A stretch of 43,754 bases of DNA from Aromatoleum toluolicum (lineage in GTDB: Bacteria > Pseudomonadota > Gammaproteobacteria > Burkholderiales > Rhodocyclaceae). A model generated the notes under the pieces. That model ran no database searches. It was not told where the DNA came from and was given only the letters and a program-made list of their open reading frames with translations. Positions 1 to 43,754 of this stretch are shown here, piece by piece. The position numbers were made by a program, and so were the translations under genes. Numbering within the stretch: the first letter of the stretch is position 1; the number at the start of each line of letters is the position of its first letter. The stretch is from positions 1 to 43,754 of the forward strand of contig NZ_WTVS01000050.1 in the NCBI RefSeq assembly GCF_012911005.2, in the 5' to 3' direction.

Positions 1-42
1 TCGGCTGCGCCGGCGCCATTTGCGCTTGAGCACCCCTGCCAT
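1..42 (-). CDS. Start of first IS66 gene (TnpA-like), partial
   Basis: Fourteen codons are visible (MAGVLKRKWRRRSR) before the sequence ends. A GGAGGG ribosome site lies 7-8 bases upstream of the ATG. The position just inside an IS66-type end and the basic composition fit the small accessory gene that opens IS66 elements, but the visible part is too short for a family match. Confidence 0.45.
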   Translation of the reverse strand, partial: MAGVLKRKWRRRSR

Positions 43-127
43 GAACGATCCCTCCATTGTTGACCCTGGAGGCAATTGTCCACGTCGATCACGTGCCCTG
101 GAATAACGCCGGTCAGTTACCGCTTAC
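1..127 (-). mobile_element. IS66-family insertion sequence end (left copy, runs off the window)
   Basis: These bases are the exact reverse complement of 43628-43754. Read from the host side inward, the sequence begins GTAAGCGGTAACTGACC. GTAAGCG is the conserved tip of IS66-family inverted repeats. An open frame with a good ribosome site begins about 85 bases inside the end and runs out of the window. The host/IS junction is between 127 and 128, inside ycgR. The 8-base target duplication typical of IS66 cannot be checked because the other IS end is not in the window. Confidence 0.75.
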
Positions 128-510
128 TGCAGGCGGATGATGCTGTCGGGAAGCGTCGCGCGCAGCGCAGGTTTGCCCGCATGCACGATGCGGGCGGGGG
201 CCTCCAGCGCGAACTGCAGCTTCACGTTGTCGAGGCGGGTCACGCAGACGAGCTGGGCGGCGCTCCCTGCCTTCGCGTTGCGTATCTCGTCGGGGCAGGC
301 ATCGACGATCACGGCGCCGTCGTCGGTCAGCGCGAGCGCCAGTGTGACGAAGGATTCCCCGCCGTCGATGAAGGCAGTCAGGAGCGGACGTTTATCGACC
401 AGCATCCGGAGCAACTGGATGATTTCGAGCGGGTCGCGCACCGCATAGCGGGCGAGGGCGTCAGCATCCAGCGGTCGCTGCGGCGTCGTGGTTTCGGACG
501 GTTCGGGCAT
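124..510 (-). pseudogene. ycgR: Flagellar brake protein YcgR, 3' end removed by IS66
   Basis: About 128 residues of a YcgR-type protein remain. The visible part matches the N-terminal YcgR domain: DPLEIIQLLRML near the start, a VIVDACPDE strand segment, and LPDSIIRLQ, where full-length proteins continue with the arginine-rich linker into a C-terminal PilZ domain. The IS66 end joins after that point and supplies an immediate TAA stop, so the c-di-GMP-binding PilZ half is missing. YcgR slows the flagellar motor when loaded with c-di-GMP; this copy should not sense it. The first ATG is at 510; an in-frame TTG at 516 is a less likely start. It sits downstream of the flagellar genes on the same strand. 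Confidence 0.75.
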
Positions 511-565
511 CGGCAACGAGTCCGGGCAAAGCCGGATTTATAGCACGACTGCGAAACCGCAACGA

Positions 566-635
566 ATACCGTTTGGACTGAGCTTGTCGAAGCCCTGCGA
601 TTGCCCTGCGAAAGGCTCAGGGCGAACGGAGGTAT
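566..635. repeat. Palindromic intergenic repeat (REP-like)
   Basis: An imperfect inverted repeat between fhlB and ycgR. The arms carry GGACTGAGCTTGTCGAAG and GAAAGGCTCAGGGCGAACGG, with ATACC/GGTAT at the outer ends. This resembles the TTCGACAAGCTCAG / GGCTCAGGGCGAAC repeat scattered between genes of many GC-rich proteobacteria. It could form a hairpin and separate ycgR expression from the upstream genes. Confidence 0.6.
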
Positions 636-650
636 TCGATTGCTGCCTCA

Positions 651-971
651 TCAGGGGCGAGCCGGTCCGCCCGGTGCTTGCGCCTGCGCGCCCGCGCTGC
701 CCTGCTCGACGCGGTAGATCCACGCGAGCAGCTCCGCCACCGCGACGTACAGTTCGGGCGGGATACGCGCGTCAAGGTCGACCTGCATCAGAAGACCGAC
801 CAGTTCGGGGGATTCGTGCACGAACACCCCGGCTTCCCGCGCGCGCTCGATGATCTCGCGCGCGATCAGCCCGCGCCCCTTCGCGACGACGCGCGGCGCG
901 GCGTCGCCCTTGCTGTAGGCGAGCGCGACGGCCTCGCCGCGCGGTGTCGGATCGTGTTCAGTGTTCGCCAT
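651..971 (-). CDS. fhlB: FlhB C-terminal-domain homologue (FhlB)
   Basis: A 106-residue soluble protein that resembles only the cytoplasmic C-terminal domain of the export-gate protein FlhB/YscU. The sequence AVALAYSKGDAAPRVVAKG corresponds to the region after the NPTH autocleavage site of FlhB, and EIIERAREAGVFVHESPELV to the conserved helix that follows. The NPTH motif and the membrane segments are absent, as usual for this stand-alone family. In other bacteria such proteins can partly replace the FlhB C-terminal half in export-substrate switching. The ATG at 971 is preferred over an upstream GTG (974). The start overlaps the end of fliK by 14 bases, so the two are probably translationally coupled; FliK is the partner that triggers the FlhB switch. 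Confidence 0.75.
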   Translation of the reverse strand: MANTEHDPTPRGEAVALAYSKGDAAPRVVAKGRGLIAREIIERAREAGVFVHESPELVGLLMQVDLDARIPPELYVAVAELLAWIYRVEQGSAGAQAQAPGGPARP

Positions 972-2121
972 CACGGCGCTCCGCGACGAAGCCCGTGAGC
1001 GGGACGTTGGCTGCTTCGAGGGCGCTGTCGAGCTCCGCCCGGGCGTTGGCGAGCGCCGCGACCGTCGCGTCGTCGTCGGCCATCAGGCGCAATGCGACGC
1101 CTGCGGGTGTCAGGATCAGCAGCGCCTCGACACCGCCGAGCCGCGGCAGGCTGAGCCGCAGGGTGGTCTTCCATTCCGTCGGCGGCTCGTCCGAACCCGG
1201 TTCGCGGTCGCGCTGCGGATCCTCGATCTCCCATTCCATCGCCTGTCCCGGCCAGACCTGTCCCTGCCAGACGTAGTTCTGTGTCGCCATCGCGTCGAGT
1301 TGCTGATAAACAACCGGGACGAGCCGCTCGGGAAGGGCGGTTGTGCGCATGCCCGGAGCCTGTGCCGGATTCGTGCCGCCTGCGGCGTCGGATTCGTTCG
1401 CTGCCACCGCCGTCGCGCCCGCCCCTTGTGCCGGCGCGTTCGCCGCCATCTCGGCGCCGGCCCGCAGCGGAACTGGCGAACGAGCGAGTGCGGCGGCATC
1501 GGCCGGGCCGGCAGGCTGGGCCGCCGTCCCCCCCAAATGCTCGCCCTGAGGTTCCTGCAACAGCGCCGAGGTCGCGAGCTTGCCGGAGAGCCATTGCAGC
1601 TGGTGGGATTCGTAGAACAGGCCGCTCTGGGACAGCGCCTGCTGCAGGGCCGGGGCGAGCGTCGCGGCGGCGTTGTTGGTCGGTGGCGCCGCAAGGATGG
1701 GTTTTCCGGCCGCCAGCGACGCAGGCTGCGGAGCGGGCTGCCCCGTGAGCAGGAATCCGATCAGCCGCCCCGCGGCGCTGAGCGTCGGGCGAGCGCCTTC
1801 ATTGCCCGTGAGCATCGGCTCGGCGAGCTGGGCGAACACCGCCTTGGGCGTGCTTTGAGTGACGACCAGTTCCAGCGTGTCGCCGGTATTCGCCGAGTGG
1901 TTGAGCGCGAGCGTGTAATCACGTCCGCCGACGATGGCCTTGAAGGTGCCATCGGGCAGCCGGCGGTCGATCGTCGCGACGAAGCGCTCGCCGGGCAGAA
2001 GCTCGGGAAGGCGAGCCTGGATCTCGCGCACGCGCGACGTGCCGTTGATCGGCGGCTCGCTGTCGAAGAGGCTCGCCTCCGTGATCAGACGCAGGCGGGC
2101 GGCGAGATCGGAGGGGATCAT
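958..2121 (-). CDS. fliK: Flagellar hook-length control protein FliK
   Basis: A 387-residue protein with a low-complexity Ala/Pro/Gln-rich middle (roughly residues 100-260) and a conserved C-terminal Flg_hook-type domain (about 275-385), including a Trp/Gln-rich stretch (WQGQVWPGQAMEWEI) and a LSLPRLGGVEALLIL strand region. FliK is exported during hook assembly, measures hook length through its flexible N-terminal part and switches the export gate (FlhB) to filament-type substrates through its C-terminal domain. The gene follows fliS-fliT on the same strand and overlaps fhlB at its end. The middle region diverges fast in this family, so identification rests on the C-terminal part and the context. 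Confidence 0.8.
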   Translation of the reverse strand: MIPSDLAARLRLITEASLFDSEPPINGTSRVREIQARLPELLPGERFVATIDRRLPDGTFKAIVGGRDYTLALNHSANTGDTLELVVTQSTPKAVFAQLAEPMLTGNEGARPTLSAAGRLIGFLLTGQPAPQPASLAAGKPILAAPPTNNAAATLAPALQQALSQSGLFYESHQLQWLSGKLATSALLQEPQGEHLGGTAAQPAGPADAAALARSPVPLRAGAEMAANAPAQGAGATAVAANESDAAGGTNPAQAPGMRTTALPERLVPVVYQQLDAMATQNYVWQGQVWPGQAMEWEIEDPQRDREPGSDEPPTEWKTTLRLSLPRLGGVEALLILTPAGVALRLMADDDATVAALANARAELDSALEAANVPLTGFVAERRDGEH

Positions 2122-2168
2122 CGTGTGCGCTCCTGTGTCGTCAGACCGTCCGGAGGCCGGTCAGATCC

Positions 2169-2498
2169 TCAGGGGCCGAAGGCGCCGTAGGCGGCGCGCA
2201 CGGCACGGTCGCGTGCGGTGCCCGACAGCAGCTTACGCACGCTGGTGAGCCAGGGTTCGACGTGTTGGCGGATTTCGACGTCGTTCTCGAGCATGGCGGC
2301 GATCAGCTCCGCCTTGCGTGCCGCCTCCGCGGCGCCGAGGGGCTCCTGTGACGCACCCGCGGCGCGCAAGATTCCGTCGCGCGACGCGGCCATCTCGCGT
2401 TCCAGCTTCACGAGGCGATCCCAGTCGTTCGCCCGTGCCGCTTCGACCATCGCCGCCGACAGGGTACTCATCGATTCGTACAGGGCGAGCGACGACAT
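2169..2498 (-). CDS. fliT: Flagellar export chaperone FliT
   Basis: A 109-residue, predicted all-helical protein with heptad-like spacing (LALYESMSTLSAAMVEAARAN, then DWDRLVKLEREM), as in FliT. FliT binds the filament cap protein FliD before export and in enteric bacteria also binds the FlhDC regulator. The size and the position directly after fliS match the fliD-fliS-fliT order common in proteobacteria. Sequence conservation in this family is weak, so context carries much of the call. A GGAGACC ribosome site lies just before the start. Confidence 0.75.
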   Translation of the reverse strand: MSSLALYESMSTLSAAMVEAARANDWDRLVKLEREMAASRDGILRAAGASQEPLGAAEAARKAELIAAMLENDVEIRQHVEPWLTSVRKLLSGTARDRAVRAAYGAFGP

Positions 2499-2508
2499 GG
2501 TGGTCTCC

Positions 2509-2925
2509 TCAGGCAGCCGCAGTTGCCGCTGTGGTGCCGGGTGCGATGCCGGCCCAGGCTTCGCGTAGGCTTTCGAGCAGTCCGTGGATTTCGTCCAGGG
2601 CGGGACGGCTGTTGTGCAGGTTGGCGTAGACCAGTCGCTCGCTCATGTAGTCGTACAGGGCGGACAACCGCGCGGCGAGTTCGCCGCCTGCGTTCAGATC
2701 GAGGCTCGCCTTGAGTCCGTTGAGGATGATCTCGATTGCCTTGGAGATCGCCTGGCCCTTCGCCGGGATATCCTGATTTTCCATTGCCGCGGAGGCGGTG
2801 CCGATGGAGAGCAGCGCACCGTCGAAGAGCATCAGGATAAGCTTGTGCGGGTCGGCGGTGGTTACGCCGGTTTCGACGCCCACTTGAGCGTAAGCGGCGG
2901 CCCGATTGGGAAATGAACCGAACAT
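2509..2925 (-). CDS. fliS: Flagellin export chaperone FliS
   Basis: A 138-residue protein with the family features: an N-terminal AAAYAQVGVETGV segment, the conserved DPHKLILMLFDGAL motif near residue 26, and a later helix LSALYDYMSERLVYANL. FliS binds the disordered C-terminus of newly made flagellin, prevents its polymerisation in the cytoplasm and hands it to the export gate. It lies 12 bases after fliD and 10 bases before fliT, in one run with the flagellin gene it serves. The length is typical for the family. Confidence 0.92.
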   Translation of the reverse strand: MFGSFPNRAAAYAQVGVETGVTTADPHKLILMLFDGALLSIGTASAAMENQDIPAKGQAISKAIEIILNGLKASLDLNAGGELAARLSALYDYMSERLVYANLHNSRPALDEIHGLLESLREAWAGIAPGTTAATAAA

Positions 2926-2937
2926 GCGTACTCCTAA

Positions 2938-4254
2938 TTACCCGCCCGTTTGCGGCAGATTTGCGAGTTGTTGGGTCAGAAAATTACTTGTTTGCGTCAT
3001 GCTCGCCACCATCGAGTCCAGCGCCGTGAATTGGGCGAGAAAGCGTTTCTCAATCTGTTCGAGGCGGGCTGTTAACGCCTCGCGCTGTTTCCCGATCGCC
3101 TTGATGGAGGCGTTTATCCCATCGGTGCGGCCGGCGAGCATACCTCCGCCGCTGACATAATCTTCCAGCGTGGAAGATATCGTTTCCGCAAAACCGGTTA
3201 TCCCACTGCTCCCGGCAAAAAATCCCGCAACATCCTTGCCAGCATCCTTGAGCGCGGCGTCTAGTTTGGCGCTGTCGATTGAAAGAGTCCCGTCGGCCTT
3301 GAAGGAGACGCCAATATCGGAAAGTCGGCTGACACCCGTGAACCCCGGCAAGGCACCGCCTATCAGGTTCCGCAGTTGCCCTTGAATGGAGCGCGCGGTC
3401 GAGTCGCCCGTAAGGGTCGAAGCTTTGCGGGTTTCCGGGTTGTATGCAGTCAGGTCCCTGATCGCCTTGTTGGCGTCATTGTAGGCCTTCACAAACGCCT
3501 CGATTCCGCTGCGGGCGTTGCTGGGGTCTTCGGCGACCGTCAGACTCCCGGCCGTCGCGGTCTCCTTGGTCAGGTTCAGCGTCACGCCTTCGATGGCGTC
3601 ACTGATCGTATTGCTCGCACGCGTGATTGCGATCCCGTCGATCGTCAGCGTCGCGTTTTCGGCTGGCTGGATCTCGTAAAGACTGGATTCGATGCCCAGT
3701 CCGGTAGCAGTGAACGCGTTGGATGTTCCGGTGTTCTTGCCAGCTAGTACGAGTTGCTTCGCGGTTCCATTGTCGATGACATTGGCTGCAACACCAAGAT
3801 CGGCACCATTGATGGCGTCGCGCAATTGCTCAATCGAACCGCCGGCAAATTCAAGCGTTTTCGTCTGGCCGCCCGTCGTGACTGACAGCGTGCCGCTACC
3901 GGGCACAAAGGTCACGTCCTTGTTCGTTGCAGCGCGCTGGACGGTGGCGAGATTCGTCACTTGAACCGAGTAATTACCTGCGGCAGCAGAAGTGGTCGAC
4001 GTGGCGGTAAAGCCGGCATCGGTGCCGACGGTAACCTTCGTCGCGGAAAATCTTGCAGAATCCTTAAGGCCGCCTGTCGCGCTTTGCAGGGCGGAAAGGA
4101 CACTCTTGAGCTGGCCGAAGGCCGACAGCTTGGCCTGATAGCTTGCCTCCTTGGTTGCGAGCGCCGTCAGCGGACGCTGCTCGAGAGACATCAATTGGCT
4201 CACCAGTCCGTTGATGTCCAGTCCAGATCCAATCCCACTTGCGGTGAGCGCCAT
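2938..4254 (-). CDS. fliD: Flagellar filament cap protein FliD
   Basis: A 438-residue hook-associated protein 2. The N-terminus (ASGIGSGLDINGLVSQLMSLE) is the conserved FliD N-terminal motif. The variable centre contains FliD-type strand repeats, and the C-terminal helix region (QIEKRFLAQFTALDSMVASM, then TSNFLTQQLANL) is the conserved C-terminal domain. FliD forms the cap at the filament tip and folds arriving flagellin subunits into place. It follows flaG by 11 bases. Its cytoplasmic chaperone candidate FliT is encoded two genes downstream. The length is within the usual range. Confidence 0.93.
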   Translation of the reverse strand: MALTASGIGSGLDINGLVSQLMSLEQRPLTALATKEASYQAKLSAFGQLKSVLSALQSATGGLKDSARFSATKVTVGTDAGFTATSTTSAAAGNYSVQVTNLATVQRAATNKDVTFVPGSGTLSVTTGGQTKTLEFAGGSIEQLRDAINGADLGVAANVIDNGTAKQLVLAGKNTGTSNAFTATGLGIESSLYEIQPAENATLTIDGIAITRASNTISDAIEGVTLNLTKETATAGSLTVAEDPSNARSGIEAFVKAYNDANKAIRDLTAYNPETRKASTLTGDSTARSIQGQLRNLIGGALPGFTGVSRLSDIGVSFKADGTLSIDSAKLDAALKDAGKDVAGFFAGSSGITGFAETISSTLEDYVSGGGMLAGRTDGINASIKAIGKQREALTARLEQIEKRFLAQFTALDSMVASMTQTSNFLTQQLANLPQTGG

Positions 4255-4265
4255 GTCCGTCTCCT

Positions 4266-4649
4266 TCAGGCCTCTTGTCTGACCAGCAATCCCCGCAGTT
4301 TATCGAGCGCTTTGGCGATTGCGAGCACTTCTTCCGACGGGATCTGCTTGATCACCTCGTCGGTACTGCTGTCAATGATCTTGACTACCGTGCGTCCGGT
4401 GTCGTCGTCTATCGAGAACCGCAAGTCCTGTGCCACGGGTGAGATGGCTTTGCGAACCTCCTCGAGCGCTTGATTGATTTGGGCAGAGTCTGTTGTGTTC
4501 GTGACTTCGGGCTTTTTCTGCAACCCCGTGGGAGGCAGCGAATCGACCGCTGCGGTCGGTGTGCGCCTGACGCCTGGAGGCAATGCCTCTGCGCGAGAGG
4601 GCTGCGGCGTGATGGTGGTGGTCGCCGGCAGGGTGGTTTGAATGGCCAT
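4266..4649 (-). CDS. flaG: FlaG family flagellar protein
   Basis: A 127-residue protein with the FlaG pattern: a poorly conserved Thr/Pro-rich N-terminal half, then the domain LRFSIDDDTGRTVVKIIDSSTDEVIKQIPSEEVLAIAKAL split over residues 83-122, whose DDTGR and VIKQIP elements are conserved. FlaG is linked to filament length and stability in several bacteria, but its molecular role is not settled. The position between fliC and fliD is the standard one in beta- and gammaproteobacteria. Confidence 0.88.
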   Translation of the reverse strand: MAIQTTLPATTTITPQPSRAEALPPGVRRTPTAAVDSLPPTGLQKKPEVTNTTDSAQINQALEEVRKAISPVAQDLRFSIDDDTGRTVVKIIDSSTDEVIKQIPSEEVLAIAKALDKLRGLLVRQEA

Positions 4650-4671
4650 GATGCTTCTCCCTCATGGGGCA

Positions 4672-4703
4672 ACGGCGCGGAGCCCTTGCGAGCTCCGCGC
4701 CGT
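4672..4703 (-). terminator. Strong hairpin between fliC and flaG (attenuating or stabilising)
   Basis: A perfect 12-base-pair stem (ACGGCGCGGAGC with its complement) and an 8-base loop lie 24 bases after the fliC stop, in the transcript orientation of fliC. No run of U follows, so a classical intrinsic terminator is not seen. A partial terminator or 3' mRNA stabiliser would let flagellin be made in excess over flaG-fliD-fliS-fliT. Confidence 0.65.
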
Positions 4704-4727
4704 GTGATCGTGAGACTACCAGACCGG

Positions 4728-5900
4728 TTAGCCGCGGAGGAGGCTCAGCACGTTTTGCGGCAGCGAGTTCGCCTGTGCGAGCATTGCGGTCCCCGCCTGC
4801 TGCAGGATCTGCGTACGCGACAGGTTTGCGGTTTCGGAAGCAAAGTCGGCATCCAGGATGCGACCGCGCGATGCAGAGATGTTTTCACTGCTGGTTTGAA
4901 GGTTTGCCACCGTTGAACTGAAGCGATTCTGGATCGCACCGAGGTTTGCGCGTGACGTATTAACCGACTTCAGTGCGTTGTCGATCTGCGTAATCGTTTG
5001 CTGTGCATTGGTGAAGGAACTCACGGTCAATGCGTTGATACCGGTGGTCGAAGTGGAGGCACCGACAGCACCGGTAAAACCGGCGATTGCCACCGTTGCG
5101 CTTGCGCCTGCAAACGTCATCGCGCTCGCATTGGAGTTTGTGAGGGTGATGTCCCCAGTGACCGCGTCGTACGACGCCCCTACACCGGTTTGTGCCGACA
5201 CGCGATTGATCGCCTCGGTGACTTGACCGGCTCGTTCCTGCGCGTTTGAGGCTGCGGCGATTGCACCGAGATTCACCGGGCCCGACCCGCCGCCGCCGTC
5301 AAGCGTGAGGGAGCCATCTGCGATTGCCGTCGCGAAGCTGGTCATTGACGAGGCATTGACGTTTGCAGTATAGCGGGTCAGCGTACCTCCCAACGATGCA
5401 GTCTGTGCGTTGGCAATAGACGAGATCGTAATCGTCTGACCTGCATCAGCACCAACTTGGAAGCTAACGCCAGAGAAGCTGCCGTCAATTAGTTTGGTGC
5501 CGTTGAAGCTTGTCTGCTCGGCCACACGCTGAATTTCTGCCTTGAGTTGGGTCACTTCCGCGTTGAGTGCATCGCGATCCTCCTGCGAATTCGTGCCGTT
5601 CGAAGCTTGAACCGCAAGTTCGCGAATCCGTTGCAGGTTATTGCCGATCTCTCCAAGGGCGCCTTCGGCGGTTTGTGCCAAGGAAATGCCATCGTTTGCA
5701 TTGCGAGCAGCCTGATTCAGGCCGCGAACTTGTGCCGACATCCGCTCGGAGATCGCGAGACCGGCAGCGTCGTCCTTCGCGCTGTTGATACGCAGACCCG
5801 AGGAGAGGCGCTGCAGCGACGAGGCAAGCGAACTCTGGGAGGTGGTCAGGTTGCGTTGTGCATTGAGGGACGCAACGTTGGTGTTGATCGTCATTGCCAT
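4728..5900 (-). CDS. fliC: Flagellin FliC
   Basis: A 390-residue flagellin. Residues 1-140 are the conserved N-terminal D0/D1 helices ([14 protein letters not shown], then [20 protein letters not shown]). The C-terminus ([20 protein letters not shown], ending [14 protein letters not shown]) is the conserved D0 helix that packs in the filament core and binds FliS. The middle (about 150-300) is a variable, Thr/Ala/Gly-rich surface domain. The ATG is 7 bases after AGGAGA. A sigma-28-type promoter lies about 90 bases upstream. One flagellin gene is visible here; others may exist elsewhere. Confidence 0.95.
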
Positions 5901-5990
5901 GATATTTCTCCTAGAGAGAGATGACTTCGGTTATCCCGGCTTCATGCCCTGTTTGCATCTGCGCGGGCGTTTTGTCTGCCGTTGAATCCA

Positions 5991-6017
5991 TTAACGGAGG
6001 GCCCGGAAAAATCTTTA
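5991..6017 (-). promoter_or_regulatory. Sigma-28 (FliA) promoter for fliC
   Basis: On the minus strand TAAA is followed by 15 bases and then TCCGTTAA, against the FliA consensus TAAA-N15-GCCGATAA (6 of 8 matches in the -10 box). It lies about 90 bases upstream of the flagellin start, where a late-class flagellar promoter is expected. Confidence 0.75.
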
Positions 6018-6120
6018 GGGAATTTGCAAGGAGATTTGTCGGGGGGCTTGTGATGGCCCCCACATGGCCCGCTCGCGCATCACTCGTGGGTGCCGGCGCC
6101 CTTGCGGGGGCACGTCCGGT

Positions 6121-7941
6121 TCAGACGACGGGATGTGCGACGACCTTGTTCTTGCCCGCCTGCTTCGCTCGGTACATCGCCTCGTCCGCGCGCTGCACGG
6201 TGCTTTCCACCGTGTCGTCGGGGTTCCATTCGGTGACGCCGGCGCTGAACGTTATCAGCACTTTCCGCTCGTGCGTGAGGAAGAAGTTGCGCGTGAGTTC
6301 GCGCTGCAGGCGCACCAGGGCGGCCTGCGCCTGTTCGAGCGTGGTGTCCGGGTAGAGCAGGATGAATTCCTCGCCGCCGTGGCGGGAGACGGTGTCCTGC
6401 GGGCGCAGGCTCTGCCGGATGATCGTGGCGAGGTGGACGAGGGCGTCGTCGCCGGTGCGGTGGCCGAAGGTGTCGTTGAGCTGCTTGAAGTTGTCGAGGT
6501 CGAGCAGGGCGAGGCTCAGGGGGCTGCCGTGGCGGCGGGCGCGGGCGGCTTCCTTGTCGAAGGTCTCTTCCAGCCCGCGGCGGTTGAGCACGCCGGTGAG
6601 CTGGTCGTGGCGCATCAGGCGGCTGGCTTCGTCGAGTTGGCGTTGCAGCTCGTTCATGCGTTCTTCGGCGTCGCGGGCGCGTTCGCGTGTGGCGTCCAGT
6701 TCGTCGCGGGAGCGCCGGGCGGCGTCGCGCATCGCGAGCGTTTCGCGCATCACTTCGCCGAGGACTCCGCTGATCTCGGTGATGTCGCGCGCGGTGGAGA
6801 TGCGGTCGGCGCAGTTGCCGATGCGGTCGTGGTAGGCGCCGGTGGTTTCGGCGAAGCTGGCGAGGTGGTCGACGAAGCCGGCGAGCAGCTCCTTGAGCGA
6901 GCGCTGGGCTTCGGAGTGGTTGTGCTTGAGCTGGCTCTGCTTGTAGATGATCTCGCGCAGCCGGCGTTCGGCGTCGTCGATGAGGCGCACGTTTGCCGGT
7001 TTGCCGAGGACGTCGCGCAGGACCTCGATCTGGCCGCTGAGCCAGCTGTCGTCCACGACGATCTGGTCGATGTTGTCGAGCAGCAGGCGCAGCAGGTTGA
7101 GCAGTCCGGCGTTGATCTCGGCCCGGTCACCCGCGACCATCTCGAGCCGGTAGGCGAACTTGCGCATGCGCGTGGCGATGTTGCGCAGATCGTCCGCGTT
7201 GCCGGCGGTCTTGACCGATCCGGCGAGCCTGTCGGCTTCCTGCGCCAGTTCGGGCTGTTCGGTGAGCAGCGGTGGGAGCACCGTTTCGAGCGCGAGTTGC
7301 AGCAGTTCCTGGCGTGCGGCGAGCAGTTCGCCGGCTTCTCCGGGTGCGACCTGGCGCATTTCGGGTGCTGCGCCGGCAGGGGGCGTGGGGGCGCTGGCGG
7401 ACGGCGCGTTCGCTGGTGCGTTTGCGGCGTCGGATGGTTCGCGGGGTGCCGGCGCTTCGGGATCGACCGGAGCCTGCGTCCACGAGCGGACGAGGGCCTG
7501 CAGACGGGCGTGCAGCGTTGCGGGATCGTTGGCCGCGAGCACGCGTTCGAGCGATTCGCGCTTGCGTGCCGTGGTCCAGCCGAGCTGGCGTGCTTCCCAC
7601 TGCCTGAGCAGGTTGGCGATCAGTTCGTTCCAGGCGGGCGGCTGCTCGGTCTTCAGGCTGGCAAGGTAGTCGGTCAGCGCCTGCCGGCTGGTGTCCTGGT
7701 TGTTGTCCGCCAGAGCCTGGTCCAGCTGGCGGGCGATCCGCGCGCGTTCGGCGGTGTCGCGGGGCAATTGCCGCGCGAGGGCGCGCACGAACTTGTCGGG
7801 GAAGGCGCCTTCGGCGTCAGGCGCGCCCGCGACCTCGTAGTAGAGGGCGCGAAAGTTGTCCGGTGTCGGCGAGATGCGCCGTGCCGCGAACAGACGCAGG
7901 ACTTCGCGGGCAATTTCCGATGGCTGGGTTGGGGCGGGCAT
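6121..7941 (-). CDS. Diguanylate cyclase (GGDEF domain) with long helical N-terminal region
   Basis: A 606-residue cytoplasmic protein. The C-terminal part (about 440-600) is a GGDEF domain with an intact GGEEF signature at about 522-526, so it probably makes c-di-GMP from two GTP. RPQD, five residues before the signature, is an intact inhibitory I-site (RxxD), indicating product feedback. The first 430 residues have no membrane segment or clear sensor domain: an N-terminal module (EIAREVLRLFAARRISPTPDNF), an Ala/Pro linker near 180-230, and long coiled-coil-like helices just before the GGDEF domain (ARDAEERMNELQRQLDEASR). It lies next to the flagellar genes, so it may feed motility control, although the local brake gene ycgR is broken. 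Confidence 0.88.
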   Translation of the reverse strand: MPAPTQPSEIAREVLRLFAARRISPTPDNFRALYYEVAGAPDAEGAFPDKFVRALARQLPRDTAERARIARQLDQALADNNQDTSRQALTDYLASLKTEQPPAWNELIANLLRQWEARQLGWTTARKRESLERVLAANDPATLHARLQALVRSWTQAPVDPEAPAPREPSDAANAPANAPSASAPTPPAGAAPEMRQVAPGEAGELLAARQELLQLALETVLPPLLTEQPELAQEADRLAGSVKTAGNADDLRNIATRMRKFAYRLEMVAGDRAEINAGLLNLLRLLLDNIDQIVVDDSWLSGQIEVLRDVLGKPANVRLIDDAERRLREIIYKQSQLKHNHSEAQRSLKELLAGFVDHLASFAETTGAYHDRIGNCADRISTARDITEISGVLGEVMRETLAMRDAARRSRDELDATRERARDAEERMNELQRQLDEASRLMRHDQLTGVLNRRGLEETFDKEAARARRHGSPLSLALLDLDNFKQLNDTFGHRTGDDALVHLATIIRQSLRPQDTVSRHGGEEFILLYPDTTLEQAQAALVRLQRELTRNFFLTHERKVLITFSAGVTEWNPDDTVESTVQRADEAMYRAKQAGKNKVVAHPVV

Positions 7942-8088
7942 CGACAGCGGCTTTCACGCGGGCAGGTTGAGCGCCGATTATAGGGAGATCGGCGCAATAC
8001 CGGACATGCGGGCAGGGGCTTGCGCGTGAAATTTCTGCCGGACCATGCATGGCCCGCGCCGGAGGGCTTCGACCGGTCGGGCCGGAGT

Positions 8089-8250
8089 TCAGTGCTCTTC
8101 TGCGGCGCTGCGAGCCTGCATGCGCATGAACCACACTGCGAAGATCGTTGCCGCCGCGAGGGTCGTCGCCTCGACGACGTGACCGGTGCCGAGCATCAGG
8201 CCGGACGCGCCGCCGCAGCCCATCAGCAGTCGATTGATCCACTGTTCCAT
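8089..8250 (-). CDS. Small predicted membrane protein (53 aa) with SOS-type promoter
   Basis: The ATG at 8250 is preferred because GGAG lies 8 bases before it; the longer open frame upstream has no ribosome site and crosses the promoter. The 53-residue product starts MEQWINRLLMGCGGASG, has a Gly-rich first half, then one hydrophobic segment (about residues 25-44: VVEATTLAAATIFAVWFM) followed by a charged tail ending EEH. That suggests a single-span inner-membrane peptide. A LexA-box-like palindrome covers the -10 element 50 bases upstream, so expression is probably induced by DNA damage. I do not recognise the family. By analogy, SOS-induced small membrane peptides such as TisB act on membrane potential, but nothing in this sequence proves that role. 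Confidence 0.6.
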   Translation of the reverse strand: MEQWINRLLMGCGGASGLMLGTGHVVEATTLAAATIFAVWFMRMQARSAAEEH

Positions 8251-8299
8251 ATTGGTCTCCGTCGGGAAGAGAGCCCTCTGCGGGGCCGTGTTGGTCGAG

Positions 8300-8336
8300 T
8301 GCTGTAAGTATATACAGTATTCGGCTCCGGCTGCAA
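8300..8336 (-). promoter_or_regulatory. Promoter with LexA (SOS) box upstream of the 53-aa gene
   Basis: Bases 8300-8319 read TGCTGTAAGTATATACAGTA on the plus strand. This is CTG-N10-CAG with an AT-rich centre and flanks close to the LexA consensus TACTG(TA)5CAGTA. On the minus strand TATACT (8307-8312) inside the box can act as -10, with TTGCAG (8331-8336) as -35 at 18 bases. LexA bound here would block the promoter. The plus strand has no gene to serve downstream. Confidence 0.7.
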
Positions 8337-8384
8337 GCGATGGGTGCGGCGTTCGCGCCCCGGACGGCGGCGGCGCGTGCACAA

Positions 8385-8411
8385 AGAAAAAGGGGCGCCG
8401 AAGCGCCCCTT
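8385..8411 (-). terminator. Intrinsic terminator of the aceE-aceF-lpdA operon
   Basis: On the minus strand AAGGGGCGC, a TTCG tetraloop and GCGCCCCTT form a perfect 9-pair stem followed by a T-rich run. It begins 20 bases after the lpdA stop codon. Confidence 0.9.
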
Positions 8412-8431
8412 GAACCTACTCTGTGCGTTGC

Positions 8432-10216
8432 TTATTTCTTCCGCGGTGCCGGCACGTCGGTGCAGCTGCCGTGTGCGACCTCCGCCGCCATGCCGACGGT
8501 TTCGCCCAGCGTCGGGTGCGGGTGGATGGTCTTGCCGATATCCACTGCGTCCGCGCCCATCTCGATGGCGAGGCACACTTCGCCGATCATGTCGCCGGCC
8601 GAGGGGCCGACGATCGCGCCGCCGATCACGCGGTGCGTTTCGGCGTCGAAGATCAGCTTGGTGAAGCCGTAGTCGGCGCCGTTGGCGATCGCGCGCCCCG
8701 AAGCGGCCCACGGGAACCTGGCGGTCTCGACTTTGCGGCCTTCCTTCTTCGCCTGCTCTTCGGTGTAACCGACCCATGCCACTTCCGGATGGGTGTAGGC
8801 CACGCCCGGGATCACGGTGGCGTCGAACGCGGACTTCTCACCGGCTGCGACTTCCGCCGCGACGTGCGCTTCATGCACCGCTTTGTGGGCGAGCATCGGG
8901 TTGCCGACGATGTCGCCGATGGCGAAGATGTGCGGCACGTTGGTGCGCATCTGCGCATCGACCGGAATGAAGCCGCGGTCGGTGACGACGACGCCCGCCT
9001 TGTCGGCAGCGATCTTCTTGCCGTTGGGGCTGCGGCCGGCGGCCTGCAGGATCATGTCGTAGCGCTGCGGGCCTTGCGGAGCCTTCTCGCCTTCGAAGGT
9101 GACCCACAGGCCGTCGTCCTTCGCCTCGACGGCGACGGTCTTGGTCTTCAGCATGACGCTGTCGAAGCGGTGGGCGTTCTGCTTCTCCCACACCTTGACG
9201 GCGTCGCGGTCCGGGCCTTGCATCAGGGCGTCGAGCATCTCGACGACATCGACACGGGTGCCGAGCGTCGAATACACCGTCGCCATCTCGAGGCCGATGA
9301 TGCCGCCGCCGATGACGAGCATCTTCGCCGGCACCTGACGGAGTTCCAGCGCGCCGGTCGAATCGACGATGCGCGGGTCGCGCGGGATGAAGGGCAGGTG
9401 CACCGCGGCCGAACCGGCGGCGATGATGCACTGCTTGAACTTGATGACCTTCTTCTCGCCGGTCTTGTCCTGCGCGTCGCCGCTGGTGACTTCGACTTCG
9501 ACGTGGTTCGGGTCGAGGAAGCTGCCGTAGCCGCGCACGACGTCGACCTTGCGGCCCTTGGCCATGCCGGCGAGACCGCCGGTGAGCTTGCCGACGACCT
9601 TGTCCTTGTGGGCGCGCAGCGCGTCGATGTCGACGGTGGGCTTGGCGAAGGTGATGCCGGCGGCGGACATGTGCTCCGCCTCGTCCATCACCGCGGCGAC
9701 GTGCAGCAGCGCCTTCGACGGGATGCAGCCGACGTTCAGGCACACGCCGCCGAGCGTCGCGTAACGCTCGACGATGACGGTCTTGAGACCGAGGTCGGCG
9801 GAGCGGAATGCGGCGGAGTAGCCGCCCGGGCCGGCGCCGAGCACGAGCATGTCGCACTCGATGTCGGCACCGCCGGCGTGGCTCGACGCGGCCGGGGCCG
9901 CGACGGGCGCGGCAGCCGGTGCCGCGGGGGCGGCGGCCGGAGCCGGAGCGGCTGCGGGTGCAGCCGCGGCAGCAGCGCCCGCCGCTTCAACCTTCAGCAG
10001 CACCGCGCCTTCACCGACTTTGTCGCCGACCTTCACCAGGACTTCGGTGACGACGCCCGCGGCCGACGACGGCACGTCCATCGTCGCCTTGTCCGATTCG
10101 AGCGTGCAGATCGCGTCGTCCACCTTGATGGTGTCGCCGGCCTTCACGAACAATTCGATGATGGGGACGGACTCGAAATCGCCGATGTCCGGAACCTTGA
10201 CTTCAACTTGGCTCAT
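8432..10216 (-). CDS. lpdA: Dihydrolipoamide dehydrogenase (E3) with N-terminal lipoyl domain
   Basis: A 594-residue flavoprotein that reoxidises dihydrolipoamide of the pyruvate dehydrogenase complex and passes electrons to NAD+. Residues 1-78 are a biotinyl/lipoyl domain with the lipoylated lysine in ESDKATMDVPS (Lys43). An Ala/Pro linker (about 79-115) follows. The FAD-binding motif GAGPGG is at 127-132, the redox-active disulfide in GGVCLNVGCIPSK is Cys159/Cys164, and the C-terminal HPHPTLGE segment provides the His-Glu pair. Ordinary E3 proteins have about 470 residues; the extra lipoyl domain is known from some beta- and gammaproteobacterial complexes. The gene ends the operon, 12 bases after aceF and followed by a terminator. 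Confidence 0.95.
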   Translation of the reverse strand: MSQVEVKVPDIGDFESVPIIELFVKAGDTIKVDDAICTLESDKATMDVPSSAAGVVTEVLVKVGDKVGEGAVLLKVEAAGAAAAAAPAAAPAPAAAPAAPAAAPVAAPAASSHAGGADIECDMLVLGAGPGGYSAAFRSADLGLKTVIVERYATLGGVCLNVGCIPSKALLHVAAVMDEAEHMSAAGITFAKPTVDIDALRAHKDKVVGKLTGGLAGMAKGRKVDVVRGYGSFLDPNHVEVEVTSGDAQDKTGEKKVIKFKQCIIAAGSAAVHLPFIPRDPRIVDSTGALELRQVPAKMLVIGGGIIGLEMATVYSTLGTRVDVVEMLDALMQGPDRDAVKVWEKQNAHRFDSVMLKTKTVAVEAKDDGLWVTFEGEKAPQGPQRYDMILQAAGRSPNGKKIAADKAGVVVTDRGFIPVDAQMRTNVPHIFAIGDIVGNPMLAHKAVHEAHVAAEVAAGEKSAFDATVIPGVAYTHPEVAWVGYTEEQAKKEGRKVETARFPWAASGRAIANGADYGFTKLIFDAETHRVIGGAIVGPSAGDMIGEVCLAIEMGADAVDIGKTIHPHPTLGETVGMAAEVAHGSCTDVPAPRKK

Positions 10217-10228
10217 GGTGCGGCCTCC

Positions 10229-11905
10229 TTACAGCATGACCCGACGGAAGTCGGCCAGCAGTTGAGCGAGATACACGTTGAAGCGGGTCGCCAGCGCGCC
10301 GTCGATGACGCGGTGGTCGGCGGTCAGCGACATCGGCAGGGTCAGGCGCGGCACGAAAGCTTTGCCGTCCCACACCGGCTTCATCACCGACTTGTTGACG
10401 CCGAGGATCGCGACTTCCGGTGCATTGACGATCGGCGCGAAGTAGGTGCCGCCGATGCCGCCCAGCGAGGAAATCGTGAAGCAGGCACCGGACATGTCGG
10501 CCGGGCCGAGCTTGCCGTCGCGGGCCTTCTTCGCCAGTTCGCCGGTTTCGGCGGCGATCTCGAACACGCTCTTCTTGTCGGCGTTCTTCACGACCGGCAC
10601 GACGAGCCCGTTCGGGGTGTCCGCGGCGAAGGCGATGTTGAAGTATTTCTTGTAGACCAGGTTGTCGCCGTCGAGCGAGGTGTTGAACTCGGGGAATTCC
10701 TGCAGCGCGCGCACCGAGGCCTTGATGATGAAGGCGAGCATCGTCAGCTTCTTGCCCGACTTCTCGTTTTCCTTGTTCATCAGGACGCGGAAGGCTTCGA
10801 GGTCGGTGATGTCGGCGTCTTCGTGATAGGTCACCGCCGGGATCATCGCCCAGTTGCGGGCGAGGTTCTGGCCGGAGATCTTCTTGATGCGCGACAGCGG
10901 CTTCGATTCGACTTCGCCGAACTTGGCGAAATCGACCTTCGGCCAGGGCAGCAGATCCAGCCCGCCACCCAGGCTGCCGACCGCGGCGGCCACGGCCTTG
11001 CCCGGCACGACGCCGGTCTGCATCGCACCCTTGACGAAGGCGGTGACGTCTTCCTTCAGGATGCGACCCTTCGGACCGGTGGCCTTGACCTGGGCGAGAT
11101 CGACACCGAGTTCGCGGGAGTAGGCGCGCACCGAGGGGCTGGCGTGCACTCTGCCGCCGAGGGTGACGGCGGACGGCGCGGCCGGTACGGCGACGGCGGG
11201 GGCCGACAGCGCCGACTGGCCGAACGCGGCGGTCGACGCGGCCGGGACTGCGCCCGACGGGGTCGAGGCAGAGGCGGGCGCGGCGGCCGGCGCCGGGGCG
11301 GCGGCAGGCGCGGCGCCAGCGCCTTCGACGACGATCAGGACGGCGCCCATCGACACCTTGTCGCCGAGCTTGACCTTCACTTCCTTGACGACGCCGGCGG
11401 CCGACGACGGCACGTCCATCGTCGCCTTGTCGGATTCGAGCGTCGCGATCGCGTCATCGACCTTGATGGTGTCGCCGACTTTCACGAACAGCTCGATCAC
11501 CGGCACGTCCGAGAAATCGCCGATGTCGGGGACCGTGACTTCGATCGGGCCGCTTGCAGCGACGGCTGCCGGAGCAGCAACCGGTGCCGCTGCGGCCGGG
11601 GCGGGCGCTGCAGCAGCCGGGGCGGGCGCGGGCGCCGCAGCCGGTGCGGCAACGGCGGCTGCGCCTGCCGCCTCGACGCGGATCAGCACGCTGCCCTCGG
11701 ATACCTTGTCGCCGAGCTTGACCAGCACTTCCTTGACGACGCCGGCGGCCGAGGACGGCACGTCCATCGTTGCCTTGTCGGACTCCAGCGTCGCGATCGC
11801 GTCTTCGACCTTGATCGTGTCGCCGACCTTGACGAACAACTCGATGACCGGCACTTCGTCGAAATCGCCGATGTCCGGGACTTTCACTTCAATGATTTGG
11901 CTCAT
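10229..11905 (-). CDS. aceF: Dihydrolipoamide acetyltransferase (E2) of pyruvate dehydrogenase
   Basis: A 558-residue E2 core protein that transfers the acetyl group from lipoamide to CoA. It has two lipoyl domains (about 1-78 and 118-195), each with the ESDKATMDVPS lysine site, joined by Ala/Pro-rich linkers. A peripheral subunit-binding domain follows near 255-290 (VRAYSRELGVDLAQVKATGP), then the catalytic acetyltransferase domain with the active-site sequence DHRVIDG at about 530-536. With the lipoyl domain on E3, the complex carries three lipoyl domains per E2-E3 pair. The linker codons are highly repetitive. The gene lies between aceE and lpdA with short gaps. Confidence 0.96.
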   Translation of the reverse strand: MSQIIEVKVPDIGDFDEVPVIELFVKVGDTIKVEDAIATLESDKATMDVPSSAAGVVKEVLVKLGDKVSEGSVLIRVEAAGAAAVAAPAAAPAPAPAAAAPAPAAAAPVAAPAAVAASGPIEVTVPDIGDFSDVPVIELFVKVGDTIKVDDAIATLESDKATMDVPSSAAGVVKEVKVKLGDKVSMGAVLIVVEGAGAAPAAAPAPAAAPASASTPSGAVPAASTAAFGQSALSAPAVAVPAAPSAVTLGGRVHASPSVRAYSRELGVDLAQVKATGPKGRILKEDVTAFVKGAMQTGVVPGKAVAAAVGSLGGGLDLLPWPKVDFAKFGEVESKPLSRIKKISGQNLARNWAMIPAVTYHEDADITDLEAFRVLMNKENEKSGKKLTMLAFIIKASVRALQEFPEFNTSLDGDNLVYKKYFNIAFAADTPNGLVVPVVKNADKKSVFEIAAETGELAKKARDGKLGPADMSGACFTISSLGGIGGTYFAPIVNAPEVAILGVNKSVMKPVWDGKAFVPRLTLPMSLTADHRVIDGALATRFNVYLAQLLADFRRVML

Positions 11906-11927
11906 GTTCTTTGTCTCCCTCGCGCGC

Positions 11928-14597
11928 TCAGACGCTCATCGGGTTCGGCTTGCTGGGATCGAGGTTGTACTTCAGTAGTGCGGCGGCAACCTTGTCGCGC
12001 GGGATCAGGCCGTCATCGGCGAGCGCCTTCAGCGCAGCGACCGTGACCCAGTGACGATCCACCTCGAAGAAGTGGCGCAGCTTTTCGCGCGTGTCCGAAC
12101 GGCCGAAACCGTCGGTTCCCAGCGTCGAGTAGGTGCGCTTGACGAAGGGACGGATCTGCTCGGAGAACATGCGGATGTAGTCGGTCGCGGCGATCACCGG
12201 GCCGGTGGTGTCCTTGAGGCACTTCTCGACGTGCGACAGGCGCGGCGCTTCCATCGGGTGCAGCATATTCCAGCGTTCCGCGTCCTGGCCGTCGCGGGCC
12301 AGTTCGTTGAAGCTCGGGCAGCCCCAGATGTCGGACTCGACGCCCCAATCGTTCTTCAGCAGGTCGGCCGCGGCGATGACTTCGCGGAAGATCGTGCCGG
12401 AACCGAGCAGCTGCACGCGCAGCTTACCTTCGCCGCCCTTCTTGAACGCGTACATGCCCTTGATGATGTCGGCCTCGGCGCCGGCAGGCATCTCGGGATG
12501 CTCGTAGTTCTCGTTCATCACCGTGATGTAGTAGTACACGTCCTGCTGTTCGGCGAACATGCGGCGCATGCCGTCCTGCACGACGACGGCGACTTCGTAC
12601 TGGAAGGTCGGGTCGTAGCTGATGCAGTTCGGGATCATGTTGGCGAGCAGCAGGCTGTGGCCGTCCTCGTGCTGCAGGCCTTCGCCGTTCAGCGTCGTGC
12701 GGCCGGCGGTGCCGCCGATGAGGAAGCCGCGCGTGCGCTGGTCCGCTGCCGCCCAGCACAGGTCCATCGTGCGCTGCAGGCCGAACATCGAATAGAAGAT
12801 GTAGAAGGGGATCATCTGCACGCCGTGCACCGAGTAGGCGGTGCCGGCGGCGATCCAGTCGGCCATCGCGCCGGCTTCGTTGATGCCTTCCTGCAGCACC
12901 TGGCCGGTCTTCGATTCCTTGTAGAACATCAGCTGGTCATGGTCTTCCGGCACGTAGTTCTGGCCTTGCTGGTTCCAGATGCCGTACTGGCGGAACATGC
13001 CTTCCATGCCGAAGGTGCGCGACTCGTCGGGCACGATCGGGACGATGTTCTTGCCGATCTGCTTGTCCTTGAGCAGCGTGTTCATGATGCGCACGATCGC
13101 CATCGTCGTCGACAGCTCGCGGCCTTCGCCGGAGGCCTTCAGCAGCGCGGCGAAGTTGTCGAGCGCCGGCACCGCCAGCGGGTCGGCCGTGCGGCGGCGC
13201 TGCGGCAGGAAGCCGCCCAGCGACACGCGGCGCTCCATCATGTACTTGTATTCGGGCGAATCCTCGGCGAACTTCAGGTAGGGCAGCTCGGCGAGCTTGT
13301 CGTCGGGAACCGGCAGGCCGAAGCGGTCGCGGAAGCGGCGGATCGCCTCTTCGTCGAGCTTCTTCTGCTGGTGCGAGATGTTCATCGCCTCGCCGGCCTG
13401 GCCCATGCCGAAGCCCTTGACGGTCTTGGCGAGGATCAGCGTCGGAGCGCCCTTGTGCTCGACCGCCGCTTTGTAGGCGGAGAAGATTTTGAACAGGTCA
13501 TGGCCGCCGCGGTTCAGGGCCCACACCTCATCGTCGGTCCAGTCGGCGACCATCGCCTTCAGTTCCGGCGTATTGAAGAAGTGCTCGCGCACGTAGGCGC
13601 CATCCTTCGCCTTGAAGGTCTGGTACTCGCCGTCGACGCATTCCATCATGCGCTTCTTCAGCAGACCCTTGGTGTCGCGCGCCAGCAGCGAATCCCAGTG
13701 CGTGCCCCACACGAGCTTGATGACGTTCCAGCCGGCGCCGCGGAATTCGGCTTCCAGTTCCTGGATGATCTTGCCGTTGCCGCGCACCGGGCCGTCCAGA
13801 CGCTGCAGGTTGCAGTTGATGACGAAGACCAGGTTGTCGAGCTTCTCGCGCCCGGCCATGCCGATCGCGCCCAGCGACTCGACTTCGTCGGTCTCGCCGT
13901 CGCCGAGGAAGGCCCAGACCTTGCGGTCCTGCGCCTTGGCCATGTCGCGGCTGTCCATGTACTTCATGAAGCGCGCGGCGTAGATCGCGCACAGGGGGCC
14001 GAGGCCCATCGACACGGTCGGGAACTGCCAGAAGTCCGGCATCAGCCAGGGGTGCGGGTAGGACGAGATGCCCTTGCCGTCGACTTCCTGACGGAAGCTG
14101 TCCATCTGCTCTTCGTTCAGGCGACCGAGCATGAAGGCGCGCGCATAGACGCCGGGGACCGAGTGGCCCTGGAAGAAGATCAGGTCGCCGCCGTGCTCGG
14201 CGGTGGGGGCGCGCCAGAAGTGCGAGAAGCCCACGTCGTAGAGGGCGGCAGCGGAGGCGAAGGAGGCGATGTGGCCGCCGACGTTGGTGTGCTTGTTCGC
14301 GCGCACGACCATCGCCATGGCGTTCCAGCGGATGTACGAGTGGAGCTTGATCTCCATGTCCGGGTTGCCCGGGTACTTCGGCTGCTGGCTGGCGGGGATG
14401 GTGTTGATGTACTGCGTCGTCGCCGAGTAGGGGATGTCGATGCCTTCCTCGCGACCGGCTTCGATCAGCTTCTCGATCAGGAAATGCGCGCGGTCCTGGC
14501 CTTCGTTGGCGACGACGGCCTGGAGGGCGTCCAGCCATTCCTTGGTTTCTACGGTGTCCGGGTCCGTCTGCAGCGTTACGTTGGGTGTCGCGGCCAT
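11928..14597 (-). CDS. aceE: Pyruvate dehydrogenase E1 component, homodimeric
   Basis: An 889-residue thiamine-diphosphate enzyme that decarboxylates pyruvate and acetylates the lipoyl groups of E2. The length and sequence match the single-chain AceE type, not the alpha/beta type. The ThDP-binding motif runs from GDGETDE (232-238) to NCN (261-263), and the segment HTNVGGHIASFASAA around 103-117 is typical of AceE. It is the first gene of the aceE-aceF-lpdA operon. A good sigma-70 promoter lies about 110 bases upstream. No pdhR-type regulator gene is adjacent. Confidence 0.97.
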   Translation of the reverse strand: MAATPNVTLQTDPDTVETKEWLDALQAVVANEGQDRAHFLIEKLIEAGREEGIDIPYSATTQYINTIPASQQPKYPGNPDMEIKLHSYIRWNAMAMVVRANKHTNVGGHIASFASAAALYDVGFSHFWRAPTAEHGGDLIFFQGHSVPGVYARAFMLGRLNEEQMDSFRQEVDGKGISSYPHPWLMPDFWQFPTVSMGLGPLCAIYAARFMKYMDSRDMAKAQDRKVWAFLGDGETDEVESLGAIGMAGREKLDNLVFVINCNLQRLDGPVRGNGKIIQELEAEFRGAGWNVIKLVWGTHWDSLLARDTKGLLKKRMMECVDGEYQTFKAKDGAYVREHFFNTPELKAMVADWTDDEVWALNRGGHDLFKIFSAYKAAVEHKGAPTLILAKTVKGFGMGQAGEAMNISHQQKKLDEEAIRRFRDRFGLPVPDDKLAELPYLKFAEDSPEYKYMMERRVSLGGFLPQRRRTADPLAVPALDNFAALLKASGEGRELSTTMAIVRIMNTLLKDKQIGKNIVPIVPDESRTFGMEGMFRQYGIWNQQGQNYVPEDHDQLMFYKESKTGQVLQEGINEAGAMADWIAAGTAYSVHGVQMIPFYIFYSMFGLQRTMDLCWAAADQRTRGFLIGGTAGRTTLNGEGLQHEDGHSLLLANMIPNCISYDPTFQYEVAVVVQDGMRRMFAEQQDVYYYITVMNENYEHPEMPAGAEADIIKGMYAFKKGGEGKLRVQLLGSGTIFREVIAAADLLKNDWGVESDIWGCPSFNELARDGQDAERWNMLHPMEAPRLSHVEKCLKDTTGPVIAATDYIRMFSEQIRPFVKRTYSTLGTDGFGRSDTREKLRHFFEVDRHWVTVAALKALADDGLIPRDKVAAALLKYNLDPSKPNPMSV

Positions 14598-14706
14598 GCT
14601 CTGTCTCCTTGTGTTGAGCTTCGCGGTTTGGCGAATCCGCCCTGGCTAGGTGATTCGGGTCGAATCCGTAAGGCGCCGGTCGAGGTCGTCGAACAGCATT
14701 TTTCGC

Positions 14707-14735
14707 ATTCTAAAACGAGATTTCAGGATGTGCAA
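14707..14735 (-). promoter_or_regulatory. Sigma-70 promoter of the pyruvate dehydrogenase operon
   Basis: TTGCAC and TAGAAT are separated by exactly 17 bases on the minus strand, about 110 bases before aceE. This is near-consensus and fits a constitutively needed central enzyme. The rest of 14598-14883 holds no gene; the only other signal is the terminator at 14884-14932. Confidence 0.75.
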
Positions 14736-14883
14736 TAACCTCGGGTGCTCATTTCGGGCATGGAAACGGGCACGCGGAAAGCGCGCGAAAAGCCGTGCCG
14801 CGAACGGCATCGGGTGCGTTCGCGGTGGGCTTGAGCGGGAAGGGTGCGGCGGGGAAAAGACGGTTCGCCCGGGGGGCGGCGGG

Positions 14884-14932
14884 AAAAAAATCGGCCGGGA
14901 GAAAGGGAGGGAGAGGAAGATCTCCCGGCCGA
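14884..14932 (-). terminator. Intrinsic terminator after the binding-protein gene
   Basis: On the minus strand TCGGCCGGGAGA and its perfect complement form a 12-pair stem around an 18-base loop, followed by seven T. It starts 24 bases after the stop of the substrate-binding protein gene. Confidence 0.88.
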
Positions 14933-14956
14933 CTCGGAAAGCGGAATGCGGAGGGG

Positions 14957-16135
14957 CTAGCGGCCCGATGCTCTGCGACGGTCTTCATCGTAGGCAAACA
15001 CCACACGACCGTCGCGTACCTCGCCCATGAAAATATCGTGGACGCTGGTGATCGTCTCGTGGCGGTCCTTCGAAAAGGGGGTGCGATACGTCATGACCAC
15101 GCCCTCGATCTTCTCGTTCAGGTTTTCCAGCGCCTCGCGGACGCGGTCGCCATCGGTGGTGCCGGCCTGGCGGATCGCTGCGGCGAGCAGAAGGAGCGAA
15201 TCATACCCCTGCGCGGCGGCGGGGGGGACGGGAATGCGCCCACCGCCGGTCGATGCGCGCCACGCCTCGATGAAGGCCTTGCGTCGCGGGCTCGTCGGCT
15301 CCGGGATGAATGTCTGCGGCATGCGCGCGCCTTCGGCGTTGGGTCCGGCGTTGTCGATGAAGTTCGACATCGCCAGCGTCCAGCTGCCGATCAGCGGCAC
15401 GCGCCAGTTGATGCGTGCCATGCCGTTGGCGATCTGCGCGAGTTCCGGCCCGATGCCGTAGGTCAGGATTGCCTCGGCGCCGGCCTCGCGCGCGCGGCGC
15501 AGTTGCATCGTCATGTCGGTCTGCTGGAGATTGAAGCGCTCGACGGTGACCGGTTTCAGGTTGCGCTCGGCGAGCGTGCGTTCGAGGTCCTCGCGTCCGA
15601 GCTGGCCGTAGTTGGTCGCGTCATGGAAGATCGCGACGCGCTTCAGGCCGCGCCTGTCGACCGCCTCGGTGACGATCATCGCCGCCTGTATCGTGTCGTT
15701 GGCGGAGACGCGGAAGATGAAGTTGTCGGGATGCTGCGGCGGCAGGAACTGCTGCGTGACGACCGAACCCGTCGCCACCGAGGTGATCACCGGGATGCGC
15801 GCCTCCTGGTAGAAGCGCTGGGTCGCGAGCGCTACGCCGGTGTTCGCGATGCCCAGCCCGGCGACGATGTGCTGCTTGTTGATGAGCTCCTGCACGACCT
15901 GCGCGCCGCGTTCGTTGCGCGCCTCGTCGTCGCGTTCGATCAGTTCGATCGGCCGGCCGAGCACGCCGCCCTTGGCATTGAGTTCGGCGGCTGCGATGCG
16001 GATGCCTTCGCGCATGGAGATGCCCATCGGGCTGGATCCGCCGGTGAACGGCCCGGACACCCCGATACGGATGGGATCGGCCGCCAGTGCGGGGAGGGCG
16101 AGGAGATACAGCAGTGCAAGGATCAGGCGAAGCAC
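14957..16135 (-). CDS. ABC-type branched-chain amino-acid-like substrate-binding protein (orphan)
   Basis: A 392-residue periplasmic protein of the LivJ/LivK (Peripla_BP_6) type. It starts with a signal peptide (MLRLILALLYLLALPALA, cleavage before ADPIRIG). The mature protein shows the family pattern: IRIGVSGPFTGGSSPMG, a GGVLGRPIELIERDDE segment, and the second-lobe strand RVAIFHDATNYGQLG. The ligand cannot be predicted; related proteins bind amino acids, aromatic acids, amides or short-chain acids. No permease or ATPase genes are nearby. It is divergent from a membrane sensor kinase, so it may deliver a ligand to a sensor rather than to a transporter. Confidence 0.85.
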   Translation of the reverse strand: MLRLILALLYLLALPALAADPIRIGVSGPFTGGSSPMGISMREGIRIAAAELNAKGGVLGRPIELIERDDEARNERGAQVVQELINKQHIVAGLGIANTGVALATQRFYQEARIPVITSVATGSVVTQQFLPPQHPDNFIFRVSANDTIQAAMIVTEAVDRRGLKRVAIFHDATNYGQLGREDLERTLAERNLKPVTVERFNLQQTDMTMQLRRAREAGAEAILTYGIGPELAQIANGMARINWRVPLIGSWTLAMSNFIDNAGPNAEGARMPQTFIPEPTSPRRKAFIEAWRASTGGGRIPVPPAAAQGYDSLLLLAAAIRQAGTTDGDRVREALENLNEKIEGVVMTYRTPFSKDRHETITSVHDIFMGEVRDGRVVFAYDEDRRRASGR

Positions 16136-16357
16136 GCGGAGATCTCACGTCAGGTCGGCAAGGCCCACAATGTACGTTCGGTGTCGATCCGGCAGAATTG
16201 GCGAAAACCCGAAGCATCCCGCCGCGTGCAGGTTTAGGGGAAAACCCGACTGACGCAGGCGGGCCGCGACCATGACAATTGCGGCGGACCGGGCCGCGTG
16301 CGCAGGTGCGCGTGTTGGCCGTGTGTCGTCCGATCCTGCCGCCTGCTCCGCATTCCG

Positions 16358-19069
16358 ATGCCCGACTCTGCCGAATCCGGCCGCCTTGCGCGGACCCGCC
16401 TGTACTGGACCGCTCCTTATGTGGCGGTGGGCATCTTCGCGCTCACGATGCTGGGGCTGGTGTGGCTGTTGCAGTTGCGCGACGCCGAAACGCAGCGCAA
16501 TGCGGTCGCCCGCGACGTGCAGTGGGCGGAACAGACGATGCGCCTGCACATGCAGGGCACCGAGGAATTCCTGACCCAGCTCGCGCGCGACCTGGCGGTC
16601 TCGACGCTGGATCTGAACGGTTTCCAGGTCCGCGCCAATCAACACATCGCCAATAACGGCGAACTGGTGAACGTCGCCTGGGTCGGCCCGGAGGAGCTCG
16701 TCCGCTGGACGGCCCCCTTCGATACCACCGACTGGCTGGCGGGCGACGCCTTGTCCCGCGTCCAGGCGGCCACGTTCTACCGCGCCCGCGATTCGGGGCA
16801 CGCAGCCTACGGCGAGGCCTACCAGACGCCAGGCAAGCGCTTCATGCTGGAAGTGTTCGTGCCGGTGCGCCACGGGCGCGAATTCCTCGGCGCGATCGTC
16901 GGCGTGTACTCGATCGACCGGGTGCTGCAGTACCTCGTGCCTAGCTGGTTCGGCGAGAAGTACCACCTCGCGCTGATCGGTGCCCAGGGCGAGACGTTGG
17001 CAGTGAACTCCAGTGTTGCGGATCTCGACCGCAGCATCTCGTATTCGATCCCGCTCGACCCGCCGGGCACCGGGCTGGTGCTGCGCGCGACGGCCTTCCG
17101 CACTGCAAGCCAGCTGCCGCAGGCGCTGCCGACGGCGATGATCGTCGGGCTGTCGGTGATCGTGCTGTGGACGCTGTGGCTGCTGCGCACCCACGTGCAG
17201 CAGCGCGTACGTGTCGAGAAGGAGCGCGACCGGCTGTTCAACCTGTCGCTCGATCTGCTGTGCATCGTCGGCCTCGACGGCGTGTTCCGGCGTGCCAACC
17301 CGGCGTTCGAGCGCATCCTCGGCTACCTGCCGGACGAGCTGCCCGGGCGGCCGCTGCTCGATCTCGTGCATGCCGACGACGTGCCCTTCGCGGTCGAGCA
17401 GATGCGCCGGCTGGCGGACGGGCAGCCGGTCAGCTTCGAGATCCGCTGCCGTTGCGCCGACGGCAGCTTCCGCTGGCTCGACTGGAGCATCAACCCCGTG
17501 CGCGAGGAAAAGCTGGTGTACGCCGTCGCGCACGACATCACCGGCCGCAAGGCGGGGGAAGAGGCGCTGCGGGCGGAGTCGGCCTTCCGCAAGGCGATGG
17601 AAGAGTCGGTGATGACCGGCATGCGCGCGATCGACCTCACGGGGCGGATCATCTATGTGAACTCCGCCTTCTGCCGCATGGTCGGCTTCGAGCAGGACGA
17701 GCTTCTCGGTGCGATGCGACCCTTCCCTTACTGGGCGCCGGAGGAACTCGAGCTGTGCAGTCAGAACCTCGACCTGACCCTGCAGGGACGCGCCCCCCCG
17801 AGCGGTTTCGAGATGCACATCCGGCGCAAGAACGGTGAGCGCATCGACGCGCGCTTCTACCTTTCGCCGTTGATCGACGCCAACGGTGTGCAGACGGGCT
17901 GGATGGCCTCGGTCACCGACATCACCGAACCGAAGCGCATCCGTGCCGCGCTCGAAGCCGCGCACGAGCGCTTCGAGGCGGTGCTGGACGGACTCGAGGC
18001 CGCGGTGTTCGTCGCCGACGCGCGCACCGACGAGATCCTGTTCGCCAATCGTGCGTTCAAGAGCATCCACGGCTTCGATGCCGTCGGACGGACCGTGCGC
18101 GGCGTCGCCGTGCCGCAGCCCGAACGCGGCGACTACCAGATCGATCCGCGCGGCCTGACGCCCACCGACCTGCCGCGCGAACTCTTCGACGGCGAACTGC
18201 AGCACCCGCTCTCGGGGCGCTGGTACCACGTGCGCGAGCACGCCACGCGCTGGGTGGACGGGCGCGTCGTGCGCATGGGCATCGCCACCGACATCACCGA
18301 ACGCAAGCAGACCGCGGAGGTCTCGCGCCAGCAGGCGGAGCGGCTGCAGCGCACCTCGCGCCTGATCACGATGGGCGAGATGGCGTCCACGCTCGCGCAC
18401 GAGCTCAACCAGCCGCTGTCGGCCATCGCCAACTACTGCATGGGTTGCGTCACGCGCATCCAGGGCGGCAACGCGCGCGAGGAGGACCTGCTGGCGGCGA
18501 TGCAGAAGGCGAGCTTCCAGGCCGAGCGCGCGGGCAAGATCATCCGCCGCATCCGCGAATTCGTGAAGAAGAGCGAGCCGCGCCGAAGCGCCGTGCAGAT
18601 TTCCGACGTGCTCGACGACGCCATCGGCTTTGCCGAGATCGACGCCCGGCGCATGAGTTCGCGCATCGTGTCGGAGGTCGCCCCCGACCTGCCGCCGGTG
18701 TTCGCGGACCGCATCATGATCGAGCAGGTCGTCCTGAACCTGATCAAGAACGGCATCGACGCGATGGCCGACCTGTCGCCCGAGCAGCGCGTGCTGACGG
18801 TGCGCGCACGCGCGCTGGGGCCGAGGGCGGTCGAAGTGGCCGTGATCGACCGCGGTCACGGCATCGGCGACGAGGAGCGCGGCCACCTGTTCACGCCCTT
18901 CTACACGACCAAGACGGAAGGCATGGGGATGGGCCTCAACATCTGCCGCTCCATCATCGAATTTCATGACGGACGGCTGATTGTGGACTCCAATCCGGAA
19001 GGGGGTACCATCTTCTCATTCACCTTGCCCACCGAGATCGCCAGTGACCGCACCGTCCGCCGCGCCTGA
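16358..19069 (+). CDS. Membrane-bound PAS-domain sensor histidine kinase
   Basis: A 903-residue kinase counted from the ATG at 16358; an upstream GTG frame adds 20 implausible residues. There are two membrane spans (about 17-39 and 257-277) enclosing a 215-residue periplasmic sensor region of CHASE/Cache character. Three PAS modules follow (about 292-410, 420-545 and 550-665; the second and third end in DITE). The H-box is MGEMASTLAHELNQPLSAIA (His681), then an N-box LNLIKNGIDA, DRGHGIG and GMGMGLNICRSI ATP-binding motifs. The kinase core resembles the FixL/DctS/TodS-like class. Its stop overlaps the regulator start by 26 bases, so the pair is a two-component system. The signal is unknown. 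Confidence 0.9.
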   Translation: MPDSAESGRLARTRLYWTAPYVAVGIFALTMLGLVWLLQLRDAETQRNAVARDVQWAEQTMRLHMQGTEEFLTQLARDLAVSTLDLNGFQVRANQHIANNGELVNVAWVGPEELVRWTAPFDTTDWLAGDALSRVQAATFYRARDSGHAAYGEAYQTPGKRFMLEVFVPVRHGREFLGAIVGVYSIDRVLQYLVPSWFGEKYHLALIGAQGETLAVNSSVADLDRSISYSIPLDPPGTGLVLRATAFRTASQLPQALPTAMIVGLSVIVLWTLWLLRTHVQQRVRVEKERDRLFNLSLDLLCIVGLDGVFRRANPAFERILGYLPDELPGRPLLDLVHADDVPFAVEQMRRLADGQPVSFEIRCRCADGSFRWLDWSINPVREEKLVYAVAHDITGRKAGEEALRAESAFRKAMEESVMTGMRAIDLTGRIIYVNSAFCRMVGFEQDELLGAMRPFPYWAPEELELCSQNLDLTLQGRAPPSGFEMHIRRKNGERIDARFYLSPLIDANGVQTGWMASVTDITEPKRIRAALEAAHERFEAVLDGLEAAVFVADARTDEILFANRAFKSIHGFDAVGRTVRGVAVPQPERGDYQIDPRGLTPTDLPRELFDGELQHPLSGRWYHVREHATRWVDGRVVRMGIATDITERKQTAEVSRQQAERLQRTSRLITMGEMASTLAHELNQPLSAIANYCMGCVTRIQGGNAREEDLLAAMQKASFQAERAGKIIRRIREFVKKSEPRRSAVQISDVLDDAIGFAEIDARRMSSRIVSEVAPDLPPVFADRIMIEQVVLNLIKNGIDAMADLSPEQRVLTVRARALGPRAVEVAVIDRGHGIGDEERGHLFTPFYTTKTEGMGMGLNICRSIIEFHDGRLIVDSNPEGGTIFSFTLPTEIASDRTVRRA

Positions 19070-19679
19070 ACAATGCATCTACATCGTCGATGACGACGAA
19101 GCCCTGCGCGACTCGCTCGTGTGGCTGCTCGAATCCAGCGGACATCACGTGCGCGCATGGGAATCGGCCGAAAGCTTCCTGCGCGACTTCCATCCGGCGA
19201 TGACGGGCTGCCTCGTGCTCGACGTGCGCATGCCCGGCATGAGCGGGCTGGAACTCTTCGAGGAACTCAAGCGCCGCCACTTCACGCTGCCGGTGATTTT
19301 CATCACCGGTCATGGTGATGTGCCGATGGCAGTATCGGCGGTGAAAAAGGGAGCCGTCGATTTCATCGAGAAGCCGTTCAGCGAGCGCGACATGCTGAAC
19401 CTGATCGCTGAGTGCCTCGCCGCCGAGCAGCAGAGCCGGGACAAGCGGCAGCTCGAGGCGGAGACCGCGCGGCGCTTGATGCACCTGACGCAGCGCGAGC
19501 GTGAGGTGCTCGATCTCATCATCGCGGGCAAGCTCAACAAGCAGATTGCCGACGTGCTCGGCATCAGCATCAAGACGGTGGAAGTCCACCGCGCGCGCGT
19601 GATGGAGAAGATGGACGCCAACTCGCTGGCCGAACTCGTGCAGAACGTGCTGGCGGCGCCCGGAGGTGGCGGCCGCTGA
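19044..19679 (+). CDS. FixJ/NarL-type response regulator
   Basis: A 211-residue protein from a GTG start at 19044; a TTG at 18981 would give a longer, less likely form. The receiver domain (about 10-125) has the acidic pocket DDD (16-18), the phosphoacceptor Asp60 in VLDVRMPGMSG, a Thr in FITGHGD and Lys in IEKPF. The output domain is a LuxR/GerE helix-turn-helix (LTQREREVLDLIIAGKLNKQ, then IADVLGISIKTVEVHRARV). It overlaps the kinase gene and should be its partner. Target promoters cannot be read from the window; the following cytochrome gene starts 31 bases later and is probably co-transcribed. Confidence 0.92.
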   Translation: MTAPSAAPEQCIYIVDDDEALRDSLVWLLESSGHHVRAWESAESFLRDFHPAMTGCLVLDVRMPGMSGLELFEELKRRHFTLPVIFITGHGDVPMAVSAVKKGAVDFIEKPFSERDMLNLIAECLAAEQQSRDKRQLEAETARRLMHLTQREREVLDLIIAGKLNKQIADVLGISIKTVEVHRARVMEKMDANSLAELVQNVLAAPGGGGR

Positions 19680-19710
19680 CGGACGTGCCGCCTGTTGAGG
19701 AGGGGGAAAC

Positions 19711-20310
19711 ATGAGCGTCGGGAAGTGTCTGGTCGCAGTCCTCATCCTCGCGTGCGCGGCACCGGCCATCGCCGCCCCCGACCGGCCCGTGGAGCAATTG
19801 GTCCGCGAGCGCTGCCGCAAGTGCCACGGTGTGAACGGCCTCAGCGGCGAGGCCGAGTTTCCCAAGCTCGCAGGTCAGGACGTCGAGTACCTCACCCGGC
19901 AGATGGCCAACTTCAAGACGGGCGTGCGCACCAGCAAGCGCATGAAGCAGCGCGTCGAAGACCTTTCCGGCGGCGAAATGCGCGCGCTGGCCGAATATTT
20001 CAGCGCCAAGCCGATGGAGCCGGAGCAGGGCGCCGACCCGGCACAGGTCGACATCGGCCGCCACATCTACTATTCCGGCATCCCGGCAAAAGGTGTCACG
20101 GCCTGCACGACCTGCCACGGTCCGCAGGGCCGCGGGGCGATGTACCTGCCACGCCTCGCCGGACAGCACGCGCAATATCTCGCCTCGCAACTGCGTGCCT
20201 TCCGCGAACATTCGCGCACCTCGCCCAACATGGTCATGCACACGGTCGTGGAAAACATCGCCGACGCGGAGATCGAGGCGGTCGCGAAATTTCTCAGCGT
20301 GATGGAGTGA
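19711..20310 (+). CDS. Dihaem c-type cytochrome (cytochrome c4-like)
   Basis: A 199-residue exported protein with a signal peptide (about 1-22, ending AIAA) and two haem-attachment motifs: CRKCH at 35-39 and CTTCH at 132-136. Each is followed by a GxxG...P.LAGQ segment, giving the two homologous halves of the cytochrome c4 family. Such proteins carry electrons in the periplasm from the bc1 complex or other donors to terminal oxidases. A strong GAGGAGGGGG ribosome site precedes the ATG. It follows the two-component genes closely, which suggests the sensor regulates or responds to a respiratory condition. Confidence 0.9.
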   Translation: MSVGKCLVAVLILACAAPAIAAPDRPVEQLVRERCRKCHGVNGLSGEAEFPKLAGQDVEYLTRQMANFKTGVRTSKRMKQRVEDLSGGEMRALAEYFSAKPMEPEQGADPAQVDIGRHIYYSGIPAKGVTACTTCHGPQGRGAMYLPRLAGQHAQYLASQLRAFREHSRTSPNMVMHTVVENIADAEIEAVAKFLSVME

Positions 20311-20475
20311 CGCTGGCCAGCGTGCCGGCTCCGCCTTCGCTCTGCCCGCGCCGTGTCGAGCCGGATGCGACTTCCTTGCGCGGGCGGAGCGCTTCTCCTC
20401 AAGTTTCCGCCGAGCGATCCGTTAAGCCGACCGTTGCCCACAGGGCTTGTATATGCGTATCCCCGGAGGTGTGTA

Positions 20476-22116
20476 GTGCTGAATTTGTACAAGTTGAGCG
20501 TGGGTTTTCGTCTGCGCCTGATCGTGGTGTTGGCCTTGCTGATGTTTGCCGCGGTGCTGTTCGAGGCGGTCAGCTCGCTGCGCGAAGTGCTGGGGGAGGA
20601 GCGCAGCAGCCAGACAAAGCATTCCGTCGAGGTCGTGCACGGCATTCTCGATCATTTCCACAAGCGCGAGACTGCGGGCGAACTCAGCCGCGAGGATGCG
20701 CAGAAGGCGGCGATGGCGGTGATCAAGGGCCTGCGCTATGGCGATGGTGAGTACTTCTTCATCACCGACATGCATCCGCGCACCCTGATGCATCCGATCA
20801 AGCCGGAGCTCGACGGGCGGGACATGACCGACACCGCCGACCCCAAGGGCAAGCGCCTGTTCGTCGAGTTTGTCAAAGTCGTGCGCAAGGACGGCGCGGG
20901 TTTCGTCGATTACCTGTGGCCCAAGCCCGGATCGAGCGAGCCGCAGCCGAAGGTTTCCTACGTCAAGGCATTCGGTCCCTGGGGCTGGATCGTCGGCACC
21001 GGTGTGTATGTGAACGATCTGGACTCGCTCTTCTGGGTGCATGCGTCGCATTCCCTGATCCTCGGTGGGGTTGCCACGGTGCTGCTGCTTCTGCTTTCGT
21101 GGCGTATCGGGAGCGGCATCCTGCGCCAACTGGGCTGTGAGCCGTCCGCGCTTCAGGCCGCGGCAGAAAGCATCGCTGAGCGTGATCTGACGTCGTCGCT
21201 GCACGTGATCCAGGGCGATACGCGCAGCGTCAACTACGCGATGAACCAGATGCAGTCGCGGCTGGCCGAAGTCATCCGGCGCGTGCGCGACAATGCCCAC
21301 GACGTCACCGACGCCGTGCGCCAGGCCGCCGATGCCGGGCAGGCGATCCACGACGCGGCGCTGCACCAGACCGAAGTCGCCGGCAGCACCGCCGCCGCCA
21401 TCGAACAGATGGCCGTGAGCATCGCCCATGTGTCCGAGAACACGGACGAGGCGCGCGGCAACTCGCAGCGCACCGCGGAGGTCGCGCAACGCGGCGAGGA
21501 TCTCGCCCGCGACGCCTCGGAGGGCATTGCCCAGATCTCCGAGACGGTCGCCGGTGCGGCGAAGCAGATCCAGGTGCTGCGCGACCGCTCCGGCGAGATC
21601 GGGGAGATCGCCGACGTGATCCGCGAAATCTCCGACCAGACCAATCTGCTCGCGCTCAACGCCGCGATCGAGGCCGCCCGCGCGGGCGAGCAGGGGCGCG
21701 GCTTCGCCGTCGTCGCCGACGAAGTGCGCAAGCTCGCCGAGCGTACCGGCGCGGCCACGGCGCAGATCTCACAGGTGATCCAGGCGGTGAAGGCCGAGAC
21801 CGAAAGCGCGGTCGCGAGCATCGAGCAGATCGTGCCTAAGGTGGATTCCGGCGCACGCCGCTCGCAGCAGGCGGCCGATGCGCTGCGCGAGATCCGCGAG
21901 GGGGCACGCGATACGCTGGGCCGCCTCGAGGACGTCGTCTCGTCGATGAAGGAACTGACCGCTGCCAGCAACAGCGTCGCCACCAACATGCAGGAAGTCG
22001 CGCAGATGGCCGAGCGCAGCAGCAGCGAAATCCGCAGCAGCACCGAATCGACCGAGAAGCTCAGGCACAGCGCCGAAGCGCTTGAAGCTCTCACCGCAGG
22101 GTTTCGCGTCGATTGA
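20476..22116 (+). CDS. Methyl-accepting chemotaxis protein with single Cache sensor
   Basis: A 546-residue chemoreceptor from a GTG start at 20476 with GGAGG six bases upstream; the longer frame to 20353 has no ribosome site. Transmembrane segments lie at about 13-31 and 195-215 around a periplasmic sCache_2 domain ([20 protein letters not shown] and [20 protein letters not shown] are its hallmark segments; relatives bind small carboxylates). The cytoplasmic part has the conserved signalling tip [20 protein letters not shown], which contacts CheA and CheW. There is no C-terminal CheR/CheB-binding pentapeptide. It is the last gene of the run starting with the sensor kinase, after a 165-base gap. 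Confidence 0.93.
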
Positions 22117-22136
22117 GCGCTTAATTGCCCGCTCAA
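22113..22136 (+). terminator. Hairpin overlapping the chemoreceptor stop codon
   Basis: TTGAGCG and CGCTCAA form a 7-pair stem with a 10-base loop directly at the stop codon, followed by an AT-rich run without a clean T tract. It is a weak terminator candidate, helped by the larger palindrome downstream. Confidence 0.45.
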
Positions 22137-22164
22137 ATATATATAGTCTGCTCGGGCTCCTTGT

Positions 22165-22260
22165 TCCTCCCCCTTCAAGGGCGAGGTTAGGAGGGGGATG
22201 GGTTTCGGCCACGTCTGGTTAACCCATCCCCACCCCAACCCTCCCCTTGAAGGGGAGGGA
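22165..22260. repeat. Large imperfect inverted repeat (intergenic palindromic element)
   Basis: Two 40-base arms (22165-22204 and 22221-22260) match in 32 of 40 positions when one is inverted, separated by 16 bases. Each arm itself contains a short palindrome around CCCTTCAAGGG or CCCCTTGAAGGGG. Elements of this CCTCCCCTTGAAGGGG type are dispersed between genes in many beta- and gammaproteobacteria. The transcript could fold into a long hairpin between the chemoreceptor and iorA. Confidence 0.75.
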
Positions 22261-22310
22261 GCGACAGTGCAGCACTGAACCTGACTCACGTAATTGCTTG
22301 CCGGGCTAGT

Positions 22311-22340
22311 GCCCCGTCCAATGCGGGGCATTTTGCCCCG
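22311..22340 (+). promoter_or_regulatory. Two mutually exclusive hairpins in the iorA leader region
   Basis: CGGGGC (22324-22329) can pair upstream with GCCCCG (22311-22316) or, extended to CGGGGCA, downstream with TGCCCCG (22334-22340), the latter followed by only three T. This arrangement looks like a small attenuator, but the T run is short and the transcription start is unknown. Confidence 0.35.
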
Positions 22341-22356
22341 TTTGATCCTGGTCAAT

Positions 22357-22390
22357 AGAGCAAAGTTGACCGATCGGTAAACTTTGCTCT
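22357..22390. promoter_or_regulatory. 34-base palindromic operator upstream of iorAB
   Basis: Perfect 11-base arms AGAGCAAAGTT and AACTTTGCTCT flank an inner palindrome ACCGATCGGT; only one base pair of the whole dyad is mismatched. It ends 29 bases before the iorA start. ACCGATCGGT cores are typical of TetR-family operators, including regulators of aromatic and acyl-CoA catabolism. A repressor bound here would overlap the expected promoter. The cognate regulator gene is not in the window. Confidence 0.75.
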
Positions 22391-22419
22391 CTCCGATTCA
22401 TCTCATCCAGGGTCATCCC

Positions 22420-24291
22420 ATGCCTGCCACTCAGACCGTTCCCGCGGCCGCCCGCATGTTCCTCTCCGGCAACGACGCGGTTGCGCGCGCCGTCTGGGAA
22501 GCGGGCACCCGCGTCGCCGCCGCCTATCCGGGCACCCCGTCGACCGAGATCCTCGAAATCCTGTCGCGCTATTCCGGTCTGCACACCGAATGGTCGATCA
22601 ACGAGAAGGTCTCGATGGAAGTGGCCCTCGGCGCCTCGATGGTCGGCGCGCGCGCGTTCTGCGCGATGAAGCACGTGGGCCTCAATGTCGCCTCCGATGC
22701 GCTGATGACGATGACCGTCACCGGCACCGAAGGCGGACTCGTGATCGCCGTGGCCGACGATGTCGGCATGTCCTCGTCTCAGAACGAGCAGGATTCGCGC
22801 TACTGGGGGCGCTTCGCGCACGTGCCGGTGCTCGAGCCCGCCGACTCGCAGGAAGCCTACGCGATGACGCTCGCCGCCTTCGACCTGTCCGAGCGCCTGA
22901 AGAGCCCGGTGATCCTGCGCCTGACGACGCGCATCTGCCATGTGAAAGGCGTGGTGCACACCGGCGAGCGCAACGAGGTCGAACCCAAGGGCTTCGTCAA
23001 GGACCCGCGCCACTGGGTCATGGTGCCGGGCAACGCCAAGCCGCGCCTGCCCACGATGTTCGAACGCGAGGCCGCGGCGCGTGCCGAGGCCGAAGTCTCC
23101 CCGCTCAACTTTCATGTCGAGGGAAGCGACCGCCGCATCGGCTTCGTCACCTCCGGCCCCACCTTCATGCACGTGCGCGAGGCCTTCCCCGACGCGCCGG
23201 TGTTCAAGCTCGGCCTCTCCTGTCCGCCGCCGCTCGAAAGCCTGCGGCGCTTTGCCGCCACGGTCGACACCGTCCTGGTGGTCGAGGAAACCGAGCCGCT
23301 GCTCGAAACCGAGATGAAGGCCGCCGGCATCGCCTGCCACGGCAAGGACGTGCTGCCGCGCATCGGCGAGCTCGCCCCCGACGTGCTGGAACCCGCGGTC
23401 CGGCGCCTGCGCGGCGAGGTCGTGCCCGCGCCGGAGCATGTCCCGGCGCAGCAGGTCTTCCCGCGCCCGCCGACGATGTGCGTCGCCTGCCCGCACCTGG
23501 GCGTGTATTACACCCTGTCGCAGATGCGTAACGTCATCATCTCCGGCGACATCGGCTGCTACACGCTGGGCGCCGGCCACCCGTGGAACGCGCTCGACAC
23601 CTGCATCTCGATGGGGGCGTCGATGGGCACCGCGCTGGGCATGGACAAGGGGCGCGGCAAGGTGGACGAGAACAAGAAGATCGTCGCGGTGATCGGCGAC
23701 TCGACCTTCATGCACATGGGCATGCAGGGCCTGCTCGACATCACGTGGAACCGCGGCAACGTCACCGTGCTGCTGCTCGACAACCGCGCCGTCGGCATGA
23801 CCGGCGGCCAGGACAACCCCGGCACCGGGCGCGACATCCACGGCGAGGAAACCACGCGCGTCGATTTTGCCAAGCTGTGCGAGGCGCTGGGCGTGAAGAA
23901 GGAGCGCATCCACGTCCTCGATCCCTACGAATTGCCGGTGCTGTTCAAGGCGCTGCGCGAGGAAACCAAAATCGAGGAGCCCTCGGTCATCATCACCAAC
24001 CGCCCCTGCGTGCTGATCGACCACTACCAGCCGGCCAAGTCCTACACCGTCGAGGAGGACCGCTGCACCGGTTGCGGCAACTGCGTCGAGGTCGGCTGCC
24101 CGGCGATCCACGTCACGCGCCGCGACAAGGTGGTCAAGGCGTCGGGCAAGGAAGTCGACCTCTCCTTCGTGCGCATCGAAACCTCCGCGTGCACCGGTTG
24201 CGGCCTGTGCGTGCAGCCCTGCGCGCCCGAGGCCATCGTGCACGCCGATCCCGTGCAAAACGTCCAGTCCGTCCAGTTCGTCAGGAAGTGA
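22420..24291 (+). CDS. iorA: Indolepyruvate ferredoxin oxidoreductase, alpha subunit
   Basis: A 623-residue subunit of the enzyme that oxidatively decarboxylates arylpyruvates (indolepyruvate, phenylpyruvate) to the aryl-acetyl-CoA with ferredoxin as acceptor. The N-terminal pyruvate-oxidoreductase domain starts near AAYPGTPSTEILE. The thiamine-diphosphate domain holds GDIGCYTLG and GDSTFMHMGMQGL. The C-terminal ferredoxin domain has two 4Fe-4S motifs: CTGCGNC with a fourth Cys at 560, and CTGCGLCVQPC (about 591-601). The ATG at 22420 is preferred; the longer frame lacks a ribosome site. iorB follows after 8 bases. In this bacterial group the enzyme serves aromatic amino-acid breakdown into phenylacetyl-CoA-type intermediates. 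Confidence 0.95.
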   Translation: MPATQTVPAAARMFLSGNDAVARAVWEAGTRVAAAYPGTPSTEILEILSRYSGLHTEWSINEKVSMEVALGASMVGARAFCAMKHVGLNVASDALMTMTVTGTEGGLVIAVADDVGMSSSQNEQDSRYWGRFAHVPVLEPADSQEAYAMTLAAFDLSERLKSPVILRLTTRICHVKGVVHTGERNEVEPKGFVKDPRHWVMVPGNAKPRLPTMFEREAAARAEAEVSPLNFHVEGSDRRIGFVTSGPTFMHVREAFPDAPVFKLGLSCPPPLESLRRFAATVDTVLVVEETEPLLETEMKAAGIACHGKDVLPRIGELAPDVLEPAVRRLRGEVVPAPEHVPAQQVFPRPPTMCVACPHLGVYYTLSQMRNVIISGDIGCYTLGAGHPWNALDTCISMGASMGTALGMDKGRGKVDENKKIVAVIGDSTFMHMGMQGLLDITWNRGNVTVLLLDNRAVGMTGGQDNPGTGRDIHGEETTRVDFAKLCEALGVKKERIHVLDPYELPVLFKALREETKIEEPSVIITNRPCVLIDHYQPAKSYTVEEDRCTGCGNCVEVGCPAIHVTRRDKVVKASGKEVDLSFVRIETSACTGCGLCVQPCAPEAIVHADPVQNVQSVQFVRK

Positions 24292-24299
24292 GCGCCGCC

Positions 24300-24908
24300 A
24301 TGTCCAAGATCACCAACATCCTCGTGTGCGGCGTCGGCGGCCAGGGCGTCATGACGGCGACCGAAATCCTCGCCGAAGCGGCCATCTCGCTCGGCTTCGA
24401 TGTAAAGAAGACCGAAGTCGCCGGCATGAGCCAGCGCGGTGGGGTCGTTACCTCGCACCTGCGTTTCGGCGACGCCGTCCTGTCGCCGCAGATCGCGCCG
24501 GGCGAGGCCGATCTCCTGATCGGCTTCGAATCGGCCGAAGCGCTGCGCTGGAGTCACATGCTGCGCCCGGACGGGGTCGCGCTGGTGAACTCCGGGCGCA
24601 TCGTGCCGCCGATCGTCAATCTCGGCCTGTTCGACTATCCCGAAGATCCGGTCGCACAGATGCGCGCGTTGGGGCTGACGGTGCATGCGTTCGACGCCAG
24701 CTCGCTCGCGATCCAGCTGGGCAACATCCGCCTCGGCAACACCGTGATGCTCGGCGCCTGCGCCGACAGGCTGCCCTTCCCGGCAGAAGTCCTGCGCGAC
24801 GCCGTGCTGGCCCGTTTCGGCACGCGCAAGCCGCAGCTCGTGGAGGCGAACCGCGGGGCCTTCGAGGCGGGACGCAGGGCGGTCGGCGGCGAGGCGCTGG
24901 CGGCGTAG
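24300..24908 (+). CDS. iorB: Indolepyruvate ferredoxin oxidoreductase, beta subunit
   Basis: A 202-residue gamma-type 2-oxoacid oxidoreductase subunit. The N-terminus ILVCGVGGQGVMTATEILAE is the conserved GxGGQG motif of the family, followed by KKTEVAGMSQRGGVVTSHLR, which is conserved in IorB. It forms the heteromeric enzyme with IorA and lies 8 bases downstream of it. Length is normal for the family. Confidence 0.95.
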   Translation: MSKITNILVCGVGGQGVMTATEILAEAAISLGFDVKKTEVAGMSQRGGVVTSHLRFGDAVLSPQIAPGEADLLIGFESAEALRWSHMLRPDGVALVNSGRIVPPIVNLGLFDYPEDPVAQMRALGLTVHAFDASSLAIQLGNIRLGNTVMLGACADRLPFPAEVLRDAVLARFGTRKPQLVEANRGAFEAGRRAVGGEALAA

Positions 24909-24933
24909 GACGCAGGGCGCGAGGAGCGCAGCG

Positions 24934-24998
24934 CATCCCGCCAATCCGGGAGCCGAAGCTCGCCCGACGATCGCATGGCGGGATACGCCTTCGGCTCC
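24934..24998. repeat. Intergenic repeat with interleaved inverted segments
   Basis: Between iorB and folD, ATCCCGCCA (24935) pairs with TGGCGGGAT (24976), and GGAGCCGAAG (24949) pairs with CTTCGGCTCC (24989). The two pairings interlock, so only one can form at a time unless a pseudoknot forms. The GGGCGGGA/ATCCCGCC style resembles dispersed intergenic repeats of GC-rich proteobacteria. No gene is seen in 24909-25085. Confidence 0.55.
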
Positions 24999-25044
24999 TC
25001 CCGCCCTACGCGCACGCCTCGCGCCGTTCGCACAAACCCCTGAT

Positions 25045-25068
25045 CCTGCGATAAAATCGCGGGTTTTT
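25045..25068 (+). terminator. Short hairpin with T run just before folD
   Basis: CCTGCGAT and ATCGCGGG form an 8-pair stem (one G-T) with a 3-base loop, followed by TTTTT, ending 18 bases before the folD ATG. It can terminate read-through from iorAB. The same bases contain ATAAAAT, a possible -10 element for folD, so the site may serve as promoter instead of or as well as terminator. Confidence 0.55.
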
Positions 25069-25085
25069 CCATCAGGGCATCTTCC

Positions 25086-25958
25086 ATGACTGCTCGCATC
25101 ATCGACGGCAACGCCCTCTCGGCGCGCGTGCGCGGCGAAATCGCCGACCGCGCGGCAACGCTGAGTGCACAGGGGGTGCAACCCTGTCTCGCCGTGATCC
25201 TGGTCGGCGACAATCCGGCTTCCGCCGTTTATGTCCGCAACAAGGTGTCCGGCTGCGAAAAGGCCGGTATCCGGTCGCTGCGTTACGATTTCCCGGCCGA
25301 TGTCGATGCCGCCGAAGTCATGGCGAAGATTGCCGCGCTCAACGCCGACCCTGCCGTGCACGGCATCCTCGTGCAACTGCCGCTGCCCAAGCAGTTCAAC
25401 GAGGCGGAAGTGCTCGAGGCGATCAGCGTCGACAAGGACGTCGACGGCTTCCACGCCGAGAACGTCGGGCGCCTGTCGCAAGGCCAGGAAGCCTTCCTGC
25501 CGTGCACGCCGCATGGCGTCATGAAGATGCTCGAGGCCGAGAACGTGCCGGTGCAGGGCGCCGAGGCCGTCGTCATCGGCCGCTCGAACATCGTCGGCAA
25601 GCCGATGGCGATGCTGCTGACCAATGCCGGCGCGACCGTCACCGTGACGCACTCGAAGACGCGCGACCTCGCCTTCCACACCCGTCGCGCCGACATCCTC
25701 GTCGCCGCGATCGGCAAGCCGCGCTTCGTCACCGGCGACATGATCAAACCCGGCGCGGTCGTCATCGACGTCGGCATCAACCGCCTGACCGAAGGGCCGG
25801 ATGCCGGCAAGCTGTGCGGCGACGTCGATTTCGCATCGGCGAAGGACGTCGCGTCGGCGATCACGCCGGTGCCCGGCGGCGTCGGGCCGATGACCATCAC
25901 CATGCTGCTCGCGAACACCGTAGAGTCGGCCGAACGCGCGCTGCGCAGGAAAGCTTGA
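25086..25958 (+). CDS. folD: Methylenetetrahydrofolate dehydrogenase / cyclohydrolase FolD
   Basis: A 290-residue bifunctional enzyme that interconverts 5,10-methylene-, methenyl- and 10-formyl-tetrahydrofolate using NADP+. Key segments are [14 protein letters not shown] (substrate Tyr and catalytic Lys), [15 protein letters not shown], the cofactor-binding [17 protein letters not shown], and [11 protein letters not shown] near the C-terminus. The length is typical. It is followed after 4 bases by purE, and 10-formyl-THF is a cofactor of purine synthesis, so the operon is functionally coherent. Confidence 0.97.
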
Positions 25959-25962
25959 AATC

Positions 25963-26466
25963 ATGAGCCCAGCAAACGATAAACCCCTGGTCGGGATCAT
26001 CATGGGATCGAACTCCGACTGGCCCACCATGCAGGCCGCGGCGAAGATCCTCAAGGAATTCGGCGTCCCCTACGAGGCGCGCGTCGTCTCTGCCCACCGC
26101 ACGCCGGACCTGATGTTCGCCTATGCGGACACCGCCCGCAGCCGCGGGCTGAAGGCGATCATCGCCGGCGCCGGCGGCGCTGCCCACCTGCCGGGCATGG
26201 TCGCCGCGAAGACCACCTTGCCGGTGCTGGGCGTGCCGGTGCAGTCCAAGGCGCTGTCCGGTCAGGATTCGCTGCTGTCCATCGTGCAGATGCCCAAGGG
26301 TATCCCGGTGGCGACCTTCGCGATCGGCGAGGCCGGCGCGGCGAACGCGGGCCTCTTCGCCGTCGCGCTGCTCGCCAACGAGGACGTGGCGCTGGCCAAG
26401 AAGCTCGAGGAATTCCGCACCCGCCAGACTCAAACGGTGCTCGACATGACGCTGGATGAACAATGA
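25963..26466 (+). CDS. purE: N5-carboxyaminoimidazole ribonucleotide mutase PurE
   Basis: A 167-residue class I PurE that converts N5-CAIR to CAIR in purine biosynthesis. The motifs [22 protein letters not shown] and [11 protein letters not shown] form the active site of the family; the His in SAHR is catalytic. It overlaps purK by 4 bases (ATGA), and the two enzymes act in consecutive steps, so translational coupling is expected. Confidence 0.97.
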
Positions 26467-27614
26467 TCCTGCCTCCCGCAACCCTGGGAATGCTCGGTGG
26501 CGGCCAACTCGGCCGCTTCTTCGTTTCTGCCGCCCATGAAATGGGCTACAAGGTCTGGGTGCTCGACCCCGATGCGAACAGCCCGGCCGGGCTGATCGCC
26601 GACCGCCACATCGTCGCCGGCTACGACGACTACACCGCGCTCGACGAACTGGCGAACGGCTGTGCGGCCGTCACGACCGAGTTCGAGAACGTTCCGGCGA
26701 CGACGCTCGACTACCTCGCCAAGTTCATTCCCGTGCATCCGTCGGCGAGCGCCGTCGCCGTGTGCCAGAACCGCGTCGCCGAAAAGACCTTCCTCGCCGA
26801 CAACGGCCTGCCGCACGGCCCCTTCGCGGTGATCCGCTGCGAGGAGAACCTGCGCAGCGCGGACGAGGCGCTCTTCCCGGCGGTGCTCAAGGTCGCCCGC
26901 TTCGGCTACGACGGCAAGGGCCAGGCGCGCGTCGCCAACCGCGACGAGGCGCTGCACGCCTTCCACCAGTTCGGCGGCGAATCCTGCGTGCTCGAGAAGA
27001 TGCTCAAGCTCGACAGCGAAATGTCGGTCGTGCTCGCGCGCGACGAGGACGGCGTGGTGCGCTGCTTCCCGGCCGGCGAGAACAGGCACCGCCACGGTAT
27101 CCTCGACGTCACGATCATGCCGGCGCGCATCGAGCCGGTGCTGGCCGAGCGCGCACGCGACGTGGCGCAGGCCATCGCCGAGCATCTCGACTACGTCGGC
27201 ACGCTGGGCGTCGAGTTCTTCGTCTGCGGCGGACAGCTCTTCGTCAACGAGATGGCCCCGCGTCCGCACAACAGCGGCCACCACACCATCGACGCCTGCG
27301 TCACCAGCCAGTACGAGCAGCAGGTCAAGGCGTTGTGCGGGCTGCCGCTCGGCGAGCCGCGCGCCCACAGCGCCGCGGTGATGGTGAACCTGCTCGGCGA
27401 GCTGTGGTACGACGAGGCCGGCGACTACCGCGAACCGGACTGGTCGGTGCTGCAGGCCGTACCCAACCTGCGCGTTCATCTGTATGCCAAGCACCACGCC
27501 CGGCCCGGCCGCAAAATGGGCCACTTCACCGTGATCGGCACGGACGCGGAACAGGTTCTCGCCGCCGCGATGCAGGCTCGCGAGGCGATCGGCATCCGCG
27601 ATGAAGGGCACTGA
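26463..27614 (+). CDS. purK: N5-carboxyaminoimidazole ribonucleotide synthase PurK
   Basis: A 383-residue ATP-grasp enzyme that carboxylates aminoimidazole ribonucleotide with ATP and bicarbonate to make the PurE substrate. The N-terminus [14 protein letters not shown] is the family signature. The ATP-grasp region contains [13 protein letters not shown], and [18 protein letters not shown] is the conserved metal/ADP site near residue 260. It overlaps purE at its start and the tsaC-type gene by 14 bases at its end. Confidence 0.97.
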
Positions 27615-28659
27615 TCCCGCGCTGCTGCCGGACGCCGACGACATCCGGCGCGCCGCTGACCTGCTGCGCGCCGGCGAACTCGTCGGCATGCCGACCGAGA
27701 CGGTGTACGGCCTTGCGGCCGACGCCCTGAACGTCGACGCCGTCGGCAAGATCTTCAGTGCCAAGGGCCGGCCGGCCGATCACCCGCTGATCGTCCATCT
27801 GCCCGATGCCGCACACCTCACGCGCTGGGCGCGTGCCATCCCGAAGGAAGCGATCGCCCTTGCGAACGCCTTCTGGCCCGGCCCGCTGACGCTGATCCTC
27901 AAGCGCGAGGAGGGCGTGCCCGACGCCGTCACCGGCGGACAGGACACGGTCGGCCTGCGCGTGCCGGATCACCCCGTCGCGCTCGCGCTGCTGCGTGCAT
28001 TCGATTCCGGCATCGCTGCGCCGTCCGCCAACCGCTTCGGCCGCATCAGCCCCACCACCGCCGCCCACGTGCGCGAGGAGCTGGGCGACAAGGTCGCGCT
28101 GGTGCTCGACGGCGGCCCCTGCCAGGTCGGCATCGAATCGACCATTCTCGACCTCTCGCGCGGCACGCCCGTGATCCTGCGCCCCGGCGCGATCTCCGCC
28201 GACGACATCGCCCGCGTCATCGGCCGCCGGCCCGCGACGCGCACAGCTCACGCGGAGGAGGGCGCCGCCGCGGCAGAGTCCAACCAGCCGCGCGTCTCCG
28301 GCTCGCTAGCCGCGCACTATGCGCCGCGCACGCCGCTGCAACTCATTCCCGCCGCCCGTCTGGTCGAGGAAGCGGCCACGCTCGCCGGCGAAGGCAGCCG
28401 CGTTGCCGTACTGGCACGAACCTGCCCGGACCCCCGGGACGCCCGCCTGATCTGGCGCAACGCCCCGGCAGATCCCGCCGGCTTCGCGCACGAGCTTTAC
28501 GCCAGCCTGCGCGAACTGGACGCCTGCGGCGCGGACTTCATCGTCGTCGAAGCGCTGCCCGAAACCCCCGACTGGCAAGCCATCGCCGACCGCCTCGGCC
28601 GAGCTGCCGTGGGGTCCGGCGATGGCGAAGCAGCGCCCGACGAGCACGACGAAACCTGA
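27601..28659 (+). CDS. tsaC: Threonylcarbamoyl-AMP synthase (Sua5/YrdC family)
   Basis: A 352-residue enzyme of the long Sua5 type that makes threonylcarbamoyl-AMP from threonine, bicarbonate and ATP for the t6A37 modification of ANN-decoding tRNAs. The YrdC domain (about 10-210) has GMPTETVYGLAADAL, the KGRP loop (FSAKGRPADHPLIVH) and SANRFGRISPT. The C-terminal 140 residues are the Sua5 domain that gates the active site, beginning near SGSLAAHYAPRTPL. It overlaps the end of purK by 14 bases and is the last protein gene before the tRNA. Confidence 0.93.
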   Translation: MKGTDPALLPDADDIRRAADLLRAGELVGMPTETVYGLAADALNVDAVGKIFSAKGRPADHPLIVHLPDAAHLTRWARAIPKEAIALANAFWPGPLTLILKREEGVPDAVTGGQDTVGLRVPDHPVALALLRAFDSGIAAPSANRFGRISPTTAAHVREELGDKVALVLDGGPCQVGIESTILDLSRGTPVILRPGAISADDIARVIGRRPATRTAHAEEGAAAAESNQPRVSGSLAAHYAPRTPLQLIPAARLVEEAATLAGEGSRVAVLARTCPDPRDARLIWRNAPADPAGFAHELYASLRELDACGADFIVVEALPETPDWQAIADRLGRAAVGSGDGEAAPDEHDET

Positions 28660-28696
28660 CCGAAAATTCGCCCTTCCAAATCGGAAAAAGCATCGC

Positions 28697-28702
28697 TATA
28701 AT
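28697..28702 (+). promoter_or_regulatory. -10 element of the tRNA-Ala promoter
   Basis: A perfect TATAAT ends 11 bases before the tRNA 5' end. The matching -35 at 17 bases, TTCCAA, is weak. A separate promoter for the tRNA is therefore likely despite the operon upstream. Confidence 0.65.
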
Positions 28703-28713
28703 TCGCGGCTCTT

Positions 28714-28789
28714 GGGCCGATAGCTCAGCTGGGAGAGCGCTGCGTTCGCAATGCAGAGGTCGGGAGTTCGATCCTCCTTCGGTCCACCA
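28714..28789 (+). tRNA. tRNA-Ala (anticodon CGC)
   Basis: A 76-base cloverleaf with encoded CCA. The acceptor stem is GGGCCGA with TCGGTCC (one G-T pair), the D arm is GCTC/GAGC, the anticodon stem CTGCG/TGCAG encloses TTCGCAA, and the T stem GGGAG pairs with CTCCT around TTCGATC. The anticodon is CGC at 28747-28749 and reads GCG alanine codons, which are common in this GC-rich genome. The accessory region begins about 30 bases downstream. Confidence 0.96.
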
Positions 28790-28818
28790 CGAACAAGTCC
28801 GGGATGTTCCGGAGAAAG

Positions 28819-28885
28819 TGTGCCGTTAAGCATAAAGTGGCCACCAGGCCAATTTATGCTTTATTTCCCGATTGGCCATATTTTG
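28819..28885 (+). repeat. Candidate transposon end with three transposase-site-like motifs
   Basis: An AT-rich island begins TGTGCCGTTAAG at 28819, 30 bases after the tRNA. It contains CATAAAGTGGCC (28831-28842), the same motif inverted as CATAAATTGGCC (28847-28858), and a third inverted variant CAAAATATGGCC (28874-28885). A TGT tip followed by clustered similar 12-base sites is the usual design of Tn7-like ends. The matching right end was not found, so the assignment is provisional. An alternative is a regulatory palindrome downstream of the tRNA. Confidence 0.45.
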
Positions 28886-28956
28886 GTTTATTGGGCGCGG
28901 CATAGTAGTCTGCTCGATTTGCCTTCGCGGCCAGCGGTCGCGAAGGCGCAAGAGTC

Positions 28957-28986
28957 AAAAAAACGGGACCGCGAGGTCCCGTTTTT
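28957..28986. terminator. Bidirectional intrinsic terminator between tRNA-Ala and tniQ
   Basis: ACGGGACC, a GCGA tetraloop and GGTCCCGT form an 8-pair stem with a T run after it and an A run before it, so it can stop transcripts from both sides (tRNA from the left, tniQ operon from the right). A second perfect stem GCCTTCGCG/CGCGAAGGC lies just upstream at 28921-28947. Confidence 0.88.
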
Positions 28987-29019
28987 CGTTTCGGGGTGGC
29001 CCCCCGGGGATGGTCGGGG

Positions 29020-30297
29020 CTAGCTGAGGCGCTCGTCCCTTACCGCGGAGATGTGGCGGAAGATGCCGGAAACGGACTGCGCTTCGGTGTCGATCCGATT
29101 CCAGATGTCGCGCGCACTCATGCCTGCGTAGCCCGCCGCCAAGCGCTCGTCGAGCACTTGCCCGATTTGCGTGCGCAGGCGTGCCTGACGCTGTTCGCCG
29201 AGGGCGGCGCGGTGGCGCTGGTAGCGCTCCGCGAGGGCGCGGGCTTCAAGGTTGGCGCGCAAGTACAGGTTCTTGCGATCGACGCCGAGGCGCTCGCTCG
29301 CCTCATGCACCGACACCGGCTGCGGCGCCCGAAGCATCTCGCGCAGCTGAGCCCGGATGGCGTCCCAATCGAGCGCCCGCGACTGAATGCCAGCACGCGG
29401 CGATTCGGGGAGCGCAATGGGCATCTGGACCGGTTCGAGGGGTGGCACCCAGTCGGAAACCTCGCCCGCGAAGAGTTGATCGAGCCCGATTGCGCCGTGC
29501 AGCGCAATCGTGAGCCACGCACTCAAGGTGGGAATCCCGCCCTTGTTGAGCCAATGCGAGATGCCGCTTTTCGAGAACCCATAGCGGCTCGCGAAGGTAC
29601 TCGGGCGCCCGTCGGCCATGCGCTCGATGATCGTCTCGAGCAAGGGCACGAGGCCGGTATCGGCAATCTTGGGGCGCGCCTGCAGCATCTGTCCGACCTG
29701 ACGGGCCATCCACAAGCCTTCCGGCGATGCCGGCCCGGTTTCCGCGTCGCCCAGGAACCCGCCGCATGACGTGCAGTAGCCCGGCACCACGATCGACGAG
29801 CGATTGCGCACGTTGCTGCGCTGGCAGTGCGGGCAGGTCGAGGTGAGCTCCACCTTGTGACGCAGGCACGCGGTCACCGGTGCGAGGTCCCACGACAGGC
29901 GCAGGTAAGGGTCGGTACCCTTGGCCTTGTCCTCGGCCAGGCAGCATGGGCACCAGCGATCCGATTTCGGCGCCAGACCCGATTTACCCAGCACGGTGCG
30001 CCACGGTGCGAGCGTGTGGCGGTCCAGCTCCCCAACGCCGGTGAGCTCGGACAGCCAGGCGGCCCATTGCTCGCTCTCGGGCGACATGCTGGAGAGGTTG
30101 CGCTGGTGCCAGCCGTATTTCTCGCACACCTCATGGTTGAAGCGCTGGAGCACCCAGTCGGCAAGCTTCTGCGCCGTCATTCCGTGCGAGTGGGCGAGGC
30201 GGCAGAAGTAGCTGGTCAGGCTTTCGACCTCGGGGGTGCCGGCACCCATCGGAGCCAGCGCGTGCAGCGTCGAGCGGGGATTGGGCATCGTGTGCAT
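29020..30297 (-). CDS. tniQ: TniQ-family target-selection protein
   Basis: A 425-residue TniQ/TnsD-type protein. The N-terminal TniQ domain includes ESLTSYFCRLAHSHGM. A zinc-binding region follows with CPCCLAEDK, then CLRHKVELTSTCPHCQ and YCTSCGGFLG (paired Cys/His motifs). The C-terminal third contains two helix-turn-helix-like stretches (FASRYGFSKSGISHWLNKGG and VSVHEASERLGVDRKNLYLR), which would read a DNA target. In Tn7-like elements such proteins choose the attachment site and recruit TnsC. The start codon shares one base with the tnsC stop (TAATG), indicating translational coupling; the longer upstream frame is a shadow. The gene end faces tRNA-Ala, its likely target locus. Confidence 0.9.
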   Translation of the reverse strand: MHTMPNPRSTLHALAPMGAGTPEVESLTSYFCRLAHSHGMTAQKLADWVLQRFNHEVCEKYGWHQRNLSSMSPESEQWAAWLSELTGVGELDRHTLAPWRTVLGKSGLAPKSDRWCPCCLAEDKAKGTDPYLRLSWDLAPVTACLRHKVELTSTCPHCQRSNVRNRSSIVVPGYCTSCGGFLGDAETGPASPEGLWMARQVGQMLQARPKIADTGLVPLLETIIERMADGRPSTFASRYGFSKSGISHWLNKGGIPTLSAWLTIALHGAIGLDQLFAGEVSDWVPPLEPVQMPIALPESPRAGIQSRALDWDAIRAQLREMLRAPQPVSVHEASERLGVDRKNLYLRANLEARALAERYQRHRAALGEQRQARLRTQIGQVLDERLAAGYAGMSARDIWNRIDTEAQSVSGIFRHISAVRDERLS

Positions 30298-31325
30298 TAC
30301 GCAACCCTCCGCGGCGTGGCCGGTTGCGGCGCACTCAGCGTGCGCGTGAGGCCCGGCGCGATGCGCTCCTCGCCCTCCACGATTTCCCGCAGGATCTGCG
30401 TCACCTGAGCCTCGGTGAGGAGCGCCCGGCACAAGGTGTCCTCCGACCAACCGCACCGGCCGACCAGGAGGTCCAGGCGAACCAGCACGTCGCGCAGGAT
30501 GCCGATGCAGCCGAGGGTGTTCCGGTGGAACACCTCCGCGTACCGGAGCAGATCGACCTGCTTGAGCGCAGGAAGGGTTTGCCCGAAGTGCTTGAGGCAT
30601 CCCTGGAAGGCGCGGATATCCTCGGTAACGTCTTCGCGGTAGCGACTGAAGTGGATCGTGTGCGAACGACGCGCGAGCTGCCCGCTCAGCGAGATGAGCT
30701 CGAACAGATCATAGGAACCCAGCAGGATCCACTGCACGCCGCACTCGTTCGACAGCGACTTGAGCGTATCGAACTGCAGCTCGAGCAGGGTCGGGTGGCA
30801 CTGACGCGCGATATGGGCCGCCTCATCGACCACGATGAAACGGGTGCCACGCTGCTTCAGCGAACGTTCCACCGCGGTTCGCAGGCCAGCCAGGCTGTTC
30901 GGGTTCGTGCCGCGCGGCCGTGCCACCCGCCCGGTGGCCGGGTCGATGCCGTAGGCCGTGCGCGGTGCGTCGAGCTCGACGTCGAGCGCATCGAGGATGC
31001 GCTTGAAGAAGAGCCGCCACGAGAATTCGCGCTCGCCGGAAGCGGGCGCTTCGACGCGGATGGCGGGGATACAGCCGGGATCGGCGGCAAGGTTCTCTGC
31101 GTGATGCTTGGTCGCGGTTTCCACGAGGAAATTGCCCAGTGTCGTCTTGCCCGCGCCCGTGGGGCCGCACAGCAGAAGGAGATTCGCGCTGTTGCCCGCT
31201 TCGAGGAGAAGGGAGCATTCCTCGATCGCCGCGGCGATGCGCGAGTGACGGATGCGGGGTCCGCCGATGCGTTGCGCGTCGGTCGAGGCGGTGTTCGAGT
31301 GAGTCGTGTTCGTCATGGTCAGCAT
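30297..31325 (-). CDS. tnsC: TnsC/TniB-type AAA+ transposition ATPase
   Basis: A 342-residue ATPase. Walker A is GPTGAGKTT (54-62), Walker B is FIVVDEAAHI (Asp167-Glu168), and a sensor-like segment WILLGSYDLFELISLSGQLA follows, as in TnsC/TniB proteins. TnsC polymerises on target DNA and links target selector to transposase. The start at 31325 lies 6 bases after the tnsAB stop; an ATG at 31316 is also possible. It lies between the transposase and tniQ in the same transcription unit. Confidence 0.9.
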   Translation of the reverse strand: MLTMTNTTHSNTASTDAQRIGGPRIRHSRIAAAIEECSLLLEAGNSANLLLLCGPTGAGKTTLGNFLVETATKHHAENLAADPGCIPAIRVEAPASGEREFSWRLFFKRILDALDVELDAPRTAYGIDPATGRVARPRGTNPNSLAGLRTAVERSLKQRGTRFIVVDEAAHIARQCHPTLLELQFDTLKSLSNECGVQWILLGSYDLFELISLSGQLARRSHTIHFSRYREDVTEDIRAFQGCLKHFGQTLPALKQVDLLRYAEVFHRNTLGCIGILRDVLVRLDLLVGRCGWSEDTLCRALLTEAQVTQILREIVEGEERIAPGLTRTLSAPQPATPRRVA

Positions 31326-31331
31326 CAATGG

Positions 31332-34004
31332 TCAGAAGGTGTCGAAGTCGGGAAGATCGAGGGGCTGCAGAGCCGCGGTCGGCGCGAGGGCCGGCGGCGC
31401 AACCCTCTGGGGCTTGGGAAGGTCGAGCGCCTGCGTCGGCGCGGGAAGAGCGGCGAACTGCGAGGGGCTGGCAATCGCGCCGATGCCGACCGCCCGATAC
31501 AACTCGCGGTTTTCGTGCTGACGCTCGAGCGCCAGTTCGGCCGCACCCTTCGGCGTGAAGACGCGCAGGAACTCGGCAAGCTGTTGGGTCGAGAGCTCGG
31601 CGTCCTCGCGCAGGCGGTAACAGCTGCGCATCTCGGTCGAGACCAGCTCGCGCTCCTTGTCCGTGAGCTGTCCGAGCGCGATCAGCGCCTTGCAGTGCGC
31701 CGGAACCCAGCGCTTGTCGATCTGCACATAGACCGTCGCGCTGTCCCACGGGTCGTAACGCACCGGCAGCTTGCGGCCATGGAGCGTCGGGTCGCGGAAC
31801 TCGGGACACCAGTAGAGGAAGTGGTTGTGGACTTTGATCCCACGCTGGCGGTCGACCTTGCGCGTGCCGACGCGACCGACGGTCGGGCAGCTCAGGACGA
31901 GGAAGTCCTGGGTCAGGGTGACGATGCGATGCGCGCGGCCGCCCGCGGAGGCGATGCTGCGATCGAAGGCCTCGCACGGGCTCACCCCGAGCGCCGAATG
32001 CGGGGCGTTGTCGTAATAGGTGAAGGCCCAGTACTCGATCCCGTAGTAGAGGTATCCCAGGGACCATTCGGCAAGCCGCGAGGGCAGGAACTTTCCGGTG
32101 GTGCGGCGCACCTCCTTGAGGGCCTTCGTGTTGCCCGCCAGGTTGTGAATGTATTCCGTGTGCAGGCGGCCGAAGATGCGCTCCATCACCGAACCGTGGC
32201 GGGGGCGGCCCGCCGGGCGGTAGCGCACGTGGATGCGCATGAGTTCGGTGAAGCGCTCGAAGTCGGCGCAGCGGAAATCCGCGCCGTTGTCGACCACGAT
32301 GAACTGCGGCAGGCGCCGGTAGCGGCGCACCATGTCGCGCAGCAGCATCATGTTGGAGCGATACGAGGGCGGGTCGTACGAGAGGTAGAGGCTGACGATC
32401 CGACGCGTGTAGGCATCGATGGCGATCGACAGCCACGGCCGGCCGAGCGACTTCCCGGTGCGCAGCGACACCAGTTCGAGGTCGAGCTCGGTGTGGTCCA
32501 TATGCACGTACTGAAACGCGCGACAGCCGTGCACCGGCGTGTCCGCGTAGAGCACATGGACGAACTCGGCGTTCTGGTAGGCCACGCGGTTGCCGTGCCG
32601 CGCCCGGTCTTGCTGCGGCTGCGGGCGAGCCCTGACTCGCGAAATGAACGTCGGATAGGACGGCAGCTGAATGGCCCGTTCGGCGCAGAGAATCCTCAGC
32701 TGCCGGTGGCAGTGCTTCAGGTTCGGGGCACGATTGGACTCGAACTCGCGGCGGATGATCTCGTCCATCGCGGCCTCCTGCTCGGTGCTCAGGCGCGGCG
32801 TTCGATTGCCGCGGTGGCGCAGGGCCGGGATCAATGCAACGAGTTCATCGGTGCCCGCGAGCTTCGCGATCGACAGCGCTTTCAGTTGGCGACGCTGGGT
32901 GCGATTGGGGGTGCTGACACTCTCCAATGCGCGGTGTCGTGCGAGGGCGATGCCCAGCTCGTTCTCGGTGAAATCCGAAAGCCGGATGGCCGAGCCGGGC
33001 GCCGGGGGCTGGATCATCCGCACGTCCTGCTCGAGCGCCAAGGCTTCCAGCGTCTTGAGGTGCACCTCGACAGACTTGTGGTCGTCCGAATGGAGAACGA
33101 CCTTGTTCCCGCCGACCAGCGTGACCGTATAGGGCTGCCCGTCGTACGTCAGGCGGGTGCCTTCGGTGATGTCGAGGGTGCCTGGAGGGGCAAAGGGGGC
33201 GGGACGATGCCGGGCGTGCTCGAAATCGCGGACCGCCGTGTCACGAAAGACCCGGCAGCGCGTGGGCTGGCTCAGCAAGGCATGGTCGGGCTCGGTGACG
33301 ATCAGCCCATCGGCAACCAGCTTGAAGAGGTCGTCCGGACGACAGTCCAGGCGTTCGTAGATTTCGGCCAGATACAGCGTCGCCTCTTCCTGCAGTGCCG
33401 CCTTGAGCCGAAGCTCGACCTCAAGCGGGCAGGGAGGCGCCGCAGGGTCGAGATAGTCCTCGAGGAAGAGCGTGTTCTCGACTCTGAGCTGGGGGATGTC
33501 GCGGTCGGAGAGTATGCGGTAGCCGATGCCGCGCTCGGCCAGCCACTGTTCGATGCCATCGGATCGCCAGCGATCGCTCGCATCGAGTTGATACCGCCAC
33601 GGTAAGCGTCGTGCAAGGCGCTCGAGCTTGGACCACGGCTTCCATTCTTCGAGCCAGAGTTCGCGCTCGGTGATGACGAGGAAGTCCGGGGTGTGATCGA
33701 TGGCATGAATCTCGCCATCGGCGTCGACGAATTCGAACTTCAGCCGGCACGGTTGCGGGAAGTACTCCAGAACCCTCGGATCGTGTTCGTGACCGACTGC
33801 GGCCGGGAACTCGAGATGGCGGCTTTCCGTTTCGATCGTGCGCTGCATCTTGCGGCTCTGGTACGGCGTGACGACGTTGCCGCCGCCGCGCGAGGCGACC
33901 TGCCGGATCGGCGCGTACTTGGCCGCGTCGAGGGCGAACCGCCTGCCGGCGGCCGGGAGCCCGAGGCGGTCGAGCAGCCGCTCGCGCGCAGAGTTATCAA
34001 GCAT
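31332..34004 (-). CDS. tnsAB: Fused TnsA-TnsB transposase
   Basis: An 890-residue protein with two catalytic modules. Residues about 30-170 match the TnsA endonuclease fold: Glu65 in ESRHLE, Asp107 in HTPDFLV and Glu120-Trp-Lys122 in LEEWK reproduce the E-D-(Q/E)xK pattern of TnsA. The rest is TnsB/TniA: helix-turn-helix region near 340-460, then the RNase-H core with Asp503 (HMDHTE), Asp572 (VVDNGADF) and Glu609 (SVMERIFGRL), a DD-36-E spacing, and a Mu-type C-terminal barrel (about 700-800). The C-terminal tail is Pro/Ala-rich, ending DLPDFDTF, where a TnsC-binding tail is expected. With TnsA activity the element should move by cut-and-paste. TnsAB fusions are known in some Tn7-like lineages; most TniA proteins lack the first module. 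Confidence 0.88.
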   Translation of the reverse strand: MLDNSARERLLDRLGLPAAGRRFALDAAKYAPIRQVASRGGGNVVTPYQSRKMQRTIETESRHLEFPAAVGHEHDPRVLEYFPQPCRLKFEFVDADGEIHAIDHTPDFLVITERELWLEEWKPWSKLERLARRLPWRYQLDASDRWRSDGIEQWLAERGIGYRILSDRDIPQLRVENTLFLEDYLDPAAPPCPLEVELRLKAALQEEATLYLAEIYERLDCRPDDLFKLVADGLIVTEPDHALLSQPTRCRVFRDTAVRDFEHARHRPAPFAPPGTLDITEGTRLTYDGQPYTVTLVGGNKVVLHSDDHKSVEVHLKTLEALALEQDVRMIQPPAPGSAIRLSDFTENELGIALARHRALESVSTPNRTQRRQLKALSIAKLAGTDELVALIPALRHRGNRTPRLSTEQEAAMDEIIRREFESNRAPNLKHCHRQLRILCAERAIQLPSYPTFISRVRARPQPQQDRARHGNRVAYQNAEFVHVLYADTPVHGCRAFQYVHMDHTELDLELVSLRTGKSLGRPWLSIAIDAYTRRIVSLYLSYDPPSYRSNMMLLRDMVRRYRRLPQFIVVDNGADFRCADFERFTELMRIHVRYRPAGRPRHGSVMERIFGRLHTEYIHNLAGNTKALKEVRRTTGKFLPSRLAEWSLGYLYYGIEYWAFTYYDNAPHSALGVSPCEAFDRSIASAGGRAHRIVTLTQDFLVLSCPTVGRVGTRKVDRQRGIKVHNHFLYWCPEFRDPTLHGRKLPVRYDPWDSATVYVQIDKRWVPAHCKALIALGQLTDKERELVSTEMRSCYRLREDAELSTQQLAEFLRVFTPKGAAELALERQHENRELYRAVGIGAIASPSQFAALPAPTQALDLPKPQRVAPPALAPTAALQPLDLPDFDTF

Positions 34005-34034
34005 GGAGGGTTGCCCTCATTGACGTTGGGCAGG

Positions 34035-34072
34035 GGTATAGGGGCGAGGCGTCACCATGTGTCAAAATTGAC
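34035..34072 (-). promoter_or_regulatory. Promoter of the tnsAB operon with overlapping palindrome
   Basis: On the minus strand TTGACA (34060-34065) stands 18-19 bases from TATACC/CTATAC. GTCAAAATTGAC (34061-34072) is a short dyad lying on the -35 box, between the divergent tnsAB and DUF6471 genes. A regulator bound there could silence transposition; the adjacent DUF6471 protein is the obvious candidate but this is inference. Confidence 0.5.
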
Positions 34073-34101
34073 TCTAATGGCACCGCCGCCCGGCGTGTGC
34101 G

Positions 34102-34437
34102 ATGACTTGGGATCCCTTGATGAAGAAGCCCGGCCGACCGCTTTGCCTTGATCCGCGGGCGCGCCCCGTCGCGACCGAATCGGAGACGATGGACCGTTTG
34201 AACTTTGAGGCGGGGCTGCTGGTGAAGCGTGCGATGCGCGCGTCGGGATGGACCTACGCCGATCTCGCCACGGCCCTGCGTGCGATGGGTGTCCGCCGCA
34301 GCGCCACGGTTATCAACCGGCGTATCAACCGCGGCAATTTCAGTGCGGGGTTTCTGCTCGCTTGCCTGGCGGCGATGGGGCAGGAGCTGCGACTCAGGAG
34401 TGCCACGCCGCGCGAGACGACGGATCGGACCGACTAA
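34102..34437 (+). CDS. DUF6471-family small putative regulator
   Basis: An 111-residue protein (105 if the ATG at 34120 is used). The core about 40-100 (LNFEAGLLVKRAMRASGWTY, ADLATALRAMGVRRSATVIN, RRINRGNFSAGFLLACLAAM) is the DUF6471 pattern, which looks like a Cro/C1-type helix-turn-helix: TYADLATALRAMG then NRRINRGNFSAGFLL. The molecular function of the family is not established. It is divergent from tnsAB across a 97-base gap that contains the tnsAB promoter and a small dyad, so autoregulation and control of the transposase are plausible. Confidence 0.7.
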   Translation: MTWDPLMKKPGRPLCLDPRARPVATESETMDRLNFEAGLLVKRAMRASGWTYADLATALRAMGVRRSATVINRRINRGNFSAGFLLACLAAMGQELRLRSATPRETTDRTD

Positions 34438-34439
34438 TT

Positions 34440-34460
34440 CGTTCCGCATCGCGCGGAACG
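34440..34460 (+). terminator. Hairpin after the DUF6471 gene
   Basis: CGTTCCGC and GCGGAACG form a perfect 8-pair stem with a 5-base loop starting 2 bases after the stop codon. There is no T run, so termination is uncertain. Confidence 0.4.
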
Positions 34461-34543
34461 TGCCGGAAAGCCCTGTCTGGCGCGGTTCTCCGCGCAAAGC
34501 GGCATTGCCGGCGGTCGTGCGTTCGGTGGTGCGCATAACCCAG

Positions 34544-34574
34544 CCCCATTTTGTGGTCCGTTCACAAAATGGGG
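34544..34574. repeat. Perfect 12-base inverted repeat, unassigned
   Basis: CCCCATTTTGTG and its exact complement flank 7 bases. Read inward each arm is CACAAAATGGGG, which matches the left-end motif CATAAANTGGCC in 8 of 12 positions. It could be transposase sites near a right end, an operator, or a hairpin. No TGT/ACA tip is found next to it. The interval 34461-34835 holds no gene; a second small stem, CGACGGCC with GGCCGTCG, is at 34620-34640. Confidence 0.4.
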
Positions 34575-34788
34575 CCGTGGCGCGATTCCGCGCCGCGCGC
34601 TGACTGCACCTTCCCGTTTCGACGGCCTGTTGGGCCGTCGACTAACCTTAGAACATCGATGCCGGGAATCAACCGCAGGGCGGCCGTTCGAATTGGCGCG
34701 TCGTGCGCCGGCACAAGGCTTCGGGCTCAGCGAACGGGAACCGAAGCGGCCGCCGGGACATCCTTCCGCAGACGATGGTGTCGCCCGT

Positions 34789-34818
34789 GCCAAACGGGCG
34801 GAATGCCGCCAGTTTGGC
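34789..34818 (+). promoter_or_regulatory. Dyad immediately upstream of the MOSC gene
   Basis: GCCAAAC-g-GGCGG and CCGCC-a-GTTTGGC form 12 pairs around an AATG loop, ending 17 bases before the start codon and just before the GGGAGGTG ribosome site. It may be an operator or an RNA hairpin affecting translation. Confidence 0.45.
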
Positions 34819-34835
34819 GCTTGGGAGGTGTCTCG

Positions 34836-35363
34836 ATGGCCACAGAATCGCTGCTGCAACCGCTGATGAGCCACTTTGCGCAGCCGGGTCGCATAGAAGC
34901 GATCTATGTCAGACCGGGGCGCCGCGAGCCGGCGCGTTCGGTCGATAGGGTTCAGGCCGTCGCCGGCCTGGGCCTCGAAGGCGATCGTGCGAGCCTCCGG
35001 CGCAGAAATGCTCCGCCTGGCAACCGTCAGGTTACGCTGATCCAGCATGAGCACCTGGTGGCCATCGCGGCCTTCCTGGGTCGCCGTGACATCGACGCGG
35101 CGCTGTCACGCCGCAACCTGGTGGTGTCGGGCCTCAATGTGCTGGCGGCCCGCGCGCTGCTCAAAGGGCAGGACGCGATCCACTGCGTAGGGGAGGAGGT
35201 GCGGCTGGAAGTGACGGGGCTGTGCGAGCCGTGCTCGAGAATGGAGGAAGTGCTCGATTACGGACGCTACAACGCGATGCGGGGGCACGGTGGCGTGACT
35301 GCGCGCGTGTTGTCGGGTGGGAATATTCGCGTTGGCGATGCCGTTCGATGCATCGTCGAGTGA
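34836..35363 (+). CDS. MOSC-domain protein
   Basis: A 175-residue protein starting MATESLLQPLMSHF after a GGGAGGTG ribosome site; the longer open frame upstream is not supported. It shows MOSC-domain features: GRIEAIYVRPGRREP at the start, AVAGLGLEGDRAS, QVTLIQHEHLVAIA, SRRNLVVSGLNV, and GLCEPCSRMEEV with the conserved Cys of the family. MOSC domains (molybdenum cofactor sulfurase C-terminal type, also YiiM and YuaD) bind the cofactor or carry sulfur. The substrate is unknown. GC content is like the core genome, unlike the genes that follow. It may be either chromosomal DNA displaced by the elements or cargo. Confidence 0.8.
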   Translation: MATESLLQPLMSHFAQPGRIEAIYVRPGRREPARSVDRVQAVAGLGLEGDRASLRRRNAPPGNRQVTLIQHEHLVAIAAFLGRRDIDAALSRRNLVVSGLNVLAARALLKGQDAIHCVGEEVRLEVTGLCEPCSRMEEVLDYGRYNAMRGHGGVTARVLSGGNIRVGDAVRCIVE

Positions 35364-36297
35364 AAGCAGCGTTGGAAGGTCGTTTTGCAGCCGATCTCTT
35401 CAGGTTTGCGTCATGCGGCGGCGCTTAAAGCGAAACAGACTCGTCGATGGATCTTTACTACGAGATCAACTCGTTGCTACCGCTCGGGGTATGCAAGTGC
35501 GGCACCATCCACAGCTCAGTCGATTGCGCAACGCTGGGGCTCACCATTCCTGAGCAGATAGTGCCACTGCGTCCCTCCGGTCTGGAGGAACGACATCTGT
35601 CTTCAGTTCGTTGTGCTGATCACTAGCTTCCGGTCATCGGCCGGACCCGACACTCACGATTTGCCTCGATCCACGATCAACGGCAGCTATGCGGAAGCGG
35701 GTCCCAATAGCGGCAGCCGGCCATCACCTGCCGTTGGAGATCCCGTCAGAATTTCCCTCGTCGGATTGTCCTGGATGACCGGTTTTCGGCGACCAACTTG
35801 AACCCCGCCTTGGCTCAACTCGGCCTGGAGCTGCCCGTCATTCCTCCTGTGGACCGGTCACTTGGACGTCAGCTCCACGACGGAACCTGCCGGTCACGAC
35901 AAGGTCACTCCCTCCTGCTCTTCGGCTTTTGCGGATGGCCCTCGACCGGTTCGCCGCTAAGCTGGGCAATGCGCCCATTCACCATTTTCTGTCCTCGCAC
36001 ATTAGCCCTCGGCTCAATGCCCTACCAGAACGGAATCCGGGTGATTGGGCCGAAGGCGGTAGCCTCGCGAGCACCTCGGAGTCCAAACCATCGCGCCCGT
36101 CGCTCCCACGCGCTACGCGGAATCTCGATCGCACAACGCCTCGCCACACCGCCGGTACTTGCTGTTGATCTCGCCGGATGCCATGGTACGGATGCGACGA
36201 GAGTTTCCGAGTTGCTCCTATTCGAATACCATGCTCCCTCCGGACAGACATTCCTTACGAGGGGACGCCCTTCTTCGCGCAACCCCGAGGCGCACTG
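35364..36297. other. 934 bases without a convincing gene
   Basis: Composition drops towards the lower-GC cargo on the right. The only frame with some character is a 59-codon frame at 35447-35626. The other frames lack ribosome sites and recognisable motifs. The stretch looks like decayed insertion debris between the MOSC gene and the PIN operon. Confidence 0.5.
35447..35626 (+). CDS. Possible small protein (59 aa), unrecognised
   Basis: MDLYYEINSLLPLGVCKCG begins a frame with four Cys in total, no ribosome site of note and no known motif. It may be a remnant of a longer gene. Confidence 0.2.
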   Translation: MDLYYEINSLLPLGVCKCGTIHSSVDCATLGLTIPEQIVPLRPSGLEERHLSSVRCADH

Positions 36298-37008
36298 ATG
36301 ATTCTCGATTCCTACAGCCTTCACTCGTTAATCGTACAATTTCGGTACCCGAACGCCTTCGAGCTGTGGGACAGAGCCGGCGCTATCGCTCGACGGGTGG
36401 CCGCAATCTGGCCCGGTTTGGAGCTCACCGACGCGGATCCTCGCCAGCAAACTCTGCGCGGCAACGGTGTCCAGCTTCAGACGAGCATTGACACGGCCAC
36501 CGTAACGCTGCGTCGGCCGAAGACCCTTGATGCTCGCAAAATCCAGCAGATCAAGGAGACGTTCGACGTCTGGCGTCAGAGTCTTGAGTTGGAAAATGCC
36601 GAACGGGTAAGTACTAGAGGGGTCTATGCGAAGGACTATCGGTCGATACGTGAGGCAAACGCCGCTTTGTTCGCGATGAACCTTATTCGATGGCCTACCA
36701 CGAAGGTTTTTGATCAACCATTGGACGCTGAATTGAATTCGGTAGACCTGCAATACCGGTTCGAGGATACAAACTCGTTTTCGTTCTTGCGACTAAAGTC
36801 AGAACATGTCAAATACGAAGTCGATCTCGACGCCGAGTTTGTGGATCAGACTGAGATTCGAGGCGAAAAATGCCGACTCGTGATCGATTTTGATCGAGGG
36901 CTCTTGGGGTCTGTTAGTACAGATAAATTTAGAATGGATGATTGGTTGAAGGGCTTCCAGCACTTGTTACGCAGGGATCTAGAGAAAGTCATCGGGAGTC
37001 AGTCATGA
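36298..37008 (+). CDS. Unrecognised protein, first gene of PIN-like operon
   Basis: A 236-residue soluble protein beginning MILDSYSLHSLIVQFRYPNA; GAGG lies about 10 bases before the ATG. It appears to be mixed alpha/beta with a basic centre (LRRPKTLDARKIQQIKETFD) and a C-terminal segment LVIDFDRGLLGSVSTDKFRM followed by a helix ending LEKVIGSQS. The overall plan, with a closing F..L...D.E.VI helix, faintly recalls the sporadic TIGR04255 group, but I would not assign it. Its stop overlaps the next start (ATGA), so the three genes form one unit. GC content is clearly lower than in the chromosome to the left, indicating recent transfer. Confidence 0.65.
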   Translation: MILDSYSLHSLIVQFRYPNAFELWDRAGAIARRVAAIWPGLELTDADPRQQTLRGNGVQLQTSIDTATVTLRRPKTLDARKIQQIKETFDVWRQSLELENAERVSTRGVYAKDYRSIREANAALFAMNLIRWPTTKVFDQPLDAELNSVDLQYRFEDTNSFSFLRLKSEHVKYEVDLDAEFVDQTEIRGEKCRLVIDFDRGLLGSVSTDKFRMDDWLKGFQHLLRRDLEKVIGSQS

Positions 37009-37694
37009 CCGAGACGCTTGTCCCATTGCAAATGCGTGTCACGGCTAGCGATCCGCCAAATGCTCTTGGCGTTCGATCCGCGTTGTCGAGCGGTACGGTG
37101 CTGGTTTGGTCGGAGCAGAAAACGACAATGGTCACGGAATCCGATGCAACTACGCCGGTTGTGAAGGAGTTCCATTCGGACGGGTTGCCGCCGTCGCCAG
37201 TTGAACGCGTCTACCCGCAATTATTCGACGACGAGGGGCCTGCTGGTCAAGCGCGGACCCTGATCGTCCGAGCCCTTAATGACGCGAGACTCGCCCTAGA
37301 TGCCTTTGGGGAAGCGGACCTCGATTCGATCGGAAGCCGATTAGCTGCCATCGCAGCGCTAATGGCAGAAGCCCACCGGCTTACGTATTTTAATGAGAGC
37401 CTTGGCGCGGTTGTGTCCTTCATTCGTAGGGCAACGTTGGTAGCAAACAGTGCAGATACGTCGCGCCCAGCATTGAACGCACTAATGCATGTGTTGAAAT
37501 CCCTCTCCGAGAATCCCGCTATTGATCTCGAGGATGCCGGTGAATTGATTGATATTCTGTCGCATGAGGGATGGTGCGGCGAGCATGAGTTGGGCGCCAT
37601 GCTGATCGCGGCTGTCTTGGGCGATGTGGATGACTTGGAGGGCGGGGACAGACAGGCTGCCCTCTTCGATGTTATCCCAACGCAGTGCGATTAG
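37005..37694 (+). CDS. Unrecognised protein, second gene of PIN-like operon
   Basis: A 229-residue acidic protein. The first 70 residues are Thr/Ser/Pro-rich and probably flexible. The rest is predicted helical with regular hydrophobic spacing (ARLALDAFGEADLDSIGSRL, ALMHVLKSLSENPAIDLEDA), like a small helical-repeat or adaptor protein. No catalytic motif is seen. The start overlaps the previous stop by 4 bases and the end is 9 bases before the PIN-like gene. The acidic character and position just upstream of a nuclease-like gene would fit an antitoxin or regulator role, but that is inference only. Confidence 0.65.
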   Translation: MTETLVPLQMRVTASDPPNALGVRSALSSGTVLVWSEQKTTMVTESDATTPVVKEFHSDGLPPSPVERVYPQLFDDEGPAGQARTLIVRALNDARLALDAFGEADLDSIGSRLAAIAALMAEAHRLTYFNESLGAVVSFIRRATLVANSADTSRPALNALMHVLKSLSENPAIDLEDAGELIDILSHEGWCGEHELGAMLIAAVLGDVDDLEGGDRQAALFDVIPTQCD

Positions 37695-37703
37695 GAGACC
37701 GTA

Positions 37704-38507
37704 TTGGCGGGTACCTTTCTTGATACGACTATCGTCGTCCAACTGGCAGAAGGCATTGAGTCGGAGCCGTCGCAAACCTTCGTTGCAGCGAATCAGCCCG
37801 CAACAATGGCTTTCTATGCGCTGCGTGAGTTATTAGCGGGTCGCGTCAGACTGATATGCGAAACACATAATCGCGTATTGAGTTCAGAAAATCACGCTGA
37901 AGCTTTGCTCGCGCTTCATAGTGTTTCGCCAGCAGAAGGACGTAAGAAAGAAGCAAGGCTCCGAGTCCTCGCCGATTCGCTGAAGGCAGTGTTCGCCGAA
38001 AATCCCGGCGGTCCTCGGAACGAGATGAAGCGGGAACTCCTCCAAGATCTCTCGATGAGAGCCGCGCAGTTGTGGCGCCGAGCACGCCGACTGACCGGTG
38101 TGAACGCGGTGCAACCGCTAGGTTGCTTCTACGGCGGCAAACTCGACCGCGGACCTGCCGGGGAGTTGCGAGGCCCGGGCGATTCTTTCAACTGCTGTAA
38201 GACGGAGCGCTGCGCGGCTGCAGCCTATCTCTATGACGACCAAGCCGCGTTGTCAAAGTTGGTTGACGCACTTCACCCTTCGAATCTGGGAGCGGCCGCC
38301 GGAAAAAACGAGAACTCACAGCGGCGCAAGGCATTGAAAGAACTGTTGAGCAACGGGCCCACCAACTTCAACAAGAGCCGTTGTCGTGCCCTAGGCGACG
38401 CGTATTTCGCAGCCATGTGTCCGCCAGGCTCCGCGGTAGCGACGAGCAATCTCGTCGATTTTCTACCCTTGTGTGAAGCGCTCGGCAAAGACGTCAAGAA
38501 ACCCTAG
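37704..38507 (+). CDS. Divergent PIN-like nuclease with Cys-rich insertion
   Basis: A 267-residue protein from a TTG start 5-6 bases after AGGAGACC; no better start exists. The N-terminal strand FLDTTIVVQL (Asp7) followed by FYALRELLAG (Glu42), and a C-terminal GDAYFAAMCP (Asp232) then SAVATSNLVDFLPLCEALG (Asp252), follow the acidic-residue order of PIN-domain RNases, including the TSN..DF closing motif. About 190 residues lie between the halves, with a Cys-containing segment (GCFYGG, then NCCKTERC) not found in ordinary VapC toxins, possibly a metal site. It is the last gene of a three-gene operon in transferred DNA. A role in RNA cleavage for defence or as a toxin is suggested, not shown. 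Confidence 0.6.
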   Translation: MAGTFLDTTIVVQLAEGIESEPSQTFVAANQPATMAFYALRELLAGRVRLICETHNRVLSSENHAEALLALHSVSPAEGRKKEARLRVLADSLKAVFAENPGGPRNEMKRELLQDLSMRAAQLWRRARRLTGVNAVQPLGCFYGGKLDRGPAGELRGPGDSFNCCKTERCAAAAYLYDDQAALSKLVDALHPSNLGAAAGKNENSQRRKALKELLSNGPTNFNKSRCRALGDAYFAAMCPPGSAVATSNLVDFLPLCEALGKDVKKP

Positions 38508-39309
38508 CGTTGTTGCTGCGTCGAGTATCTTTTTGAGGGTGGCGTGGGACCACTGCCCCACTCTTGTTCGCTAGATAGAACCAGAGCAGCGACACGACAT
38601 GAGCGGAACGTCGGCTAGCAACGCGTACGGCTAATCAGTGGCCGCCATGGGTTCAAGGCGCTTCCTCGGCGCTTTCGAAAATGGGGGGCATCTAAAGTCG
38701 ACCTTTACCTGCCTCAACGACTGTCCCCCCAAAGGCCGACGACCCGTAGTTCGTGGATGGTTCGCAACCGGCGCCTCCTGCCATCCTGCCTGCGCGGGAT
38801 CGACCGGTCTCTGTGGGTCGAAACGACTCACCAGTCAGTGGCAGCTTTCGGAAAGCGAACCTTCAACGTCGGCTTTCCGGCGATGAATCCGAAGAGTTGT
38901 CGGTCGCAACCCGACCCCTATGCGCACAACCGAACTATGGGCAGCGCCAACAGTGCAGTCGGCTGAACACGGCGTGCTTGCTTGACTTCGGAAACGAGAG
39001 CGGTCCGGAGCTGCACATAGTTTCCTATGTGCCCGCAATTCGAATTTTCACTTCGGTCACGCGTCGCGCCGCCCGACACGCCGGCTTCACGGCAGCCTGC
39101 CACGTTGATGCGCTGGCAATGGTCGCCCGGAAGCATTTCTTGTGTTCGATGAGCCAACAAAACTATGCATAGGCCAGTCGCCTCGTTAGGCGCCCCAGAC
39201 CTCGATTCCGCGGGATAACTGGACATAGTGGCGATGTGCACATAGGGGTCGCTATGTAGACCTCTACATAACGACCCTGAGCAGACGGTCGCGCCCTGCG
39301 AAAGCGGAC
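38508..39309. other. 800 bases without a convincing gene
   Basis: Several short overlapping frames lack ribosome sites. The segment contains GTTAGGC at 39187-39193 and a GACGTTGAAGG motif on the minus strand near 38870 that resembles the attC-type core at 39310-39316, including the following CGCTTTC. It is probably residue of decayed integron-type cassettes. Confidence 0.4.
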
Positions 39310-39373
39310 TCTCAACGTCTGAATTCACCGGTCTGCGCGGCTTTTTGCGCAGGTCCGGTGGAATGACTACAAA
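39310..39373 (-). repeat. attC-like recombination site, distal part (split by IS110)
   Basis: On the minus strand a stem CACCGG-acc-TGCGC / GCGCA-ga-CCGGTG is followed by AATTCAGACGTTGAG, which matches the L'-R' end of integron attC sites (AAYTCARRCGTTRRR). The other part of the site, with GCCTAAC, lies across the IS at 40970-40985. The last base of the R' box departs from consensus (GTTGAGA). Confidence 0.55.
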
Positions 39374-39473
39374 GGGACTTCCCACTTCCGCCCGCGGCAT
39401 TGGCCGCACGGCATCGAAGTGCCAAGATTGAATTGCTGAAGTTCAATCTGAGATCGCGAAAGGGGAAGTCCAA

Positions 39474-40553
39474 ATGAATACTACGACGGTCGGCGTGGAT
39501 CTGGCAAAGAACGTGTTCGTGGCCTGCATGGCCGACGGCACCGGGCGGGTGCTCGAGACGCGCGAGCTCAACCGCGCCGGGTTTCTCGCGTGGTTGTCGA
39601 CGCTGCCGCGAGGCACGCTCGTCGGCATGGAAGCCTGCGGCGGCGCGCATTGCTGGGGACGGACGATGCAGTCGCTGGGGCTGGAACCGCGGCTGATGGC
39701 AGCGGAGTTCGTGCGCCCGTACCGCAAGCGCCAGGCGGTGAAGAACGACCGGGCGGATGCGGCCGCGGTCGTCGCCGCCTTGCTCGCGCCGGGAATGCGC
39801 TTCATCCCGGTGAAGACTGAGGCGCAGCAACAGCGGCTCGCCTGGCACAGCTTGAGGCTCGGATGGATCGAGGAGCGCACCGCGCTCTTGAACCGCATCC
39901 GGGGCCTGCTCGCCGAATTCGGGATGGTGGTCGACACCGGCGCGATTCGGCTGCGGCGTAAGCTTGCCGAGCACGAATTCGACACCGCGCAGCCCGCGCC
40001 GATCCGCCACCTGATTCAAAGCGTGCGCGACCAGCTCGACGCCCTCGATCTGCGGATCGCCGAATGCGACCGGCAGATTGCCGCTCAACAAGCGGATGAC
40101 GCCGCCGCCCGGCGGGTACGCGAGCTGCCCGGCGTCGGCGTGCTCACTGCTGATGCAGTGGTCGCCAGCGTTGGCGACGCCACCATGTTCCACAACGGTC
40201 GCCAGTTCGCCGCGTGGCTCGGCCTCACGCCGAGCCAGCATTCCAGTGGCGGCAAACCCAAACTCGGTCGCATTACCCGACGCGGCGACGATTACCTGCG
40301 AACGCTGCTCGTACAAGGGGCTCGCAGCGTGCTCGCCGCCGCCCTGCGCAAGGCTCGCAATACACCCGAAGCGCTCACCCGGCTGCAGCAATGGATCGTG
40401 ACACTCAACGGGCGCGTCGGTTACCACAAAACCCTGGTAGCGATCGCCAACAAGCACGCCCGCCAGGTGTGGGCGGTGCTCGCCAAGGGCGAAGCCTACA
40501 ACCCCGAGGCATGGCGTCAGGGGCACGACTCGGTCGCGGAACCGGCGCGCTGA
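39474..40553 (+). CDS. IS110-family transposase (IS1111 group)
   Basis: A 359-residue DEDD-type recombinase. The N-terminal RuvC-like domain has Asp9 (VGVDLAKN), Glu53 (GMEACGG) and Asp92/Asp95 (KNDRADAAAV). The C-terminal Tnp20 domain has LPGVGVLTADAVVASVGD and TPSQHSSGGKPKLGRITRRG with the conserved Ser region used in strand transfer. These enzymes form guide-RNA-directed complexes. The start is supported by GGGGAAG upstream. The frame is intact, so the element may still be active. Confidence 0.93.
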   Translation: MNTTTVGVDLAKNVFVACMADGTGRVLETRELNRAGFLAWLSTLPRGTLVGMEACGGAHCWGRTMQSLGLEPRLMAAEFVRPYRKRQAVKNDRADAAAVVAALLAPGMRFIPVKTEAQQQRLAWHSLRLGWIEERTALLNRIRGLLAEFGMVVDTGAIRLRRKLAEHEFDTAQPAPIRHLIQSVRDQLDALDLRIAECDRQIAAQQADDAAARRVRELPGVGVLTADAVVASVGDATMFHNGRQFAAWLGLTPSQHSSGGKPKLGRITRRGDDYLRTLLVQGARSVLAAALRKARNTPEALTRLQQWIVTLNGRVGYHKTLVAIANKHARQVWAVLAKGEAYNPEAWRQGHDSVAEPAR

Positions 40554-40959
40554 GACCACCGCATCACCCGAAGGTGTTCGCATGACTGCACGCACGCGAT
40601 AGACAAACAGGTCAGACCGACCGGCTGAGAGCCTGGCTAACCTGATGGCCGACCAACAGGGTGTCGCGGCTGATCCCCGTGCCCCGGCCGAGCCGACGAA
40701 CGATCGAGGCCAGCCGGTGCGGTTAATCGCATGGCCCCGGCGCGGTTCGCGCCGAACGGTGCGGTTAATCGCATGGCCCCGGCGCGGTTCGCGCCGAACA
40801 AGGCCGATTAGGGAAAGGCAGTCTGCTCTGTCTTTGTCCATGGCGATGTTGGCAGTCGAAAACCAGTCACGTGTGTGCGTGATCGCGGAGGTCTGAAATT
40901 GAGTACGTGATCGAGGTCATGATCGGCCTGCGGCCGGTCTGCAAGGAAGTGGAGTTGAC
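40554..40959 (+). ncRNA. Predicted bridge/seek RNA region of the IS1111-group element
   Basis: In IS1111-group elements the guide RNA that pairs with target and donor DNA is encoded between the transposase stop and the right repeat. This interval has no credible gene and is rich in stems. TTAGGGA at 40808-40814 is identical to the first bases of the right target flank (40970-40976), and TTTGT at 40833-40837 matches the minus strand of the left flank; both are possible guide segments. Exact RNA ends are unknown. Confidence 0.5.
40716..40799 (+). repeat. Perfect tandem duplication, 2 x 42 bases
   Basis: Two identical 42-base units (40716-40757 and 40758-40799) each contain the hairpin GGCGCG-GTT-CGCGCC. 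The duplication lies inside the predicted guide-RNA region of the IS110 element and would add one stem-loop to the RNA. Confidence 0.9.
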
Positions 40960-40969
40960 GGGAAGTCCC

Positions 40970-40985
40970 TTAGGGATTGTTAGGC
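40970..40985 (-). repeat. attC-like recombination site, proximal part (R'' box)
   Basis: On the minus strand GCCTAAC followed by AATCCCTAA directly abuts the IS110 end. GCCTAAC is the complement of GTTAGGC at the beginning of the same cassette (41704-41710), as required for a circularised cassette whose attC pairs with its own first bases. Confidence 0.55.
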
Positions 40986-41710
40986 CAATTTGAGCTACTC
41001 GATTACCTGGGAAAACCGAGAGTTTTTTCTGGGCATCAAAGTCTCGTGAAGCGTAAGCATTTCATGAAATATGTCCCCAAGCACTGCTACGTGATGTGCA
41101 CCAGAAGCCTCATTTCCGCTCTCTGCGGCGATTCGGGCCTCCTCCATTGCCTTAAGATAGCCGTCAGATAAATTGACGGCGAAGGATAGGAAATAGTCGG
41201 ACTCCAACTTAGAGCATGACCAATCTTTCCACTTTGCATTCAGCTTCCGCAGCTGCTCGACTGAAACCAATTCTTTGACTTCACCAGTAGGCTGTTTAAT
41301 CCAGCTCACAGTGTCGTCGTTGGGGGGCAGCTGTGTGCCGATCAGTGTTGCTTGCCTCCACATCTCTGTATAAATAACCGCAAAGCTGACTGATGACTCA
41401 TACTTTTCTGGGTTATCCAAGTTATTGAGTTCAGCGATCAAGATGGAAACAAATGCCCTGGACAGCTCATCAAGATATGAACCTTCGCGGGGCACCTTAA
41501 CAGGTGCCCCTTGTACACAAGAGGCGCCCTTCAAATACGCCATCAGATTCTTGTTGACGTGGTCTCGACTATCTCGAATTGCGTTCCAATCCAAAGGAGC
41601 TACAAGCCCGCCCTTTGCTCTACACAGAGTTGCTGATCGACCCATTTTCATCTCCTCATGTGACGCTTTGCAAAATAGCCTCCTTCCGCGTCGAAGAACG
41701 AAGGCCTAAC
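40979..41710 (-). mobile_element. Integron-type gene cassette
   Basis: A single gene framed by GTTAGGC at its start (41710-41704, minus) and GCCTAAC at its end (40985-40979), the cassette pattern of integrons. The end leads into an attC-like site that is split by the IS110 element. Upstream of the cassette, ACACC/GGTGT and CGC/GCG stems before CATACGTTAGGC could be the attC of a preceding cassette. No integron integrase gene is in the window, so this would be an orphan (CALIN-type) cassette. Confidence 0.5.
40995..41645 (-). CDS. Unrecognised cassette-borne protein
   Basis: A 216-residue soluble protein. The start at 41645 has AGGAG six bases upstream; an ATG at 41651 overlaps the ribosome site. 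It appears mostly helical (DELSRAFVSILIAELNNLDN, SYNC-like features absent), with a central KWKDWSCSKLESDYFLSF and a His-rich stretch GAHHVAVLGDIFHEML near the C-terminus. There is no signal peptide or membrane span. I do not recognise the family. Lower GC than the host and its position between cassette boxes indicate transfer; cassette genes are often adaptive or defensive, but no role can be inferred from this sequence. Confidence 0.65.
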   Translation of the reverse strand: MGRSATLCRAKGGLVAPLDWNAIRDSRDHVNKNLMAYLKGASCVQGAPVKVPREGSYLDELSRAFVSILIAELNNLDNPEKYESSVSFAVIYTEMWRQATLIGTQLPPNDDTVSWIKQPTGEVKELVSVEQLRKLNAKWKDWSCSKLESDYFLSFAVNLSDGYLKAMEEARIAAESGNEASGAHHVAVLGDIFHEMLTLHETLMPRKNSRFSQVIE

Positions 41711-42421
41711 GTATGGTCGACACCACGCGTCGTGCGAAAGGTGTTATTGGACATGTCGCATAAACTTGGCAACCGCATGGATGCCTTTACGGTGCAACGT
41801 TCAATGCGTAGCGCTCACCGGGCGGTTGTGCAATAACGTGAAAGCCCGCTATCTCTGAACTGGGCGACAGTCCGCGCGGCATCTTCTACCATGTCCGCGT
41901 GTGGACAAATCCGCACTGGCTATCTTGAAGCATATTTCGAGCGCGCGTTGCAAATGACTGTTTTTTTGTCGTTTCATACATGCAGCGTGGCTAATATGTA
42001 AAGTTCAGCGACATCGATGGCGTGTCACTTATCCGGGTTGTTCACCTACGGCTTCCTCAGTTCTCCGACGTTCAATCAACCTCTTATCGCGGGTGGGCTC
42101 GCAACCTTCCCAAGCAGAACTTTCGCTGAAGGGATGCTGGGGTTCAAGGATGGATAAGTGACGGCTTTTGGGGTGATCGGGTGAATGACCGGTCGTGGCC
42201 GGGTGTGTGAGATCACGAACGGCTGCTTCCTGGCAGCGAAACTCACGAAAGGCCCCCTTGCCTGAGCGGCGGCTTCCGGGAAGTCTGTATGCCCGCTTCG
42301 GGTCGGGTCCGGCTATAGCGTGAAGTGACAAGCAGTCATTGGCCGCCACAAGCAGGCGAGCGACGGGTGACCGACGCATTGCCGCCCGACGCCGGCATCG
42401 GGCCCAAGGTCAGCATTGGCC
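41711..42421. other. About 700 bases without a convincing gene
   Basis: Only short frames without ribosome sites are present. The clearest structure is an 11-base inverted pair, GTCACTTATCC (42024-42034) and GGATAAGTGAC (42152-42162), about 117 bases apart, which could be ends of a small lost or non-autonomous element. Confidence 0.45.
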
Positions 42422-42519
42422 GATTATGCAAAGTGCCCGATTATGGAAAGTGATGGGTCGGAACGCGTCCCGAACGCGGATTGGCAGCGGCAGGTAAGGA
42501 TTCCGACCTTCACATAATC
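42422..42519. repeat. Iterated GATTATGnnAAG motifs at the recombinase-array end
   Basis: GATTATGCAAAGTG (42422-42435) and GATTATGGAAAGTG (42439-42452) are direct repeats 17 bases apart. GATTATGTGAAGG lies in the opposite orientation at 42507-42519 and overlaps the recombinase stop codon. Repeats of this form at the edge of a tyrosine-recombinase cluster look like binding or crossover sites of these recombinases. Confidence 0.6.
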
Positions 42520-43537
42520 ACAGAGACTTCAGGAAGCCGATGAGCGAGTCGGGTGCCCGGTAGCGCTGAATCGTGGTCGCCGGTTCGTGAAGCCTCGCCA
42601 AGGCACGCTCCTTCATGGTCAGGTCGGCCTCGACGTAGTGATGGGTGGTTGCAGGGCTCTCGTGTCCGAGCCAGAGTGCGATCACGCTGATGTCGATGCC
42701 GGCCTGCAACAGGTGCATTGCTGTCGTATGCCGGATGGTGTGAGGCGAGACGCGCCGCTTCGCCAAGTCAGGGAATGCATCGGTTGCCGACTGCACCGCC
42801 AACGCCAGTCTCAAGGTGACATTGGTTCGCGTCATGGTTTGGCCGTTTCGGTTTGGCAGCAAGGGTGACGCCGCGTCGAACTGCGGATTCAAGCGCATCC
42901 AGGCGCGGATTGCCTTGACCGTCGAGCGCCACAGCGGAACGCTGCGTTGCTTGCGGCCTTTGCCAAGCAGATGAACGCAGGCAGCGCCGGCGTCGAGCAC
43001 GACATCGCCGACCTTGACCGCGGTGATCTCGGAAACGCGAGCGCCGATGTTGTACAGCATCAGGAACAGCAGATGATCCCGATGGCCAATCCAAGTTCCG
43101 TCTGGCGTGCCGATCACAGCGAGCATCTCATCGCGAGTCAGGTAGCCGAACATTGGTCGCTCGAAGCGCTTCACCGGAACCCCGAGCGCGCGCTCGATCA
43201 CCTGCAGCGACGACACGACACGGTGGGCGGCAAAACTCAGGAATGACCGCAGTGCTGCCAAACGGGCATTGCGGCTACGCACGGAATTGTGTCGTTGGCA
43301 TTCGAGATGGTCGAGGAAGGCCATGATCAGATCCGGCGTGATGTCGGCCAGTGCCATCGCGGTCGGAGCCTTGCCGAGACGAGACTCGGCAAATCCGAGG
43401 AACAGCAGGAAAGCATCGCGGTAAGCGGCGATCGTTTGCGGGCTCAAGGCCCGGTGCTGCGTCAGATGCTCGGCGAAGTAAGCTTGTACGAGCGCGGCAA
43501 ATGACGGCGGCGGTTTCGGTGGCTTGACCTTACTCAT
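42518..43537 (-). CDS. Tyrosine recombinase, last gene of a recombinase array
   Basis: A 339-residue site-specific recombinase. An N-terminal SAM-like DNA-binding domain (about 10-115) is followed by the catalytic domain with Arg in NIGARVSEI, Lys in GKGRKQRSVPL, HTIRH (His-x-x-Arg), the GHESPATTHHY box and the catalytic Tyr near residue 295. It begins 8 bases inside the end of another recombinase gene, the overlapping arrangement of RIT (recombinase-in-trio) elements, in which it would be the third gene. It lacks the extra motif of integron IntI proteins. Confidence 0.88.
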   Translation of the reverse strand: MSKVKPPKPPPSFAALVQAYFAEHLTQHRALSPQTIAAYRDAFLLFLGFAESRLGKAPTAMALADITPDLIMAFLDHLECQRHNSVRSRNARLAALRSFLSFAAHRVVSSLQVIERALGVPVKRFERPMFGYLTRDEMLAVIGTPDGTWIGHRDHLLFLMLYNIGARVSEITAVKVGDVVLDAGAACVHLLGKGRKQRSVPLWRSTVKAIRAWMRLNPQFDAASPLLPNRNGQTMTRTNVTLRLALAVQSATDAFPDLAKRRVSPHTIRHTTAMHLLQAGIDISVIALWLGHESPATTHHYVEADLTMKERALARLHEPATTIQRYRAPDSLIGFLKSL

Positions 43538-43627
43538 CGCCGTCTCCCGCGAGATCGGCGAAGCGCTCGAACTTGCCGCCGGCCAGCGTCATCAACTCGG
43601 GAACGGCCGTCAGATACCAGTACGTGT
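43530..43627 (-). pseudogene. C-terminal remnant of a second tyrosine recombinase, cut by IS66
   Basis: Upstream of the intact recombinase a frame reads TYWYLTAVPELMTLAGGKF and ends FADLAGDGDE-stop, overlapping the next start by 8 bases. HTYWYL..VPEL is the characteristic C-terminal end, with the catalytic Tyr, of the middle recombinase in three-gene arrays. The frame is lost exactly at the IS66 end (43628), so the rest of the array lies beyond the insertion or is gone. Confidence 0.75.
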
Positions 43628-43754
43628 GTAAGCGGTAACTGACCGGCGTTATTCCAGGGCACGTGATCGACGTGGACAATTGCCTCCAGGGTCAACAATG
43701 GAGGGATCGTTCATGGCAGGGGTGCTCAAGCGCAAATGGCGCCGGCGCAGCCGA
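43628..43754 (+). mobile_element. IS66-family insertion sequence end (right copy, runs off the window)
   Basis: An exact inverted copy of 1-127, starting GTAAGCGG next to the truncated recombinase. Both copies point outward, so the window interior lies between two inverted IS66 left ends. The eight host bases next to this end differ from those next to the left copy, so these are two separate insertion junctions. Confidence 0.75.
43713..43754 (+). CDS. Start of first IS66 gene (TnpA-like), partial
   Basis: Identical to the partial frame at 42-1, with GGAGGG as ribosome site. Only 14 codons are visible. Confidence 0.45.
   Translation, partial: MAGVLKRKWRRRSR

What the first reader, a model, noticed from the sequence alone, without database searches (positions are those of the whole stretch)
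8089..8336. SOS-controlled 53-residue membrane protein
A LexA-box-like palindrome (TGCTGTAAGTATATACAGTA) sits on the -10 of a promoter 50 bases before a small gene with a good ribosome site and one hydrophobic segment. SOS-induced small membrane peptides are a recognised functional class (TisB is the known example), but I do not recognise this sequence. It may be a new DNA-damage-induced membrane-active peptide or stress modulator in Rhodocyclales.
Basis: partly seen in the sequence, partly recalled or inferred. Interest (0 to 1): 0.72.

Follow-up and report, generated by a model that had tools for sequence, protein, structure and literature searches.

The report
DNA-damage-controlled small membrane hairpin protein
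A 53-residue, probably membrane-bound protein in Aromatoleum-type bacteria has an unusually good binding site for the DNA-damage repressor LexA on its promoter, and relatives found in other genera nearly all have such a site too, which points to an undescribed protein made when DNA is damaged, perhaps to pause division or alter the membrane.

Summary
The 53-codon gene (8089-8250, minus) and LexA box (8300-8319) are where stated. The box is the only site in the 6.16-Mb genome within 3 mismatches of the E. coli consensus. On a matrix from lexA promoters of the same bacterial family it scores 27.8 bits; the own lexA box scores 26.3 and the next site in the window 6.8. Protein searches that ignored DNA found homologues in 59 of 395 family genomes, 9 of 68 genera. 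Upstream of 58 of the 59, the best site beats all 2267 control windows; 55 of 59 also beat all 1180 shuffled upstreams. The gene is under purifying selection (dN/dS 0.22) and its neighbours differ between genera. The protein does not look like a one-helix TisB peptide: conservation and AlphaFold2 suggest a two-helix hairpin with a small-residue ladder. No convincing Pfam, NCBIfam, PHROGs, PDB, phage or plasmid relative was found. Most likely an SOS-induced membrane effector that engages a membrane partner, perhaps the late divisome. Regulation is well supported by comparison; function is inferred.

The parts
8089..8250 (-). 53-aa small, probably membrane, protein gene (stop codon 8089-8091)
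   Evidence: homologues in 59 of 395 family genomes; dN/dS 0.22 over the first 48 codons of 11 same-genus genes, differences by codon position 358/243/938
8257..8260 (-). Shine-Dalgarno GGAG
   Evidence: GGAGACC invariant in 11 of 11 same-genus loci aligned
8300..8319 (-). LexA box TACTGTATATACTTACAGCA
   Evidence: 17 of 20 to the E. coli consensus (recalled), unique in genome at <=3 mismatches; 27.8 bits on lexA-promoter matrix; conserved in homologues
8307..8312 (-). -10-like TATACT inside the LexA box
   Evidence: read; TATACT in 10 of 11 aligned same-genus loci, TATAAT in the other, L021
8331..8336 (-). -35-like TTGCAG
   Evidence: read; TTGC in 11 of 11 aligned same-genus loci; a TTG at box -17..-15 or -10 in 46 of 59 homologues
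8390..8411 (-). terminator-like hairpin after the dihydrolipoamide dehydrogenase-like gene, separating the small gene from the upstream gene

Best explanation
A stand-alone SOS gene. In undamaged cells LexA covers the -10 region and keeps it off (inferred from the box). After DNA damage, RecA-stimulated LexA cleavage frees the promoter, and a protein of about 46-58 residues goes to the inner membrane as a helical hairpin. Its first helix carries an invariant small-residue ladder (G13, G17, G/A21) and its second a matching one (A/G28, mostly small at 32 and 35), ending at a nearly invariant Arg43. I think most likely that the hairpin docks in the membrane against a specific membrane protein and slows a membrane process while DNA is repaired, the best candidate being the late divisome (FtsW/FtsI/FtsN), as small SOS membrane proteins of other bacteria do. 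Shown by comparison: the gene, its selection, the box and its conservation. Predicted: the hairpin. Inferred: membrane site, induction, target.
For: Box: (58 of 59 above all 2267 control windows by matrix; 55 of 59 at >=14/20 by consensus against 0 of 2267 windows and 2 of 1180 shuffles). Same motif before lexA, imuA-like and dnaE2-like genes of the family. All 13 carriers among the 81 genomes have lexA, and same-genus G011 lacks both. Coding. Hairpin: pLDDT 81; diverged member, pLDDT 80. Small residues (G/A/S) in 59 of 59 at positions 13, 17, 21 and 28, R43 in 58 of 59. Context varies while gene plus box persist. The own genome has no PF03846 (SulA) match, and the best eight matches in the family, of 99 genomes with one, read as 209-262-aa ImuA-like frames. 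Literature: small membrane division inhibitors are called more widespread (PMC13396833, Discussion part 1 of 2 read); SidA binds FtsW (PMC4211646, passages read).
Against: No experiment, no expression data, no interaction data. 336 of 395 family genomes have no detected copy, so it is not a checkpoint of the whole family. A strict CTG-N10-CAG lies within 150 nt of only 48 of 59; the rest have altered half-sites. Five of 1180 shuffled upstreams exceed 12.8 bits, the highest 17.1. Known division inhibitors SidA, YneA and DidA have other architectures. How these genes are annotated in public records was not checked. The AlphaFold2 models have pTM about 0.5 from 9 sequences and do not prove membrane insertion; in the window protein helix 1 is only mildly hydrophobic. 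The target is argued by analogy.
Confidence: 0.45

Rival explanations
1. SOS-induced membrane depolariser or pore former that works like TisB or DinQ: the hairpin oligomerises and dissipates the proton motive force, giving dormancy under damage.
For: Same regulation and size class; glycine-zipper hairpins can oligomerise (recalled); weak, probably compositional resemblance to V-type ATPase subunit K in 9 of 33 members, best E 5.1e-5.
Against: TisB pores rest on a charged amphipathic face (PMC8309996 passages); 43 of 59 members have no charge in positions 9-41. No conserved block upstream of the -35 in 11 same-genus loci that could be an antisense RNA gene, only two weak Rfam matches, far below gathering scores and over the lpd end, leader only about 45-50 nt (inferred).
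Confidence: 0.2
2. SOS-regulated membrane protein that adjusts respiration, transport or envelope state, or scaffolds a repair or nucleoid complex, without stopping division.
For: A helix hairpin with small-residue faces could be an accessory subunit of many membrane complexes (inference).
Against: No conserved neighbour that names a complex in the loci examined.
Confidence: 0.25
3. The gene belongs functionally with the downstream diguanylate cyclase-like gene (6121-7941), linking DNA damage to c-di-GMP.
For: Codirectional in the window; a gene with a similar N-terminus lies 0.64-0.82 kb downstream in four g48 loci (L065, L096, L098, L103).
Against: In those four an opposite-strand gene lies between them, and in the g27, g57 and g67 loci examined the neighbours differ. 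A TATAAT before the cyclase gene in 6 of 11 same-genus alignments suggests it has its own promoter.
Confidence: 0.05
4. Chance: a palindrome beside a spurious ORF.
For: The loose pattern CTGT-N8-ACAG is not rare: at least one match in 26 of 100 window shuffles, 21 sites in the genome against 30 for the reversed control.
Confidence: 0.01

Closest known systems
TisB (E. coli type I toxin)
   Same: LexA-controlled small inner-membrane protein (here the membrane site is predicted)
   Different: 29 aa, one amphipathic charged helix, IstR-1 antisense RNA (PMC8309996 passages); here about 53 aa, two predicted helices, core mostly uncharged, no antisense RNA gene seen
DinQ (E. coli)
   Same: LexA-controlled inner-membrane peptide
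   Different: 27 aa, single helix, AgrB antisense RNA (PMC3567139 abstract, PMC8309996 passages); sequences not aligned here
SidA (Caulobacter)
   Same: SOS-induced small inner-membrane protein; proposed mode of action here
   Different: 29 aa, interacts with FtsW (PMC4211646 passages); no target known here
YneA (Bacillus) and SosA (Staphylococcus)
   Same: SOS-induced small division inhibitors; YneA membrane-bound
   Different: YneA is one helix plus an extracellular LysM domain (PMC13396833 abstract); here no extra domain. SosA seen only in a search listing
SulA (PF03846)
   Same: possible role
   Different: SulA binds FtsZ (PMC13396833); no family match here

Membership tests
LexA (SOS) regulon gene | LexA box of the organism's own motif at the promoter | tested here: met
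   27.8 bits against 26.3 for own lexA on a matrix from 12 family lexA boxes, one of the 12 being the own lexA box; unique in genome at <=3 mismatches
LexA (SOS) regulon gene | box conserved upstream of orthologues | tested here: met
   58 of 59 above the maximum (12.8) of 2267 control windows, L078 at 11.9; strict CTG-N10-CAG in 48 of 59
LexA (SOS) regulon gene | induced by DNA damage, derepressed without LexA | not testable with these tools
   needs RNA measurement
TisB/DinQ-type type I toxin | single short helix, with a charged amphipathic face in TisB | tested here: not met
   predicted two helices; 43 of 59 with no charge in positions 9-41
TisB/DinQ-type type I toxin | antisense RNA antitoxin | tested here: inconclusive
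   no conserved block upstream of the -35, no Rfam match near its gathering score; trans-encoded RNAs cannot be excluded
TisB/DinQ-type type I toxin | toxicity by depolarisation | not testable with these tools
   bench assay
SOS membrane division inhibitors (SidA/YneA class) | SOS-controlled small membrane protein | tested here: inconclusive
   LexA box met; membrane hairpin only predicted
SOS membrane division inhibitors (SidA/YneA class) | blocks division through FtsW/FtsI/FtsN | not testable with these tools
   no interaction tool or data
SulA (PF03846) | sequence match to SulA family | tested here: not met
   no Pfam match for the window protein; PF03846 not among the 5 families weakly matched by 33 members
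Any curated protein family | match over cut-off | tested here: not met
   no match for the window protein; 33 members give only weak matches, best 0.0022 (Pfam) and 5.1e-5 (NF004888, V-type ATPase K), cut-offs not printed in those tables; PHROGs none for 3 proteins

The most novel reading that the evidence does not exclude
An undescribed, lineage-restricted SOS effector family: a glycine-ladder two-helix hairpin, under the genome's closest match to the LexA consensus, that blocks septal wall synthesis from within the membrane, a checkpoint that arose independently of SulA, SidA and YneA.
Probability: 0.35. Interest if true: 0.75.

Novelty: new variant of a known kind. Interest (0 to 1): 0.6.

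Why it matters
How bacteria without SulA hold division during DNA repair is largely open, and PMC13396833 argues that small membrane proteins are the commoner solution. A compact family with a clear LexA box in nine genera gives a direct test case in bacteria for which my searches listed little SOS work (one integron-integrase survey, PMC3108266, that mentions Azoarcus, seen in the listing only). Its regulation can be checked with one RNA experiment. If it is instead a pore former, it would be a damage-induced dormancy factor of a new architecture.

Tried and rejected
Chance palindrome: rejected. Antisense-RNA toxin anatomy: looked for, not seen. Phage or plasmid origin: no match in plasmids, phages or viral contigs (34 pattern hits, none confirmed). 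Wider spread: order scan gave 3 of 399, of which only G528 (E 7.3e-4, inside a 636-aa frame) is outside the family and is probably false; class scan gave 1 of 369, the own genome. These searches scored only about 17 first-look candidates per genome, so distant members may be missed. Photosynthetic reaction-centre L hits by sequence profile (E about 1e-3, 24 positions) were judged compositional. Foldseek in PDB: best E 4. SulA replacement by counting PF03846: 99 of 395 family genomes match, own genome not; the eight fetched loci are ImuA-like, the others were not opened, so no exclusion pattern could be drawn. recA promoter as yardstick: failed, own recA has no box (3.1 bits).

Results against: the four weakest boxes by consensus are L083, L090, L089 and L102 (11-13 of 20). 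Strict CTG-N10-CAG is missing within 150 nt of 11 of 59: L064, L078, L080, L083, L084, L086, L087, L088, L091, L092, L097. Of 14 family lexA loci, three showed no CTG-N10-CAG and one was not parsed; 16 lexA loci of other families were handled but not used in the matrix. Most control windows are probably coding and GC-rich, so the shuffled upstreams are the fairer control for composition: 5 of 1180 exceed 12.8 bits, the highest 17.1; 55 of 59 homologues exceed that. One of 30 recA loci (L179) was not parsed. A first count of 48 loci with TTG at the two fixed distances counted two loci twice; one search gives 46.

Full report
Observation. The gene at 8089-8250 on the minus strand encodes MEQWINRLLMGCGGASGLMLGTGHVVEATTLAAATIFAVWFMRMQARSAAEEH. 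GGAG lies 6 nt before the ATG. On the minus strand the 20-mer TACTGTATATACTTACAGCA (8300-8319) overlaps TATACT, which lies 18 nt from TTGCAG. Upstream is a dihydrolipoamide dehydrogenase-like gene (8432-10216, my recognition of the translation) with a terminator-like hairpin after it (8411-8390), so the small gene probably has its own promoter. Downstream is a GGDEF-type gene (6121-7941). The strict sigma-70 scan listed no promoter, so the promoter call rests on reading and on conservation.

Is the box more than chance? The loose half-site pattern is not informative: 21 sites in the genome against 30 for the reversed control. The full E. coli consensus (recalled) with up to 3 mismatches is informative: it occurs once in 6.16 Mb, here, control 0. 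The genome has one LexA match (PF01726). Its lexA promoter holds AGCTGTTTAAAATTACAGTT, and good sites also precede a DnaE2-like and an integron-integrase-like reading frame (both recognised by me).

Independent motif. I took lexA loci from relatives (64 of 81 genomes match; 30 loci fetched, 14 of them in the same family). Ten of these 14 showed a CTG-N10-CAG box before lexA, three none, one was not parsed. With the own lexA box and one more family lexA box (L121) these made a 12-site matrix. Scores: window site 27.8 bits, DnaE2-like 28.5, own lexA 26.3, integrase-like 23.9; next best in the window 6.8. A scan of 16 family genomes without a detected copy found ACTGTATA-N5-ACAG in 7 of 16, 12 sites in all. 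Three of the 12 stand before lexA (L117, L118, L121), one before an imuA-like gene (L120) and one before a dnaE2-like gene (L122); the others were not all assigned. So this is the LexA motif of the family.

Orthologues. Protein search found 15 of 150 relatives and, with a profile, 59 of 395 family genomes, 9 of 68 genera, including 12 of 17 genomes of the own genus. The genus is Aromatoleum by record titles of near-identical loci. Searching used protein only, so the box is an independent test. The best match in 150 nt upstream is >=14 of 20 in 55 of 59, against 0 of 2267 control windows of the same loci and 2 of 1180 shuffles. By the lexA matrix 58 of 59 exceed the control-window maximum of 12.8. 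Shuffled upstreams reach at most 17.1, with 5 of 1180 above 12.8, and 55 of 59 homologues exceed 17.1. A strict CTG-N10-CAG is present in 48 of 59. The box ends 21-104 nt before the start codon, and 54 of 59 have a GGAG/GAGG/AGGA/AAGG. A TTG lies at one of two fixed distances (box -17 to -15, or -10) in 46 of 59, which suggests that the box covers the core promoter in two arrangements. In 11 of the 12 same-genus loci, which I aligned, the TTGC, the box and GGAGACC stay while flanks drift. The twelfth, G010, was left out of that alignment: it has a weaker, different box (L102: 13 of 20, 19.3 bits).

Selection and context. dN/dS over the first 48 codons of the 11 same-genus genes is 0.22, with differences at codon positions 358/243/938. 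Neighbours change between genera (34 loci printed). In nine of twelve g48 loci printed, an opposite-strand gene that I read as ProQ/FinO-like ends 9-30 nt away, convergent with the small gene; in L093 (g67) and L077 (g27) a CreA-like gene (my reading) does so. In the window the gene sits between lpd and the GGDEF-type gene. Gene plus box therefore look like a unit. All 13 carriers among the 81 genomes have lexA; G011 of the own genus lacks both.

Protein. Lengths are 46-58 aa in 56 of 59. G/A/S occupies positions 13, 17, 21 and 28 in 59 of 59; Arg43 is in 58 of 59 and Trp40 in 46 of 59. Forty-three of 59 have no charge in positions 9-41; 10 of 12 same-genus members have Glu27. AlphaFold2 gives helices 3-22 and 25-52 for the window protein (pLDDT 81.3, pTM 0.49) and the same for a 42%-identical MAG protein (pLDDT 80.0, pTM 0.50). 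Hydropathy is moderate in the window protein and higher in most other members computed (8 members). With R7 and R43 flanking, both ends inside is the likely topology (inference).

Known families. Pfam, NCBIfam, PHROGs: no convincing match. PDB sequence and fold searches: nothing convincing. Phages, plasmids, viral contigs: none. Outside the family: nothing convincing in 399 order and 369 class genomes. Literature searches for SOS control in these bacteria or for such a family listed no description; that library holds open-licence papers only, and the lists (20 of 1,406; 10 of 180; 10 of 16) were cut. PMC3323433 (passages) reports two beta-proteobacterial LexA-linked hypothetical genes, hypA and hypB, said to be limited to multi-chromosome species or to Burkholderia, so by that distribution different from this family; their sequences were not compared.

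Mechanism. Regulation by LexA is about as well supported as comparison allows. For function I favour a partner-binding membrane effector, with the late divisome as first candidate. The small-residue ladders suggest specific helix packing, the charged face of TisB is missing in most members, no antitoxin RNA is seen, and small membrane division inhibitors are the commoner SOS solution according to PMC13396833 (Discussion part 1 of 2). This last step is an argument by analogy.

Noticed in passing
L116 (G007) and L126 (G052), after the box at about position 1500: 66-68-aa zinc-ribbon-like proteins (two CPxC-type pairs) start 15-17 nt after an ACTGTATA-N5-ACAG LexA box in two genera: a second candidate small SOS family.
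   Followed up: no
L032 and L158-L187: recA has no LexA box in the own genome (3.1 bits), and a site above 12.8 bits in only 5 of the other 29 recA upstream regions read.
   Followed up: partly
L013 (G000 C212:9530-9545): An integron-integrase-like frame with a good LexA box TACTGTACTTATGAACAGTA at its start.
   Followed up: no
L124 (G021 C1:1016565-1016581): A LexA-like box 28 nt before a frame that I read as MraZ-like, the first gene of division clusters.
   Followed up: no
L119 (G023): 56-aa different small ORF 37 nt after a LexA box in a genome without a detected copy of this family.
   Followed up: no
L064, L086, L087, L091, L097 (genus g57): Box with an altered right half (ACAC instead of ACAG) in five of six g57 homologues, perhaps a shifted LexA specificity in that genus.
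   Followed up: no
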